Assembly (NCBI GenBank): GCA_016213775.1
Contig: JACQZR010000161.1
Location: 1-57,206, forward strand
DNA: 57,206 nucleotides
Reading direction: 5' to 3'
Source of the DNA: Acidobacteriota bacterium
GTDB taxonomy: Bacteria; Acidobacteriota; Terriglobia; Bryobacterales; Bryobacteraceae
Made by a program: the position numbers and the translations under genes. The notes beneath the pieces are model-generated. The model did no database searches, was not told the DNA's origin, and saw nothing but the letters and a program-made list of their open reading frames with translations. Positions 1 to 57,206 of the stretch are shown here, piece by piece (the stretch's first letter is position 1; every line of letters begins with the position of its first letter).

Positions 1-147
1 AAGAGCCAGGGCAGCAGCGGATTGGGGCTTTCCATCTGCCATTCGATTGTGGAGGCGCATGGGGGAACTATCGCGGTAACGAGCGTGGTGGGCGAGGGAA
101 CAACCTTTATAGTAACGTTGCCGGACACGCCTCCCGCGCGCGGTTAG
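1..147 (+). CDS. Sensor histidine kinase, C-terminal end (partial)
   Basis: The first 48 codons are open from the window edge to a TAG stop. They carry the G2 box of the HATPase_c ATP-binding domain ([18 protein letters not shown]) followed by the usual closing strands with [11 protein letters not shown]. This is the end of a two-component sensor kinase, which autophosphorylates a histidine in the missing upstream part. The sensor domain and partner regulator lie outside the window, so the signal is unknown. The protein ends soon after the ATPase fold, so no receiver domain is fused at its C-terminus. Confidence 0.88.
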
Positions 148-438
148 GCACTGTCGAGCAACGAGCCGCGCGCGTCAGCAAGCGATTTACTGGATCGGCA
201 AGGTTATTTCGCAACAGTGCTTAGGGCCGGCACTCCTGCGTGCAGCGTCGAGACCCTTCTCGACGCCTCTTCACAGTGGAAAACAAGGCGTCGGCATGAG
301 TGCTGACGCGGCCAGGATTGGCCGCCCCACACGACGGCGGAATGTACAAACTCCAGGCGTCGGCATGAGTGCTGGCGCAAAGCGCAAGACGACGCGGCAC
401 GCTGAAGCGTGCGCCACAATTGGCCTGCATCCCTTAGA
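148..438. repeat. Intergenic region with short repeats and hairpins
   Basis: This gap between convergent genes holds no convincing ORF. A perfect 9-bp inverted repeat with a 4-nt loop lies at 245-266 (arm GCGTCGAGA). A 24-nt direct repeat occurs at 286-309 and 355-378 with one mismatch (core GGCGTCGGCATGAGTGCT). A 7-bp hairpin with a 2-nt loop lies at 397-412 (GCACGCT/AGCGTGC). The mix resembles dispersed non-coding repeats of large acidobacterial genomes. The hairpins could also slow transcription from the two converging genes, but no T-run follows them. Confidence 0.55.
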
Positions 439-1053
439 TTAGTAGAGGGTCTGTGGAACGCGGGTCTTGTTGTCCTCATCCACGGTCTTGCCATCCACAA
501 ACCCGCGGGTGTGCGCCTCCAGCATGGTGCCGAAACTGGGAACCGTGCCAGGCTTGGCGAACTTCTCCGCGTTCCACAAGTCGGCCCTTACCAGTGCGCG
601 GCTGCAGTGCACGTAGGCTTCTTTCACAGTAACCACCAGCACGGTTTTCGGCGCCTTGCCTTGCACCGCAAAGGACTCACAAAGCGCCTGGTCGCGGCTG
701 ATCACGGCCGAGCCGTTGATGCGGAACGTCTCGGTGATACCTGGAATCAGGAACAGCAGCCCCACGGCCGGATTCTCGACGATGTTGTGCAGCGTGTCTG
801 TGCGATTGTTGCCACGGCGGTCGGGGATGAGCACGGTGTGGTCGCCGGCCACGCGAACGAATCCGGGGGCATCGCCGCGCGGCGAATTATCGGCCACCCC
901 TGCGAGCGACTGCGTTCCGATCACCAGCAACGGCGACGCGGCTATGAAAGCCCGGCAATGGTCGTCGAGCCTGTCCAGTTGCTTGCGTACCGCACGCTCC
1001 AACGGTTCGCCGTAAAGGGCCTCAAGTTCGGCTGCGCTGCGAATCAGATCCAT
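439..1053 (-). CDS. PPOX-type FMN-dependent flavoprotein
   Basis: This 204-residue protein belongs to the pyridoxamine-5'-phosphate-oxidase-like split-barrel family, closest by eye to the MSMEG_1061/DR2398-type branch. The diagnostic stretch at residues 55-115 includes SPRGDAPGFVRV, LIPDRRGNNRTDTL, NPAVGLLFLIPG and ETFRINGSA, which shape the FMN pocket in this family. The conserved C-terminal part (KEAYVHCSRAL) is also present. Family members are small cytosolic flavin or F420-binding oxidoreductases; the substrate cannot be read from sequence. The start lies 22 bp from the divergent GTG of rsmB, so the two promoters must overlap or sit inside the opposing genes. Confidence 0.85.
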   Translation of the reverse strand: MDLIRSAAELEALYGEPLERAVRKQLDRLDDHCRAFIAASPLLVIGTQSLAGVADNSPRGDAPGFVRVAGDHTVLIPDRRGNNRTDTLHNIVENPAVGLLFLIPGITETFRINGSAVISRDQALCESFAVQGKAPKTVLVVTVKEAYVHCSRALVRADLWNAEKFAKPGTVPSFGTMLEAHTRGFVDGKTVDEDNKTRVPQTLY

Positions 1054-1075
1054 TCTGACAGTCTACAATGAGGCA

Positions 1076-2218
1076 GTGCCCTCGCCCGCCCCTGCCCGCT
1101 CGGTTGCCTTCGACGTTCTCCTGAGAGTGGAATCCGGGGGGTATGCCTCTGACCTGCTGCGCACGTCTTCAGAAGAACTGGATTCGCGCGATGCGGGGCT
1201 CGCCTCGCAGATCGTGTTCGGTGTATTGCGGCGGCAGGCACAACTGGATTGGGTGTTGGCTCAACTGCTACCGAAGCCGAAGCTGGATGACGTGGTTCGC
1301 ACTGCCCTTCGCATGGGAGTGTTTCAACTGCTGCATCTGGACCGCGTCCCCGCGCACGCCGTCGTATCGGATGCGGTGGAGTTGGTGAAACGCGCACGGA
1401 AGAAGTCCGCGGCGGGTCTGGTGAACGCAGTGCTTCGCAAAGCGCCGAAGGTCCGGCTGGACTTTCCCCAGGAATGGATCCGGTTGTCCACGCCGGAGTG
1501 GCTCCTGAAACGCTGGAGGGAGCAGTTCGGGGCGGACAAATCGGAGTGCATTGCCGATGCTTCGCTGCGTGAGCCGGAGACGTTTGTTCATGCGCTGGCC
1601 GCCCCGGCACTTCCCCACGAAGGTACCGAAGTGGCGAACTGCTATCGCATCCTGTCTGGCAACACGGCGAAGTTGAGGACGCAGGACATCGGCTCGCAAT
1701 GGATCGTCACGCTGCTGGAACTGGGAAGCGCGAAGGGACCGCTCCTGGATCTGTGTGCCGCGCCGGGCGGCAAAACGCGGATCGGGCTGGAAGCGGGAAT
1801 CGGGGTGGTGGCCTGCGACCGGCACTACCAGAGGCTGCATGAATTGAGCCCGCTTGGCTGCCCGCTGGCACAGGTGGACGCGACCCGGCCGCTTCCGTTC
1901 CGCCGTGCCTTCGACCGGATTCTCGTGGACGTACCCTGTTCGGGGACCGGGACTTTGGCTCGCAATCCGGAAATCAAGTGGAGGTTGAAACCGGAAAACC
2001 TGGGGGAACTTCATTCCGCTCAAGTCCGCATTCTCAGAAACGCGTTGGAGTGCCTCGCCCCGGGAGGACTGCTTGTCTACTCCACCTGTTCGCTGGAGCG
2101 GGAGGAGAACGAAGCCGTTTTGAAGGAGGTCCTGGGCACCCCACCCGCATGTACCTATCGCCTTCCCGGGGTGCAGCCCGGCGATGGCTTTTTCGCCTGT
2201 GTGATACGATCAAACTAG
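1076..2218 (+). CDS. rsmB: 16S rRNA m5C967 methyltransferase RsmB
   Basis: This 380-residue protein has a NusB-like RNA-binding domain at the N-terminus (about 1-130) followed by a Rossmann methyltransferase domain. The S-adenosylmethionine motif LCAAPGGKT is near residue 226. Motif IV with the catalytic-cycle cysteine (VDVPCSGTGTLARNPEIKW) is near 285, and the methyl-transferring cysteine motif YSTCSLEREENE is near 335. It methylates C967 of 16S rRNA in the cytosol. The start is GTG; the nearby ATG at 1068 is in another frame. It is somewhat shorter than E. coli RsmB. It heads a rightward run, with rpe 12 bp downstream. Confidence 0.93.
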   Translation: MPSPAPARSVAFDVLLRVESGGYASDLLRTSSEELDSRDAGLASQIVFGVLRRQAQLDWVLAQLLPKPKLDDVVRTALRMGVFQLLHLDRVPAHAVVSDAVELVKRARKKSAAGLVNAVLRKAPKVRLDFPQEWIRLSTPEWLLKRWREQFGADKSECIADASLREPETFVHALAAPALPHEGTEVANCYRILSGNTAKLRTQDIGSQWIVTLLELGSAKGPLLDLCAAPGGKTRIGLEAGIGVVACDRHYQRLHELSPLGCPLAQVDATRPLPFRRAFDRILVDVPCSGTGTLARNPEIKWRLKPENLGELHSAQVRILRNALECLAPGGLLVYSTCSLEREENEAVLKEVLGTPPACTYRLPGVQPGDGFFACVIRSN

Positions 2219-2230
2219 TCATACTACGCC

Positions 2231-2905
2231 ATGGTGGAAATCCTTCCCTCGATACTTTCCGCCGATTTTACGCGTCTGGGTGAGGAAATCGCTCGCGTGG
2301 AAAGCGCGGGTGTTCGTATGCTTCATGTCGACGTGATGGACGGTCATTTTGTACCCAACCTCACGCTCGGGCCGCCGGTGGTGAAGTCGATCCGTAAGGT
2401 GACAAAGCTGATTCTCGATGTACATCTGATGATCACCGATCCGGACAAGTTCGCGCCGGTGTTTATCGAAGCGGGAGCGGATCAGGTGTCGGTGCATCAG
2501 GAAGTCTGTCCGAACCTGGACCGGACCATCCGGATGATTCAGAGCGAGGGGGCGCAGGCGGGTGTGGTGTTGAACCCGGCGACGCCAGTGGCGGTGTTGG
2601 ACGAGGTTCTCGATGTGGTAGATTACGTGCTCATCATGAGCGTGAATCCGGGATTCGGCGCGCAGGCGTTTCTGCCGAATTCGCTGAAGAAGGTCCGGCA
2701 GTTGGACGAGCGGCGCCGCCGGCTTGGCCTAAACTTCGCCATCGAAATGGATGGTGGGCTCGGCCCTGAAAACGTGGCGCACGCCGTGGAGGCGGGATGC
2801 GATTGGGTGGTTTCCGGTTCTAGCATCTTTTTGAGTGCCGATCCGGCGACAACCGTGAAGGCAATGCAACAGTCGGCCCGTGACGCTCTGGCGGTAAGGG
2901 CTTGA
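2231..2905 (+). CDS. rpe: Ribulose-phosphate 3-epimerase
   Basis: At 224 residues this is a full-length TIM-barrel epimerase that interconverts ribulose 5-phosphate and xylulose 5-phosphate in the pentose phosphate pathway. Family signatures are all present: the N-terminal PSILSADF, the metal-binding HVDVMDGHFVPNLTLGP, the DVHLMI strand, the MSVNPGFGAQ phosphate loop and the EMDGG motif with the second catalytic aspartate. The rsmB-rpe spacing of 12 bp suggests co-transcription, and bamD follows within 30 bp. Confidence 0.96.
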   Translation: MVEILPSILSADFTRLGEEIARVESAGVRMLHVDVMDGHFVPNLTLGPPVVKSIRKVTKLILDVHLMITDPDKFAPVFIEAGADQVSVHQEVCPNLDRTIRMIQSEGAQAGVVLNPATPVAVLDEVLDVVDYVLIMSVNPGFGAQAFLPNSLKKVRQLDERRRRLGLNFAIEMDGGLGPENVAHAVEAGCDWVVSGSSIFLSADPATTVKAMQQSARDALAVRA

Positions 2906-2932
2906 TGGAAATTCTTGCGAGGTAGTTTAGCT

Positions 2933-4147
2933 ATGAAGGTTTCTCGAATCATCGGCGTGGTTCTGTGTCTGGCCCTGATGGGGTCGTGTGGCTTCAGGAA
3001 GAAGAAGTACGAAAACCCGATTACCAAGGATACGAAACAGCCGGACAAGATTCTCTTCGACAAGGCCGTGAAGGACCTGGAGCGCAACCGCTTTGAAGTG
3101 GCACGCCTCACTCTGCAAACCCTCATCAACACCTACGACTCGAGCGAATTCCTGGCGAAAGCGAAACTCGCGATTGCCGATAGCTGGTTCCGCGAAGGCG
3201 GATCAAACGGGCTTGCACAGGCCGAGGCGGAATACAAGGACTTCATCCTTTTCTACCCCACGCTGGAGGAAGCCGCCGAAGCGCAGGAGCGCGTCTGCAT
3301 GATCCACTACCGGCAGATGGAAAAGCCGGATCGCGACGTGAATCATGCACTGCGCGCCGATGAGGAATGCCGCAACTTGCTCGGGCAATTTCCGAACAGC
3401 AAGTTCGCGCCGCGTGTGCAGCAGTTGCTGCGCAACATCCAGGAGGTGCTGGCTCAGGGCGAGTTCCGCGTCGGCGATTACTACCATCACAAGGGCAGCA
3501 ACGCGGCCGCGAGCAACCGTCTGCAGGGATTAGTGGACGCCTATCCGCTGTTCAGCCAAAGCGACGAAGCACTGTGGATGCTGGGTGATGCGTATTCGAA
3601 GATGGGCCCTCGTTTCCGTGACAAGACGGGCACGGCGTACTCGCGCATTGTAAAGGACTACCCGCTCAGCGCCCTTGCCGAAGACGCCAAAAAGAAGCTG
3701 AAGGAAATGGAATTGGAGGTTCCCGAACCCGACCCCGTCGCTCTGGCTCGCATGAAGTACGAGCAGGAGAACGCCTCCAAACGCGGCATGATGGGAAAGA
3801 GCTTCGATATCTTCCGCAAGAGCCCGGATACGCACAATGCCGCGAAATCGGGCAATCCAAACATGGCGCGGCCCATGCCTGGTATTCCCGCTACGGTACC
3901 CGCTCCAGCGGCGGCTGCCGGTGCCGGCGTAACGGATGTGACCGCCACCACCAACGTTGGCCCGAACTCGGCGCTGGATAATCAGCCGGATGCACGAGCC
4001 AATCCACCCGCCGCAAAGAAGGAAGGCGAACCGGCTACCGAGGAGAAGAAGGGCGGCCTTTCCGACGATCAGAACGCAAAAGTGCAACAGCAGAACGATC
4101 TGAACAAGCAGAAGCAGAAGAAGGGCAAGAAGTCGAAACAAAAGTAA
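2933..4147 (+). CDS. bamD: Outer membrane assembly lipoprotein BamD-like
   Basis: A 404-residue protein with a lipoprotein signal peptide (MKVSRIIGVVLCLALMGSC, lipidated Cys at residue 19). It then has a tetratricopeptide array typical of BamD: an FDKAVKDLERNRFEVARLTL repeat, LAIADSWFREGG, and the FILFYPTLEEAAEAQERV unit. BamD helps fold beta-barrels at the inner face of the outer membrane. It is longer than E. coli BamD because of a low-complexity C-terminal tail of about 130 residues rich in Ala, Pro and Lys, ending in a lysine-rich run. ATG 2933 was preferred over TTG 2915 because it begins the signal peptide and has GAGG upstream. The stop overlaps the next start (TAATG). Confidence 0.85.
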   Translation: MKVSRIIGVVLCLALMGSCGFRKKKYENPITKDTKQPDKILFDKAVKDLERNRFEVARLTLQTLINTYDSSEFLAKAKLAIADSWFREGGSNGLAQAEAEYKDFILFYPTLEEAAEAQERVCMIHYRQMEKPDRDVNHALRADEECRNLLGQFPNSKFAPRVQQLLRNIQEVLAQGEFRVGDYYHHKGSNAAASNRLQGLVDAYPLFSQSDEALWMLGDAYSKMGPRFRDKTGTAYSRIVKDYPLSALAEDAKKKLKEMELEVPEPDPVALARMKYEQENASKRGMMGKSFDIFRKSPDTHNAAKSGNPNMARPMPGIPATVPAPAAAAGAGVTDVTATTNVGPNSALDNQPDARANPPAAKKEGEPATEEKKGGLSDDQNAKVQQQNDLNKQKQKKGKKSKQK

Positions 4148-4674
4148 TGGCCCGTGTCCTGTTGGCCGACGATAGCCCACACGCGCAACGCATGGGCGAA
4201 CGCATCCTGCGCGAAGAGGGGTTCGAGGTGGTGTGCGTTACCGACGGCGACGGTGCTCTGCAGCGCCTTGCCGATGCCGATCCCGATGTGATTATTGCCG
4301 ATGCGTTTCTCCCGCGGCGCTCCGGTTTCGATTTGTGCCGCGAGATCAAATCGAACCCCAAGTTCCGGCACATGCGCGTCGTGTTGACTGCCGGCGTTCT
4401 CGAGCCATTGGATGAAACCGAGGCCATCCGCGCCGGCAGCGACGCTCTGCTCAAGAAGCCCTTTGAGGCGACCGCCATACTGGAGACGGTTCAGCCGTTG
4501 GCCGACGCCGCGCGCGTGGCCCGCGAACTGGCGTCCCACCCCCCCGATCCTGTTTCTCGTGGTGAAATGGATACCGAGCGGGTTCGTGCCGCCGTCACTC
4601 TCGCCGTCGACGCGGTTTCGCCTTCGCTGGTGGAAGAGATCACTCGCCAGGTTCTGTCAGCTTTGAAAAAATAG
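4147..4674 (+). CDS. Receiver-domain protein (response regulator)
   Basis: This 175-residue protein starts with a canonical CheY-like receiver domain. It has the acidic pair D8-D9, phosphoacceptor D52 (IIADAFLP), switch threonine T81 (VLTAG) and conserved lysine K104 (LLKKPFE). The C-terminal 60 residues carry no recognisable output domain but contain an amphipathic stretch (VDAVSPSLVEEITRQVLSAL). It therefore probably acts by protein-protein contact, not by DNA binding. Its ATG overlaps the bamD stop by one base, which argues for translational coupling to an envelope-assembly gene. The partner kinase is unknown. Confidence 0.86.
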   Translation: MARVLLADDSPHAQRMGERILREEGFEVVCVTDGDGALQRLADADPDVIIADAFLPRRSGFDLCREIKSNPKFRHMRVVLTAGVLEPLDETEAIRAGSDALLKKPFEATAILETVQPLADAARVARELASHPPDPVSRGEMDTERVRAAVTLAVDAVSPSLVEEITRQVLSALKK

Positions 4675-4684
4675 AGATACCATC

Positions 4685-5185
4685 ATGCCCGACAATTCGT
4701 TTGACATCGTTTCCATTGTTGAGATGCCGGAAGTCATCAACGCCATCAATCAAGCCATGAAGGAGATCATTGTCCGCTACGATCTCAAGGATTCCAAGAG
4801 CGACATTCAACTCAATGAGAAGGAGAAGAAGATCACTCTCAGCACCAGGGATGAGTTTTCGCTGAAAGCCGTCACCGAGATCCTTCAAGGGAAGCTGGTG
4901 AAGCGCAAAGTGCCGATCAAGAACCTGCAATACGGGCCTGTCCAGCCGGCCGCCGGATCCACGGTGCGGCAGGAGATCACTTTGCAGCAAGGCGTACCCA
5001 CTGAAAAGGCCAAGGAACTCGTCAAGGTGATCAAGGATACCAAGAAGAAGGCCCAGGCATCCATCCAGGGCGACCTCGTGCGGGTGAGCAGCAAGGATCG
5101 CGACACGCTGCAGGAAGTGATGGCGGTGCTGCGCGGCCAGGACTTCGGCATCGACATCCAGTTCACCAACTACCGGTCGAATTGA
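4685..5185 (+). CDS. yajQ: YajQ-family nucleotide-binding protein
   Basis: The 166-residue protein matches the YajQ/UPF0234 family over its whole length: it begins NSFDIVSIVEMPEVINAINQ and ends GQDFGIDIQFTNYR. It consists of two ferredoxin-like halves. Homologues in Xanthomonas and Pseudomonas bind cyclic di-GMP and act with a transcription factor; older work proposed RNA or nucleotide binding. Whether this copy binds c-di-GMP cannot be told from sequence. It sits 10 bp after the receiver-domain gene and 3 bp before the hydrolase gene. Confidence 0.92.
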   Translation: MPDNSFDIVSIVEMPEVINAINQAMKEIIVRYDLKDSKSDIQLNEKEKKITLSTRDEFSLKAVTEILQGKLVKRKVPIKNLQYGPVQPAAGSTVRQEITLQQGVPTEKAKELVKVIKDTKKKAQASIQGDLVRVSSKDRDTLQEVMAVLRGQDFGIDIQFTNYRSN

Positions 5186-5188
5186 CGC

Positions 5189-5818
5189 GTGCCGCGGCGT
5201 ATCGAGACACTGTTCATCCCGGGTCCAGCGGGACGGATCGAGGCGCTGCTGGAAGAGCCGGAAGACCGCGATCCCGATCACGCCGCGCTGGTGTGTCACC
5301 CGCATCCTCTGCACGGGGGGACGCTGCACAACAAGGTGGTGCATCGGTTGGCGCGCGGATTCCGGCGAGCGGGGCACGTGGTTCTGCGGTTCAACTTTCG
5401 CGGTGTCAATCTGAGCGAAGGCAAGCACGATAACGGCGTCGGAGAAGTGGAGGACGCGCGTGCTGCGCTGGCGGTGCTGCAGGAACGGTATCCCGCTCTT
5501 CCGTTTTCACTCGCGGGGTTCAGCTTCGGTTCGCGAGTGGCGTTGCGTCTGGCGCAGTTGGAGCCGTCGGCGCAGCGCGTCATCGCTGTGGGCTTTCCGG
5601 GGCATTACCCGGGCAACGATCTGCTCCGTCCGTGCGCCGTACCGCGTGTGTTCATTCATAGCCGCATCGACACGATCTGTCCGCCGCAACATGTGGTCGA
5701 TTTTGTCGATTCGCTGCAGGACGGGACAACGCTGGAATGGGTAACCGCGCACGATCATTTCTTCGCAGGTGGGTTGCAGCAGGTGGAAGATCTGGTAGTT
5801 TCGATCAATGCTGCCTGA
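5189..5818 (+). CDS. Alpha/beta hydrolase
   Basis: A 209-residue cytosolic alpha/beta hydrolase of the small dienelactone-hydrolase-like type. It has an oxyanion-region motif CHPHPLHGGTLHNKV, the nucleophile elbow GFSFGS (Ser as nucleophile), an acid residue in RIDTICP and the catalytic histidine in AHDHFFAG. No signal peptide is present and the substrate is unknown. The GTG start lies 3 bp after the yajQ stop. The last 84 coding bases and about 22 bases of flank occur again at 6733-6835 (see that entry), which makes this 3' end a recombination landmark. Confidence 0.85.
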   Translation: MPRRIETLFIPGPAGRIEALLEEPEDRDPDHAALVCHPHPLHGGTLHNKVVHRLARGFRRAGHVVLRFNFRGVNLSEGKHDNGVGEVEDARAALAVLQERYPALPFSLAGFSFGSRVALRLAQLEPSAQRVIAVGFPGHYPGNDLLRPCAVPRVFIHSRIDTICPPQHVVDFVDSLQDGTTLEWVTAHDHFFAGGLQQVEDLVVSINAA

Positions 5819-5877
5819 ATCGCTCCAGAAACTGCCGAGGAGTGATGATGGCCGTTGCTTGGCCGAGAGAACCCTAA

Positions 5878-5906
5878 TTGCCTTCCATAATCCCATGTCG
5901 TATGTT
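5878..5906 (+). promoter_or_regulatory. Promoter of the VapBC-like pair, giving a leaderless start
   Basis: TTGCCT at 5878-5883 and TATGTT at 5901-5906 are separated by 17 bp, a good sigma-70 match. The ATG at 5913 lies just where transcription should begin, 6 bp past the -10 box. This favours ATG 5913 over 5895 as the antitoxin start and predicts an mRNA with no 5' leader. Confidence 0.5.
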
Positions 5907-5912
5907 GAGTGT

Positions 5913-6140
5913 ATGGCGCGCCTTGTTTCGACCACGGTCCGGCTCGATGAAGAGGATCTTCGGGCATTGAAGCGGGCTCGCGCGGCAGGCCTTTCTGCCT
6001 CCGACCTGATTCGAAGGGGTCTGCGCCTGGTTGCATCACGCTACTATTCGGGACGGAGGGCCCCATCGACGCTTCTGTTTGAATCCACGAACACGAAGCT
6101 CGGCGATGAATCCGAGCTTTTCCGGGATATCGCGGATTGA
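5913..6140 (+). CDS. Ribbon-helix-helix antitoxin (VapB-like)
   Basis: A 75-residue protein with an N-terminal ribbon-helix-helix fold: a beta-strand STTVRL, helix 1 EEDLRALKRARAAG and helix 2 SASDLIRRGLRLVAS. The C-terminal part (STLLFESTNT onward) would wrap the toxin. Such antitoxins bind their own promoter and neutralise the adjacent PIN toxin. The stop overlaps the toxin start (TTGA), the usual coupling in these operons. The promoter overlaps the 3' flank of the hydrolase gene, consistent with a compact inserted module. Confidence 0.75.
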   Translation: MARLVSTTVRLDEEDLRALKRARAAGLSASDLIRRGLRLVASRYYSGRRAPSTLLFESTNTKLGDESELFRDIAD

Positions 6141-6568
6141 TCCCGCCAGTTATCGCCGACACCGGTGGTCTCCTCCGGGCGCTGGCGCGGACGCCAGGTG
6201 GCAAGCCGAGCTTTCCGGAATACGCAAGAATCCTCACTTCGGCGGCAGCCGTGATCGTGCCCGGACTCATTCTTGCGGAAGTGGACTACTTCCTTCGAGC
6301 GGATCGCAAAGCGATGCGCAGGCTGGTGGCCGAAGTCTTCGATCCGGCGACACGGTATGAATACGAGTTGCCTCTCCCATCCGATATTGCGAGAGCGTTG
6401 GAACTCGACGCCAAGTTCGAAGGGCTCGCTCTGGGACTTGTTGACGGGACCGTGGCCGCCGTCGCTGAACGCCGGCAGGTCTATCGTGTTCTGACGGCTG
6501 ATCGACGGGATTTCGGCGCGATCCGCGTCGGTCCACGCCTCGCGCGTTCGCTTGAGCTGCTGCCGTGA
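6137..6568 (+). CDS. PIN-domain ribonuclease toxin (VapC-like)
   Basis: This 143-residue PIN-domain protein shows the acidic cluster expected for a metal-dependent RNase: the N-terminal Asp in IADTGGLL, an acidic residue in LILAEVDYF, the Asp in GLVDGTVAAVAER and the last Asp in LTADRRDF. VapC-type toxins cleave tRNA or rRNA and are held inactive by the upstream antitoxin. Translation most likely starts at TTG 6137, inside the antitoxin stop, giving MIPPVIADTGG. The gene appears intact. It lies between two copies of the hydrolase 3' end. Confidence 0.8.
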   Translation: MIPPVIADTGGLLRALARTPGGKPSFPEYARILTSAAAVIVPGLILAEVDYFLRADRKAMRRLVAEVFDPATRYEYELPLPSDIARALELDAKFEGLALGLVDGTVAAVAERRQVYRVLTADRRDFGAIRVGPRLARSLELLP

Positions 6569-6732
6569 CAGGATACCGCGCCGAATCCGATCAGCGATCT
6601 CCCTGGAGGGCAGCACGGGTCCCGGCCGGCGGTCACGGGTATGCGCCACAGAGCTTGGCGGCTTCAATCAGCCCGCAGTCCCCGAAGGTGCGCCGGCGAG
6701 CGCGGTCGTACGCGGATTCGGCTCGCCCAAAC

Positions 6733-6835
6733 GAGTGGGTGAACGCGCACGATCATTTCTTCGCGGGCGGGTTGCCTTTGGAAGACCTGGTAGTTTCGAT
6801 CAATGCTGCCTGAATCGCTCTGGAAATTGTCGTGG
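6733..6835 (+). pseudogene. Duplicated 3' fragment of the alpha/beta hydrolase gene
   Basis: These 103 bp match 5735-5840 at about 85-90% identity with one 3-bp deletion. About 34 bp spanning the stop codon are identical. The fragment still reads HDHFFAGGL and EDLVVSINAA before a stop at 6811-6813, but no upstream part of the hydrolase exists here. It is either the scar of a duplication or insertion that bracketed the VapBC pair, or the last piece of a lost second hydrolase copy. The divergence shows it is not very recent. Confidence 0.75.
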
Positions 6836-6951
6836 AAACACGCGACAAGGAGAACTTGCGGCAGCAACTCAAGGCGGGATATTAGTCCAATGCCGTCGAA
6901 AGCCGACGGATCGCCGCGGAATGGTTCGCCTTGGAAGAGGAAGCATGCACA
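6814..6951 (+). pseudogene. Decayed MazE-like antitoxin fragment
   Basis: Frame 1 reads EIVVETRDKENLRQQLKAGY, an in-frame TAG at 6883-6885, then SRRIAAEWFALEEEA. This closely resembles the C-terminal half of antitoxins that precede MazF toxins, where the stop would be a CAG glutamine. The DNA-binding N-terminal half is missing because the hydrolase fragment abuts it. The gene is therefore 5'-truncated at the recombination joint and interrupted by a nonsense mutation. The assignment rests on pattern recognition alone. Confidence 0.5.
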
Positions 6952-7146
6952 GGCGGATCTCGCATTACCTTTCGATCCGACCACCGGCTTCGAAGTGGAA
7001 CGGACGCGGCCAGACTGTCGTCTTCCAATGCGTCCCCAGAGTCCTTTCCTGTGGATGTTGTCGAGCGAATCGGACGGCTGGACACATCCATCATGAGACG
7101 CGTGGACGAGGCAATCAAGATCAGCTTGGGTCTGATTGAGGTCTGA
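6952..7146 (+). pseudogene. Decayed MazF-like toxin
   Basis: One frame reads LPFDPTTGFEVERTRPDC, matching the opening of MazF/PemK endoribonucleases (Asp-Pro-Thr-x-Gly, then Arg-Pro). The next frame then reads FPVDVVERIGRLD and IMRRVDEAIKISLG, matching the family's C-terminal helix, and ends at TGA 7144-7146. The middle of the roughly 110-residue fold is deleted and the halves are out of frame. Together with the preceding fragment this is the wreck of a MazEF-type system next to a working VapBC-type one. Confidence 0.55.
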
Positions 7147-7202
7147 AGATCTCGAGTTCCAACTGGCGTACACTGACAAGAGCACCTCGCACTGGAGATC
7201 TC

Positions 7203-8516
7203 ATGAGACCACTAGCAATCCTCGGCTTATCCGTCTGTTTGGTCGCCGCCACGGACAACTGGCCGCAATTCCGCGGCGCAGGATCCTTGGGCGTCGCGGA
7301 AGACGACCCTCGGCTGCCGGACGAATGGTCCACCACGAAGAACGTTGTTTGGAAGACCGAGGTTCCCGGCCGCGGATGGGCATCGCCGGTGGTGTGGGGC
7401 AACTCCGTCTTTCTCACCTCCGTGATTCCCACCGAGGAAAAGGAGAAAGCCAAGAAGGGGCTGTACTTCGGCGGCGAGCGCGGCGCCCCCACGGACGTGC
7501 ATGGCTGGATGGTCTACGCCATCGACTTCAACACCGGTAAGATCGCCTGGGAGCGCGAAGTGCACAAGGCCGTGCCCAACTACTCACGGCACCTCAAGAA
7601 CAGCTACTCCTCGGAAACTCCGGTCACCGACGGGGAGCGTGTCTACGCCTACTTCGGCAACGTCGGATTGTTTGCCTTCGATATGAAGGGCAAGCCTGTC
7701 TGGGAGCGCCGCTTCGACAAAGTGAACACGCGCTACGGTTGGGGCACCGCCGCTTCGCCCATCGTGCATCAAACGCGCCTCTATCTCGTGAACGACAACG
7801 AAGACAAGTCCGTGCTGATGGCGCTGGACAAGGCCACCGGCAAGACTATCTGGCAGGTGGAGCGCAACGAAAAGAGCAACTGGGCAACGCCGTTCATTTG
7901 GAACTCGGGCAAGCGCACCGAAGTCATCACGCCCGGCACGAGCAAAGTCCGCTCCTACGACCTCGATGGGAAGCTGCTGTGGGAATTTGGGGGGATGTCG
8001 TCCATTTCGATTCCGACGCCGTTCACCAGGCACGGCCTGCTGTACATCACCAGCGGTTACGTAGGCGATCAGAAGCGGCCGGCGTTTGCCATCAAGCCCG
8101 GCGCGTCCGGCGACATCACGCTCAAAGCGGGCGAAACGAGCAACGAATTCATCGCCTGGTTCTCGCCGCAACTGGGCCCCTACAACCCCTCGCCGCTGAT
8201 CTACGGCGACATCTATTACACGCTGTACGACCGCGGTTTCTTCGCCGCCAACGACGCGCGCACGGGCAAGGAGATCTACGCGCGCAAACGCATCAGCGAG
8301 GAGATCAACGCCTACACCGCGTCGCCCTGGGCGTACAACGGAAAGATCTTCGCGTTGAGCGAGGACGGTATTACGCACGTCATCCAGGCCGGGCCGGAGT
8401 TCAAAATCATTGGCAAAAACGACCTCGATGAGTTCTGCATGTCGACGCCGGCAATCGCCCGCGGCAGCCTGTTCATCCGCACCGAAAGCAAGCTCTATCG
8501 CATCGCGAAAAAGTAG
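7203..8516 (+). CDS. Exported PQQ-like beta-propeller protein
   Basis: This 437-residue protein has a short signal peptide (MRPLAILGLSVCLVAA) and then WPQFRG, the opening common to exported PQQ/BamB-like propellers of Acidobacteria and Planctomycetes. Repeated blades contain DFNTGKIAWE, DMKGKPVWERRF, DKATGKTIWQ, DLDGKLLWEF and DARTGKEIYARK. There is no dehydrogenase heme domain, so an enzymatic role with PQQ is doubtful; many such proteins are periplasmic scaffolds or binding proteins. The gene for a DUF3604 protein starts 14 bp downstream and is likely co-transcribed. Confidence 0.82.
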   Translation: MRPLAILGLSVCLVAATDNWPQFRGAGSLGVAEDDPRLPDEWSTTKNVVWKTEVPGRGWASPVVWGNSVFLTSVIPTEEKEKAKKGLYFGGERGAPTDVHGWMVYAIDFNTGKIAWEREVHKAVPNYSRHLKNSYSSETPVTDGERVYAYFGNVGLFAFDMKGKPVWERRFDKVNTRYGWGTAASPIVHQTRLYLVNDNEDKSVLMALDKATGKTIWQVERNEKSNWATPFIWNSGKRTEVITPGTSKVRSYDLDGKLLWEFGGMSSISIPTPFTRHGLLYITSGYVGDQKRPAFAIKPGASGDITLKAGETSNEFIAWFSPQLGPYNPSPLIYGDIYYTLYDRGFFAANDARTGKEIYARKRISEEINAYTASPWAYNGKIFALSEDGITHVIQAGPEFKIIGKNDLDEFCMSTPAIARGSLFIRTESKLYRIAKK

Positions 8517-8530
8517 ATACACTGGATGGT

Positions 8531-11101
8531 GTGAAACGCCGACACCTTCTCTCCCTCGCCGCGGCGGCCGCGCTGGCAGCCGCATTTTTGCTGACTCCTC
8601 CGCGCAAGACGGGACGGTTGGAGGCGGCTACGCCTCTGGAGCAGACGGCCGCAATACCAGGCGGCGAAATGAAGATTGCGATGGTGGGTCACGAGTACCG
8701 CCAGGACGATCTTCCCTCGATGGCCACCGGTCCTGATGGTTCCATGTGGCTGGCGTGGTTGAGCTTCAACGGCGAGCGCGACGACGTCGCCATTCGCCGT
8801 TATAAGGACGGTGTTTGGGGCGTGATGCAGTGGGTTCCCGTCACCAGCGGCGATAGCTGGCTGCCGCAGGTAGCCGTCGATTCCGAGAACCGCGTGTGGG
8901 TGGTCTGGTCGCAAATGCTGCGCAACAACTGGGACATCTACGCGCGCCGGTTCGATCCCGCCAGGGAAGAGTGGGGGCCGCTGGAGCGGCTCACCAACAA
9001 TGCCCTGCCCGACATCAACCCGCGGCTCACTTCCGACGGCAAAGGACACTTCGCCCTCGTCTATCAGAGCTTCCGCGGCAAGACCAGCAACATCTACATG
9101 AAGACTTTCGATGGCGGCAAGTGGTCGGGCGAAGTGCGCGTTAGCAACCACGCCGCTAACGACTGGGAGCCGGCCGTCGCCTATGACAGCAAAGGCGCGC
9201 TCTGGGTCACTTACGATTCCTACAAGAACGGCAACTACGACGTCTTCCTGAATAAAGTGGAAGGCGGCAAGGCCGGACCGGACATTACGGTTGCGGCAAC
9301 GCCTGCGTTCGATGCCCGCGCGACGGTTGCCGTCGATACGCAGGATCGCGTGTGGGTGGCCTGGGAACAGGGCCGTGCGGGGTGGGGCAAGGATCAGGGT
9401 TACACGATGCGCGCCGATCCGCGCGGCGTGCAACTGGGCGCAAATCGACGCCCGCGCATTCGCTGCTACGACAACGGCACGTGGCGCGAACCAGCGGCAC
9501 CGGATAAGGCTTTTGGCGAAGCCAACACGTATCAGCCGCACATCTGGTCAGACGGAAAAGGCTCGCTCTACATGGCCGCCAAGAAGCGCCTGGCCGGTGC
9601 CGTGCAAGCTGGCGCGGAACCCACAAAGAAAGGAAAGGGGAAGGGCAAGTTGAAGGCGCCCGGCGCCGCGCGCGGCTATTGGGAGTATCATCTTACCCAC
9701 CTCGACACCAACGGCTGGTCGTCCGCCTTCGCGCTTCCGAACAGCAGAGGGCGGTCCTCCACGCGCATGGGCGCAACGCTGGGCAAGGACAACGCGCTGT
9801 GGCTCGTTTGGGACACGGACAATCGCGCCGGCAAGTTTTACCATCGCCCCTTGCGGCAGCAGATTCACGCGGGCCGCATAGCCCCCGCAGTGCAGGCGGG
9901 CACGTTGAGCTGGGGTTCCGCTCCCGAGGAGTTTCCCGATATCGCCGCTGCGCATCCGAATGAAGCCGCTGACCTGCGTTCCATCCGCGCCTACACGGTC
10001 ACCATCGATGGAAAGCCCAACCGCATCGTCCGCGGTGACTTCCACCGCCACACGGAATTGAGTTGGGACGGCGGCGGCGCTACTGATGGCTCGCTGCAGG
10101 ATTTCTACCGCTACATGATCGACGCCGCTTCCATGGATTTCGGCGCGTCCACTGACCATCAAGGCGGGCTCTGGGAATACTGGTGGTGGTACACGCAGAA
10201 GATGACCGATATGCATCACGTGCCCGGCGCTTACACTGCAGTCTTCGGCTACGAGCGCAGCGCGACGTTCCCCAATGGCCACCGCAACATGTTCTTTGTG
10301 CGCCGTTCTGATGCCCGTGTCACTCCCTTCCATCTGCGCAGCGGCGTGGACCAGTGGTTCCTCGGCCGGAACGCAATGGGCGATGAACCCGGCGTCGGCT
10401 CCGGCGATCTGGTGGCCAACGACACGAAGCTGCTGTACGAGGACATCCGCAACCGCAACGCCATTGCCATCTCGCACACGTCCGGCACTCGCATGGGTAC
10501 CGACTGGCGCGACAATGATCCAACGCTGGAGCCAGTCGTGGAGATTTTCCAGGGCGCGCGCAGCAACTACGAAAGCCTCGATTCGCCGTTGGTGGTGAAG
10601 GAAGGCAAGGACGACGCGCACATGGCGCAGGCTGGTTATCAGCCCGAAGGCATGGTGTCGAACGCATGGGCGAAGGGCTACAAGCTCGGCATCGTCACCA
10701 GCTCCGATCACGGCTCCACGCACATCTCTTACGCCATGGTGTACACACCGGACAACTCGCGTCAGGGTGTGCTCGACGGGATCCGCAAGCGCCACACCTA
10801 CGGCGCCATGGACAACATTATTCTCGACGTCCACATGGGCCAATACTTCATGGGCGACGAGTTCAAGACCGATCAGCAGTTGCCCATCAGCGTGAAGTTC
10901 AACGCCCCGCGCACGGTGGCTCGCGTGGTCATCGTCAAAGACAGCAAGGTCATCTACACCACCACGCCCAAAGCGCGAAGCGGTCAATTCGAGTTCACCG
11001 ATAAGGGCGATATCAAGGGACGCCACTATTACTACGTGCGCGTGGAACAGGATAACTACACGCTGGCGTGGTCGAGCCCGTTCTTTGTGAACTACAAATA
11101 A
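8531..11101 (+). CDS. Exported DUF3604 protein with N-terminal propeller
   Basis: The 856-residue protein starts at GTG with a signal peptide (KRRHLLSLAAAAALAAAFLL). Residues of about 40-430 form a beta-propeller-like region with repeats such as DSENRVWVVWSQ, DSKGALWVTYDS and DTQDRVWVAWEQ. From about residue 500 a DUF3604 domain follows, marked by RGDFHRHTELSWDGGG, STDHQGGLWEYWWW, SHTSGTRMGTDW and TSSDHGSTHISY. The His/Asp-rich motifs resemble PHP-type metal-dependent phosphoesterases, but no reaction is established for the family. It is probably periplasmic or secreted. A lysine/glycine-rich linker lies near residue 365. Confidence 0.8.
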   Translation: MKRRHLLSLAAAAALAAAFLLTPPRKTGRLEAATPLEQTAAIPGGEMKIAMVGHEYRQDDLPSMATGPDGSMWLAWLSFNGERDDVAIRRYKDGVWGVMQWVPVTSGDSWLPQVAVDSENRVWVVWSQMLRNNWDIYARRFDPAREEWGPLERLTNNALPDINPRLTSDGKGHFALVYQSFRGKTSNIYMKTFDGGKWSGEVRVSNHAANDWEPAVAYDSKGALWVTYDSYKNGNYDVFLNKVEGGKAGPDITVAATPAFDARATVAVDTQDRVWVAWEQGRAGWGKDQGYTMRADPRGVQLGANRRPRIRCYDNGTWREPAAPDKAFGEANTYQPHIWSDGKGSLYMAAKKRLAGAVQAGAEPTKKGKGKGKLKAPGAARGYWEYHLTHLDTNGWSSAFALPNSRGRSSTRMGATLGKDNALWLVWDTDNRAGKFYHRPLRQQIHAGRIAPAVQAGTLSWGSAPEEFPDIAAAHPNEAADLRSIRAYTVTIDGKPNRIVRGDFHRHTELSWDGGGATDGSLQDFYRYMIDAASMDFGASTDHQGGLWEYWWWYTQKMTDMHHVPGAYTAVFGYERSATFPNGHRNMFFVRRSDARVTPFHLRSGVDQWFLGRNAMGDEPGVGSGDLVANDTKLLYEDIRNRNAIAISHTSGTRMGTDWRDNDPTLEPVVEIFQGARSNYESLDSPLVVKEGKDDAHMAQAGYQPEGMVSNAWAKGYKLGIVTSSDHGSTHISYAMVYTPDNSRQGVLDGIRKRHTYGAMDNIILDVHMGQYFMGDEFKTDQQLPISVKFNAPRTVARVVIVKDSKVIYTTTPKARSGQFEFTDKGDIKGRHYYYVRVEQDNYTLAWSSPFFVNYK

Positions 11102-11134
11102 CGATGCGGCTACCTTCTCAGTGACAATGAAAGG

Positions 11135-11980
11135 ATGCACTACCGCTACCGCATCGTCGACGTGTTTACCGAGAACAAACTCGAAGGCAATCCCCTCGCC
11201 GTCTTCCCAAACGCAAACGGCCTGGACGATGCCACCATGCAAAAGCTGGCCAAGGAGCTGAATCTCTCGGAGACAACGTTTGTGCAGCCGCCCACGCGGG
11301 AAGGGTGCGTGGCAAGGGTCCGCATCTTCACACCTACGAGGGAAATGCGTTTTGCCGGACATCCCACTATCGGCACCGGGTGGGTGCTGCTGAAGGAAGG
11401 CAGGGCCCCGTCATCCGGCTTCGTTCTGGACGAACTGATCGGGCCTGTACCAGTGCGTGTGGACGGGGATCTTCTATGGCTCGATACACCGCCGATCCGC
11501 TTTGGGACGCAATTCACCACGTCCGCCTGTGCCGGGCTCATTGGGGTTGCCGAGGAGGACCTGTTGCCTGTGCCGCCGCAGATTGTCAGCGCCGGCAATC
11601 CGAATCTGTTCATCGCGCTTAGAAGCCGTGCCGCAGTCGATCAGGCAAGCGTCGAACTCGCCGCGCTTCGCGCGCTGCATACCGGGCCCGAACCCATTTG
11701 CGTGTTCGTCTTCGCGCCCGAGCCAACAGGCGCCTACTCGCGGATGTTCGCGCCTGAGCACGGGATCATAGAGGACCCCGCCACGGGCAGCGCCACCGGC
11801 CCGCTGGCGGCCTACATGGTGGCGAACCACCTCTGCGCCTCCACGCCCGGCACGCGCCTCATCAGCGAACAGGGTGTAAAGATGGGACGGCGGAGTCTGC
11901 TCCACATTCTCATCAACGGAACGGGAATCGAGGTAGGTGGAGCCGTGGCGCCGGTCGCATCGGGGACGTTCGATTTGTAG
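11135..11980 (+). CDS. PhzF-family isomerase
   Basis: The 281-residue protein matches the PhzF/diaminopimelate-epimerase fold. It opens with YRIVDVFTENKLEGNPLAVF, carries the conserved glutamate motif LNLSETTFV used for proton transfer, then IFTPTREMRFAGHPTIGT and the second-half signature EDPATGSATGPLAAYM. Family members isomerise diene acids; most chromosomal copies outside phenazine clusters have no known substrate. No phenazine genes are nearby, so a general housekeeping or detoxification role is more likely. It is convergent with glnD. Confidence 0.92.
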   Translation: MHYRYRIVDVFTENKLEGNPLAVFPNANGLDDATMQKLAKELNLSETTFVQPPTREGCVARVRIFTPTREMRFAGHPTIGTGWVLLKEGRAPSSGFVLDELIGPVPVRVDGDLLWLDTPPIRFGTQFTTSACAGLIGVAEEDLLPVPPQIVSAGNPNLFIALRSRAAVDQASVELAALRALHTGPEPICVFVFAPEPTGAYSRMFAPEHGIIEDPATGSATGPLAAYMVANHLCASTPGTRLISEQGVKMGRRSLLHILINGTGIEVGGAVAPVASGTFDL

Positions 11981-12043
11981 GTCATCTACGGGCCAATTCG
12001 CCTCACCGCTCGCGGCGATCGCGTTTGCCCCCACGCAAGTGGG

Positions 12044-14554
12044 TTACCCGCGAATCGCCGTGTCGAGCGCCAACTGCAGCGGCTCCATCATCGTCTCCGG
12101 CAGCTTCTTGCCCGCCGTGCTGACGTAGAACACGTCCATCGCCTTGTGCGCTTCCGTTTCCACCAGCACCAATTCAATGTTGCATCCCTTCGCCGACAGG
12201 CAGGACGCCACATCGTAGAGCAGCCCGGGCCGGTCCTCGGCCACCAGTTCAACAAGCGTGGCGAACTCCGATGCGGAATTGTCGAACGTGATCTTCGGTT
12301 CGATGCCGCTCCGCCGGCTTGGCAGCGTAGGCTTGGGCCGGTACTTGAGCAGATCCTTCACGTTCACCTTGCCCAATAGCACGCGCTCGATCGTCATATG
12401 CAGGCGGTCCATTTCGCTGGGGTTGAGTTCCAGCGTGCGGCCCGGATCGGCAAAGACGAACGTGTCGAGGATGGTTCCCTGCTGGTTAGCGAATGCCTCG
12501 GCCTTAAGGATGTTCATACCGAAGCTCGAAAGCGCCCCGGCCATCGACGCAAACAGCGCCAGCCGGTCCTTGGCAAGAACCGTAAGGAGGTAACCGCCCT
12601 CGGTCTTGCGAATATCAATCGCCACCTCGGCTTCCCTGCGCCGTTGCTCCAGATCCACGTGGATCTGGATCTCCTCGTCGGTGTGCGTTCGCAGATAGCG
12701 GACCGGCAAGCCTTTCAGGAAGCTGGAACGCTCGTCCGATGCTTCCGGCGCTTGGATGCGATCGGTTTGCAGCTCGCGAGTCAATTCGTGATGCGTCACC
12801 AGGTGCACCCGCCACAACTGCTCCAACCGCCACGGCGACAGCGCGGTCGGATTCACCGCGCCGATATCCGCATAGGTCACCAGCGTCAAATACTTCAACC
12901 CCTCAGAGGTCCCCACTTTATCCGCAAGCATGCGTGCTGTGGCCGGATCGTCGAGATCGCGCGATGTCATCGCAGCCGAAAGCGCCAGATGCTGGTCGAT
13001 CAGGAACAGCACCAGGCGTTGATGCTTCTCCGGCATGCGGATACGCGTCATGGCCTCCTGCGCCATGCGTACTGATTCCTCGGAATGGTGGCCGGTCCGT
13101 TCCCCTTTGCCCACATCGTGGAACAATAAGGCGAAACGCAATACCGCTGGTTCCTCCACTTCGCTCAACAAATTCGCAAACCGGCGATGGCCGGGTTCCG
13201 AGGTCCGGGCGAGTTGCTGCAGATTCTCGATGGTGACCAGCGTGTGCTCATCCACTGTGTAGCGATGATAGAAGTCGCGAACGACGCAGCATTCAATAGC
13301 TCCCCATTCGGGGAAGACCATGCGCAGAACGCCGGTATCCTGCATCACCCGCAACGCCAGTGCGCAATGCGGCGATGCCAGGATTTCGCGAAGCTGATTC
13401 CAAAGCGGCCGTGGCGAAGCGAAATAGCTTTGGAGATGCTCCTGGGCTTCCAGCACCCGCCGTTCCGTTTCCAGGGCCGGCTTGATCCCGTGACGCCCCA
13501 CGAACTGATACAGGCGCAGGACCAATTCCGGGTCTTTCTCCAGCGCTGTCGGAGCTTTTAGAAACACCCTGTCGCGCGATACCGTGAAATCGGTATTGGA
13601 GAGCCGCGAGCGCCAGTCCCGAAAGCCTGCCAGCAACGAATTGTTTTTGACCTCCACCGACTCCATTGCGCGAGTGGCTGCGCCTGCAATCGACCGTGCA
13701 TGACGGAAGTACTCGCGCATCCACTCCTCGGGTGTTTGCCGTGATGCGAATTCCTCCGCGCGCGCCGGCAGCCGCTCCGCAACCTCATCCTGCGCATCAA
13801 ATGACAACACGTTGTTGTCACGCCTGGCCAGGTAGTGAAGGAAACAGCGAATGAGATACAGGTAGCCGCGAGCAGGCTCAATCTCAGCCGCCCACGCGAA
13901 ATCGTTCATCCCTTGCGTCTGCAGCTTGCGAAACCACTCCAGCAGGTGCAGATCGCGAAGCCCGCCTGGAGCTTCCTTGATGTTGGGCTCCAGATGGTAG
14001 ATGGAGTCGTGATACTGCGCTCTGCGCGAACGCGCCAAACGGCTCAAATGCCGCGCGAGGTTGGCGCTGCTGTTTTCGAAAAACTTGCGTAGCTTTGGTT
14101 CAAGCTTTTCATACAACGCGATATCGCCCGCCAGGGGGCGATGGTCCAGCAGGCTGATGTTCAACTCAATATTCTGATCGTGGAGTTCGCAGCATTCCTG
14201 AATCGTGCGGACGGAATGACTGGCCCGCAGGCCCGAATCCCAAAGTTCCTGCAGGAATGCCGAAATCTGCGGACGCTTCTCGTGCGCCAGCTTCTCGTTG
14301 TCCACCAGCAGGCAAATGTCTACATCGGAATGGGGGAACAACTCCCCCCGCCCGAATCCACCTACCGCAAGCACGGCAATCCCGTTGGGAGCGGCATTGG
14401 CCAGGTGCCGCGAGTAGGATTTGCACACCTGGCCCTCCACTATGTTGGTCCGGCCCCGCAGCACGGCCATGGGCTCCGCCGTGGCTGTAAAGTCGGACCG
14501 CAATTGTTCCACTCGGGGGGCGGCCTTAGAGTGCGGCTTCGCCCCGGTCATCAT
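12044..14554 (-). CDS. glnD: PII uridylyltransferase/uridylyl-removing enzyme GlnD
   Basis: GlnD senses glutamine and adds or removes UMP on PII (GlnB, encoded just upstream). The order of domains is clear: a nucleotidyltransferase domain with GGFGRGELFPHSDVD, a central helical part, an HD phosphohydrolase domain with LFHDVGKG and GHHSEES, then two C-terminal ACT domains (VLAKDRLALFASMAGALSSF and VAEDRPGLLYDVASCLSA). Length is about 836 residues, near the family norm. The frame is open to 14602, with ATG codons at 14581 and 14554 and a GTG at 14512. I chose 14554, which overlaps the glnB 3' end; the exact start is uncertain. Confidence 0.92.
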   Translation of the reverse strand: MMTGAKPHSKAAPRVEQLRSDFTATAEPMAVLRGRTNIVEGQVCKSYSRHLANAAPNGIAVLAVGGFGRGELFPHSDVDICLLVDNEKLAHEKRPQISAFLQELWDSGLRASHSVRTIQECCELHDQNIELNISLLDHRPLAGDIALYEKLEPKLRKFFENSSANLARHLSRLARSRRAQYHDSIYHLEPNIKEAPGGLRDLHLLEWFRKLQTQGMNDFAWAAEIEPARGYLYLIRCFLHYLARRDNNVLSFDAQDEVAERLPARAEEFASRQTPEEWMREYFRHARSIAGAATRAMESVEVKNNSLLAGFRDWRSRLSNTDFTVSRDRVFLKAPTALEKDPELVLRLYQFVGRHGIKPALETERRVLEAQEHLQSYFASPRPLWNQLREILASPHCALALRVMQDTGVLRMVFPEWGAIECCVVRDFYHRYTVDEHTLVTIENLQQLARTSEPGHRRFANLLSEVEEPAVLRFALLFHDVGKGERTGHHSEESVRMAQEAMTRIRMPEKHQRLVLFLIDQHLALSAAMTSRDLDDPATARMLADKVGTSEGLKYLTLVTYADIGAVNPTALSPWRLEQLWRVHLVTHHELTRELQTDRIQAPEASDERSSFLKGLPVRYLRTHTDEEIQIHVDLEQRRREAEVAIDIRKTEGGYLLTVLAKDRLALFASMAGALSSFGMNILKAEAFANQQGTILDTFVFADPGRTLELNPSEMDRLHMTIERVLLGKVNVKDLLKYRPKPTLPSRRSGIEPKITFDNSASEFATLVELVAEDRPGLLYDVASCLSAKGCNIELVLVETEAHKAMDVFYVSTAGKKLPETMMEPLQLALDTAIRG

Positions 14555-14864
14555 TCCGGATTCGGATGGCTTCTGCGACATCGTACACGAAGACCTTACC
14601 ATCCCCGATCTTCCCAGTGCGAGCCGCAGTGGTGAGAGCCTTCAACACTTCCTCCAACCGGGCGGAGTTGACCACCATCTCGACTTTGACTTTGGGCAGC
14701 AAATCGACGGTGTACTCCTGGCCGCGATACACCTCTTTATGGCCCTTTTGACGGCCGTGGCCGCGCACTTCAGTAATAGTCATTCCATCGATCCCGATGG
14801 ACTTGAGAGCTTCCTTCACTTCTTCGAGTTTGAAGGGCTGAATGATTGCTTCGATTTTCTTCAT
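14526..14864 (-). CDS. glnB: Nitrogen regulatory protein PII
   Basis: A 112-residue PII protein with all family marks: the N-terminal KKIEAIIQPFKLEEVKEAL, a T-loop with the uridylylation site Tyr51 (GQEYTVDLLPK), the B-loop GKIGDGKVFV and a C-loop region rich in arginine. PII binds ATP, ADP and 2-oxoglutarate. It gates AmtB and reports nitrogen status. The presence of Tyr51 together with glnD downstream implies control by uridylylation. It lies 27 bp after amtB, whose product it would block, and overlaps glnD. Confidence 0.96.
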   Translation of the reverse strand: MKKIEAIIQPFKLEEVKEALKSIGIDGMTITEVRGHGRQKGHKEVYRGQEYTVDLLPKVKVEMVVNSARLEEVLKALTTAARTGKIGDGKVFVYDVAEAIRIRNDDRGEAAL

Positions 14865-14891
14865 GGCTTTTTTCCCTATTTCAGATGGCGG

Positions 14892-16262
14892 CTACGATTC
14901 CAGGTTGTACGCTTCTTCACCGTGCATCGAGAGGTCGAGGCCAACGACTTCTTCCTCCTCTTCAGCGCGGAGTCCAGTCACCATGTCTACCACTTTCAAT
15001 ATCACCAGTGTGCCCACGATGGCCAGTACCCAGGCAATCGCCACAGCCACCAACTGATCGACAATCTGACCACCATTGCCATCGACGAGGCCCAACGGCA
15101 GAGGTTTGCCGGCGGCATCTTTCAGCGCATCATTCACTTCGTTCGTCGCGAAAACACCAGTCATAATCGCGCCCAACGTGCCGCCCGCGCCATGAACTCC
15201 GAATGCATCCAAAGAATCGTCATAACCCAGCTTCTGCTTCAGAATGGCAACCATGAAATAGCAGAGCAGCCCGGCTAGCAGGCCGATGACCAGCGCCGGC
15301 ATCGGCTTCACGAACCCGGAAGCTGGAGTGATCGCCACTAGTCCGGCAACGGCGCCGGAAATACCGCCCAGGACGCTGGGCTTGCCATTGTGCATCCATT
15401 CCGCCAGACACCAACCGATGGCTGCCGTTGCGGTAGCGAAGTGAGTGGCCACAAACGCGCTCGTCGCCAACCCGGAAGCCGCCACCGCGCTACCGGCGTT
15501 GAAGCCAAACCACCCCACCCACAGAAGACATGCGCCAATGAAGCTGAGAACCAGGTTGTGAGGCTTCATCGGCTCCGTGCCATAGCCCTTGCGCTTGCCC
15601 AGATACAAAGCACAGACCAGCGCCGAAACACCGGATGTGATGTGGACCACCGTACCGCCCGCGAAATCGAAGGCCCGGAACTTGCCGCCGAGGAATGCAT
15701 TCAGCAATCCACCCTTACCCCATACCATGTGGGCCATCGGATTGTAGACCACCAGCGCCCACAGGATCATGAACAACAGCATGCCCTTGAACTTCATGCG
15801 TTCCGCGAAAGCGCCCGTGATCAGCGCCGGTGTGATAATCGCGAACATAAGCTGGTAAATCATGTAGGTCTGGTGCGGAATCGTGCCGGCGTAATCCCCG
15901 TTCGGAGCCGCCCCTACCCCATTCAGGAACATGTACCGCAAGTCCCCAATGAACGGGTTGCCCTCGCCGAACGCGAAGCTGTACCCGACCAACGCCCACA
16001 ACACCGTGATCACCGCCATCATAATGAAGCTCTGCATCATCGTGGCGAGCACGTTCTTCTTCCGCACAAGTCCGCCATAGAACAGCGCCAGGCCCGGGCC
16101 GGTCATCATCAATACCAGCGCCGAGCTCGTCAGCATCCAGGCGTTATCACCTGCCGACTGCGCCGCCTTTACGGCGTTCTCCAATGCGGCAATCTTGTCT
16201 GGAGCCTGTTGAGCCGCAGCGGCTGCCGCGGTACATGCAATGAGCGTTGCAAGTCTTTTCAT
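14892..16262 (-). CDS. amtB: Ammonium transporter AmtB
   Basis: This 456-residue protein has a cleavable signal peptide (MKRLATLIACTAAAAAAQQ) and eleven expected membrane helices. Recognisable Amt motifs include MTGPGLALFYGGLVRKKN, the first pore histidine in GGTVVHITSG and the second in AFGVHGAGGTLG. A C-terminal cytoplasmic tail (TGLRAEEEEEVVGLDLSMHGEEAY) is the PII docking segment typical of glnK-linked transporters. It conducts ammonium across the inner membrane and is closed by unmodified PII. It heads the leftward amtB-glnB-glnD operon. Confidence 0.96.
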   Translation of the reverse strand: MKRLATLIACTAAAAAAQQAPDKIAALENAVKAAQSAGDNAWMLTSSALVLMMTGPGLALFYGGLVRKKNVLATMMQSFIMMAVITVLWALVGYSFAFGEGNPFIGDLRYMFLNGVGAAPNGDYAGTIPHQTYMIYQLMFAIITPALITGAFAERMKFKGMLLFMILWALVVYNPMAHMVWGKGGLLNAFLGGKFRAFDFAGGTVVHITSGVSALVCALYLGKRKGYGTEPMKPHNLVLSFIGACLLWVGWFGFNAGSAVAASGLATSAFVATHFATATAAIGWCLAEWMHNGKPSVLGGISGAVAGLVAITPASGFVKPMPALVIGLLAGLLCYFMVAILKQKLGYDDSLDAFGVHGAGGTLGAIMTGVFATNEVNDALKDAAGKPLPLGLVDGNGGQIVDQLVAVAIAWVLAIVGTLVILKVVDMVTGLRAEEEEEVVGLDLSMHGEEAYNLES

Positions 16263-16295
16263 TCGGGGAAACCTCTTGGAGAGTTTGTTAAATCT

Positions 16296-16325
16296 GTATT
16301 AGGATCGTACGCCTGGAGGCCGCAA
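16296..16325 (-). promoter_or_regulatory. Putative sigma-70 promoter of amtB
   Basis: On the minus strand TTGCGG (16325-16320) and TAATAC (16301-16296) are separated by 18 bp and lie about 33 bp before the amtB ATG. AAGAGG near 16275 could serve as the ribosome binding site. No NtrC site was recognised by eye. This is a moderate match only. Confidence 0.35.
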
Positions 16326-16446
16326 ACAAGAAAATCCTTTCTATCGGGGTGATTACGAATTTCTATTGCCAGCACCTAATGCGCTGATTCAAAACGCATA
16401 ACCCCTGCGAGGGCCCATCTTCTATCACCCGCATCGAAAATTTTGA

Positions 16447-16463
16447 TTGGCCTGCGTCCGGCA
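16447..16463 (+). promoter_or_regulatory. Candidate sigma-54 promoter for the porin gene
   Basis: TTGGC at 16447-16451 and GGCA at 16460-16463 place the invariant GG and GC exactly 10 bp apart, as required at -24/-12. Several other consensus positions fail, notably the TT before GC. Transcription would begin near 16474, about 50 bp before the porin ATG. Its location between amtB and the porin makes nitrogen control plausible. Confidence 0.3.
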
Positions 16464-16526
16464 ACTGCCCTTACAGTGAGGAAAAACCAGACGGTGCTGT
16501 ATTCAAATCAGACTTTGGAGATTCCC

Positions 16527-17690
16527 ATGAAATTCGCCCTTCGGACTCTGTTGATTGCCGGAGCCCTGTTCCAGACCGCCAGCCTCATGGCCCAGACGCC
16601 ACCCGCGCAGCCGACACCCGACCCCGCACCCGCCCCGGCGCCACCTGCATGGTCCGCAGGCCCGATAGATTTTAGCGGCCTCGTTGACGCCTATTACAGC
16701 CTTAATTTCAACCACCCCGCTTCCACCACCAATAACCTTCGCAACTTCGACGTCCGTGCCAACCAGTTCAGCCTCAACATGGCGAAGCTGGAATTGCAGC
16801 ACGCGCCCGACCCCGTTGGTTTCCGCATTGACCTCGGCTTTGGACGCGCCTGGGACGTGTTCCATTCCACTGAACCTCTCGACCAAGGACGCGGAATCAT
16901 GCGCGTCATTCCCCAGGCCTACATGTCCGTCAAGCCCGCAAGCTGGAAAGGTTTTCAAATTGACGTCGGCAAGTTCTACACTTCGGCGGGAGCGGAATTG
17001 ACGGAAACCCACCTCAACTTCAACTACTCGCGCGCGCTTCTGTATGCGAACGGCCCCTACTATCACATGGGCATCCGCACCTCCATGCCGGTGAACAAGT
17101 GGCTCACTGTCGGCTTCCAGGTTCTCAACGGGTGGAACAACGTGGAAGACAACAACAGCGGCAAGACCGTCGGTTTCACCACGGCAATGACCGGCAAGAA
17201 GGTCTCGTGGTTCAACACCTACCTCGTCGGTCCTGAGAAGGCGGGCACCAACGACGGCGTCCGGCACTTCTGGGATACCGTCCTCAACCTCAACCCCTCA
17301 GACAAGGCGAGCTTCTACATCAACTACGACTACGGCGTGGATAAGATTAAGGGCGGCATCGACAACGAATTCTGGGGCATCGGGTTCGCCCACAAGTACG
17401 CCGTCAATAGCTGGTTCGCCATCAGCCCCCGCATTGAGTACTACAACGACAAACGCGGTTTCATCACGCTCGTCAACACCGGTAGCGGGCCGAGCCTTCG
17501 CGGACCTAAGTTGAAAGAATTCACTCTCACCGGCGAATGCAAGATGAAGGAAGGCTTCCTCTTCCGCGCGGAATTCCGGCGCGACTGGTCCGACCTCGCC
17601 ATCTTCGATCGCGGCAACGAGCTCGGCAGTGCGAAGAACCAGACCACGGTGCTGGTCGGCTTCGTTGCCTACTTCGGCCCCAAGCGTTAA
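16527..17690 (+). CDS. Outer membrane beta-barrel porin (BBP2-like)
   Basis: The 387-residue protein has a signal peptide (MKFALRTLLIAGALFQTASLMAQ), then a proline/alanine-rich linker. A barrel follows with alternating aromatic/polar strands starting at FSGLVDAYYSLNFNHP and ending in a terminal strand VLVGFVAYFGPKR. This resembles the putative beta-barrel porin-2 family. It would let small solutes cross the outer membrane. ATG 16527 was chosen because it begins the signal peptide and follows a TTGGAG Shine-Dalgarno. Its divergence from amtB suggests a link to ammonium or small nitrogen compounds, which is inference. Confidence 0.78.
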   Translation: MKFALRTLLIAGALFQTASLMAQTPPAQPTPDPAPAPAPPAWSAGPIDFSGLVDAYYSLNFNHPASTTNNLRNFDVRANQFSLNMAKLELQHAPDPVGFRIDLGFGRAWDVFHSTEPLDQGRGIMRVIPQAYMSVKPASWKGFQIDVGKFYTSAGAELTETHLNFNYSRALLYANGPYYHMGIRTSMPVNKWLTVGFQVLNGWNNVEDNNSGKTVGFTTAMTGKKVSWFNTYLVGPEKAGTNDGVRHFWDTVLNLNPSDKASFYINYDYGVDKIKGGIDNEFWGIGFAHKYAVNSWFAISPRIEYYNDKRGFITLVNTGSGPSLRGPKLKEFTLTGECKMKEGFLFRAEFRRDWSDLAIFDRGNELGSAKNQTTVLVGFVAYFGPKR

Positions 17691-17796
17691 GCCACATTCT
17701 ACCAAGGCTCCGCCTCAGACCGACGAGATGTATGGACTGCCCGCAGAGTATTACGTAACCATGAGACTTTGCGTTCTTGGCGGGCTTTGCGAGAAA

Positions 17797-18031
17797 TCAT
17801 GCCATTCGGGTGCGCGTGATGCCGTCTTTGATGCGCACGACATTGAAATTAATCGGCAGGCCCAGTCGCTTGTCGGCCAGCCGCAAATGTGTCAGTAGCT
17901 GTTTCTTGTGTACGGGGAATTCATGGGCCAAAACCGCTTCGTAGACCGACTCCAGGCAGTCCGGGCCCAAGAGTGATGTGGATATGGTAAGCCACAGCCA
18001 CGATCTGTTTCGCCACCTCGTTTTCTGTCAC
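17797..18031 (-). pseudogene. GxxExxY-family protein remnant
   Basis: From a GTG at 18031 the minus strand reads TENEVAKQIVAVAYHIHI and TLGPGL. After a one-base frameshift it reads CLESVYEAVLAHE, then QLLTHLRLADKRLGL, INFNVVRIKDGITR and a stop at 17797. These are the N- and C-terminal signatures of GxxExxY proteins, which usually have about 125 residues. The central 45 or so residues are deleted. The GxxExxY family has no firmly known function. The remnant's start overlaps the stop of another decayed frame upstream. No intact homologue is in the window. Confidence 0.65.
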
Positions 18032-18220
18032 CGGGAAACGTCAAATACCTGCATCAGCGCCAGCGCCGAAACTGCGGCGAGCGCGTTAATCAAACAATAC
18101 AGCCACGCCGCTGGACTCAGTAGGAGGGCCCTCCGCGGGGAGTCCCGGTAGCGGGAGATGAGTTCCCCCCCATGGCAACCAGACTGCCAAGCACTGCCGA
18201 GGAGGCGAAATCGAGCGTAG
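18028..18220 (-). pseudogene. Small membrane-protein remnant with a G7 frameshift
   Basis: Directly after the 18228 stop the minus strand reads LDFASSAVLGSLVAMGG. It then slips frame at a run of seven G (about 18165-18171) and continues ELISRYRDSPRRALLLSP, WLYCLINALAAVSALALM and QVFDVSR to a stop at 18028-18030. The two hydrophobic stretches look like membrane helices, and codon usage looks coding in both halves. I do not recognise the family. The homopolymer break suggests either decay or a phase-variable or sequencing slip. Confidence 0.4.
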
Positions 18221-18227
18221 TGCGCCG

Positions 18228-18518
18228 TTAGAGCCTTACTCTGGCCACCAGGTTACCCGTTGCCGTAAATTGCGCCACCTGTTGGCCATTCTCCGCGCGA
18301 GATCCGCAGTCTCCAACTCGCGCAACGATTTCGCAAACTCCTCCACCGGCATTTCGGAAGCCGCCATCAGTGACGGCATGTCCATGCGCCCACCAGTCGC
18401 CGCCGCCAGCAGATGCAGTATCCCGATCGGTGTCGGCATCGCTGCCACCTTCGAACCCGAGCGCTGGATCGTCTCGATAAAATGGCGCGAAGCTGTTCGG
18501 GTTGAACTTCTCAGGCAT
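18228..18518 (-). pseudogene. Winged-helix-like small protein with two compensating frameshifts
   Basis: One frame is open for 96 codons, but only its ends look like protein (MPEKFNPNSFA and ENGQQVAQFTATGNLVARV). The middle is natural-looking only in the neighbouring frame: HFIETIQRSGSKVAAMPTPI, GILHLLAAATGGRMDMPSLM and ASEMPVEEFAKSLRELETAD. This pattern implies a +1 shift near 18485 and a compensating -1 shift near 18295. The rebuilt protein of about 95 residues resembles a winged-helix fold with a C-terminal beta-wing. It faces the MarR gene divergently. Function is unknown. Confidence 0.45.
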
Positions 18519-18558
18519 TGCTATCTACAGTAAATGCACAGACCGTCACACCCAAACA

Positions 18559-18597
18559 TTGTTCGTTTTGACGAACAAAACTCCCACTCCCTATACT
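18559..18597 (+). promoter_or_regulatory. MarR operator and overlapping promoter
   Basis: A perfect inverted repeat TTGTTCG-N6-CGAACAA occupies 18559-18578. It overlaps the -35 box TTGACG (18568-18573); an 18-bp spacer leads to TATACT (18592-18597). A regulator bound here would block RNA polymerase. The expected transcription start coincides with the ATG at 18604, so the message is predicted to be leaderless. Confidence 0.65.
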
Positions 18598-18603
18598 GGC
18601 CCC

Positions 18604-19071
18604 ATGCCGATCGAGGGAATCACCGTCGAAGAAGCCCTGCTGCGTGTCCAGAGCGCCTACCCGCGCATCTACCTTGCCTGCCATACAGAGCATCAGACGG
18701 CCCGGGTGACCGGACAGGAGCTTTCGCAGCGGGACGCGACAATCCTCGCGCACCTGAACGAACAAGACCCGGTGCAACAGGGTGTGCTCGTTAGCCACCT
18801 GGGCATCGCGAAATCCACACTCTCAGAGGCTCTGGCGTATCTGGAAAAGCGGTCGCTCATTTGCCGTAAGACCGATCCGGCGGACCCGCGCGCGGTGCTC
18901 GTATCGCGCACCAGTGCGGGCTCCCAGGCCATGAGCGGTGGTTCGGTGCTTCAATCGAGCCGGCTCACGCTGTTGCTGGATCAACTGACGTCCGACGAAC
19001 GGCGGCGTGCTGTCGATGGCCTCGAACTGCTGGCACGCGCCGCTCTCGCAATTCCCAAAGGAGAACAATGA
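18604..19071 (+). CDS. MarR-family transcriptional regulator
   Basis: The 155-residue protein has a MarR-type winged helix: AILAHL-like helix 2, then GVLVSHLGIAKSTLSEALAY as the recognition helix-turn-helix, and the wing KTDPADPRAVLVSRT with the typical Asp-x-Arg. MarR proteins act as dimers that let go of DNA when they bind a small ligand or are oxidised. The perfect palindrome over its own promoter points to autorepression. ATG 18604 is preferred over the upstream frame start because of the promoter position. It overlaps the SRPBCC gene by 4 bp (ATGA). Confidence 0.85.
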   Translation: MPIEGITVEEALLRVQSAYPRIYLACHTEHQTARVTGQELSQRDATILAHLNEQDPVQQGVLVSHLGIAKSTLSEALAYLEKRSLICRKTDPADPRAVLVSRTSAGSQAMSGGSVLQSSRLTLLLDQLTSDERRRAVDGLELLARAALAIPKGEQ

Positions 19072-19559
19072 AAGTGATCGTCCTCTACATAGCCGGCGTC
19101 ATCTCCGCTGTCGTCGCATTAGCGTACGCGGCCGGTTGCATGATCCCGGAAGAGCACAGCGTGAGCATCACGGCCGATTACAGTGCGGCCGCAGAGAAGC
19201 TCTACGCCGTCATCTCTGATGCCACCAAGTTCATGGAATGGCGCTCCGGGCTGAAGAGCGTGGAAGTGAAGGACGGCGTCATCACGGAAGTGTCTTCCCA
19301 CGGGACGATGTCCTACCGCTTCTCGGAACAAGTCCCGGCACGCAAGCTTGTCACCGCCGACACCGGAGGGAGGGAGAAAGGCTGGACCGGCTCCTGGACA
19401 TTCGAGATCGAACCGGCGGGCGGTGGGTCGCGTCTCACGATCACCGAGCGCGGGCGCGTCTTCAGCCCTCTGTTCCGGGTGATGAGCAAGCTGTTCTTCA
19501 GCTACGAGGACACTGCTCGCAACTACCACGCCGATCTCGCCAGAAGGCTGGCGCGGTAA
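19068..19559 (+). CDS. Membrane-anchored SRPBCC-family protein
   Basis: A 163-residue protein with an N-terminal membrane helix (VIVLYIAGVISAVVALAYAAG). A START-like SRPBCC domain follows, starting at VSITADYSAAAEKLYAVISD and including the conserved strand pattern GSWTFEIEPAGGGSRLTITE and a C-terminal helix. Such domains hold hydrophobic ligands; the chemistry is unknown. Its translational coupling to the MarR gene suggests that it is the regulator's main target, perhaps handling the inducing compound. Confidence 0.78.
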   Translation: MKVIVLYIAGVISAVVALAYAAGCMIPEEHSVSITADYSAAAEKLYAVISDATKFMEWRSGLKSVEVKDGVITEVSSHGTMSYRFSEQVPARKLVTADTGGREKGWTGSWTFEIEPAGGGSRLTITERGRVFSPLFRVMSKLFFSYEDTARNYHADLARRLAR

Positions 19560-19562
19560 CCG

Positions 19563-19982
19563 TTACGACAGCATCTCCAACGCCCGTTTGGCCACAGGAT
19601 GGTCCGACTCCTTCACGTAGATGATGTACCCGAAGCGCCCGTCACCATCCGTCACGCCCGTGGAGGCGTAGATGTTCACCTTGGCGTCGAGCAGCTTCCG
19701 GTGCACATCGGCGAGCGCACCCAACCGGTCGTCGCCCTGAATGAGAAACGCATGCTGCGGACCGGACAATTTCCATCCCAGTTTTTCGGCAGCGATGTGG
19801 AGATGTTCGGCGTGATCGGGAAAAATCGTCAGCTCGACACGATGGGGTCCATAGGGAATCGCACTGAAGGCCAGCAGGCTGATCTCCTCGGTGGCCAGTT
19901 CGGAAAGCAATTCATATGCCTTGCCGGGCTTGTCTTCCACTTGCGTGTAGTAGTAATCCACTGTGCGAACGGAGAACTGCAT
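19563..19982 (-). CDS. ACT-domain protein
   Basis: This 139-residue protein looks like two ACT-like halves. The first contains TVDYYYTQVEDKPGKAYELL and EISLLAFSAIPYGPHRVELT; the second contains GDDRLGALADVHRKLLDAKV followed by NIYASTGVTDGDGRFGYIIY. ACT domains bind amino acids or similar small ligands and usually regulate a partner; a stand-alone copy may bind a ligand and dimerise. I preferred ATG 19982 because the upstream extension of the frame has no family-like sequence. It is convergent with the SRPBCC gene, with only 3 bp between the stops. Confidence 0.72.
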   Translation of the reverse strand: MQFSVRTVDYYYTQVEDKPGKAYELLSELATEEISLLAFSAIPYGPHRVELTIFPDHAEHLHIAAEKLGWKLSGPQHAFLIQGDDRLGALADVHRKLLDAKVNIYASTGVTDGDGRFGYIIYVKESDHPVAKRALEMLS

Positions 19983-20070
19983 TCGGCTCCACCTCCCTGG
20001 CCCGCGCTGAACGGGCGCTAAATAGTATGCCACTAAACACGGCGTCAGAAGTAGGTGCTGTCGCGAATCC

Positions 20071-20091
20071 GCTCCCTCACGGTCGCGGCTC
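20071..20091. repeat. Dispersed intergenic repeat, copy 1
   Basis: The 21-bp string centred on CTCCCTCACGGTCGCGGCTC recurs at 44311-44331 with two mismatches. Both copies are intergenic. A shorter relative starts at 46411. No function is evident; it looks like part of a genome-wide short repeat family. Confidence 0.5.
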
Positions 20092-20182
20092 TGTTGCGCC
20101 AACAATACTGGGAATTGAGGCAGTAAACCTGAACCGGCGCCGGCGCGTAGTGAGAAGCATAATCAAGAAGGAGGATCCAGGC

Positions 20183-21280
20183 ATGCGGTTCGCGGCACTC
20201 GTTCTCACGGCGGTATGCGTTTTGGGGCAGCCCTCGAAACCAATTCTCGAACACAGTTTCGAGAGCGGTGAAGATGGCTGGATGGCAATGGGGAACAGAG
20301 CTCACGTGCACAGCGTGGCGGGTGGCGCCTCCGCTTCGAGCAAATCCTCGCTGGCATTCGGCTATTTCGTCGAGCCGATGCAGATGGCTCTTGCGGTGGT
20401 TCCGATCCAGCACTCCCTCGCGGGCGTGAGATCCGTGCGCTTCTGGCTGAAGACGGATCATGCAACACCGGTTGCGGTGCTGCTCAGCGAATCAAAGCCG
20501 GGCGGCGATTACACGGCGGTGGTCTGGTCTCCAAAGGACACGTGGCAGGAGGTAGAGTTGCGCGTGGAGGACTTCACGCTCAATGACGGACCGAATGATG
20601 CCAAGGACGACAACGGCAAACTCGACCTTGACAAGATCCAGGGCTTTGGAGTTATGGATCTCTCGTTCTTCGCGCTTGGCATTGATGGCGCCATCCCCAT
20701 CAAGACGAGCAAGATCGCAGGCGAGCACACGCTCTGGCTCGACGACGTGCGCATGGCCGGCGGCGGCGCATCGGCCACACCTGCTTCCAGCACAATCGAC
20801 AATCTGGAGCGTAAGAACCTCCAGTGGCTGGCGCTTGGGGGAGCCACTCTCCACATCGCCGCTGAATCGCCGATGAGGTCTCGAGCCGTGCGTGCGAACT
20901 ACAACCAGCTCTCCGATTCTTTCGTTCTTTTCCTCCGCCGCATCGGCCACATGAACCTCTCCTACTCCGCGGGCATCACCATTGAATTGGCGTCGGAGAA
21001 ACCCGCGCACCTCATCCTATCGCTGGAAGAGAAAGTCGCGGAGATCGCGAAGCCGGTTCGCTTCAACGTCACCATCGACCTGCCGGGCGGACGCGAAGTG
21101 GTTCGCAAACAGCTCCCCTTCAAGGAATTCGAACTGGCCGACGATGCGCCTTCCGACGCTCCGTCCCGCATCGACCCTGCCTATCTCCGAACCCTCTCTC
21201 TCGTCGATCTGCGGGGGCTGGTTGGCGGCGCGGCGGGCGCCAACACACTTTGGATCTCCGGCCTCGCTGGATACAAGTAG
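20183..21280 (+). CDS. Exported protein with carbohydrate-binding-like domain
   Basis: The 365-residue protein has a signal peptide (MRFAALVLTAVCVLGQ) and then a beta-sandwich that resembles CBM11/CIA30 folds: ILEHSFESGEDGWMAMG, SLAFGYFVEP, VRSVRFWLKTDHATPVAVLL, DTWQEVELRVEDFTLN and the closing TLWLDDVRM. The acidic DAKDDNGKLDLDKI loop could bind calcium. A second beta-rich domain (from about 215) is not recognised. There is no catalytic motif. The start is supported by AAGGAGG 9 bp upstream. It may bind a polysaccharide in the periplasm or outside the cell. Confidence 0.65.
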   Translation: MRFAALVLTAVCVLGQPSKPILEHSFESGEDGWMAMGNRAHVHSVAGGASASSKSSLAFGYFVEPMQMALAVVPIQHSLAGVRSVRFWLKTDHATPVAVLLSESKPGGDYTAVVWSPKDTWQEVELRVEDFTLNDGPNDAKDDNGKLDLDKIQGFGVMDLSFFALGIDGAIPIKTSKIAGEHTLWLDDVRMAGGGASATPASSTIDNLERKNLQWLALGGATLHIAAESPMRSRAVRANYNQLSDSFVLFLRRIGHMNLSYSAGITIELASEKPAHLILSLEEKVAEIAKPVRFNVTIDLPGGREVVRKQLPFKEFELADDAPSDAPSRIDPAYLRTLSLVDLRGLVGGAAGANTLWISGLAGYK

Positions 21281-21294
21281 AACGACACACCTTA

Positions 21295-21322
21295 TTGACT
21301 GCGGTATCGACGCGGTTGTAAT
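21295..21322 (+). promoter_or_regulatory. Putative promoter of the TonB-dependent receptor
   Basis: TTGACT (21295-21300) and TGTAAT (21317-21322) are 16 bp apart in the gap before the receptor gene, leaving a leader of about 90 bp with no obvious hairpin regulator. The match is moderate. Confidence 0.35.
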
Positions 21323-21418
21323 GTTTCAACAATGTGAAGTTTGTCCCCCGTAGATGCTGTCTTGCGTTTGCGTATCCCCATGCTGGGCTGAAATCACAAT
21401 TTCGGAGTGGGAGATCCT

Positions 21419-24400
21419 ATGAAAAAAATCACCGTTTTCTGTTCGCTTATGGCGCTACTGCTGTCCCTCTGCGCCCAGTCGTTTGCCCAAAGCGTTACCG
21501 GCACCATCGTCGGCAACATCACCGACATCTCCGGAGGCACTGTTCCCTCCGCGGCGGTGGTCGCGATCAACCAGAGCACTAACATCGAATACAAAGCAGT
21601 GGTGAGTGATTCCGGAGAATTCACCATCTCCAACCTGCCCTCCGGCAGCTACACGGTCCGCACGCAAATGAACGGTTTCAAGCCGAGCATCGTCAAGGAC
21701 GTTGTTCTTCTCGCCAGCCGCTCGACGCGCGTCGACGTAGTGCTGGAACCCGGCGCAGTCAACCAGGCAGTGGAAGTTTCCGCCGCGGCTCCCGTGCTCA
21801 ACACAGAGAACGCCACCATCGGCAATATCATGCAGTCCGGCGCCATTACCTCCGTGCCGCTCAATGGCCGCTCGCTCGATCGCCTTGTCCGCATCTCCGC
21901 CGGCGTCACGACTGACTCGGCGAGCAACCCGCGCGTCGCCGGCAGCCCCTATTGGGGCGGCATTCAATTCAACGTTGACGGCGTTGGATACAACGACTCC
22001 GGCAACGGCGGCGGGGCGTATTCGTTCCGCCACGGCCTCTCCACACAGCCGTCGGTCGATTCCATCGCCGAGTTCAAAATGGACTCCAACAACATGAAGG
22101 CCGAGTACGAGAGCGCCGTCTCCGTCACGGTGGTGACCAAGTCCGGCTCCAACGATATCCACGGCACTGCGTGGGAGTTCAACCGCAATCGTGCCTACGC
22201 CGCCAAGAACGCCAACCTCACTGCGCAGCCGAAGCCGCCGTTCAACCGCAACGAATTCGGGGGCAACATCGGCGGTCCGATCAAGAAGAACAAGTGGTTC
22301 TTCTTTGCTAGTTTTGAAGATCTGCTCGAGCGCAGCTCGCTTACCACGAGCAGTCTCTCACTACCCAGCCAGGCCATGCGAACAGGCAATTTCGCGGGAT
22401 TGGCCACAATCCTCGATCCGCTCGCCGGCACACCGTTTCCGAGCAACCAGATCCCCACGAGCCGCATTGATTCCCGCGCGCAGGCGCTGCAGAGCCGCTA
22501 TCCCGCGCCCAACCAGCCGGGCTCTTCCAACGGCACACTGCAGAACTTCATCACCTCGGTCCCGAACAAGTATGACGTGTACCGTTTTGGTGTCCGCAGC
22601 GACTACAGGATCACGGACAAAGACACGTTCTTCGTCAACCTCAACTACTCGAAAGGCGACCCGTACTTTGTCGCCCAGAATTATCCCACCGGCTACGGCT
22701 CCTGGGAGAACGGCGGCTACACCACCAAGAGCATCAACGCGACCTACCAGCGAACGTTCTCGCCGACAGTGATCAATGAACTCCGGTTCGGCTTCCTGAC
22801 GCACGCCTCGGTGCGGCAGGGCATGAACAAGGATTTTGATCCACGGTCGCTGTTTCCTTCGCTCTACCCGGTGGACTACGGCGGACTGCCCAACGTCAAC
22901 ATCACCAGCTACACTTCCATCGGCGACTACGGCGGCGCGCAGGGCAGCCCGCAAACCACTCCGCAGCTCATCGACAACCTCACCATCATCCGCGGCAAGC
23001 ACACCATCAAGACCGGTTTCGATTTCGCCGATTACCGGGTCGCGTCCAACCCCGCCGTCGGTGGTCTTGGCTCGGGTCTGGTGAATAATGCCGGCCTGGG
23101 GCGTTTCGATTTCACCGGACGCTACACCTCCGGCGCGACCTCGGCTCTTCCGGCGAACGCCTATGCGGATTACCTCCTGGGCTACGCCAATGCGACGTAC
23201 CGTTCCTCGGCGAGTCCGGCAATGGTGTTTTCCTCGACGCGCTATAGCGCCTTTGTGCAGGACGACATCCAGATCAATTCGCGGCTCAGCCTGAGCGTGG
23301 GGCTGCGGTACATGCTGCAGATCCCGTGGTCGGAACGGAACGGCATCATGACCCAGTTCGACAGCGGCACCGGCAAGCTCTACATCCCCGGTGACAAACT
23401 GCCGCCCTTCACGCAGCAGGCCTTGCTCAACGCATACCCCATCGTGCTCGGCAAGGAAATCGGCCAGACCAGCGCCTTTGAAACCGACACGAACAATCTG
23501 GGGATTCGGTTCGGGCTCGCCTTCCGCCCGTTCAAGAACAACAGGACCGTGTTCCGCGCGGGCTTCGGCCAGTACTTCAACTTCCTGCCGGTGTTTATTG
23601 GATTCCGTCAGTTGGGTTTCAGCAATCCGCCGTTCCTGCTGGCCGAGACTTTCGCTTCGACGGCGGGATCAGCGCCGAGCCTCACTCTCGCGAATCCTTT
23701 TCCGGGGGGCGGCCGGCTCTCTCCCAACCCGAGCATCACCATTGTTCAGCGCAATATCAAGAACGCCGAATCGTACCAGTGGAACTTCACGCTGGAACGC
23801 GAAGTCGCGCGCAACCTGGGGGTGCGGGCATCCTACATCGGCAACCACAGTACCCATGTACCTGGTACAACTACTCGATCAATGTCTCACGGCAGCAGAT
23901 CCCCGATGTATTGCAGCCGTACCGACCCTACCAGCCGTGGGCCGACATCCTCGCTCTGGCGGGCGGTGGCAATTCGATTCTTCATCAACTGCAGTTGGAA
24001 GCGGTGCAGCGCTATCACAACGGGCTGACGTTCCAGGTGGAGTACGCCTGGACGCGTTCGCTTGATGACGTCCCGGTGGTCGGCGGCCCCGTCAACGACC
24101 CGTACAACGCCCGCGCCGAACGCGGGAATTCCGACCAGATGCGCCGCCACACGATGTCGGCCGCATATACCTACGAACTCCCCATCGGCACAGGCAAGGC
24201 ACTGCTGGGGAACGCCGGACGGCTTGGCAATCTGTTGGTGGGCGGCTGGTCCATCGGCGGCATCACCTATCTGCGCACCGGCGGACCGTTCTCGCTTACC
24301 TACACAGCCACCGCTGTCGGTTGGCGCGGCGGCCGTCCGGACGCGGTGTGTGACGGCACGCTCCACGGTACCGACCGCGGCAAGCAAGGGTGGTTCAACA

Positions 24401-24678
24401 CGTCGTGCTACAAAGTGCCCGCGCCATTCACGTACGGCAACATGTCTCGCAACGCCCTCTTTGCACCGGGTGATATCGTCTTCGACGTCAACTTCCTGAA
24501 GAACGTGAGAGTCACGGAACGGCTTACGGCGCAGCTTCGAGGGGAGCTGTTCAACTTCCCCAATCACGTCAACCTCGGGGGACCGGCGGGGAACATCTCC
24601 ACCGCCGCCACCGTGGGTAGGATCACCAGCGCCGGTGATCCGCGCCAGGTCCAGTTCGGACTGAAGCTGTTATTCTGA
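21419..24678 (+). pseudogene. Oar-like TonB-dependent receptor, one frameshift
   Basis: Rebuilt length is about 1086 residues, the norm for acidobacterial Oar-like receptors. Signal peptide MKKITVFCSLMALLLSLCAQ is followed by a carboxypeptidase-regulatory beta-sandwich (VTGTIVGNITDISGGTVPSA, NLPSGSYTVRTQMNGF). A plug region follows with SVPLNGRSLDRLV and SVTVVTKSGSNDIHGTAWEF, then a long barrel ending QVQFGLKLLF. At 23858-23862 the frame shifts: the first ORF goes out of phase and stops at 24028. The neighbouring frame continues the barrel (WYNYSINVSRQQIPD) to 24678 with no further damage. This is a recent mutation or a sequencing error. The ligand is unknown; the next gene suggests a glycan. 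Confidence 0.85.
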
Positions 24679-24681
24679 TCT

Positions 24682-26814
24682 GTGAAACTTCAATTGCTTT
24701 GGCTCAGCGCTGCGCTTGCGGCGCTGAGTCCTCTGTCCGCGCAAATCGCGCCGAAGGGGCAGTGGTGGGAAGCAGAACCCCTTCGCATCATCGACCTCAC
24801 CACGAGTTTCTTCCAGCCGGATGGCTACGACCCGGCGAGGCTCGCCGCGCGTAAAGCGACGCTCGGCTACAACGCCGAACACCTGGAAATCATGCGCATG
24901 CCCGGCGGTCTGGACGATCGCGGGTTCTACTTCCGCTCCAAAGTGAGCGGCAGAGAGAACGCAGACTATCTCGGCCGCTACGCGCCGGAAGCGCATAAAC
25001 ACGGCCTCCGGACGTTCATCTACTTCAACGTCCACTGGTACACCATGAAGTTCGCCGAGCAGCATCCCGATTGGCGAATGACGCGCGAGAACGGGAAGCC
25101 GCTCGACGCCGTCTACGACACCGGAGCCGATTTCTGCGTCAACACTCCGTGGCGCGAATGGGTTTTTCAGCTTCTGCGCGACCTCGCCGCGTATCCGATC
25201 GACGGCATCTTCTACGACGGCCCCGTCTATCGCGCTGATACGTGTTACTGCCGCCATTGCCGCGACAAATACCGCAGGATCTACAACCGCGAAATGCCGA
25301 GCAAAAGCAAGCGCAGCGGCAAGGACTTCGCGCAGTTGATGGAGTTCCAGGCCAACAGCCTCAAGGATTTTCTCCACGACTCGCGCGTCATCCTCAAAGA
25401 CATCCGGCCGGATCTGGCGTTGTACATGAACGGCGGCGTGCGCGGCGCGAACTGGGCTACCGGGCGCTTTAACCGCACCCTCATCGCCGAGCAGGATTTG
25501 CTCGGCAGCGAAGGCGGTTTCATCAGCGGCGACCTCACCCGTGTGCCGCTGTGGAAACCCGGCCTCACCGCACGGTTGCTGGAGACGCAGGCCGGCGGCA
25601 AGCCCACCATTATTTTCTCCGCGGCCGGACACAAGCCCTGGACGTTCTCACTTCTACCCGCTCCCGAACTCAGGCTGCTGTACGCCGACACGATAGCGAA
25701 TGGCGCGGGTGTCTGGATGGGCATAACGCCGATGGAATTCGAAGAGCCGGAAATGCAGGCGTTGACAGAGATGAACCGCTTTGTCGAGAGGAACAAGGCC
25801 TACTACACCAAAACAAAATCAGCCGCCCGTGTTGCGGTGGTCTGGTCAGAGGTAACGGCCAGTTTCTACGCGGGGGCCGCTGCCCAGATGATCGACATTG
25901 ACCGTACGGCCTCGCGCTCCGCCATCGGCAACCTCGATGGCGAATTCGCAGGCATCACCGAATCGCTTCTGCGCGCGCAGGTGCCGTTCGATGTCATCGA
26001 CGACGTTACGTTGGACAAAGAACCGATCGATCGCTACCGGGCCATTTTCCTGCCTAACGTGGCCTGCATGAGTGACCGGGTCGCCGCGCGCCTGCGCAAG
26101 TACGTGGAGGATGGGGGCAACCTCTTCGCCGATTTCGAAACGTCGATGTACGATGAGACGGGAATCCGGCGGGGCGACTTCGCCCTTGCTTCGGTATTCG
26201 GGGTCTCCGCCGCCAGTAGGATCATCGGACCGCTACGCTGGGACTTCCTCCAGCCCGTCACCGCAACGAGTCTCGCGGTAGGCATTACGCGTAAGATGAT
26301 CCCGTCCACCGCCTATTACGTGCAGACCAGGCCAGGTACAGCGGAAGTCGCCTGGAAATACACGGAGCCGTTGGCCGGCCGGTACGACGGCGTGCCGAAG
26401 GTCTCCAATGATCCCGGCCTTGTGACTCGCAAGAGCGGCAAGGGCACCGTCGCTTATATGCCCGGCGACGTGGGCAACTCCATTAACACCTTTCACACGC
26501 CCGAGCTGATGCAGTTGGTGGCCAATGCCGGCAGACAACTCGGCGCTTCTGCGGTGAGACTGGAAAACGCGCCGGAGTCAGTGGAACTGGTGGTGCGGGC
26601 TCAGGATAAACGGCTGCTGGTTCACCTGGTGAATTTCACTGGAGAGATGACGCGGCCGATTCGGAGGATCGTGCCCGTGCCGAATGTGCGGATCACCGTG
26701 CAGGGCCAATACTCGACGGCGAAATCGTTGTGGACAGGGAAAGCGCTCCCGATGCGCAATGGCAGTGTGACGCTGCCGCTGCTTCACGAATACGATGTGA
26801 TTGTGTTTGAGTAG
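24682..26814 (+). CDS. Exported glycoside-hydrolase-like protein (GHL6/GH42-type)
   Basis: The 710-residue protein starts at GTG with a signal peptide (KLQLLWLSAALAALSPLSAQ). An N-terminal TIM-barrel-like part has HGLRTFIYFNVHWYTMKF, HPDWRM, the probable active-site strand DGIFYDGPVYRADTCYCRHC and NGGVRGANW, all typical of 'hypothetical glycosyl hydrolase 6' proteins. A middle domain resembles the beta-galactosidase trimerisation fold (FDVIDDVTL, YRAIFLPNVACMSD, LRKYVEDGGNLFADFETS). A small beta-domain closes the protein. The catalytic acids are not certain. It begins 3 bp after the receptor stop, so the two form a probable glycan uptake and cleavage unit. Confidence 0.72.
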   Translation: MKLQLLWLSAALAALSPLSAQIAPKGQWWEAEPLRIIDLTTSFFQPDGYDPARLAARKATLGYNAEHLEIMRMPGGLDDRGFYFRSKVSGRENADYLGRYAPEAHKHGLRTFIYFNVHWYTMKFAEQHPDWRMTRENGKPLDAVYDTGADFCVNTPWREWVFQLLRDLAAYPIDGIFYDGPVYRADTCYCRHCRDKYRRIYNREMPSKSKRSGKDFAQLMEFQANSLKDFLHDSRVILKDIRPDLALYMNGGVRGANWATGRFNRTLIAEQDLLGSEGGFISGDLTRVPLWKPGLTARLLETQAGGKPTIIFSAAGHKPWTFSLLPAPELRLLYADTIANGAGVWMGITPMEFEEPEMQALTEMNRFVERNKAYYTKTKSAARVAVVWSEVTASFYAGAAAQMIDIDRTASRSAIGNLDGEFAGITESLLRAQVPFDVIDDVTLDKEPIDRYRAIFLPNVACMSDRVAARLRKYVEDGGNLFADFETSMYDETGIRRGDFALASVFGVSAASRIIGPLRWDFLQPVTATSLAVGITRKMIPSTAYYVQTRPGTAEVAWKYTEPLAGRYDGVPKVSNDPGLVTRKSGKGTVAYMPGDVGNSINTFHTPELMQLVANAGRQLGASAVRLENAPESVELVVRAQDKRLLVHLVNFTGEMTRPIRRIVPVPNVRITVQGQYSTAKSLWTGKALPMRNGSVTLPLLHEYDVIVFE

Positions 26815-26863
26815 GCGTTTGGCAATGTCCGGTAAACCGCTTGCTTACGCGCGGCTCGGAAAG

Positions 26864-28837
26864 TTAATTTCCGCGCGCTGGACGCTGGTAGGGCTCCTTG
26901 ACGTACTTCGCGGCTTCTTCCAACGCACCCTGCGTGTTGTCCTTGGTGCGCAGGGCGAAGTTGTATTCATTTACGGCCCGTTCGCGTTGATTGGTGATGT
27001 CGAAGATCTTGCCGAGGTTGATGTGGGCCCACACCTCAGTCCACTTCGGCTCCAAGTCGCCATTGAGAGCTTCGCGAAATTCATTCGCCGCCGACTGATA
27101 GTTGTTCTGCAGGAAGAAAATCTCGGCTACGCGGTAATGGGCCAGCGAACTGTTGCGGCTGACATCGAGCGCCTTCTGATACTCCTTCAACGAATCGGCG
27201 AACTCGCTCACTTCGGCGAACTGCTCGCCGCGCCGGATGGCGACCAGCACCCGCATCGTATTCGACATCCGCAGCATACGGTTGTTCGGGTCCACCACAA
27301 TGCGCTTCGGTTTGCCGAATGTCTCAATCACAAACTCTGAAGTCGTACCCACGACATCCACGCGCCGCTCTTCGGGATTGCCTTCCGTCTCGATGCGGAT
27401 TGTCACGGGCATGCGGAACGTATCGAGATCCTGCGCGATCTTGCCCATCACGCGGAAACCCTTGTTGGTACGAAACACGGTGTACTCCGTTTTGAACTCG
27501 GGCGCGCCGTTCGATTCAATCCACTGAATGAAGAACCCTTGCAGATTCTGCCCAGACGCTGTTTCGGCCGCCTTGCGCAAATCGTCGGTGGACATTCCCT
27601 TCCAGGCAAACTGATCGGCCGCAGCTTTGCACATTTTCACGAAATTGTCCGGCCCGATGACGTCGCGGAGCATATTGAACACGGCCGCGCCTTTGCCGCC
27701 GGTGGCAGCCCAATACTCCGGCGAATAGTCCTCCAGACGCGCCGATTGCATGAGCGGCGGCTGCTCCACGGTCAAGGCCTCGACATAAAGATCCTTCATC
27801 TCGGTTTCCATGGCGCCCGGTCCGGCGGTCTGCTCCAGATACAACAACTCCGTGAATCGCGAAAGACCGTTCGTGATCCAGATATGATTCCGCGAGGCCG
27901 GAGCGACAAAGTTGCCCCACCACTGGCGCGCAATCTGATTGACCAAAAGCCGGATGTTCGGCTGCTTGCCGATGGCGCGAGGGTTCAGGAACAGGACGCC
28001 GGGAGCTGCGTATCCATTGGGGGCGCCGTCTTCGGTCTCGATCAACTGCAGACTCGCCGAAGGAGGAATGCCAAACAGGCTGGTGGCGAAGGAGAGGACC
28101 TTGCCGACTTCATCGCCATACTGCTGGGCCATCGATGCGCCGCTGCGGAAATAGACAAAGCTTGTGGCCCCCTGGGTGGAGACGCGAGCGGGCTCACCTT
28201 TAGCAATCCCGATACTGCCCGGGAACGACTGCTGCGAAAACTTATACGAGTAGGTGATCTTGTCGCCGGCTTCGGACTTCGAATCAATGCCGCTGCCGAG
28301 CACACGATAGCCGGAGGGCACAGTGATATTCATCTCGGCGCTGAAGCGGTCGGACATGTAGTCGTTAATGGGGAACCAGCGCGAGGGGTACATCAGATAG
28401 GCGAAGTCATTCTGGATGGAAGCGAAGCGGATGCCGTAAATCGGGCTCTCTTCAGTGCCGCTCAGTCGGCCTTCATACTGGACCTTGATTAGAACGGCTT
28501 TCCCTTTTTCGAGGGGTTCGCTCAGGTTGAGCCGGATGGTGTAATCCTGGGCATTGCGGGAGGCGGGGATCGCGCGACCGGACTCGTCGGCGACGCGGGT
28601 GACGTTCAAAGCATTGTTCAATTCGAAAGCAAGGCCGAAGACACGGTCGTCGAGCGGCGTGAATTTGATTGCGGCGGTGGCGGCCAGTGATTGGGTGCGA
28701 GGGTTCACCTCGGCATCAATGACGTAGCTTTCGACGTCGATGCGCGCACGCCGGTCGCGCTCCTGGGCCTGCGCGGCAGCCGCGCCCAACAACAACCCCG
28801 CCAACAGAATCCTACTGGCGCTTCCCTTGCCTCTCAT
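26864..28837 (-). CDS. M1-peptidase-like exported protein lacking the zinc site, with TPR tail
   Basis: About 657 residues: signal peptide, M1 N-terminal beta-domain (VESYVIDAEVNPRTQSLAAT), M1-like catalytic fold and C-terminal tetratricopeptide repeats (YQKALDVSRNSSLAHYRVAE). The fold is aligned by RQWWGNFV and ITNGLSRFTE. The zinc motif HExxH is replaced by NQIAR (304-308 when counted from the upstream ATG at 28849), and the third ligand Glu in NEGF is replaced too (TNGL). The GxMEN exopeptidase motif is not conserved. It should not be a metallopeptidase and may bind peptides or other proteins. It overlaps the lpxB 3' end by 26 bp. Confidence 0.82.
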   Translation of the reverse strand: MRGKGSASRILLAGLLLGAAAAQAQERDRRARIDVESYVIDAEVNPRTQSLAATAAIKFTPLDDRVFGLAFELNNALNVTRVADESGRAIPASRNAQDYTIRLNLSEPLEKGKAVLIKVQYEGRLSGTEESPIYGIRFASIQNDFAYLMYPSRWFPINDYMSDRFSAEMNITVPSGYRVLGSGIDSKSEAGDKITYSYKFSQQSFPGSIGIAKGEPARVSTQGATSFVYFRSGASMAQQYGDEVGKVLSFATSLFGIPPSASLQLIETEDGAPNGYAAPGVLFLNPRAIGKQPNIRLLVNQIARQWWGNFVAPASRNHIWITNGLSRFTELLYLEQTAGPGAMETEMKDLYVEALTVEQPPLMQSARLEDYSPEYWAATGGKGAAVFNMLRDVIGPDNFVKMCKAAADQFAWKGMSTDDLRKAAETASGQNLQGFFIQWIESNGAPEFKTEYTVFRTNKGFRVMGKIAQDLDTFRMPVTIRIETEGNPEERRVDVVGTTSEFVIETFGKPKRIVVDPNNRMLRMSNTMRVLVAIRRGEQFAEVSEFADSLKEYQKALDVSRNSSLAHYRVAEIFFLQNNYQSAANEFREALNGDLEPKWTEVWAHINLGKIFDITNQRERAVNEYNFALRTKDNTQGALEEAAKYVKEPYQRPARGN

Positions 28838-30002
28838 CATGCAATTCATTGAAAAACTCTTTCACTATTTCAGCCGCCCGAGCCATCGGATCCTTTTCGG
28901 TGGTCAGTTTCGCCGCCACTTCCGCTAGGCCCCGGCGCATCGCTTCATTCGCTTCCCGGTCCTGGAGCAGACGTGTAGCCTCCACCGCCAACCGGTCTCC
29001 TGTCATTTCATTCTGCATCAGTTCCGTCGCCAGGCGCTTACCAGCGATCAGATTCACCATGGAATAGTAGGGCACCCGCACCAGGAGTTTACCGAGCATC
29101 CAACTGGCGGCAGTCACCTTGTAATACGTAACGACAGGGGTTCCGAGGAGAGCTGCCTCCATCGTGACAGTTCCGCTGGCCGCCAGTGCCACATCGGCAT
29201 GCGCCAGTACGTCCCAGGTTTCCCCTTCAATCACTTGGATGGATGCGGCGGAAATCCGTTCCGAAAAAAATGATGTGCCGCTCTTCTCTGAAAACCCAAA
29301 AGGCGCGGCAAGTATGGTACTTACGTTCATTCGGGACTGGAGAATCCGCGTCGCCTCCACCAGAGCGGGCAGGTGGCGGGCGATCTCTCCCGGCCTGCTA
29401 CCGGGGCACAATGCAATCAGGGGACGGTCCGCCGGGAGCGAATGCCTGGCCAGGAACTCGCTCTTCGACAGGGCCGGACGGATGCGCCCGGCGAGCGGAT
29501 GCCCGATGTAGTAGGCGGGCACGCCGCGCTCTCGATAATACGGTTCTTCAAACGGAAACAGGCACAACAACCGGCCGATATCCCGCCGCATCTGCTTGAC
29601 TCGTCCCTGGCGCCACGCCCATGCTTGCGGGGCCACCAGGTAGACCACCGGAACGCCCATCTCGCGTACTCGCCGCGCCACCCACAGGTGGAAATCGGGA
29701 CTGTCCGCCAACACCACCAGTTCAGGCCGCTCGGTCCGAATGGCCGCCAGCAGTTCACGGTACTCGCCGTAGATCTCCGGCAGATGCTTCACTACTTCCA
29801 GTAAACCCACGACGGAGGTAGTGCGGGAATCCACCACCGCGCGAACACCGGCCTGCTGCATACGGGGGCCGGCCGAGCCAAACCATTGCACACCGGGCCA
29901 GTGTTGCGTCATCGCCTGCACGAATGCCGAGGCATACATGTCGCCCGACGACTCGCGTGCGGACACAAAGATTCTGGCGGGTTGGCGCGGTTGGCTTGAC
30001 AT
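28812..30002 (-). CDS. lpxB: Lipid-A-disaccharide synthase
   Basis: The 396-residue protein is a GT19 glycosyltransferase that joins UDP-2,3-diacylglucosamine and lipid X in lipid A synthesis at the inner membrane. Family motifs are present: ARESSGDMYASAFVQAM, WFGSAGPRMQQAGV, the cluster LVAPQAWAWRQGRVKQMRRD, CLFPFEEPYYRERGVPAYYI, LALCPGSR-like ALCPGSRPGEI and AASGTVTMEAALLGTPVVTYYK. It is a single gene here, without the other lpx genes adjacent. The M1-like gene overlaps its 3' end, so the two share a message. Confidence 0.95.
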   Translation of the reverse strand: MSSQPRQPARIFVSARESSGDMYASAFVQAMTQHWPGVQWFGSAGPRMQQAGVRAVVDSRTTSVVGLLEVVKHLPEIYGEYRELLAAIRTERPELVVLADSPDFHLWVARRVREMGVPVVYLVAPQAWAWRQGRVKQMRRDIGRLLCLFPFEEPYYRERGVPAYYIGHPLAGRIRPALSKSEFLARHSLPADRPLIALCPGSRPGEIARHLPALVEATRILQSRMNVSTILAAPFGFSEKSGTSFFSERISAASIQVIEGETWDVLAHADVALAASGTVTMEAALLGTPVVTYYKVTAASWMLGKLLVRVPYYSMVNLIAGKRLATELMQNEMTGDRLAVEATRLLQDREANEAMRRGLAEVAAKLTTEKDPMARAAEIVKEFFNELHDERQGKRQ

Positions 30003-30061
30003 TTTTCCCGCTGGCGAAATCGCAGACCACGTGAGCGGCTTGCTACCATGGTATCAACTCG

Positions 30062-30856
30062 ATGTCTCAATCCGATCTCGCCCGTATCAGCGTAGCTGAT
30101 TTCCTCGAGCGGTTCCGGGCGGAAATGATTCCCCTGAGCAACACCTTTTGCTACTTCTTCGCCGGCCTGCCGTTGTCTGAGGAAGATGTGAAGGAGTACC
30201 TGGAGGAACCCATTGCCGCTCTGCCCCCAGCCGTGGTGACTGGCATACCCAAGTCGTTTGTTACGCTTGTTCCTTATCTGGAAAAGGCGAATGGGAAGCG
30301 AAGGCACGGTGTAGGCGCTCCGGGCACTGGCGAGTTCATCCATCTGGACAAACCTTCCGAGAACAAGGCTTGCACCTCGGTCTGTCACCGCAGCCAGTTT
30401 GGCGTAGACATGGTTTTCGCCGTGAAAGACGTGGAGATGGCCGATTACCACTACTTTTTCTACCACCAGATCGCGGCACTCACGGAGACCGCGCTGCCTG
30501 ACCACGTTCGCGCCGAATACCAAACCCTGGTGGGCGAGGAGTTGAATGAGCGCGTGCATGGTGAGGTGGACGAGCCGAGTTGGAAGCACAAACAAGCCCT
30601 TCCGCGACGCCGTACTGCCACCGTGCGCCGCGACACCAAAGCCTTCCGCGAATACGCGCGGCTCTCCTTCATCGACACGATGACGCTGTACCTGCACGGC
30701 ATCTGCTGCGACATCGATGTGGAAACCGGACCCCGTCAACTGCCCAGCCGGTTCCTTCGCAAACGCCTGGTCTGGCTGGAGACGATATTTCCGCCGCCGG
30801 AAGGCTACGCGGTCTTCCCGGAAGAGTTGGAACCGGAACCGCCGCCACGCAGTTGA
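30062..30856 (+). CDS. Conserved hypothetical protein upstream of ttcA
   Basis: A 264-residue soluble protein that I do not recognise. It contains five cysteines, in FCYFF, KACTSVCHRS and GICCDID; the CxxxC spacing could hold a metal but this is not shown. Other visible features are an aromatic segment DYHYFFYHQIAAL, a basic stretch KQALPRRRTATVRR and an acidic, proline-rich tail. There is no signal peptide. It lies 7 bp before ttcA, so the two are surely co-transcribed, and a role in tRNA thiolation or sulfur supply is possible. It is divergent from lpxB. Confidence 0.6.
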   Translation: MSQSDLARISVADFLERFRAEMIPLSNTFCYFFAGLPLSEEDVKEYLEEPIAALPPAVVTGIPKSFVTLVPYLEKANGKRRHGVGAPGTGEFIHLDKPSENKACTSVCHRSQFGVDMVFAVKDVEMADYHYFFYHQIAALTETALPDHVRAEYQTLVGEELNERVHGEVDEPSWKHKQALPRRRTATVRRDTKAFREYARLSFIDTMTLYLHGICCDIDVETGPRQLPSRFLRKRLVWLETIFPPPEGYAVFPEELEPEPPPRS

Positions 30857-30863
30857 GGCATTC

Positions 30864-31652
30864 ATGGAACTGGAAAAGGCACTACTGCGTAAAGTGGGCG
30901 AGGCGATTGCGCGCTTCCAAATGATCCGTGAGGGCGATCGGGTGGCAGTCGGCGTTTCGGGCGGCAAGGATTCTGTCACTCTACTGCAAGCCCTACTCCT
31001 GCTGGCGAGGAAGAGCCCCGTCAAGTTCACAGTGTGTGCGTTCACGGTGGAGCAGGGCAAGTTTCTCAGCCCCATACAACCGGTGGGGGAATGGCTGAGG
31101 TCGCGCGGCATTGACTGGACGTACTTTCAGGACAACCCGTCGCTGCGGCTGTTGGAAGACGAGCCCGAGCACGGCTGCGACATGTGCAGCCGCTTTCGGC
31201 GGCGCGCGGTCTACGAAATCGCGCGCGGCCTGGGGGCCAACGTCATCGCTTTTGGACATACTGCGGACGACTTCTGCGAGGCCTTCCTCAGAAACGCGCT
31301 TTTCACGGGCCGTCTGAGCGCACTTCCCGCGGTCACCCATTCCCGGAAAAAGGAATTCCGGCTCATCCGCCCTCTGGTTTACGTGAACGAGGAGATGACC
31401 CGGCGGTTCGCCGAAAGCCTGGGAGTTCCCGTGATCCCATGTGGGTGCTCGCAAAAGACCGGCACCGTTCGCCGCAGTCTTCGTGATTTCTTTACCGACC
31501 TCGAAAAGGACTACCCCCACCTGAAGGAAACCATTCTCTCCGCGATGGGGAACATCCAGCCGAATCGCCTCCTGGACCCTCGTTTTCACAGCGAAGAAGA
31601 CGAGGAAGATCCCCAGTCCGGCACTATGTTCCCGATTGTTACGGAGTCGTAA
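30864..31652 (+). CDS. ttcA: tRNA 2-thiocytidine synthetase TtcA-like
   Basis: The 262-residue protein is an N-type ATP pyrophosphatase that activates C32 of tRNA for thiolation. The PP-loop SGGKDS is at residues 32-37. Iron-sulfur ligands appear as C105-D-M-C108 and a second pair C193-G-C195, followed by SQKTGTVRR. The second pair is CxC here, whereas E. coli TtcA has CxxC, although only one cysteine of that pair binds the cluster. AFGHTADDFCEAFLRN and LVYVNEEMTRRFA are typical of the family. A related TtuA-like specificity is an alternative. Confidence 0.83.
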   Translation: MELEKALLRKVGEAIARFQMIREGDRVAVGVSGGKDSVTLLQALLLLARKSPVKFTVCAFTVEQGKFLSPIQPVGEWLRSRGIDWTYFQDNPSLRLLEDEPEHGCDMCSRFRRRAVYEIARGLGANVIAFGHTADDFCEAFLRNALFTGRLSALPAVTHSRKKEFRLIRPLVYVNEEMTRRFAESLGVPVIPCGCSQKTGTVRRSLRDFFTDLEKDYPHLKETILSAMGNIQPNRLLDPRFHSEEDEEDPQSGTMFPIVTES

Positions 31653-31730
31653 CGTCGAAGAGGTTGACCCGCTCTTGTAGCGAATGCGACACTGATTCTT
31701 CTCTTGTTCTATGCTCCATCCTGAGGGTGT

Positions 31731-32336
31731 ATGAGACTCATCCCACGTGAGGAAAAATTCTTTACCTATTTTCTGGGTCAGGTCCGCCTGATCTCTGAAG
31801 CCGCGGCGTTGCTTGCGCAAGGCTCGCGGCACGGCATGGAAGAGGCTGCGCGGAAGATTGCTAAGTTGGAGGAAGACGGCGACTCGATCATTCACGAGGT
31901 CTTCCAGAAGCTCAACTCCACCTTTATCACACCGCTCGACCCGGAAGATATTCACTCGCTCGCGTCCCACTTGGACGATGTCCTGGACGGGATCGAGGAA
32001 TCCGCCCACAAGATGGTGGCGTACAAGGTGCACCCCATCCCTCCCGGAGTGGTTCAGATCTGCGACATCATCGAATCGTGCGCCAAGGTATTTGAGCTCG
32101 CCTTTGAGGCGTTAAGCCGTGAGAAACCGACGATCGACCACTGCATCGAGATCAACCGGTTGGAAGGGACTGCCGATCAGGTTGCCCGAGAGTGCGTCGC
32201 CGATTTGTTCGAAACGGAGAAGGATCCGATCCGGATCATCAAGCTGAAGGAAATCTACGAGCTCCTCGAAATCACCACGGATTACTGCGAGGACGTCGCC
32301 GATGCCCTGCAAAACGTTGTAGTGAAGAACAGTTAG
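31731..32336 (+). CDS. DUF47 PhoU-like regulator of phosphate transport
   Basis: The 201-residue all-helical protein matches the DUF47/PhoU-like family that is almost always encoded just before a Pit transporter. It opens LIPREEKFFTYFLGQV and has acidic helical repeats with KLEEDGDSIIHEVFQKLNST, PLDPEDIHSLASHLDDVLDG and a second copy, TTDYCEDVADALQNVVV. Family members are thought to modulate the partner transporter. Only 4 bp separate it from the pit gene. Confidence 0.88.
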   Translation: MRLIPREEKFFTYFLGQVRLISEAAALLAQGSRHGMEEAARKIAKLEEDGDSIIHEVFQKLNSTFITPLDPEDIHSLASHLDDVLDGIEESAHKMVAYKVHPIPPGVVQICDIIESCAKVFELAFEALSREKPTIDHCIEINRLEGTADQVARECVADLFETEKDPIRIIKLKEIYELLEITTDYCEDVADALQNVVVKNS

Positions 32337-32340
32337 CTGC

Positions 32341-33342
32341 ATGAGCGAAACGCTGGTCCTGTCGGTCGTCATCGTGGTGATCGCGTTGCTGTTTGACTTC
32401 ATCAACGGGTTTCACGACGCCGCGAATTCGGTTGCCACGGTCGTCGCAACCCGTGTGCTAACGCCCTTCCGGGCGGTGGTGTGGGCAGCCTTCTTCAACT
32501 TCGTCGCGGCCTTCAGCTTTGGAACTGGTGTCGCCAAGACCGTCGGCGCGGGCATGGTAGATCTTTCGCTGATCACGCCCTACGTGATCCTGTCCGGGCT
32601 CGTTGGCGCCATCGCCTGGGACGTGCTCACCTGGTATTGGGGGCTGCCGACAAGTTCGTCACACGCGCTGTTTGGAGGCTACGCCGGAGCAGCCATCGCC
32701 GCGGCTGGTTTCAAGGCAATTGTCCTCAGCGGGTGGACCAAGACCATCATCTTCATCGTGATTGCGCCGTTCCTGGGAATGGCTGTGGCCTACGTCCTCA
32801 TGATCGCGATCCATTGGCTCTTCCGGGATTCCACTCCAAAGCAGATGGACGTTTACTTTCGCCGCCTGCAGTTAGCTTCGGCGGCGATTTTCAGTTATTC
32901 GCACGGCGCCAACGACGCCCAGAAAACCATGGGGATCATTACCGGCGTGCTGGTGACCTCAGGCTATCTCAAGTCCTTTGAAGTGCCAATCTGGGTAATC
33001 CTCTCGGCTCACGCTGCCATCGCGTTGGGGACCATGTGCGGAGGATGGCGCATCATACGCACGATGGGCACGAGACTGACGCGGCTTAAGCCGCGTGGCG
33101 GCTTCTGCGCCGAAACGGCGGCCGCGACATCCATTCTGTTCTCCACGTATCTACACATGCCGGTTTCGACGACTCACGTCATCTCGGGGGCGATTGCGGG
33201 CGTGGGCTCGATCCAGCGCGCGAAGGCCGTCCGCTGGCGCATCGCGACAAGCATTCTTTGGGCGTGGATCATGACCATTCCTGCCTCCGCGGCGGTGGGC
33301 TGGGTCACGCTGCATATCGTGCACTTCCTTGCGGGGAAGTAG
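32341..33342 (+). CDS. Low-affinity inorganic phosphate transporter (Pit)
   Basis: The 333-residue protein is a PiT/PHO-4 family carrier of the inner membrane, driven by protons or metal-phosphate. The duplicated signature is clear: DFINGFHDAANSVATVVATR in the first half and SYSHGANDAQKTMGIITGVL in the second. GLPTSSSHALFGGYAGAAIA and MPVSTTHVISGAIAGVGS are the paired re-entrant motifs. Length and about ten hydrophobic helices fit the short bacterial form. It forms a two-gene operon with the DUF47 regulator. Confidence 0.93.
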   Translation: MSETLVLSVVIVVIALLFDFINGFHDAANSVATVVATRVLTPFRAVVWAAFFNFVAAFSFGTGVAKTVGAGMVDLSLITPYVILSGLVGAIAWDVLTWYWGLPTSSSHALFGGYAGAAIAAAGFKAIVLSGWTKTIIFIVIAPFLGMAVAYVLMIAIHWLFRDSTPKQMDVYFRRLQLASAAIFSYSHGANDAQKTMGIITGVLVTSGYLKSFEVPIWVILSAHAAIALGTMCGGWRIIRTMGTRLTRLKPRGGFCAETAAATSILFSTYLHMPVSTTHVISGAIAGVGSIQRAKAVRWRIATSILWAWIMTIPASAAVGWVTLHIVHFLAGK

Positions 33343-33345
33343 TTC

Positions 33346-35469
33346 CTACTCAAACAGCAGCCGCAGATTCTGCTCCCCAACCCAGATCAGTTGATAGCCG
33401 CGTAACGGAAAGTCTGGCGGAATCCGCAGCCGCATCATCTCAATGCCGGGCCAATCCGCATTCGCTGAAACTCCGATCACATCCACCGACTCAGTTCCGA
33501 TCCGCGCGCCGGTGACTCCGCTCAGGCCCGTCCCACTCACCAGCAACTCAATCGACTCTCGGCCGCTTACGGGGATGGGTAAATCCTGGCAGAAGGAATT
33601 ATCCGGCCGGCAGGCGAACACGGGCATGGGAGCGCTATCCGGCAACTGGAAGTACGCCAGCGGCTGCCCGAATCCCAGGAAGTTGGAGGCATACATCCCG
33701 GGCGACGATTGTGTGACCTCGATGCTCGTGCGCAGTGCCGCCCGGTTGGCCGGAGAGAGCACCAGTTCGGCCTCGCCCAACATGGCTGCAGCGGGTATCA
33801 GTGCTTCCACCGACGTGGTTGACACGCCGTACAGCAAGAGTTGATGCCGGGCGCCGGCGCTATCCACCAGATCCAGGCGCACACCCGCTAACTCGCCTGC
33901 CGGAGGCGAAGCGTACACCGCACCTTCGCTCAATTCCATCCCGTGCAGGCGCAGCAGACTGCCTCGCGCAACCTGCCTGGTCCTCAGCCACGAAGCATGA
34001 TTCCGCACCGCGAACGGCTCCAATGCCGGAGGCCCGAAATCGAACGCCATCGGCGGAGAGGAATTGCCTGCTTCATCCGCAATCCGAACACACACACGGT
34101 GTGGATACTCGCTCGTCCGGATCAACTGCGGCGGACTGAACATCGGCCTGTAGCCGGCCGGATCGGCGCAATCCGTCTCACTCAATCCGCCGCGTTTGAA
34201 ATCGAGGGCGCCGGTGGCCGGAGCCTGTTGACCAAAGGTCAGCCGGTACCCGAACCCCGCGTCGGTCACCTCGTAGTCGGGAATCGCCGTCATGGGCCGC
34301 GCGTCCAGCCGCATGCGCCGAATGGAAGCGTGCCGCGCCGGCTGCCACGTTCCGTCAATCGCCGGCGAATTTCCAGCGATCACACAGAGCAGATAATCGC
34401 CTTCCTCATTCCCTACCGGAGCTTCAAAGACCGTAGCGTCCGATAATGCCCGCGTCGCCGAATACCCCACCGCATCGAAACACGCGTTCAGGTCCGCGAG
34501 CCTCACAAGCCTGGTCGCGTAATAACGTAAATCTCCGCTGAACCGCGCCTGCCACTGGCCCGGTGGCTGCATCGCGCTCGCTCTCCCGATGTCAATTGCG
34601 AGTTGTACGCCGCGATCGAGCGGGCACGAAGGCAGCGTCAAATCGAACCGCCCGTCCTGGAAACATCCGAGAAGCCCGCCCACGGGGGACGCGTAGGAAG
34701 TGTGCTGCTCCACAACCGTTCCATCGCGACCCAGCGCGCACGGCCGGTTCTGAAAGCAATCGAAGTCCTCACCGCCATGCGTGCTGAGGAGGGTCGTAGT
34801 GCCAATCACCCCGGCAATCTCATTGGTGCCCGCATCAAACAACGGCGACCCCGACGCACTCGCATACACCTCCGGGCAATCGTTGCGAATCTGCTCCGGC
34901 CAGATCCAGCGCCCTTCCACCACAGCCGTCAACCCAAGCGCCGAACAGTCGCCCTTCCGCAGAAATGTTTGCCCCGTTGGAATGAAATTCGTCGGAGCGC
35001 CTACCCAATACACAGGCGCGCCCGGCGGCGGTACGGTACGCGCCAGTCGATGCGGCGTCAACCCCTGCGCCTGCATCTCGCCGACGGTCCACGCGAGTTG
35101 CAGAACCGCCAGATCGGTCAACTTCATGGTGGACCACACCACGCGCGTCACCGGCACCGTCACGGCACCGGCGCGTGTGTCCACAAAGTAGTGGAACTCC
35201 GCCTGATAAGTGACGGCACGGTCCGTGATCACGCCATACGGCTCCAGCGAAACGCAATGCCCCGATGTCAACAGGTAGGCCGGTGAATCCGAGCCACCAC
35301 CGGCGTCAATCCACGTCGCGCCGCATGTGAAACCGGCGCGCAAGCGGGCCACCGACGCCAGCCCCTGATTCTCCGCGCTGCCATTCGTGAGTAGCTGCGA
35401 ACTTGGGGGCCCGCCGATGGCGAACGCGCAACCCATCACCAGGAGAACCCCCAAAGAGAACACCCGCAT
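33346..35469 (-). CDS. Secreted trypsin-like serine protease with Solibacter C-terminal domain
   Basis: A 707-residue exported protein (signal MRVFSLGVLLVMGCAFAIGG). The N-terminal domain is a chymotrypsin fold with catalytic His in LLTSGHC, Asp in TDLAVLQL and Ser in SASGSPLFD. Several cysteines fit disulfides. A central beta-rich part follows, then the module RGSLLRLHGMELSEGAVYAS, GVRLDLVDSAG, LLLYGVSTTSVEALIPA and SPGMYASN, which is the TIGR03437 'Solibacter C-terminal' type. ATG 35469 was chosen because the signal peptide starts there with AAGGAG upstream. The sequence before it holds an unusual leader (35591-35719). Confidence 0.82.
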   Translation of the reverse strand: MRVFSLGVLLVMGCAFAIGGPPSSQLLTNGSAENQGLASVARLRAGFTCGATWIDAGGGSDSPAYLLTSGHCVSLEPYGVITDRAVTYQAEFHYFVDTRAGAVTVPVTRVVWSTMKLTDLAVLQLAWTVGEMQAQGLTPHRLARTVPPPGAPVYWVGAPTNFIPTGQTFLRKGDCSALGLTAVVEGRWIWPEQIRNDCPEVYASASGSPLFDAGTNEIAGVIGTTTLLSTHGGEDFDCFQNRPCALGRDGTVVEQHTSYASPVGGLLGCFQDGRFDLTLPSCPLDRGVQLAIDIGRASAMQPPGQWQARFSGDLRYYATRLVRLADLNACFDAVGYSATRALSDATVFEAPVGNEEGDYLLCVIAGNSPAIDGTWQPARHASIRRMRLDARPMTAIPDYEVTDAGFGYRLTFGQQAPATGALDFKRGGLSETDCADPAGYRPMFSPPQLIRTSEYPHRVCVRIADEAGNSSPPMAFDFGPPALEPFAVRNHASWLRTRQVARGSLLRLHGMELSEGAVYASPPAGELAGVRLDLVDSAGARHQLLLYGVSTTSVEALIPAAAMLGEAELVLSPANRAALRTSIEVTQSSPGMYASNFLGFGQPLAYFQLPDSAPMPVFACRPDNSFCQDLPIPVSGRESIELLVSGTGLSGVTGARIGTESVDVIGVSANADWPGIEMMRLRIPPDFPLRGYQLIWVGEQNLRLLFE

Positions 35470-35558
35470 TGATCGCTCCTTATCCCACCAGTATCGGGCA
35501 GTATGGAGCAAAGGGCTATTGACTTTGCGGATCGCGCTGATACTCTGGAATTGGAGGG

Positions 35559-35584
35559 CCCCCCGTCCGTTTTCGGGCGGGGGG
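35559..35584. other. Very stable GC-rich hairpin
   Basis: Arms 35559-35569 and 35574-35584 pair over 11 bp (one G-T wobble on the plus strand, a C-A mismatch on the minus strand) around a TTTT loop. It follows the 23-codon ORF by 6 bp in the minus direction and precedes the protease by about 90 bp. No T-run follows on either strand, so it is not a standard terminator. Confidence 0.6.
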
Positions 35585-35590
35585 TGAACT

Positions 35591-35662
35591 TCAGCCGAAG
35601 CGGATCGTGATTACGATACGCCGAAGCGTTCGGTTCCAGTTGATGCAAATGGAGATTCGCAT
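35591..35662 (-). CDS. Putative 23-residue leader peptide with strong ribosome binding site
   Basis: ATG 35662 follows AAAGGAGG with about 9 bp spacing, the best Shine-Dalgarno in this part of the window. The 23 codons encode a peptide with six isoleucines and five arginines (start MRISICINWNRTL, end VITIRFG). The SD itself lies in the loop of a small GGAAA/TTTCC hairpin. A large hairpin precedes it and a GC-rich hairpin follows it. It resembles a translated leader that could couple translation to protease expression. A standalone micropeptide is an alternative. Confidence 0.4.
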   Translation of the reverse strand: MRISICINWNRTLRRIVITIRFG

Positions 35663-35680
35663 TGGAAACAACCTCCTTTC

Positions 35681-35719
35681 CCGGGGCTTGACTCACGGTT
35701 GGCGCCGTGAGTCCCCCGG
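35681..35719 (-). promoter_or_regulatory. Structured leader hairpin before the mini-ORF
   Basis: On the minus strand GACTCACGG (35713-35705) pairs perfectly with CCGTGAGTC (35698-35690) around a 6-nt loop. An outer CCGGGG/CCCCGG stem extends it with a 3-nt bulge, giving about 15 bp in all. It ends one or two bases before the Shine-Dalgarno region of the 23-codon ORF. It could be a regulatory RNA element; no known riboswitch class was recognised. Confidence 0.45.
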
Positions 35720-35837
35720 TCAAAAAGAAAGGGGTTTCTCCAACTACGTTCCCTGTTGCACTATCCCTCCGCTGATATAGTGCTTTCAGAATGGGATTCC
35801 TCTCAGTACAAGTCAGACGACGGCGTGTTTTTGATTG

Positions 35838-35866
35838 TTGACTCCAGCCCCTACCTGCGATACCCT
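35838..35866 (+). promoter_or_regulatory. Promoter of rpsT
   Basis: TTGACT (35838-35843) and TACCCT (35861-35866) are 17 bp apart, about 37 bp before the rpsT ATG. An upstream T-rich stretch at 35828-35836 may add activity. The spacing is ideal and the -35 near consensus. Confidence 0.6.
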
Positions 35867-35903
35867 GAGAGGAGCGACTAAACACGGAAATTGGTGTAAC
35901 TGA

Positions 35904-36170
35904 ATGGCAAATACGTTTTCTGCCCTGAAACGAGTTCGGATGACCGAGCGCAAAACCGAAGTGAATCGGATGCGCAAAACCCGGCTGCGGCACTCGATCC
36001 GCTCCCTCCGCCGCCTCCTGGAAAAGAAGGACGTTCCCGGCGTGAAGGACCTGATTCCAGCCACGTTTTCGATCATCGACCGCTCGGCCAAGTGGGGCAT
36101 CATCAAGAAGAACACAGCAGCCCGCTACAAGAGCCGTATCGCCGCCCGCGTGGCCAAGATCGCTGCCTGA
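35904..36170 (+). CDS. rpsT: 30S ribosomal protein S20
   Basis: An 88-residue basic protein with the full S20 pattern: a starting [39 protein letters not shown], and the C-terminal [20 protein letters not shown]. It binds 16S rRNA early in 30S assembly. It is a single-gene unit with its own promoter and a terminator at 36202-36242, the common arrangement for rpsT. Confidence 0.97.
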
Positions 36171-36201
36171 AGCAAACCGCTGCCAACCTGTAACGACATC
36201 G

Positions 36202-36242
36202 ATCGCGCTGCCTCCACCCCGAGTGCAGCGCGATTTGCTTTT
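36202..36242 (+). terminator. Rho-independent terminator of rpsT
   Basis: A perfect 10-bp stem (ATCGCGCTGC 36202-36211 with 36225-36234) and 13-nt loop are followed by a T-rich stretch (TTGCTTTT). It lies 32 bp after rpsT. Confidence 0.8.
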
Positions 36243-36252
36243 CTATAACCAC

Positions 36253-37032
36253 ATGACCCCCAGCAAGGCGCTCGCGAAACTCCGCACCGGCAGCTACATC
36301 ACCACAGCCGCCATGACGCGTATCACCGAACCCTGGTTCGCCGAAATCCTGGGCCGCACGGGTTTCGACGTGATCTGGTACGACCTTGAGCATCGTGCCA
36401 TCAGCGCGAACACCATTGATGCCGTTTCGCTCGCCTGCCGCCACGCTCAAATCGACCTGATGGTCCGCATCCGCAAAACCGGCTACAACGAGCCCATGCA
36501 GATGCTGGAATGTGGAGCCAACGGCATCATGGTGCCGCACTGCTGCAGCGCCGCCGAAGCCCGCCAGTGGGTGGATTGGGCGCGCTTCCCACCGGAGGGC
36601 CGGCGCGGTCTCGATGGGTCCGGCGCCGACGCCGATTGGGGTCTCGCCGACATGCCGGCCTACGTTTGCAATGCCAACCGCGAGACCTTCCTCATCCTTC
36701 AGATCGAGGACAGGGAGGCGCTCGATCAAATCGACGAGATCGCGGCCGTCCCTGGATACGACCTGCTGTTTGTAGGACCGGCTGATCTCTGCATGAGCCT
36801 CGGCGTCCCCTTTCAGTTCGATCATCCCCTGATCGAAGCCGCGCACGACAAAGTCGCCGCCGCAGCCGCCAAGCACGGCAAATGGTGGGGCACCATCACC
36901 TCGACTGCCGCCATCGCCCAGCGCATGCTCGACAAGGGCGCGCGCATGGTGACTTGCGGGGCCGATCAATGGTGGTTAATGCGCGGAGCAAAGCAGGCAT
37001 ACGGCGACTACTGTAACTTATCGGTGCGCTAG
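36253..37032 (+). CDS. HpcH/HpaI-family aldolase
   Basis: The 259-residue TIM-barrel protein is a class II metal-dependent aldolase of the HpcH/HpaI (4-hydroxy-2-oxoheptanedioate aldolase) family. It shows DVIWYDLEHRAIS, the arginine motif MVRIRKTGYN, GANGIMVPHC, the metal ligand Glu in LILQIEDREA and FVGPADLCMSLG with the second ligand Asp. It cleaves or forms 2-keto-hydroxy acids such as those from sugar acids or aromatic breakdown. The reading frame extends up to 36223 but that part overlaps the rpsT terminator, so ATG 36253 is preferred. Confidence 0.86.
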   Translation: MTPSKALAKLRTGSYITTAAMTRITEPWFAEILGRTGFDVIWYDLEHRAISANTIDAVSLACRHAQIDLMVRIRKTGYNEPMQMLECGANGIMVPHCCSAAEARQWVDWARFPPEGRRGLDGSGADADWGLADMPAYVCNANRETFLILQIEDREALDQIDEIAAVPGYDLLFVGPADLCMSLGVPFQFDHPLIEAAHDKVAAAAAKHGKWWGTITSTAAIAQRMLDKGARMVTCGADQWWLMRGAKQAYGDYCNLSVR

Positions 37033-37189
37033 GGCATGGTACGGCGCGCCCTCGCTTCCCGGTACTGACGTCTGTAGAGCTAAGCAATCACAAAGCGCCC
37101 TTAGAGTCGTTCCGCTCATTCCCTGATGGCGCGTTTGGCCGTAAGCTGGTCTTGTTTGGATTTCACACTCCGCTAATTGGAAATCTAAC

Positions 37190-37229
37190 GGCCCGGCCCT
37201 CCTCTCCAAGAAAGCCGGGCCTCTTTTTT
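37190..37229 (+). terminator. Rho-independent terminator after the aldolase gene
   Basis: GGCCCGGC (37190-37197) pairs with GCCGGGCC (37214-37221) and is followed by TCTTTTTT. It is oriented rightward, about 160 bp after the aldolase stop. The stretch 37033-37189 between them holds nothing I recognise, though a small RNA ending at this terminator cannot be excluded. Confidence 0.8.
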
Positions 37230-37252
37230 GTGTGTGAATTCGTCTTCCTTGT

Positions 37253-38461
37253 TCAGTGGTCCGCGACCCCGCCGTCGCCGAAGACGTTCTTCGCCCGCGT
37301 GACCGGCTTGTAAGGATGTTGGGCCGCCACCTTCTCATCGATGTCGACGCCGAGCCCGGGACGATCAGGAAGCGCGGCGTAACCGTCCTTGACGGGGTGT
37401 TGGTAGCCCTGGAAGAGGTCCTGGACCCATAGCGCGCGGTTGGGGTTGTATTCGAGGATCGTCGCGGCGGGAGTGGTGGCGTTAACGTGCAGAGAAGCGA
37501 GCGTGCTCACCATGCTTTGCGGATTGTGCGGGGCCATCTCCACGCGGTAGGTTTCGGCGATCGCTCCGATCTTCTTCAGCTCCAGAATGCCGCCGGCATG
37601 ACAGACGTCGGGCTGGACGTAGTTCACCAGATGCCGCGTGCAGAAATCGGAGAAACCGTACTTGGTGAAGCTCCGTTCGCCAGTTGCGAGCGGGACCTTC
37701 GTCTTCTGTCGAAGATGCTCGAGTTCGCCCAGATCTTCCAGTTGGGTAGCTTCTTCGACGAAGAACGGCCGTAGCGGCTCGATGCGGGTACAGAAATCGA
37801 CGGCCATGACGGTGGTGAGCTGGCCGTGCGCATCGATGGCAATGTCGAAATCGTCGCCGACGGCCTTGCGAACCGCTTCGAGCTTGCGCGCGGCTTCGCG
37901 CACGGCGTAGGCAGGGCGGACGAGTTCGTTCTCGATAGTAATGAAGCCGGATTTGGCCGCCGTGTAGCCTTCGGACCTGGCTTGCTCGAAGGCGGCCGGC
38001 GTGCTGCTCACGTCCCTATAGAGACGGACGCGCTGGCGTGCGGCTCCGCCGAGCAGTTTGTAAATTGGAACACCGAGGGCCTTGCCGGTGATGTCCCAGA
38101 GCGCGATTTCCACCGCGCTGATGGCGCTGTTGAGAATCGGTCCGCCGCGCCAGCGCGGGTAACGGAACATCGCCTGCCAGTGGAGTTCGATGTCGGTGGG
38201 GTCCTTGTCCAGCAGGTAGCGCTCGTGTTCCATTATGGCCGCCGAGAGCGTGGCTTCCTTGCTGGTGATGGAGCCTTCGCCCAGCCCGGTGACGCCCTGG
38301 TTGGTTGCGATCTTGCAGAAACACCAGTTGACGCTGCCGACGTTCACCACGATGGTCTTGATGCCGGTGATTTTGAGGTTGAGCTGTTTGGCCTGGGCGC
38401 GGAGCCTGGTTTGGAAAAACGGCGCGGCGAGGAAGGGGAGGAGGAAGTTGCGTCGGTTCAT
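37253..38461 (-). CDS. Enolase-superfamily sugar-acid dehydratase (galactonate dehydratase-like)
   Basis: A 402-residue mandelate racemase/muconate lactonizing family enzyme. Metal ligands are seen as Asp in DIAIDAHGQ, Glu in FFVEEATQ and Glu in LATGERS; the Asp-x-His of DAHG and the later MAPHNPQS histidine match the acid/base pair of D-galactonate dehydratase. YRDVSSTPAAFEQARSEGYT is the barrel start. The protein begins MNRRNFLLPFLAAPFF, a twin-arginine-like export signal, which is unusual for a sugar-acid catabolic enzyme but common in Solibacter. It is convergent with the aldolase, which could act on its 2-keto product. Confidence 0.82.
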   Translation of the reverse strand: MNRRNFLLPFLAAPFFQTRLRAQAKQLNLKITGIKTIVVNVGSVNWCFCKIATNQGVTGLGEGSITSKEATLSAAIMEHERYLLDKDPTDIELHWQAMFRYPRWRGGPILNSAISAVEIALWDITGKALGVPIYKLLGGAARQRVRLYRDVSSTPAAFEQARSEGYTAAKSGFITIENELVRPAYAVREAARKLEAVRKAVGDDFDIAIDAHGQLTTVMAVDFCTRIEPLRPFFVEEATQLEDLGELEHLRQKTKVPLATGERSFTKYGFSDFCTRHLVNYVQPDVCHAGGILELKKIGAIAETYRVEMAPHNPQSMVSTLASLHVNATTPAATILEYNPNRALWVQDLFQGYQHPVKDGYAALPDRPGLGVDIDEKVAAQHPYKPVTRAKNVFGDGGVADH

Positions 38462-38475
38462 CGACAGACAGCTTA

Positions 38476-40797
38476 TCAAGTGCGGACGCGCATCAGGAAA
38501 TAAATGCCGGCCAGCGTGAAGATGACGTCTGGGCTCCAGGCGGCGAGTTCGGCCGGAAGTTGGCCGACATTGCCCATCTGCTCAAACAACTCGCTCAGGG
38601 CCTTGTAGCAGATGCCGATACCGAGGCTGATTCCCACCGGAGCCATCGTGCCCCGGTTGCCGGAAAAGAACGCGAAGGGCAGCGCGATCAGCGCCATGAT
38701 CAGCGCAAACAAGGGCACCGAGAACTTCTTGTGGTACTGCACCTGGAGCCGCATCGTATCGAAACCGCTCTGCTGCAGTTCGGCTATGTAACTGGCCAGT
38801 TGCTGGAAGTTCATCTGCGTGTACTGCTTCACTTCCTTAAGGAACCAGGTGGGCGGCTCGCTGAATTCGGAGTATGTGGATGTCTGGCCCTGAAAGTTGT
38901 CGAACCTCCTGACGCGGAAGCCCTGGAACTCGCGAGTCCAGCCGTTCTGAAAAACCCAGCGGGAAATGGACGGCTCCCAGCGCGCGCTTTCGGCGGAGAT
39001 GACGCGCTTCATGCGGAACGCCTGGCGGTCCAGTTCGTAGACGCTGACCCCCACCATCACGTTGGCGGATGTATCAAAGTGCCGGTAGTAGTAAACCCAC
39101 GGCCCCATGCCGAAGATCCATTTGCGGTCCGGACGGAGGTAGGTCTGCACCGGCCGCCCTTTGATCTCGTTGCGAATCGCATCCTGAACCAGGTTGGCTT
39201 CAGGCACGATGGAATAGTCAAAGACGAACAACAGGCCCGTAATGCACAGACCCGCGATCAGGATGGGAACCGAAAGCCGGTAGACACTGACACCGCACGC
39301 CTTCAGCGCCGTCACCTCGTTGCTTTTCGAGAGCAGGCCGAAAGTGATGAGCACCGAGACGAGCACACTGATCGGTGCAAAGTCGTAAATCAGCTTGGGC
39401 GAAAGAAACAGCAGGTAGACTCCCACGCGTTGCATCGGAATCTTGTTTTTGAAGATGTCGCCCAGCAGTTCAAAGAAGGTGAACACGTGGGTCATCGCCA
39501 CGAAGCTGATCAGCAGAACGAGGAAGTAGTACAGGAATGCCGAGAGCACATAGGTGTCGATGAGCTGCGGCAATAACGGCAGGCGCAGGCTGCCGATCCC
39601 TTCCTCGCCTTCACGAAACGGTAGCCTGCCGCGAAGCCACGACCGGAACGAGACCAACCGCTCGCGAAACCAGAGGCTCCAATCGCGGTCGTCCGCGAGT
39701 TCCAGGCGGATGCTAAGGATGAGCGCCAGGGCGCCGAAGATCATGTTGGGCAGCCAGATGGCGAGCCAAACCTCGAGATTGTTCCGTCTTGCCAAACCGA
39801 TCAGGCCGATCAGCGTCATGAAGTAGAGGAATCCCAGCGCAACGGTCATCACAAAGGCGGAGGACTTGCCACCTTTGCGTGAAGAGACCCCCAGCGGTAC
39901 AGCGAGAATGCCGAGAACAATGCACGCCACAGGCAGTGCCAGCCGCCTGTGCAACTCGATGGAAGCCTCGGTGTTGCCGTCCTTGCTTGCCTGCTGGAGC
40001 GGTTCCATGTCCAATTCGCTGAAGCCTGAAGGTTTCAACTCGCTGCGTTTGGGCGCGTCCAACGCCTGTTCCATCGCCGGAAACGATTGCGAGTAATACT
40101 CCGAGACATCCTTGCCCACTTCGAAGCTGCTGCCATCCACCATCGAAAGCTGAATCCGGTTGTTGGGCAGGTCCGGGCTGGCCAGGATCTGCGTGGAGAG
40201 GGTGATGCGCGGCGAGTCGCCCCGTTCGCCTGCTCCCGTCCGCTGTTCGGGGGGCGTTAAGTCGGCCATGAAGACTCGCTTCCATTTGACGATCGAGCCT
40301 GGAACGAGGTCGTCGACATAAAGGATGCGATTGGGGAACTGTTCTTCAAAGACCCGGGGGCGTATTTCGGCGGTGATCTGCGCCGCGGCCATCCGATTGA
40401 GGATGACGTACGTCTCGCGCGTGGCCCACGGGTTGAGGACGCAGGTGGAGTATGCGGCGGCGGCAAGGCCGATGAAGGCGAAGGCAGCCACGGGAATGAG
40501 CAGACGCCGGCTTGGGACGCCGGCCGCTCGCAACGCCACGATCTCCGCATCTCCGGACATGCGTCCCACTGCAATCAGCACCCCCACAAGAACGCCCACA
40601 GGGATAGTGTAAATGAGCACCTGCGGCAGGATGAGCATGAACAGCAGGCCGATCTGATCAGGACTGACGGCGCTGGTGACGAGCTGTTCAAACAGCCTTC
40701 CCAGCTTTTGTAGAAACAGAATAAACGTGAACAGTGTAGTGCCGAGCAGGGCTCCGGTGGTGATTTCCTTGAAGACTTTGCGGCTGAGAATGCCCAT
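38476..40797 (-). CDS. Fused LptF-LptG lipopolysaccharide export permease
   Basis: The 773-residue protein contains two complete YjgP/YjgQ permeases in tandem. The first spans about 1-365 (KVFKEITTGALLGTTLFTFI, IPVGVLVGVLIAVGRMSGDA, IVALRAAGVPSRRLL, CIVLGILAVPLGVSSRKGGK). The second begins near 405 (LIDTYVLSAFLYYFLVLLIS, APISVLVSVLITFGLLSKSN, VTALKACGVSVYRLSVP, ALIMALIALPFAFFSGNRGT). Each half has six helices around a periplasmic beta-jellyroll. In E. coli LptF and LptG are separate and pair with LptB to extract LPS. Fusion would fix the heterodimer in one chain. The lptB partner is not in the window. Confidence 0.9.
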   Translation of the reverse strand: MGILSRKVFKEITTGALLGTTLFTFILFLQKLGRLFEQLVTSAVSPDQIGLLFMLILPQVLIYTIPVGVLVGVLIAVGRMSGDAEIVALRAAGVPSRRLLIPVAAFAFIGLAAAAYSTCVLNPWATRETYVILNRMAAAQITAEIRPRVFEEQFPNRILYVDDLVPGSIVKWKRVFMADLTPPEQRTGAGERGDSPRITLSTQILASPDLPNNRIQLSMVDGSSFEVGKDVSEYYSQSFPAMEQALDAPKRSELKPSGFSELDMEPLQQASKDGNTEASIELHRRLALPVACIVLGILAVPLGVSSRKGGKSSAFVMTVALGFLYFMTLIGLIGLARRNNLEVWLAIWLPNMIFGALALILSIRLELADDRDWSLWFRERLVSFRSWLRGRLPFREGEEGIGSLRLPLLPQLIDTYVLSAFLYYFLVLLISFVAMTHVFTFFELLGDIFKNKIPMQRVGVYLLFLSPKLIYDFAPISVLVSVLITFGLLSKSNEVTALKACGVSVYRLSVPILIAGLCITGLLFVFDYSIVPEANLVQDAIRNEIKGRPVQTYLRPDRKWIFGMGPWVYYYRHFDTSANVMVGVSVYELDRQAFRMKRVISAESARWEPSISRWVFQNGWTREFQGFRVRRFDNFQGQTSTYSEFSEPPTWFLKEVKQYTQMNFQQLASYIAELQQSGFDTMRLQVQYHKKFSVPLFALIMALIALPFAFFSGNRGTMAPVGISLGIGICYKALSELFEQMGNVGQLPAELAAWSPDVIFTLAGIYFLMRVRT

Positions 40798-40806
40798 CGC
40801 GCGCGA

Positions 40807-42555
40807 TTACTTGGTGAGTGGCGGCGGCGGCACAAGCGGTGGCTTGGGCTGTTCGCCGGGGATCTTTTCGAGTTCGAGATCGTCAATTAGCAGGGCGGGT
40901 GCTACGACGCTGGTGGCTGCCACATATCCGCCCGCGTCCATATGCGCGAACGGCGCCTGGTTTTCGAGATAGTGGAACACGTATACCTCGTCGGAAGCCG
41001 CCTGGATATCTTTCATAGCCCGTGCCGAGAGGCCGCGGAAGCGAACGCCGCGAATCATCTCCTCGCGGCCATCGGGGAACACTTTGTAGATGAGCAGCGG
41101 CCGGCTGACGGGCTTGGCCTGCTGCTGCCCCGCGAACCGGCGCAACTCGTCGAGACCGGCGGTGGAAGGAAAATCCAGCTTACGGACGAGAACGCCGTAA
41201 GGCAGATTGCGCTGCTTCACTATTTCGAGAAAGCGCTTCTTCATATCGGCATTCGAGGTGGGCTGGGAGGAACTGATAAACAGGTTGCCCGCCAGAGCAC
41301 TGTAGTTTCCCAGCGCGCCTGGCAATCGCGCGTGCCCGTTGGATGCCGGAACGCCGCGGATCGGCTGGCGCGTGGAGTAGAAAGTCTTCAGTACTCCCTT
41401 CTCCACCACGGGCAGCGGCTTGGGGACGACACCCTCCGAATCAATGGGATAGTAGCCAAGGAGCGGCGTTCCGCGCCAGCTCTTTTGCGTGGGATCGTCG
41501 ACCGCATCCATCCATTCCGGCATGATGCGCGAACCGATACGCCCCTCCAGATCGCCGGCCGGCAGATTGATCGGACGCTCCGGATCGGAAACGGGCCGGC
41601 GAAAGATGTTGAGGTTCCGGCCGAGCAACTGAGCCAGGAGCTGTGGGCCGGCTACCCCTTCAAACAGCATTGGACCGGAGTAGTTGTCTATCGTCGGGGC
41701 TTTGGCCAACTGATCAATGTTCTCCGCGATCCGGACAGCGGCGGACTTTACGGTATCGGTCGCGGGAAACCCCTCGGGTTCCAATGCCAGGTACTGAACG
41801 TAATCGCGGAGTTGCGTGCCGTCGGGGGCGAGCCCGGTGGCGCGGACGCGGAAAACGGCGAGATTGTCCTGAACGCGGTACGAGCTTCCTTCGCTGTTCA
41901 CTAAGTAGGAGACGCCTTGAGTGATGCTGGCGGTTGCCTCGGAATTGAGGATCTGAGGATAAGCGCTGAACAGGCCTGAGACCTCCTTGACGCGCGCGCG
42001 GTATGATGCGGCGTCCAACGGCTTGCGCACCACCGGCGCAAATAGATTCACCACCGGCGCCACCCCCATGTCGGGCAGTTCTTCAGCAACATTGATATTG
42101 CGCAGTGACGCTTTCTTGCGGGCGAAGGCCTCCAACGCCTGTTTGTACACGCGGTCAGTGGCGAGCCAGAGCTCCAGGCGGAGCGAGTCATAATTGTCGT
42201 CGAGCGAGAATTGGCCGGGATCGTACCGGGTACCGCGGTACATTTCGCTGAAGATGTGGTTGGAGTTGTCGAGCTTGGGATCGCCAACGCGAATGCGCAC
42301 CCGCGGATGACGGAGGCGGTTGTGCGATTCCGTAACCAGCGCCCCGTAAGTGGCCGAGACCGTGAAGAGGTCGGAATCATCGAGCGCGTATTCGATGAAG
42401 TACGGAGGATCGCCAACGACGCGAAGTTGCCGTCCGCGGGCCATTTCGTCTTTCATGGCTTTGAAAACGATGTCGTTCTCCGGAGCCTGCTGCCCCAGGC
42501 AGACTACAGCGGCGGCCATGCATCCCAGTGCTAGTCTGTTGGTGACGTGCTTCAT
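40807..42555 (-). CDS. Exported TldD/TldE-like protein without the zinc motif
   Basis: A 582-residue protein with a signal peptide (MKHVTNRLALGCMAAAVVCL) and the fold of the TldD/PmbA peptidase family: GDPPYFIEYALDDSD, YLVNSEGSSYRVQDN, DNYSGPMLFEGVAGPQLLAQ and VVEKGVLKTFYSTRQP. Where the active paralogue has HExxxH this one reads AQLLGR, so it cannot bind zinc in the usual way. It follows the active paralogue (42589-44289) by 33 bp on the same strand. By analogy with the TldD-TldE pair of E. coli, it is probably the non-catalytic half of a heterodimer, but in the periplasm. The start was chosen at ATG 42555 for the signal peptide. Confidence 0.8.
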   Translation of the reverse strand: MKHVTNRLALGCMAAAVVCLGQQAPENDIVFKAMKDEMARGRQLRVVGDPPYFIEYALDDSDLFTVSATYGALVTESHNRLRHPRVRIRVGDPKLDNSNHIFSEMYRGTRYDPGQFSLDDNYDSLRLELWLATDRVYKQALEAFARKKASLRNINVAEELPDMGVAPVVNLFAPVVRKPLDAASYRARVKEVSGLFSAYPQILNSEATASITQGVSYLVNSEGSSYRVQDNLAVFRVRATGLAPDGTQLRDYVQYLALEPEGFPATDTVKSAAVRIAENIDQLAKAPTIDNYSGPMLFEGVAGPQLLAQLLGRNLNIFRRPVSDPERPINLPAGDLEGRIGSRIMPEWMDAVDDPTQKSWRGTPLLGYYPIDSEGVVPKPLPVVEKGVLKTFYSTRQPIRGVPASNGHARLPGALGNYSALAGNLFISSSQPTSNADMKKRFLEIVKQRNLPYGVLVRKLDFPSTAGLDELRRFAGQQQAKPVSRPLLIYKVFPDGREEMIRGVRFRGLSARAMKDIQAASDEVYVFHYLENQAPFAHMDAGGYVAATSVVAPALLIDDLELEKIPGEQPKPPLVPPPPLTK

Positions 42556-42588
42556 TGCTCGATTCCGATGTGGCATTTCCCTCGTTGC

Positions 42589-44289
42589 CTACTTGCTCGC
42601 GGCCGGGAGCACGGGACGCGGAAGGGCCGGCGGGGAATCTACCCCAGCAGGCTTGCGCTGAATCTCAATCTCGGTGACCAGCAATGCGGGGGATACCGCC
42701 GAAACCGGAACGCTCCCCGATTCCGCACCGCAAATGCCGTTGAACACTTCCATTTCGTTAGACGTTGCCACGATCTTGGCAAAACTGGCCAGCGGAGTCC
42801 CGACGATGCTTACGCCGCGAACGAGTTCGTCGGGTTTGCCGTCCGGATAGATTCGATACACCACGAGCGGAACCACGGTGAATGCTTGCAGACCCTGCCG
42901 GCCTGTGGTCGTGTAACCGCCGGTCACTTGATCGAAGAGGAGACCGTAAGGCTTGCCCTGCTTCTTCACTTCGGCGATCAGCATCTCGCGCAGTTGCAGC
43001 CTGGAGACGGCTTGCGTGGATTCCACCAGCAGATTCGACTGGCGGGAGACCACCTCTGCGCCGGCCTGGCGGCGTCCGTGTCCGTTGGACTTGGCGAAGT
43101 TGCGAATGGGCGAGCGCGACATAAGGAACGTGTTGAGAATCCCTTTCTCCACCACCTTGACGGGTTGACCCTTGACACCTTCGTCATCGTAGAGGTACCA
43201 GCCGTTGAGGTCGGTCTTCCCGATGGTCTTGCGAGTGGGGTCGAAAGTGACGGAGAGGAACTCGGGCAGGACCGGCTTGCCCACGCTCTTGGTGAACGTC
43301 TGGCCTTCGCTTTCGTCCTTCTGGCGGTGGCCTTCCACACGATGGCCGAAGATCTCGTGGAAGAAGACGCCAGAGGAACTGCCCGAAAGGATTGCCGGGC
43401 CGACATAGGGATCAACCGGGGCGGCACGAAGAAGGTCAGTCACGCGCTGTGCAACGCGGGCGACCGCGGCTTGGATCACATCGTCCTTGGGGAGACGGTC
43501 CGCGGATTCGCCTTCGAAGCTCTCAAAGGCGGAGAGGTCCATTCCGTCGGAAGCCTTGCCTTGCGCGGAAACAATGATGCGGACGAAACCACGGCCATGC
43601 TGGAGCCGGGTACCCTCCGAATTCACAAGATACTTGGACTGGCGCGTGCCTGCGAGGGTGATGTTAGAGGATAGAACGCCGCGGTGTTTGTTGAATTCCT
43701 CGGACCACTTGCGAACCTTGGCGGCCCATTCCTGGTTGGAGACTTTCAGCTTCGCCGGGACTTCGGTGTGGCGGGCAGGCTCTTCAACCGAGAAATCGTC
43801 CGAGGTGTCTTCCTCGGCTGCTTTCACCTGCGTGTTGGTCTTGAGCCGGATGAGCCGTTGGGTGGCCAACCGGTAGATTCGATCGGTTTCGGCCCAGGCA
43901 CGGCGGCGTACGGAGACGGCGTTTTCCTCTACGGGGAGTTGGACACCGGCGGTGAATTGCGGCCAATCGCCGCGCATGCGGTGGTAGTTGTCGAGCTTGG
44001 GGGACCCGATGCGGAGAGTGACATCGAGATTGCGCGTGTGACTGCGATTGCTCGAGTGGAGTGCCCCAAAGCTGGCGGAGACGGACTCTGACTCGTCCTC
44101 GGTAACGGCGTAGGCGAGGTAGTACGCCGGCGGGTCGCCTTTTTCCTTGAGGACGGTGAAATTGCGGGCCAGTTCTTCACCAAGTGCATCAAGCAAAGGC
44201 GTTTGAGCCGGGAGTGGGAGGATCAGGACGCCGGAAAACACGGCGAGTGCGGACGTGCGCAGGAGTGGCACCACGCCCCAGAATAGCAT
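42589..44289 (-). CDS. Exported TldD-family metalloprotease
   Basis: The 566-residue protein has an N-terminal membrane or signal segment (FWGVVPLLRTSALAVFSGVL) and an intact TldD catalytic motif HEIFGHRVEG (residues 311-320), with the HExxxH zinc ligands. Other family marks are YLVNSEGTRLQHGRGFVRI, LNGWYLYDDEGVKGQPVKVV and KSNGHGRRQAGAEVVSR. E. coli TldD acts with TldE in the cytosol to degrade unfolded peptides and mature modified peptides; this pair appears exported and lacks an obvious peptide precursor nearby. It is the first gene of a two-gene unit. Confidence 0.83.
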   Translation of the reverse strand: MLFWGVVPLLRTSALAVFSGVLILPLPAQTPLLDALGEELARNFTVLKEKGDPPAYYLAYAVTEDESESVSASFGALHSSNRSHTRNLDVTLRIGSPKLDNYHRMRGDWPQFTAGVQLPVEENAVSVRRRAWAETDRIYRLATQRLIRLKTNTQVKAAEEDTSDDFSVEEPARHTEVPAKLKVSNQEWAAKVRKWSEEFNKHRGVLSSNITLAGTRQSKYLVNSEGTRLQHGRGFVRIIVSAQGKASDGMDLSAFESFEGESADRLPKDDVIQAAVARVAQRVTDLLRAAPVDPYVGPAILSGSSSGVFFHEIFGHRVEGHRQKDESEGQTFTKSVGKPVLPEFLSVTFDPTRKTIGKTDLNGWYLYDDEGVKGQPVKVVEKGILNTFLMSRSPIRNFAKSNGHGRRQAGAEVVSRQSNLLVESTQAVSRLQLREMLIAEVKKQGKPYGLLFDQVTGGYTTTGRQGLQAFTVVPLVVYRIYPDGKPDELVRGVSIVGTPLASFAKIVATSNEMEVFNGICGAESGSVPVSAVSPALLVTEIEIQRKPAGVDSPPALPRPVLPAASK

Positions 44290-44310
44290 GGAGAGGCCGT
44301 GGCAAGAACC

Positions 44311-44331
44311 GTTCCCTCACGATCGCGGCTC
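44311..44331. repeat. Dispersed intergenic repeat, copy 2
   Basis: Matches 20071-20091 at 19 of 21 positions (core TCCCTCACGATCGCGGCTC) and lies 22 bp upstream of the TldD-like gene. See copy 1. Confidence 0.5.
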
Positions 44332-44378
44332 GGTAACATGTTGATCCTACTGAGCCGTGTACGAACTTCGGCCACGGC

Positions 44379-45014
44379 CTACGGTAGTGCGAGTATCCCT
44401 TTGTCCTTCATGCCGGTCAGAGCCAGACCGTAGCGGCCGCGGACGCCGGTCTTCTCAAAGATATGTTTGAGATGGATCTTGACGGTGCCGGGGCGGATGC
44501 CGAGTTGCCGTGCGATGTCCTTGTTCTTGAAGCCCTGTTCGACGAGTTCCATCACCTGATGTTCGCGCGGAGTCAGCTCAGAACGATGCTGCTTTTCCTG
44601 TCTGGCGGATTCGCGAAAAAGGGACTCTTCCATCCAACTGGAGCCCGCGCACACAGCACGGAAGCAGGCAAGGATGGTCTCGGGCGAAGCGGTCTTGCGA
44701 AGAATGCCTTTCGCTCCTATCTGAAGGAAGCGGAGTGCCTCGGCTTCCGAAATGGAAAGACCCCAGACCACAATCGCGACGTCGGCGCGCTGAAGTCGGC
44801 GCTCGGCAATCCAATCGAGAACGATCTGGACGCCAAACGACTTGTCCAAGACAAGAATGCGCGGGCGGACAGCGGCAACAAAACCGTCAGCCTCCTCCAG
44901 CGCATGGACGCCTCCAGCATAGGTGTAATCCGCGCTGTCGTGCAAGAGACTCGCCAAGCCTTGCACCATCAAGGGTTGCGTTTCGCAAGCACCTACCAAA
45001 AATCTATCCGACAT
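44379..45014 (-). CDS. LuxR/NarL-family response regulator
   Basis: A 211-residue regulator with an N-terminal receiver-like domain and C-terminal LuxR helix-turn-helix (LTPREHQVMELVEQGFKNKD, IARQLGIRPGTVKIHLKHIF). The phosphoacceptor-equivalent Asp57 lies in ILVLDKSF and the conserved Lys in ILRKTAS. The usual acidic pair is only partly kept (C10-E11), so phosphorylation may be weak or absent. The ATG at 45014 starts the receiver fold; the frame is open further upstream. It is divergent from the CpaE-like gene, with about 155 bp between the chosen starts, and could control it. Confidence 0.83.
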   Translation of the reverse strand: MSDRFLVGACETQPLMVQGLASLLHDSADYTYAGGVHALEEADGFVAAVRPRILVLDKSFGVQIVLDWIAERRLQRADVAIVVWGLSISEAEALRFLQIGAKGILRKTASPETILACFRAVCAGSSWMEESLFRESARQEKQHRSELTPREHQVMELVEQGFKNKDIARQLGIRPGTVKIHLKHIFEKTGVRGRYGLALTGMKDKGILALP

Positions 45015-45170
45015 CGCTTCTGTGTCCTCCCTGTGTTCCTTATCGGAGAAGGTCCCTGCTGTGTTAGTGCAAGGATGAGGCAATCCCTCTCATGTTTTTA
45101 TTCGATACCGCCGATTCAGGCTTAGACGGTGGACTTCGGAGTCACTTGGAAGCGAGTTCTTTTATCGATC

Positions 45171-46391
45171 ATGCCTAGAGCTGACATAGCGGCGCTATCC
45201 GGAAACTGGAAGGCCCTTCTCATTAGCCCAAACAAAGCGGTCTCTGGCGAGCTTTCGCCAATTCTTTCTAGAAACCTCCCCAACACGCAGCTCTTTGAGA
45301 TGCCCACCTACCCCAGTCGGCACGCGCTTCAGGAACTTGGGGGAGCCCATGGTCCCAACCTTTGCTTCCTTGACCTCATCTCCGACGCCGATCGCGGGCT
45401 CGCTGTCATCAACGAACTTCGGGCGGTACAGGCCAGCATCAAGATCCTGGTGCTCTTGTCCGCCAAGAATCCGGACATCATCCTCCGCGCCATGCGGGCC
45501 GGTGCGGCGGAATTTCTCGTCCGGCCCTTTGATGCGGATGCTTTTGACAACGCCATCGACCGGATTGCCAGTCTCGAACGTGGCGGAAAAGGTGGGTTGG
45601 CGCTCGGCAAAGTGATCTGCATGGTTCCGGCCAAGGGCGCCTGCGGCGCCACTACGATCGCTTCCAATCTGGCCCAGCATTACAAAAGGGTGGGGTTCAA
45701 AAAGATCCTTCTGGCTGACCTCGATCCTCTTACTGGAACCCTTTCATTCCTGCTGAAGCTGAAATCGAGCTACAGCTTTACCGACGCCCTGCAACGGTCG
45801 CATTCGATGGACACCGACATCTGGAAGGGCATCGTCACCAGCGTCGGACCGATTGATGTACTTTTGTCGCCGGAAACCGTGAACGATGGGTTGCACGACC
45901 TGGTGGATGCGAGCGCGATTGTGGATTTCGCTCGCAGCTTCTATGAAGTGGTGATTCTGGACACCGGAACTCCTTACGGAGATTGGAATCTGTCGATCGC
46001 GCGCGGTGCGGACCACGTAGTGCTGGTCTCGACCAATGAGCTTCCGTCGCTCCAGGCAGCACAGCGGGCGCTGGATTATCTGGAGAACAGCTTAGTGGAG
46101 ATGGGACGGATCAGGCTGGTGATCAACCGCTACAGCAAGGAGCATGGACTCAGCCGCGAGGTGATCGAGACCGCCCTGCACACGGATATTTTCCACGTGC
46201 TTCCGTCCGATTACGAGAACGTGCAGCGCGCCCTGATAGAAGGCAAGCCGGTACCCTCGTCCACGGATTTCGGCAAGAGTCTGACGCAACTAGGCGACCT
46301 GCTGGCGCTCCGGCCGAAAGTAGCGGCAGCTCCGCGGAAGAGCTCGGCCATCTCGACGCTGTTGTCGCTGTTCGCCAAACCGGCGAAGTAG
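45171..46391 (+). CDS. CpaE-like pilus assembly ATPase with receiver-like domain
   Basis: The 406-residue protein joins a receiver-like N-terminal domain (about 15-135, with the pseudo-phosphoacceptor site NLCFLDLISDAD and AGAAEFLVRPFD) to a MinD/ParA ATPase domain. The deviant Walker A is KGACGATT (155-162), in the CpaE style GxxGAxT. ILLADLDPLTGTLSFLLKLK and VVILDTGTPYGDWNLSIARG are the following nucleotide-binding elements. CpaE proteins place tight-adherence (Tad) pili at the cell pole. No other tad genes are nearby. GTG 45129 is an alternative start. Confidence 0.82.
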   Translation: MPRADIAALSGNWKALLISPNKAVSGELSPILSRNLPNTQLFEMPTYPSRHALQELGGAHGPNLCFLDLISDADRGLAVINELRAVQASIKILVLLSAKNPDIILRAMRAGAAEFLVRPFDADAFDNAIDRIASLERGGKGGLALGKVICMVPAKGACGATTIASNLAQHYKRVGFKKILLADLDPLTGTLSFLLKLKSSYSFTDALQRSHSMDTDIWKGIVTSVGPIDVLLSPETVNDGLHDLVDASAIVDFARSFYEVVILDTGTPYGDWNLSIARGADHVVLVSTNELPSLQAAQRALDYLENSLVEMGRIRLVINRYSKEHGLSREVIETALHTDIFHVLPSDYENVQRALIEGKPVPSSTDFGKSLTQLGDLLALRPKVAAAPRKSSAISTLLSLFAKPAK

Positions 46392-46407
46392 TTTCACTTG
46401 AAGTTCG

Positions 46408-46468
46408 GGACCGCTCCCTCATCAACAAGCGGTTTTCGGAATTTGTCACAGACTCTGGGGAGCGGTCC
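46408..46468. repeat. Long-range inverted repeat between convergent genes
   Basis: GGACCGCTCCC (46408-46418) is exactly complementary to 46458-46468, with a 39-bp loop. It starts 16 bp after the CpaE-like gene and its second arm touches the stop of the opposing small gene. It may act as a bidirectional transcription end, although no T-run follows. CCGCTCCCTC resembles the dispersed repeat at 20071. Confidence 0.5.
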
Positions 46469-46668
46469 TAGCGAGACCGCGCCAGTATCAACCGCACCCG
46501 GCTGGCCTCCACCAGCCCAAGCACCGTTGCCAGCGCGAAAACCAGAATCCACGGGGAAGGCTCGTTGCCTCCGAGCACCGTGACCAGACCCGCGTATATC
46601 GCTCCGCCGGCGACTCCTCCTCCGAATCCGTCGGCAAAGCCCTTCCACGTTCGTGCGGTGCCTGTCAT
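46468..46668 (-). CDS. Small membrane protein
   Basis: A 66-residue protein with two predicted membrane helices (GFGGGVAGGAIYAGLVTVLG and WILVFALATVLGLVEAS) and a basic end (RVRLILARSR). The shape resembles AtpZ-like or other small two-helix inner membrane proteins but no family is certain. It lies alone between the CpaE-like gene and metW. The codon pattern and ATG support a real gene, with moderate confidence. Confidence 0.5.
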   Translation of the reverse strand: MTGTARTWKGFADGFGGGVAGGAIYAGLVTVLGGNEPSPWILVFALATVLGLVEASRVRLILARSR

Positions 46669-46758
46669 GATTTCCCAGCCCTCCCCGTGTGTCGGTTAGT
46701 TCCTCCGAACCGGCCCACTAGGTAAGGCGCAAAACAATCGTGGAAGTCTATCACGCCC

Positions 46759-47403
46759 TCAAAGATTTTTTTCTGATTCCCGAATCATGTAAACCGCAAT
46801 CTCCGCGGTCAGGTTCGGCATCACCGTCACCCGCCGGTTCCCGGACAGGAAAAACCGCCGCTCTACGCCCCACTTCTGCTCGCGGCACAAGTCCTCGAAA
46901 TCATCCACCGTGAGAAAGTGAATGTTGGGAGAGTCGTACCAGTCATAAGGAAACAGGCCCGTCTTGGGCGCGCGCCCCGACAGCAGGTGCGACAGCCGCA
47001 CGCTCCAATGTCCGAAATTCGGAAACGCCACGATGATCTGCTTTCCCACCCGCAGCATCTCCTTCAAGACTTTCAACGGTTTCAAGGTCTGCTGCAGCGT
47101 CTGGCTGAGAATCACATAGTCGAACGTCTTCGGCGGATAGTCGATCAACCCCTGATCGATGTCGCCCTGATACACCGAGACCCCGCGCGCAATCGCCTGC
47201 TGCACCCGCTCCCGGTTCAGTTCCACGCCGCTGGCCCGGACGTTCTTGTTGTCCATAAGCCATTCCAGGAGTTCGCCTTCGCTGCAGCCCAGGTCCAGCA
47301 CCTTTGACCCCGGCTCAATCAACTCGCCGATGATCGCGTAGTCGCCGCGATTCAGCACTTCCTTCACCAACCGGCGGTACGTCACGGGAGGCGTTGTACC
47401 CAT
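46759..47403 (-). CDS. metW: Methionine biosynthesis protein MetW
   Basis: The 214-residue methyltransferase-like protein has the MetW hallmarks: YAIIGELIEPGSKVLDLGCS with the SAM-binding loop, EGELLEWLMDNKNVRASGVE, DYVILSQTLQQTLKPLKVLK and the strongly conserved FPNFGHWSVRLSHLLSGRAP followed by YDWYDSPNIHFLTVDDFE. MetW partners with MetX to make O-acyl-homoserine. The metX stop overlaps the metW start, the standard arrangement. Confidence 0.94.
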   Translation of the reverse strand: MGTTPPVTYRRLVKEVLNRGDYAIIGELIEPGSKVLDLGCSEGELLEWLMDNKNVRASGVELNRERVQQAIARGVSVYQGDIDQGLIDYPPKTFDYVILSQTLQQTLKPLKVLKEMLRVGKQIIVAFPNFGHWSVRLSHLLSGRAPKTGLFPYDWYDSPNIHFLTVDDFEDLCREQKWGVERRFFLSGNRRVTVMPNLTAEIAVYMIRESEKNL

Positions 47404-48509
47404 TACGCGGCCTCTTTCTGCACACGGCCGAGAAACCCGCGAATCAATTCCGTCTGCTCTCCCACTTCCACCAGAAACGCGTCGTGGCCATAGTTGGACG
47501 ACAGTTCGCAGTAGGCCACGTCCTTGCCGCGGCTCCGCAGCGCGCTCACGATCTCCAGGGATTGATAGCTCGGATACAGCCAGTCGGAAGTGAAACTGAT
47601 CACCAGAAACCGCGCCTTGGCCTGCTCCAGCGCCGCTCCCAGCGTCGGGAAGCCCTGTGACAAATCGAACACGTCCATCGCTTTGGTTATGTAGAGGTAC
47701 GAATTCGCGTCGAACCGGTCTACAAATTGCGACCCGCGGTAGCGCAGGTAGCTCTCCACCTCGAACTCATCATCAAAGGCGAACGCGATGCCTTCCCTGC
47801 TCTTAAAGCGCCGGCCGAACTTCTCCCTCATCGAATCGTCACTCATGTAGGTGATGTGCCCCACCATGCGAGCCACGGACAGCCCGCGGCGCGGCGGATT
47901 CTGCCCGTAGTAGTTGCCACCGTTCCAATCCGGATCCGCCATGATCGCCTGCCGGCCAACTTCATTAAACGCGATCTGCTGCGCGCTATGACGCCCCGTG
48001 GTAGCGATCGGAAATGCCGCCGCGACCATGTCCGGATACCGAACGGCCCACTCCAACACCTGCATCCCTCCCATCGAGCCGCCCGCCACCGCCAGCAGTC
48101 GCGAGATCCCGAGGTGCGTCACCAGCTTGTGCTGCAGCCGCACCATGTCGCCGATCGTGATCATTGGGAACGACATCGCGAAAGGCTTGCCGGTTTGCGG
48201 ATCAATCGAGGACGGTCCAGTCGTCCCCCTGCACCCGCCGAGCACATTCGCACAGATAACAAAGTACTTGTTGGTGTCGAACGCCTTGTGTGGCCCAACC
48301 ATATTGTCCCACCAGCCAGGCTTTCCCGATTCTTCGCTGATCCCCGCGGCGTGCGCATCGCCCGTAAAGGCGTGCAGAGCCAGAATGGCGTTCGACCGGT
48401 TCGCATTCAACTCGCCGTAGGTCTGGTAGGCGACATCCACCGGCGTAATAACGACTCCGGACTCGAGTTGGATCGAGTCAAATCGGACGGACTGTGTGCT
48501 GACGATCAT
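47403..48509 (-). CDS. metX: Homoserine O-acyltransferase MetX
   Basis: The 368-residue alpha/beta hydrolase-fold enzyme moves an acetyl (or succinyl) group from acyl-CoA to homoserine, the entry step of methionine synthesis. Motifs: VAYQTYGELNANRSNAILAL, CANVLGGCRGTTGPSSIDPQ, nucleophile elbow GGSMGGMQVLEW, catalytic Asp in FTSDWLYP and His in NYGHDAFLVE. The frame extends upstream, but ATG 48509 begins the family-like sequence. Acetyl versus succinyl preference is not settled here. No SAM riboswitch was recognised upstream. Confidence 0.94.
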   Translation of the reverse strand: MIVSTQSVRFDSIQLESGVVITPVDVAYQTYGELNANRSNAILALHAFTGDAHAAGISEESGKPGWWDNMVGPHKAFDTNKYFVICANVLGGCRGTTGPSSIDPQTGKPFAMSFPMITIGDMVRLQHKLVTHLGISRLLAVAGGSMGGMQVLEWAVRYPDMVAAAFPIATTGRHSAQQIAFNEVGRQAIMADPDWNGGNYYGQNPPRRGLSVARMVGHITYMSDDSMREKFGRRFKSREGIAFAFDDEFEVESYLRYRGSQFVDRFDANSYLYITKAMDVFDLSQGFPTLGAALEQAKARFLVISFTSDWLYPSYQSLEIVSALRSRGKDVAYCELSSNYGHDAFLVEVGEQTELIRGFLGRVQKEAA

Positions 48510-48740
48510 CCTGAAATGGGAGCTTGATTCGATGATACCAGAGGCATGACGATTCTCTCGCGTCTGCGCGACTATTGCATCCAAGCCGTGTTCGCCCTAT
48601 TGGATACCTCCACCGTCTTCTTGGTGCTTACCTTTTGCCGGGGCTGATCAACGCAATCGATCAAGCCGATATCCAGTGCAGAGGAGGATCACCCCCTGCT
48701 TACGAAATACTTACTCTCCCGTTGGAAGGCGCGAGTTGCT

Positions 48741-50462
48741 ATGCTCGGCCTTGTTGTTGGGCTTGTCATCCCCGCCGCCGCCGTCGAACTCTCTCCCTCC
48801 GCCATGGTGCCCCTGTCGCTTGGCAGCACCATTCGGTGGAACGCGCGAAGCTCGTCTCAGGATCCCGCCTGGTACCGCTTCCGAGCGCGCCAGGCCGGAG
48901 ATGCCTATCGCATCATAAAGGACTTCGGTCCCGATTCCTCGATGGACTGGACGCCCACCGGTCACGAAGGCAGCTACGAAGTGGAAGTCACGGAACGGAA
49001 TCTCGAAACCGGCTCGGTCTCCTCCGCGAGCACCTCGTTTCAGATTCTTCCGCATGCGGTGGATGGTCCGGTTGTCAGCCCCACCACCCATCCGCTGGTC
49101 TTCCTTTATAGCGCTCCAGCCTGTCCCGCCGGACAGCGCATGCGGGTGCAGTTTCGCGTCCTCGACGGACGGCCATCCTACACCTCCTACAAACCATGTA
49201 CGCCTGGCTTCACAATGAACTTCCACCTGGGCGGAATCTACCCTGAGACGCGCTACTATGCCCGCCATATCCTGGACACGGGCAAGGAACTGCACACTGG
49301 ACCTGAGGTGGCTTTTGAGTCCGGCCGAATCGCTGCCATCAACATGCGCCCGGAGGTGGTTCAGCAACTTCGGTCCGAGACGCGGTTTCCGTTTTTGCTC
49401 AGCACCGCATCCGGAGCGGGAACGGTTGCCACCGACCTTTCCGGGCGCGTTGTCTGGAACGCGGCGCCAGGGCTCGTCACCTTCCTCACGCGCATGGAGA
49501 CCGGTGGGAGCTTCTGGGGTTACCTTCAGCGTCCGCGCCAGGGTCCCGACGGGCAGCGCATCCGCCGCTTTGATCTCACTGGCATGATTCTTCAGGAGAC
49601 AAACGCCGCCCGCGTGAATGAGCAACTGCGCCTTATGGGCAAGCGCGAAATCGGATCCTTCCACCATGAGGTGACCCGCCTCCCCAACGGCCACATCGCG
49701 GCGCTCGCCAGTATCGAACAACCCGTCGAGAATGAGGACGGAGAGATGGTGGATGTCGTCGGTGACATGATCATCGTGCTCGATGACGATCTGCGCATCG
49801 TTTGGGTTTGGGACAGCTTCGATTGGCTCGATAACACGCGCAAAGCAATTCTCGGGGAAACCTGCCGGAATGCCGGAGCCTGCCCGCCGCTCTACCTTGC
49901 CCCTGATGGCGAGGATTGGACGCACACCAATTCGATCTCGTACACTCCGGACGGCGATCTGCTCATCTCCATCCGGCACCAGGACTGGCTGGTGAAGCTG
50001 GCCTACCAGGACGGCAAAGGTGACGGCCACCCGGTCTGGTATCTTGGCGCAGATGGCGACTTCGCAGCCGACTCTGACGAGACAACTCCCTGGTTCACCC
50101 ATCAGCACGACGCCAACTTCCTGGGACGAAATCTAGTTGCGGTGTTCGACAACGGCAACACCCGCGTCACTCTCAGCGGCGGCGGCAACAGCCGCGGCCA
50201 GGTTTGGCAGTTGGACGAGGGCAACCGCCGCGCCACCCTCGTCCGCAATCTCGATCTCGGCGTCTACGCTGCCGCTCTCGGTTCCGCGCAGGATCTCGGT
50301 GATGACCACCTCCATTTCAACGCGGGCATCGTATCCGGGCCCGGAGGAGTCGAATCCCACTCTTTCGAGATTGACTCTAAGGGCAATATCGTTTACGATC
50401 TAAAGTCAAATTTGATTTTCTACCGGACATTCCGGGTGAGCGATCTTTACACTGCGCCTTAA
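48741..50462 (+). CDS. Exported arylsulfate sulfotransferase-like protein
   Basis: The 573-residue protein has a signal peptide (MLGLVVGLVIPAAAVELS), an N-terminal beta-sandwich and a six-blade propeller of the ASST type. Family histidines are visible in GSFHHEVTRLPNGH (308/309), DWTHTNSISYTPDGD (395) and WFTHQHDANFLG (454/456); R412 in ISIRHQDWL matches the conserved arginine. ASST enzymes move sulfate between phenolic compounds through a sulfohistidine, without PAPS. A cysteine-containing loop CRNAGACPP may form a disulfide. The next gene encodes a sulfatase, so the two enzymes may act on sulfated aromatics or glycans. Confidence 0.83.
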   Translation: MLGLVVGLVIPAAAVELSPSAMVPLSLGSTIRWNARSSSQDPAWYRFRARQAGDAYRIIKDFGPDSSMDWTPTGHEGSYEVEVTERNLETGSVSSASTSFQILPHAVDGPVVSPTTHPLVFLYSAPACPAGQRMRVQFRVLDGRPSYTSYKPCTPGFTMNFHLGGIYPETRYYARHILDTGKELHTGPEVAFESGRIAAINMRPEVVQQLRSETRFPFLLSTASGAGTVATDLSGRVVWNAAPGLVTFLTRMETGGSFWGYLQRPRQGPDGQRIRRFDLTGMILQETNAARVNEQLRLMGKREIGSFHHEVTRLPNGHIAALASIEQPVENEDGEMVDVVGDMIIVLDDDLRIVWVWDSFDWLDNTRKAILGETCRNAGACPPLYLAPDGEDWTHTNSISYTPDGDLLISIRHQDWLVKLAYQDGKGDGHPVWYLGADGDFAADSDETTPWFTHQHDANFLGRNLVAVFDNGNTRVTLSGGGNSRGQVWQLDEGNRRATLVRNLDLGVYAAALGSAQDLGDDHLHFNAGIVSGPGGVESHSFEIDSKGNIVYDLKSNLIFYRTFRVSDLYTAP

Positions 50463-50518
50463 CACCTCTGGTCTATGAGGGTATAGCGAGTTTCGCTCCC
50501 GCCGGAGCGGAGTCTCGT

Positions 50519-51913
50519 TTGCGCTGTACCCAACATTCGCACCGCCGGGATTTCTTCAAGCTTCTCGCTGGCTCAGCCGCGGGAAGCTTCCCCATTTCGT
50601 TATCAGCCGCGGCCCCTCCAAACATCGTCTTTATCCTGGCGGATGATCTCGGCTACGGCGACCTCGGTTGCTACGGCTCAAACGTGAGCACCCCGAACAT
50701 CGACAGTCTGGCACGTGACGGAGTCCTGTTCCGCCAATTCTGCGCGCCAAGTTCCGTCTGCTCGCCTTCTCGCGCCGGTTTCCTCACCGGCCGCTATGGG
50801 GTCAGGGCCGGGATACCCACGGTTATGAATCCGACCGATACCCATGGGCTCGGCGAGAATGAGACTACCATCGCGGGAATGCTCAAAAAGGCCGGCTACC
50901 GGACAGCCGCGATCGGCAAGTGGCACCTTGGCTCGCAGCAGCGGCATATGCCCTGCAGCCGCGGCTTCGATGAGTTCTTTGGACTTCCTTACAGCAACGA
51001 TCAGTCACCCAGCATGCTGATGCAGAATCAGGACGTGCTGGAGTCGCCCACTCGTCAGGATCTCCTCACCGAACGCTACACCAGTCAGACGATCGCCTTT
51101 CTCCGCCGCAACCGATCGAACCCGTTTTTCCTGTTTCTCTCGCACACTGCGCCCCACATCCCGCTGGTCCCTTCCCGTGGATTCCGAGGTAAATCCGGTC
51201 TTGGCGCCTACGCCGATGTGCTGCAGGAATTGGATTGGAGCGTCGGTGAAGTGCTGAACGAGCTTGCGTCATCCGGCATGGACAGGAATACGCTGGTGAT
51301 CTTTGCCAGCGACAACGGCCCATGGTTTCAGGGGAGCGCCGGCCGCACCCGAGGCCGCAAGGGGGATACCTTCGAAGGCGGAATCCGAGTGCCTTTCCTC
51401 GCTCGCTATCCCGGCCGCATCCCCGCAGGCAAGGTTGTCAACGGATTCGCCAGCGGGCTGGACTTGCTACCCACCGTAGCTCACCTCGCCAACGTCCAGA
51501 TTCCCAGCGGTTTGGATGGTGTTGATATCTGGCCGATGCTCACCACGGATAAGGCCAGCGTCGACCGTCCTGAATTCCTCTACTTCGACAACTACCACCT
51601 GCAATGTGTCCGGCTAGGCAAATGGAAGCTTCATCTGTCGCGCTACAACTCACCGGCCTACACTCCCGAACCGAAGGTCGGCCGGTTCAACCTTCCCTTA
51701 ACCAATCCGGAACTTTACGATATCCAATCCGATCCTGGCGAAAGCAGCGATATCGCCGACCAGCATCCTGAAGTTGTTGCAGACCTGCGGGAGAGGCTTC
51801 AGCGGGTACTGGCGGACATGCCGCAGAAGGTGCGCGACGCCTGGGAGGATACGATTAACCGTCGCGTGCACCAATCCGCGTCGGGGGCTTGGCCGGTTCC
51901 CGTGATCGAGTAG
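50519..51913 (+). CDS. Exported sulfatase with formylglycine motif
   Basis: The 464-residue protein is a type I sulfatase of the alkaline phosphatase superfamily. Calcium-binding Asp pair in FILADDLGYGD, formylglycine site C81-S-P-S-R with the GFLTGRYG continuation, IGKWHLG and the FASDNGPW strand are all present. The Cys must be oxidised to formylglycine by a maturase encoded elsewhere. The start is TTG, giving a twin-arginine-like signal (RRDFFKLLAGSAAG). The gap of 56 bp after the sulfotransferase gene and common orientation suggest one unit ending at the terminator at 51929. Confidence 0.88.
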   Translation: MRCTQHSHRRDFFKLLAGSAAGSFPISLSAAAPPNIVFILADDLGYGDLGCYGSNVSTPNIDSLARDGVLFRQFCAPSSVCSPSRAGFLTGRYGVRAGIPTVMNPTDTHGLGENETTIAGMLKKAGYRTAAIGKWHLGSQQRHMPCSRGFDEFFGLPYSNDQSPSMLMQNQDVLESPTRQDLLTERYTSQTIAFLRRNRSNPFFLFLSHTAPHIPLVPSRGFRGKSGLGAYADVLQELDWSVGEVLNELASSGMDRNTLVIFASDNGPWFQGSAGRTRGRKGDTFEGGIRVPFLARYPGRIPAGKVVNGFASGLDLLPTVAHLANVQIPSGLDGVDIWPMLTTDKASVDRPEFLYFDNYHLQCVRLGKWKLHLSRYNSPAYTPEPKVGRFNLPLTNPELYDIQSDPGESSDIADQHPEVVADLRERLQRVLADMPQKVRDAWEDTINRRVHQSASGAWPVPVIE

Positions 51914-51928
51914 CCGCCAAAGAACACA

Positions 51929-51957
51929 AAAGGCGGCTCCGGTCAGGAGCCGCCTTT
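51929..51957. terminator. Bidirectional terminator
   Basis: A perfect 12-bp stem (AAAGGCGGCTCC at 51929-51940 with 51946-51957) and 5-nt loop lies between the convergent sulfatase and PEP-CTERM genes. The A/T-rich base of the stem gives short A and T tracts on both sides, so it can serve both strands. Confidence 0.8.
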
Positions 51958-51981
51958 GCTATTCCGTACAAATAATGTTCT

Positions 51982-52791
51982 TTACTTGCGGCGCCTGGTG
52001 AAGACGACCGCAGCCAGCGCTAAACCGGCAAAGGCGAACGTTGCAGGCTCGGGATTTTGCGTCGTATCCTGCAATCCACCGCCAAATCCGAGCGGAGTCG
52101 TGCTCTGTGACAGCAAAGCCAGGAAGAACTGCGTATTCGAGAATCCAGATGAGTTGTAGTTTGCATCCAGCGGGCTGCCAAACACATACACCTTGCCAAG
52201 TTGAACATTATCAACTCGGAAGAGGCCCGCCAGATTCCACAGCGGACTGCCGGCATTGGCCATGGCCGTCCCGCCCGTCAACGCCATACCGTTATAGAAA
52301 CTCATCCGCTGCCCGCTAAGACTGGCACCCACATCAGCACCATTCAGAGTCCCGGAAGCCTGCACATATGGGCTACCGATGGTGCTCGAGGTCACACTGA
52401 TGCTGGAACCGAGGGACGATAGAATTCCGTTCGCGTTCGCAACCGCTGAGGCTTGCTCAGCGAACAATAGGAGAATGCCACCTGACTGCACCCAGTTCAC
52501 CAATGCCGTAGCTTCAGCCGAGGAAAGCGAGGCGCTGGGATTCCTCATGATGAAAAAGTTGTTGTTCGACAGATTCGTCGCCGTGATTGCTTCACCGGAC
52601 TCGACTGTTGCATTCAAGCCAAGCGTCGCAGCCGAATAAATTGTGCCAAATGTTACGTTTCCCGCCCAGAAGGAGCTACTGCCCTCCCACTGTCCTACTG
52701 TCGCTGCTTGAGCTGCCCCCGCTAGCCCAAGTACGACTAGAGACAAGATCAGTTTAGTTAAACTGCCTCGTGCTCCGTACTTTACTTTCAT
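51982..52791 (-). CDS. PEP-CTERM sorting-domain protein
   Basis: The 269-residue protein has an N-terminal signal (LTKLILSLVVLGLAGAAQA) and a C-terminal tripartite sorting signal: NPEPATF, a hydrophobic helix AFAGLALAAVVF and TRRRK. In bacteria with exosortase such proteins are cut at the PEP region and join the exopolysaccharide or cell surface. The body reads like a DUF4350/ThuA-like fold (NFFIMRNPSASLSSAEATAL, VNWVQSGGILLLFAEQAS) rich in Ser, Asn and Gly. The true start is ATG 52791; the long upstream extension is not protein-like. It lies next to the SGNH-ACP-KASIII operon but has its own promoter. Confidence 0.85.
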   Translation of the reverse strand: MKVKYGARGSLTKLILSLVVLGLAGAAQAATVGQWEGSSSFWAGNVTFGTIYSAATLGLNATVESGEAITATNLSNNNFFIMRNPSASLSSAEATALVNWVQSGGILLLFAEQASAVANANGILSSLGSSISVTSSTIGSPYVQASGTLNGADVGASLSGQRMSFYNGMALTGGTAMANAGSPLWNLAGLFRVDNVQLGKVYVFGSPLDANYNSSGFSNTQFFLALLSQSTTPLGFGGGLQDTTQNPEPATFAFAGLALAAVVFTRRRK

Positions 52792-52871
52792 GATGTGCCT
52801 CCGAGTTTCGTCTTGATCAAACGAAATCTGCCTGCGGCCAAACATGCTTCTGGTCCGCCGCCAGTGTGTTA

Positions 52872-52899
52872 AGTATAGCACGATTGGCCTATTCTGCAA
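52872..52899 (-). promoter_or_regulatory. Promoter of the PEP-CTERM gene
   Basis: On the minus strand TTGCAG (52899-52894) and TATACT (52877-52872) are 16 bp apart, leaving a leader of about 75 bp. The -10 box is near perfect. It separates this gene from the operon upstream. Confidence 0.55.
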
Positions 52900-52963
52900 G
52901 AACAAATTGAGAGTAAAGTAATAGCTCAGAGTGGCTACGTACCTTTCCTCACGAACGCTCTGA

Positions 52964-53899
52964 TCAGCCGAGCACTTCGGCCAGCAGACAGCCCCATTGA
53001 AGGCCAGCCCCAAACGCAGCAAAACAAACGAGTTCTCCAGCAGGTATCGAACCGGTTTCAAACCATTCGCGGGCCGCAATCAGCATCGATGCCGATGAAG
53101 TATTCCCGTACCGCCGGATGTTCGAGAAAAAGAGCGAGCGCTCCACTGAAAGGGCATCCGCAACCCGGTCCATCAGATTCTGGTTTGCCTGGTGCATGAG
53201 GAACGCGGAAACCCGATGCGAGGTAAGGCCTTGCCGCTCCAGTACCTGCTGGATAATGCGAGGCAGCTTACGAGAAGCCTGTAAGATGATTGAACGTCCG
53301 TTCATTGTGAAGTTCAGCCCATGGCTGAGCGCCAGATCTCCGCTGAACGCGCCGTCCGTGGCGATCCTGGAATCCACAACTTTCGCCAATCCTTTGCCCG
53401 GGTGGATCAGGCACGCTCCCGCCCCGTCTCCAAACAAGATCGCCACACCAGGATCCACAGGCTCTCTCCGGATCACCCGTGACATGATCTCGGTCCCAAT
53501 TACCAGGATCGGTCCCCGCGCCACCGCCAAGTCATTGGCAAGCGACATCGCCACCAGACTGCCCGCACTTGCCAGCGGAAGGTCCAGTGCAGGCGTGTCC
53601 GACAAGCCCAACCGGGAAGCGATTTCTGCCGCAGGGCCCGGAAACACCCTTGGCGAACTTCCCGAAGAAACCAGAATCATCCCTAGCTCCGAAGCCGAGA
53701 GTCCCGACTGGGACAAGCAATCCTGGGCAGCCTGAAATCCAAGATCTACCACGGATGTTTCATCGTCCGCCCAGCGTCGTTCCTCGATTCCGCACACATT
53801 CCAAATCCACTCTGGGGTTCGTCCGGTTAATGCGGACAACTCCTGGTTCGTTACCGTCCTCGACGGTAGCGCCGCCCCGAAACTGAGTATATAGGCCAC
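52964..53899 (-). CDS. KASIII-like beta-ketoacyl-ACP synthase with Cys-to-Ser active site
   Basis: The 311-residue thiolase-fold protein aligns with FabH throughout: an N-terminal ILSFGAALPSRTVTN, GIEERRWADD, the nucleophile region, GDGAGACLIHP, the His motif FLMHQANQNLMDRVA (H236) and the Asn motif RRYGNTSSAS (N266). At the nucleophile the family reads AACAG, but here it is LASAG, placing Ser111 at the catalytic cysteine. It is therefore unlikely to do normal Claisen condensation; it may transfer acyl groups through an ester, or only bind acyl-ACP. Two bp separate it from the ACP gene, its likely partner. Confidence 0.85.
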   Translation of the reverse strand: MAYILSFGAALPSRTVTNQELSALTGRTPEWIWNVCGIEERRWADDETSVVDLGFQAAQDCLSQSGLSASELGMILVSSGSSPRVFPGPAAEIASRLGLSDTPALDLPLASAGSLVAMSLANDLAVARGPILVIGTEIMSRVIRREPVDPGVAILFGDGAGACLIHPGKGLAKVVDSRIATDGAFSGDLALSHGLNFTMNGRSIILQASRKLPRIIQQVLERQGLTSHRVSAFLMHQANQNLMDRVADALSVERSLFFSNIRRYGNTSSASMLIAAREWFETGSIPAGELVCFAAFGAGLQWGCLLAEVLG

Positions 53900-53901
53900 A
53901 G

Positions 53902-54135
53902 TTACAGCAAGCCCTCTAGATAACTTTCGATGCGCTCGATCGTGTCAAACTTGCGCGGGTTCAGGTCCGAGTCCGGCACCCGGACATGGTACTCCACCTC
54001 CAGTGCGCTCACCAGGTCTGGAAGCGCGAAGGAGTCCAGAAGGCCTGAATCGAACAGCGATTCGTCCGAACCGGGTGTCACCTGCTTCTTCGCGACACTT
54101 TGTACAATCTCAAGGATTTTCGCTTGTCTGCTCAT
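53902..54135 (-). CDS. Acyl carrier protein
   Basis: A 77-residue acyl carrier protein with the phosphopantetheine attachment serine at S35 in GLLDSFALPDLV. The opening helix is KILEIVQSVAKKQ and the last is IERIESYLEGLL. The motif is DSF, as in D-alanyl carrier (DltC-like) and other specialised carriers, where primary fatty-acid ACP has DSL. It overlaps the SGNH gene by 26 bp and precedes the KASIII-like gene by 2 bp, so it is dedicated to this operon. Confidence 0.85.
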   Translation of the reverse strand: MSRQAKILEIVQSVAKKQVTPGSDESLFDSGLLDSFALPDLVSALEVEYHVRVPDSDLNPRKFDTIERIESYLEGLL

Positions 54136-55453
54136 TCGTGTTCTTACCGATCAACTCCTGGCGCACTTTGAGGAAGGTGCCGTAGTGTTCCATCAGGTCC
54201 TGAAATACCGCCCCACCGAGTATCCGGTACCCCGGAGCTGTAAAGTGGACAAAATCCCGCTGCGCGAGCCCTGAGTTGACCCATTGCCGCATGGAGCCCT
54301 TTCCTCCCATTTTCGCGCGCATGTCCCAGAATGCACAACCTGTCCCTAATGCCGCTTCCCGCTGACCTTCCACAATCCGGTCCACGTTGTCATAAATCCG
54401 CCACCCGGCACGCGTCCGGATGTATCGGTCCGGCGGGCCGATCACCAGAATCGAAGCAGTCGGAGCCATTTTGCGGATCCGGAAGATCAGGTTCGCGAAC
54501 ATTTCGCGGTACGATTCCTTCGTCCAGTCTTTGTTCCCCGCTTCGTTGGTGCCATAGGCAAGCACAATCAGGCTCGGGTTCCGCCGCGCCACGTGCGTTG
54601 CCAGCAGATTCTCCTCCCACTGAAACATGATGGATGCCTGTGCACCGTTGATCCCCAGCGTTTCATACGTAACGCCCTTGCCCTGCTCGGCAACCCAGCC
54701 AAACAGCCGGACCGGAGCCCGGTCCTGCGTCTCCAGTTCAAACCGGTGAAAGCCCGGAGTCGACTGGTACTTGAAGAAGCCGGGCGCTAAAGCCCCGTCC
54801 GTACTCACCGTTCCCACATTCACGCCATTATCGAAAAAGGAAATGCTGCCCCCGCCGGGTTGCTGAAGAAAATAAAGCTCCAGCCGTTCACAAGTCACTT
54901 CAAGCGCCACTTTTTCGCGCGCCCGCGACGCGGTGATGCTCACACCCGCCAATCCGTACATGCCATCGCCCGACCGCCCGAGCAATCCGTCACTGTACCA
55001 TCCGGAGCTCGCCGTACTCCGCGAGTCCATTCGCCGGAAGCTGTTCCACGGGCGACCCGCGTGTGTAAACCCGCTGCCGCCATCTCCAAACCGGTTCTGA
55101 AAAAGTGCCCGCAAAAACCCGGTCCATTCGTCCGCCGCGGTGTGCGAATCCCCGTAGTGAAGGATGTGCAGGCCACCGGACGTATCTGAACGCTGCTGCC
55201 TGTACAGTAACTCGAAAAACGGCACTAAAGCCGCGACGTTCTCCACCGGGACATCGCGCGCCATCGCCAGGTACTCCTCCACGCTGGCCGACGGCACCTG
55301 CGCTGCTTGCGCCTTGGGGGCGGTCTTTTTCTTTGCGGCCTTTACCGGAGTCTTCTTCCTGGTGGTCTTGGGTACCGCAGCGCCACCAGGCACAGAAACC
55401 AATGACGCCAGTGCGAACACTGCGAGAATCGCGCCAACCATGGGCAGGCGCAT
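54110..55453 (-). CDS. Exported SGNH/GDSL-family acyl esterase or transferase
   Basis: The 447-residue protein has a signal peptide (MRLPMVGAILAVFALASLVS), a Lys/Ala-rich linker (30-52) and an SGNH fold. The catalytic set is visible: GDS at 101-103 (ILHYGDSHTAADEW), Gly-Asn block YGTNE (300-304) and D400-x-x-H403 (DFVHFTAPGYR). An inserted beta-domain lies at about 175-260 (LELYFLQQPGGGSISFFDNG). SGNH proteins of this shape often accompany MBOAT acyltransferases in O-acetylation of surface polysaccharides. No MBOAT gene is seen up to the window edge. Confidence 0.82.
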   Translation of the reverse strand: MRLPMVGAILAVFALASLVSVPGGAAVPKTTRKKTPVKAAKKKTAPKAQAAQVPSASVEEYLAMARDVPVENVAALVPFFELLYRQQRSDTSGGLHILHYGDSHTAADEWTGFLRALFQNRFGDGGSGFTHAGRPWNSFRRMDSRSTASSGWYSDGLLGRSGDGMYGLAGVSITASRAREKVALEVTCERLELYFLQQPGGGSISFFDNGVNVGTVSTDGALAPGFFKYQSTPGFHRFELETQDRAPVRLFGWVAEQGKGVTYETLGINGAQASIMFQWEENLLATHVARRNPSLIVLAYGTNEAGNKDWTKESYREMFANLIFRIRKMAPTASILVIGPPDRYIRTRAGWRIYDNVDRIVEGQREAALGTGCAFWDMRAKMGGKGSMRQWVNSGLAQRDFVHFTAPGYRILGGAVFQDLMEHYGTFLKVRQELIGKNTNEQTSENP

Positions 55454-55454
55454 G

Positions 55455-56813
55455 CTAGTTTTTTGCCACCATCGTTTTCGTCTGCAGGAGCCGGAGCTTG
55501 TACTTGTTATAGCCGTCCAACAAGGCCTGATACAACAGTCCCCCTACGATTCTCGCACCTGCGGGCATCGGATGTATAAAATCCGCGCCCACCAGCCGGG
55601 GCTCGGCTTCGTACCATCTTCCCATGGTGCCCATTCCGCCCATCGCATCAAACGTGTTAAAGAAGGCCGTACCCGTGTCCTGCGCCACCCTCTGCTGAAT
55701 CGCCACCAACCGGGGGATCGCCGGGACCGTCCCAATCGCGCCGGTTGCCATTCGCTGACCACGGTCCATTGGACTCATAATCAATATCGATGTTTCGGGC
55801 ACCGCCTTCCGGATCCGCCGGACGATCTCTTTCATTTCTTTCTCCGACGTGAAGTCGACAAACTGTGGGTACATGCTCTCGTTGGTGCCGTAATTCACGA
55901 TCACCAGGTCGGGTTTGTAGTGCTGCAACTGCTCCCGCCAGTGCTCCTCGCCAAAGAATTTCGCAAGCACCGAAACGTAGGCGCCGTTCACGCCAAGGCT
56001 GTGATAGATCACCCCTGGGTCCGTTTTCTCTAACCCTACGCCGAACACTCGCACTGGCCCGCTCATCGCCTTCAGTTGAATATCCGCGGTACCCGCCGGG
56101 AGATCGAATGCTTCAAAACCCGACCCTCTTTCCCCATCGGTATTCACTGCGCCGAGATCACTCTCTCCGGCGTACACGCGCAACTGGCCCCCACCCGGCT
56201 GCCGCAAAAACGCCACTTCCACCCGGCGGTAGCTGAGGTCTTTCACACGGATCCGCGACGCCGCCCCAGGTCCGCCTCGAAAACTGACGCCGCCCAATCC
56301 ATACAATCCGTCTTTTACCCCCGACTGATTCGCCGGCTCGATCGTCCACCCCGACCCTTGCAAATCCAGCCCCTGATGCGCATACCAGGCCCACGGCTTC
56401 GCAATCAGGCAAAACCCATGCCCGGCATCGCCGAACTGTTTCTGCAACAGCTTCCGCACGTCGCTGGTAATCAAATCGGCCGTGGTTGGCGAATCTCCGT
56501 AGTGCAGAATCCTCACCGCCCCGTTGCCGCTCGCGGCCCGGTGCAGCCCTTTGTAGAAGTTGTCGAGCTGCCGGTTCGGATCGAGGAACGCGTGTTTCTG
56601 CTGCTTGTTCGGATCGGTCTCCGGCCGCAACCGTTGCTGCGCTTCCGCTTCGGGCGTCGCCGTCGGTTTCCTCTCGCTGAACTCCAGCACCGAGGGAATC
56701 GTTGTCCAGTCCAGTACTTTGTAGTTGTGCAGAACCGGCACGACGTCCGTCACGGCCAGATAGCCGAGGAACGCGAGAATAGTAACCGTCGTTTTCCTGG
56801 GGAAACCGAGCAT
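55455..56813 (-). CDS. Membrane-anchored SGNH-family protein, paralogue
   Basis: A 452-residue protein with one N-terminal membrane helix (TVTILAFLGYLAVTDVVPVL), then an SGNH fold clearly paralogous to the downstream gene. Matching elements are RILHYGDSPTTADLITSDVR (GDS 106-108), FGDAGHGFCLIAKPWAWYAH, YGTNESMYPQFVDF and the Asp-x-x-His site DFIHPMPAGARIVGG. Both copies keep all catalytic residues, so they probably differ in substrate or in the direction of transfer. The next gene starts 1 bp after its stop. It is the first recognised gene of the operon. Confidence 0.82.
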   Translation of the reverse strand: MLGFPRKTTVTILAFLGYLAVTDVVPVLHNYKVLDWTTIPSVLEFSERKPTATPEAEAQQRLRPETDPNKQQKHAFLDPNRQLDNFYKGLHRAASGNGAVRILHYGDSPTTADLITSDVRKLLQKQFGDAGHGFCLIAKPWAWYAHQGLDLQGSGWTIEPANQSGVKDGLYGLGGVSFRGGPGAASRIRVKDLSYRRVEVAFLRQPGGGQLRVYAGESDLGAVNTDGERGSGFEAFDLPAGTADIQLKAMSGPVRVFGVGLEKTDPGVIYHSLGVNGAYVSVLAKFFGEEHWREQLQHYKPDLVIVNYGTNESMYPQFVDFTSEKEMKEIVRRIRKAVPETSILIMSPMDRGQRMATGAIGTVPAIPRLVAIQQRVAQDTGTAFFNTFDAMGGMGTMGRWYEAEPRLVGADFIHPMPAGARIVGGLLYQALLDGYNKYKLRLLQTKTMVAKN

Positions 56814-57091
56814 GATTGATGAATATGGTTACCGGTGCAGCCCAACGGGAAACACCATTCTATCCATAGTACTCAACTGCGCGCCGAATCCCTACCAGAT
56901 GCAATCATTCTCCTCCGATAGGCTGACGAGTTGCGAGACGTTCGGGTGTTTCAGGGCCAAGGAGGGAAGCTCCCGATAAAGCGGTCGATCTCCGAGTAAT
57001 GCACGGTGGCAAGGTTGCCGGTCATGATCACGCCCGGCGCGACCCATGTTAGGCTCGCAAGTTGGAGTCCGGGAACAACACCAAAACTACG
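56814..57091 (-). other. Intergenic region with broken coding-like fragments
   Basis: No intact gene is present. On the minus strand two adjacent frames read like protein: GVIMTGNLATVHYSEIDRFI (about 57035-56975), then LPSLALKHPNVSQLVSLSEE up to a TAG near 56900. This suggests a small gene with a frameshift, placed just after an antitoxin-like gene. I do not recognise it and a chance reading is possible. The promoter for the SGNH operon should lie in the last 80 bp. Confidence 0.25.
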
Positions 57092-57206
57092 TTACCGCGG
57101 CGGAAGCTCATCGTAAGCATTCATCTCGGGGCGATCCCAATCTTCTGTAAACTGGGCCAGCCGATGGCGCAGTCCCGCCGCTTGAGACTCGTCGATGCCC
57201 CTCTCT
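57092..57206 (-). CDS. Antitoxin-like small protein, C-terminal end (partial)
   Basis: The minus strand is open from the window edge to a TAA at 57092-57094 and ends QFTEDWDRPEMNAYDELPPR. The pattern F-x-EDWD-x-PEM-x-x-YD is typical of the C-terminal tails of small antitoxins that precede PIN-domain toxins. Only 37 residues are visible. A toxin would be expected on the left, where only broken fragments occur. Confidence 0.5.
   Translation of the reverse strand, partial: ERGIDESQAAGLRHRLAQFTEDWDRPEMNAYDELPPR

Follow-up and report, generated by a model that had tools for sequence, protein, structure and literature searches.

In a contig of an Acidobacteriota bacterium, two SGNH genes, an acyl carrier protein (ACP) gene and a ketosynthase III (KASIII) gene form a compact group, which we read as probably belonging to a carrier-protein-fed MBOAT/SGNH pathway in which the KASIII, not a DltA-type ligase, provides the acyl-ACP. 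The window, that is, the whole stretch of DNA analysed, is 57,206 nucleotides long. Sequence evidence establishes the gene content and linkage, the catalytic residues, the motif, the privacy of the ACP and the agreement between the KASIII and MBOAT trees; family knowledge and motif patterns further suggest that an acyl group would be loaded on this ACP, exported and attached to a glycan. The four genes would represent the cytosolic and periplasmic part of the pathway, and in soil Acidobacteriota a ketosynthase of the serine type apparently stands in for the customary charging enzyme. With slightly more confidence than doubt, we propose that trans-envelope acylation can be fed in a third way: a KASIII that has exchanged Cys for Ser and lost basic residues found on the surface of FabH would make acyl-ACP on a private carrier resembling DltC, and a PatA-type MBOAT with a fused acyl-Tyr motif would be fed by this carrier instead of CoA.

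If the operon works in this way, carrier-protein feeding would not be confined to Dlt, with an exception in several Acidobacteriota groups, and a ketosynthase-fold enzyme would hold DltA's charging role. Envelope or exopolysaccharide acylation would then be predicted in these soil bacteria. Moreover, a natural switch from CoA to a carrier within one MBOAT lineage would make the docking loop, the Cys-to-Ser exchange and the direction of acyl flow directly testable.

Gene organization and the private carrier protein

The four genes were confirmed, all on the minus strand, in the order SGNHa, SGNHb, ACP and KASIII. The features are as follows.

56814-57206, no strand: contig end to SGNHa start, the place of the MBOAT in relatives; no MBOAT remnant here
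55455-56813, minus: SGNHa, 452 aa, Ape1-like SGNH protein (Pfam Lipase_GDSL_2, 8.1e-16)
56490-56492, 55581-55583 and 55572-55574, minus: codons of SGNHa catalytic residues Ser108, Asp411 and His414
54110-55453, minus: SGNHb, 447 aa, Ape1-like SGNH protein (Pfam Lipase_GDSL_2, 8e-16)
55145-55147, 54254-54256 and 54245-54247, minus: codons of SGNHb catalytic residues Ser103, Asp400 and His403
53902-54135, minus: ACP, 77 aa, DltC-like acyl carrier protein (Pfam PP-binding, 1.8e-7)
54031-54033, minus: codon of ACP Ser35 (DSF), predicted 4'-phosphopantetheine attachment site
52964-53899, minus: KASIII, 311 aa, GTG start (Pfam ACP_syn_III_C, 3.7e-25)
53567-53569, minus: codon of KASIII Ser111 (Cys in FabH), with His236 and Asn266 retained
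Contig C226, L052:8976-10442, minus: orthologous MBOAT of the window genome, alone and apart from the four genes

The tight packing noted in the preliminary description was borne out, with 1 bp between SGNHa and SGNHb, an overlap of 26 bp between SGNHb and ACP, 2 bp between ACP and KASIII, and no additional gene from SGNHa to KASIII in the window. A promoter scan of the region returned no sigma-70-like site and was uninformative.

The ACP has DltC as its top NCBIfam match (3.9e-11), scoring 42.8 bits, below the cut-off of 68, and its top PDB matches are DltC as well. The DSF motif is kept in 37/37 related ACPs. Elsewhere, the window genome holds another ACP that exceeds the curated AcpP cut-off, with an adjoining FabF-like gene (named by eye) and, apart from these, a Cys-type FabH; we therefore regard the ACP of the operon as private and reject a general fatty-acid role for it, the role that the preliminary description had named as the point against a dedicated carrier.

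The SGNH pair and the MBOAT partner

SGNHa and SGNHb were described as paralogues, and this holds: in the window's genus each matches the other's orthologues at about 28-36% identity, mostly with E values of 1e-40 to 1e-55. A hydrophobic stretch opens both proteins, an N-terminal helix in SGNHa and a signal-peptide-like segment in SGNHb. The catalytic Ser, Asp and His are invariant in the alignments of SGNHa (14 rows) and SGNHb (18 rows), and the nucleophile motif of SGNHa reads GDS in 17/18 rows and GES in one. Both proteins are Ape1-like by sequence and predicted fold. The AF2 model of SGNHa (pLDDT 80) has Neisseria meningitidis Ape1 (4k3u) as its top Foldseek match with TMt 0.83, and the SGNHb model (pLDDT 82) matches 4k3u with TMt 0.85-0.86, joined by a phmmer hit of 2.5e-27. 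The five best fold matches of both are 4k3u and 8gkd/8gld (TMt 0.78-0.86); the PatB structures 8TLB, 7TJB and 7TRR are absent from the best 50 fold matches listed for either protein. Block II, assigned by eye, has the same Gly throughout both alignments, G277 in the 14 rows of SGNHa and G270 in the 18 rows of SGNHb. SGNHa would be the acyl receiver or transferase adjoining the MBOAT, and SGNHb an esterase or second transferase; the transferase role of SGNHa is one that we infer, because both proteins resemble Ape1, a member of an esterase family, and have retained the block II Gly, which is exchanged in PatB.

An MBOAT lies directly upstream of SGNHa in 16 of the 19 relatives fetched, its 3' end 0-8 bp away in the nine relatives measured, and the unit is therefore MBOAT-SGNHa-SGNHb-ACP-KASIII. 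Seven operon MBOATs of relatives that were scanned match PF03062 at 1.5e-24 to 1.2e-31. In agreement with the preliminary description, tblastn with three relative MBOATs detected none in the window (best E 0.29). That description had placed the missing gene either just past the contig edge or elsewhere. For the window genome we reject the edge (57206), tblastn being nil in the last 393 nt and the orthologue lying on C226, while the second supposition stood. Eight same-genus MBOATs were compared. No other fetched locus matches the 393 nt of the window or the 300 nt that follow the MBOAT on C226, and the split may be a true rearrangement or a misassembly. A toxin-antitoxin remnant suspected by eye in the 393 nt found no Pfam support and was dropped.

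The survey of KASIII neighbourhoods that had been suggested covered 38 KASIII-family loci outside the window and revealed a same-strand ACP within 1.2 kb in 36, an SGNH gene within 8 kb in 33 and an MBOAT within 8 kb in 30. The four-gene linkage is thus conserved and recurs across the phylum, and together with the linked MBOAT of relatives and the private ACP it gives good support to the genomic half of the earlier interpretation. Linkage is missing at contig ends, on short contigs, in split loci and in genome G160. The split loci have their MBOAT at another place in the genome (seen in the window genome, G035, G348, G350 and G454), G035 and G348 having the ACP-KAS pair on a separate contig; in all, the MBOAT is off the ACP-KAS contig in seven genomes. 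In distant groups both parts stay together despite shuffled gene orders. Occurrence across genome contigs is known among the matches listed. A search outside the phylum at E <= 1e-50, run without a positive control, gave hits in 0/195 genomes of the phylum of G458 (Myxococcus locus L138) and in 0/337 of the phylum of G459 (Verrucomicrobiota locus L152). No recurring extra enzyme was noticed in the relatives' gene tables, whose neighbours were family-scanned in part.

The C-terminal FxYxxF, reported to be an acyl-shuttle motif that forms acyl-Tyr (PMC12148441), occurs in 32/33 MBOATs of units, the exception being a contig-end fragment (L226) that ends in FxYxxY. A second motif, GG[NS]R after RDY, is found in 0/35 unit-type MBOATs, three of them classed by identity alone, vs 13/17 other MBOATs with a readable motif, a set of 12 hand-picked sequences (10 with GG[NS]R) and five added later (three with it) that leaves out three weak matches without a readable motif and some MBOATs from the search. 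GG[NS]R is also missing, with no known linked ACP, in G206, G379, G026:C3 (GGNQR) and G018:C21 (LPG-like). The loop position appears to be where DltB docks DltC: the aligned DltB segment has residues spaced like those said to contact DltC, and DltB residues touching DltC have been reported (PMC9338922). If a carrier feeds the MBOAT, the CoA-to-ACP switch would be visible as the loss of this loop. The loop difference is not independent evidence, because it follows clades. G160 bears on the docking idea as well; it has an ACP-KAS pair without an SGNH match, and its sole nearby MBOAT, at a distance of about 3 kb, belongs to the GGNR type (L227/L255, counted among the other MBOATs by tree place). 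If that MBOAT is the ACP-KAS partner, it would speak against the docking idea.

The serine-type ketosynthase

KASIII has FabH as its top PDB matches and scores below the NCBIfam FabH cut-offs. The Ser claimed for its active site is indeed present, Ser111 occupying the Cys position of FabH, and the same replacement is found in 33/33 aligned Ser-type rows; two further contig-end or partial loci (L036, L051), outside the tree and this count, also have Ser. In the final tree of 72 rows, these 33 and four Cys rows group together in a single clade apart from 35 FabH (support 100/99), with FabH rows L176, L177, L181 and L184 as well as L023, L024 and L027 left out. Since four rows have Cys, Ser is not obligatory in the clade; three of the four adjoin a cluster and one is split, and these sister rows have a complete Cys-His-Asn triad. 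The MBOAT tree, from which the L226 fragment was left out, unites 32 unit MBOATs in one clade (100/97) with a Ser side (96/77) and a Cys side (100/97), and thus has the same Ser/Cys split as the KASIII tree.

The FabH His244/Asn274 pair is retained in 72/72 rows. Arg249 of FabH has a role in ACP docking, and Phe87 is a pocket residue. Arg is present at position 249 in 35/35 FabH rows, vs Asn in 32/33 Ser rows (Val in one) and 4/4 Cys rows; Leu occupies the Lys214 position in 26/33 Ser and 4/4 Cys rows. The loss of Arg249 and mostly of Lys214 would be fitting for an ACP partner other than that of FabH. Arg36 is lost in 37/37 family rows (one has Lys), and the Arg151 position has Arg in 7/33 and Lys in 9/33 Ser rows and Arg in 0/4 Cys rows, a pattern that weakens the case for acyl-CoA as the direct KASIII substrate. 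Trp32 is retained in 30/33 Ser rows, and Phe87 is kept in 26/33 Ser rows and 0/4 Cys rows.

KASIII would be the supplier of acyl-ACP. DpsC, a Ser-type KSIII, is reported to self-acylate and hand acyl groups to its ACP (PMC12664062), and may serve as a precedent for a Ser KASIII charging an ACP. The analogy is not exact, because KASIII keeps the full FabH His/Asn pair and DpsC has Ser-His-Asp. TIGR01734 (DltA) is over its cut-off in 0/27 genomes with the unit. Sub-cut-off AMP-ligase matches occur in all 27, none within 30 kb of the unit among the matches listed, and given these a distant ligase is possible.

Proposed route, rival readings and known systems

In the proposed route, KASIII(Ser) would load a short acyl group, probably acetyl, onto the phosphopantetheine of the private ACP, either by transfer from acyl-CoA or by malonyl-ACP decarboxylation. 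The acyl-ACP would dock at the cytosolic face of the MBOAT, and the MBOAT would then transfer the acyl group, on the periplasmic side, to the Tyr within the FxYxxF at its own C-terminus. The helix-anchored SGNHa would accept it on its Ser and transfer it to a glycan, possibly peptidoglycan, and SGNHb would either take the acyl group off again or act as a second transferase.

The same pathway could run with KASIII(Ser) as a malonyl-ACP decarboxylase, a housekeeping transacylase loading malonyl on the private ACP to be turned into acetyl-ACP, a variant we consider rather unlikely but worth weighing seriously. KSQ loading domains decarboxylate malonyl-ACP to acetyl-ACP in this manner. The conservation of His and Asn in every row while Cys gave way to Ser is in its favor, the two residues being reported to stabilize the enolate that FabH forms from malonyl-ACP (PMC10054515), as are the loss of Arg36 in all family rows and of Arg151 in most; DpsC, on the other hand, shows a Ser KSIII able to pass acyl groups to an ACP (PMC12664062), Trp32 is retained in most Ser rows, and no Ser-type decarboxylase with this fold came up in the literature consulted. 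That KASIII instead condenses, the transferred group being a longer or beta-keto acyl chain, is very improbable. Its fold is that of condensing enzymes and the sister Cys-type rows have the full triad, but Cys is replaced by Ser in all Ser-type rows, Phe87 is common in these and absent from the Cys rows, no other gene intervenes in the window from SGNHa to KASIII, and the relatives' tables disclosed no recurring extra enzyme.

Two other readings would detach the ACP-KAS pair from the MBOAT and SGNH proteins. In one, which we judge improbable, MBOAT/SGNH uses acetyl-CoA like PatA, which is reported to take acetyl-CoA directly (PMC12148441), and ACP-KAS is a neighbor with another task, such as lipid or secondary-metabolite priming. 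The separate contigs in G035 and G348 and the MBOAT lying apart in the window genome are compatible with this; yet both halves are present in the split genomes checked, both parts stay together in distant groups despite shuffled orders, the same Ser/Cys split appears in the KASIII tree and the MBOAT tree, and the clade-bound GG[NS]R is absent from all unit MBOATs and present in most others. In the other, the cluster mainly strips O-acetyl groups by means of two Ape1-like esterases and the ACP-KAS linkage is incidental. Ape1 is indeed closest to both SGNH proteins in sequence and fold, but the conserved MBOAT with its acyl-Tyr motif belongs to a family of acyl exporters (PMC12148441), and this is the least probable reading of all.

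The carrier-fed pathway with KASIII as acyl-ACP supplier, our preferred reading, has likenesses to several known systems. It shares with Dlt (DltA-DltB-DltX-DltC-DltD, teichoic acid D-alanylation) an MBOAT, an SGNH protein and a small carrier protein, the ACP being closest to DltC and the MBOAT closest to DltB among solved structures. It differs in an ACP under the DltC cut-off, in a KASIII in the operon instead of a DltA, in an acyl-Tyr motif fused to the MBOAT, a motif that in Dlt is located on DltX, and in Ape1-like SGNH proteins. With PatA-PatB-Ape1 (the Gram-negative OAP operon, peptidoglycan O-acetylation) it has in common an MBOAT with C-terminal FxYxxF, two SGNH genes and, according to the models, an Ape1-type fold with inserted beta domain in both SGNH proteins; ACP and KASIII are additions here, and neither SGNH protein has the Ser/Asn that replaces the block II Gly in PatB. 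MBOAT/SGNH pathways other than Dlt are stated to lack a carrier protein (PMC12148441). DpsC (daunorubicin priming), compared by description, resembles KASIII in fold, Ser nucleophile and cognate ACP, and differs in its reported Ser-His-Asp with Asp302 (Ser-His-Asn here; PMC12664062) and in belonging to a polyketide cluster rather than an envelope operon. FabH has the same fold with His244 and Asn274, whereas KASIII has Ser for Cys112, Asn for Arg249, no Arg36 and mostly no Lys214, and stands in a separate clade.

AT3-SGNH systems of the OatA type likewise combine a cytosolic acyl donor, a Tyr relay and an SGNH transferase (PMC12148441), with AT3 in the place of the MBOAT. A search of titles and abstract openings, with most subscription journals outside its scope, returned no published MBOAT/SGNH operon with ACP and KASIII. 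In G375 and G399, whose fetched stretches contain no ACP match, two Ape1-like SGNH genes lie beside a gene judged AT3-like by eye.

The unit in the window genome

The two SGNH genes (SGNHa and SGNHb), the acyl carrier protein (ACP) gene and the Ser-type KASIII gene at 56813-52964 on the minus strand are packed as tightly as the preliminary description had it, with a 1-bp gap between SGNHa and SGNHb, a 26-bp overlap of SGNHb with ACP and a 2-bp gap between ACP and KASIII, and all four are supported by family scans. The cluster and its neighbours are as follows.

55455-56813, minus strand: SGNHa
54110-55453, minus strand: SGNHb
53902-54135, minus strand: ACP
52964-53899, minus strand: KASIII
51982-52803, minus strand: PEP-CTERM protein (weak match to DUF4350), directly downstream of KASIII
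48741-51913, plus strand: arylsulfotransferase (ASST, PF05935), then sulfatase (family scan)

A homologue of the PEP-CTERM/DUF4350 protein adjoins KASIII in 9/10 same-genus loci, and its gene may therefore belong to the acylation-gene neighbourhood. The ASST and sulfatase genes adjoining the operon are a possible candidate pair for sulfate transfer and removal.

The missing MBOAT had been suggested to lie just past the window edge or elsewhere in the genome. When KASIII was searched in 61 genomes (the window genome and 60 relatives), 20 of them, window genome included, gave a match at E <= 2.8e-67, the best remaining match being 1.9e-47. The proposed neighbourhood survey, made on regions fetched around KASIII from the 19 matching relatives, placed an MBOAT directly upstream of SGNHa in 16 (profile matches; PF03062 places; Pfam scan of seven of these proteins), with 0-8 bp from MBOAT stop to SGNHa start in the nine loci measured; the other three contigs begin inside SGNHa (L034), begin before KASIII (L036) or carry a split locus (L048). 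The entire window assembly holds a single PF03062 match, on contig C226. This MBOAT shares 70-80% identity with operon MBOATs from eight loci of the window's genus, and the 19 kb fetched around it contain no SGNH, ACP or KASIII match. Given the MBOAT upstream of SGNHa in relatives and the lone orthologue on C226, the unit is MBOAT-SGNHa-SGNHb-ACP-KASIII, split in the window genome, and of the two suggested locations only the one elsewhere stands. The contig ends at 57206, and no MBOAT was found in the 393 nt ahead of SGNHa (56814-57206), so the contig edge by itself does not account for the break; the same 393 nt have no match in any fetched relative. Rearrangement and misassembly are both possible causes of the separation.

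Conservation, gene order and MBOAT type

In a draw of 396 genomes from the phylum, KASIII is matched at E <= 2e-72 in 13, the window genome counted, and SGNHa at E <= 1e-25 in 21; a further 13 have KASIII matches at 3e-49 to 3e-45, which are FabH-like or Cys-type where examined. Among the matches listed, the named records that carry the unit, whole or in part, are MAGs of Bryobacterales, Bryobacter sp., Acidobacteriaceae and Acidobacteriales. The linkage on which the operon claim depended is conserved across the 38 loci beyond the window that encode a KASIII of this family (34 with Ser and 4 with Cys at the FabH Cys112 position): ACP lies no more than 1.2 kb from KASIII, on the same strand, in 36, an SGNH gene within 8 kb in 33, and an MBOAT within 8 kb in 30, including one of another type (L227) and a contig-end fragment (L226). 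The two loci lacking ACP are at a contig end (L036) or split (L231, in whose genome an ACP match adjoins SGNHa on another contig). Eight loci have no nearby MBOAT, four on short contigs or at contig ends (L034, L036, L083, L084) and four split (L048, L085, L216, L231); the genomes of L034, L048, L084, L085, L216 and L231 encode a same-type MBOAT at another place, and none was found in the genomes of L036 and L083.

The order MBOAT-SGNHa-SGNHb-ACP-KAS is that of the window's family, split or cut loci excepted, and of 6/6 loci in another family of the same class (f8). Genomes G057, G218 and G236 have SGNHb-MBOAT-SGNHa facing ACP-KAS, and G123, G135 and G398 have SGNHb-MBOAT-SGNHa-ACP-KAS. Locus L227 (G160) keeps ACP and Ser-KASIII with no SGNH match nearby, the sole MBOAT in its vicinity being of GGNR type and ~3 kb off. 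In L234 and L235 (G399, G375) two Ape1-like SGNH genes adjoin a membrane gene that by eye resembles AT3, with no ACP or KASIII match in the stretch fetched.

The C-terminal FxYxxF motif, whose Tyr carries the acyl group in PatA (PMC12148441, in part), is present in 32/33 MBOATs of units and 12/12 others read alongside. The segment after RDY reads GG[NS]R in 0/35 unit-type MBOATs (32 plus L249, L250 and L251, classed by score and identity; the count includes the MBOATs of the window genome, G035, G348, G002, G454 and G457, which lie on another contig than ACP), whereas 13/17 others with a readable motif have it, the rest being G206 and G379 (both with a long insert), G026:C3 (GGNQR) and G018:C21 (LPG-like). 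The last, L078, is a second MBOAT of G018, with an LPG-like loop lacking GG[NS]R. Specific DltB residues are placed in contact with DltC by a model (PMC9338922, in part), and the aligned DltB segment has residues spaced like these; the RDY-loop segment may cover the positions of the DltB contacts with DltC. In a tree of 44 MBOATs, 32 unit MBOATs group in a single clade (100/97), which divides into Ser and Cys sides just as the KASIII tree does. Just outside branch the MBOATs of G068 (with GGNR), G206 and G379, which adjoin two SGNH matches without an ACP or KASIII match.

Carrier protein, ketosynthase and SGNH proteins

The best family matches of the ACP are DltC models, under their cut-offs, and its closest solved structures are DltC. 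A DSF motif occurs in 37/37 related ACPs; AcpP of the window genome has DSL. In DltC, Met39, adjoining the modified Ser38, contacts AcpS, and a model has it touch DltB as well (PMC9338922, in part). Because the window genome has a separate AcpP with an adjoining FabF-like gene, plus a Cys FabH, the cluster ACP is not the housekeeping one, and the view of it as dedicated, rather than serving general fatty-acid synthesis, holds. In none of the 27 genomes that carry the unit does the DltA model TIGR01734 match above its cut-off; weaker matches to AMP ligases are common there, none among the matches listed lying within 30 kb of the unit.

The window KASIII has Ser111 in an ASAG motif at the FabH Cys position, with HQAN and GNTSS motifs intact. 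In a tree of 72 proteins, 35 FabH rows are split from the KASIII family by a branch with 100/99 support; in that family 33 Ser rows form one clade (100/99) and 4 Cys rows another (100/98). In E. coli numbering, residue 112 is Cys in 35/35 FabH, Ser in 33/33 Ser rows and Cys in 4/4 Cys rows, and His244 and Asn274 are retained in 72/72. Position 249, the ACP-docking Arg of FabH, is Arg in 35/35 FabH and Asn in 32/33 Ser and 4/4 Cys rows. Arg36, named a substrate-positioning residue (PMC10054515, in part), is found in 33/35 FabH and 0/37 KASIII-family rows (one Lys). Arg151 occurs in 34/35 FabH, 7/33 Ser rows (Lys in 9) and 0/4 Cys rows; position 214, Lys in FabH, is Leu in 26/33 Ser and 4/4 Cys rows, and Phe87 is present in 26/33 and 0/4, respectively. 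By these residue counts, therefore, KASIII is an enzyme with the His/Asn pair retained, the nucleophile altered and some basic residues of FabH gone.

Both SGNH proteins have GDS and DxxH blocks, and both are closest in sequence to the N. meningitidis and C. jejuni Ape1 proteins, as are their predicted folds (pLDDT 80/82; TMt 0.78-0.86, five best matches). The block II Gly that is replaced in PatB is kept in both. By eye, SGNHa begins with a helix and SGNHb with a signal-peptide-like start. SGNHa is probably the receiver of the acyl group, since it is seemingly anchored and adjacent to MBOAT; SGNHb would be an esterase or a second transferase.

Possible route of the acyl group

The cluster's parts and overall logic are already known. 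Unlike other non-Dlt MBOAT/SGNH pathways, which PMC12148441 (in part) describes as lacking a carrier protein, it has a carrier protein and a ketosynthase in the charging position; no description of an MBOAT/SGNH operon with ACP and KASIII was found in the literature searched, which takes in few subscription papers.

In the best reading, KASIII would produce acyl-ACP, which would dock on MBOAT; the acyl group would pass to the C-terminal Tyr of MBOAT, from which SGNHa would take it and place it on a glycan. For the first step we favour transacylation by KASIII, by analogy with DpsC, a Ser-type KSIII that self-acylates and charges its ACP (PMC12664062, in part). A serious rival is decarboxylation of malonyl-ACP by KASIII, yielding the same acetyl-ACP; the retained His/Asn pair and the loss of the FabH Arg residues speak for it, but the DpsC precedent for transacylation by a Ser KSIII stands against it. 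The Ape1 fold hints weakly at peptidoglycan as the acceptor. In the sister loci L229 and L231-L233 the KASIII belongs to the same clade and is of Cys type, and their chemistry may differ from that of the Ser type.
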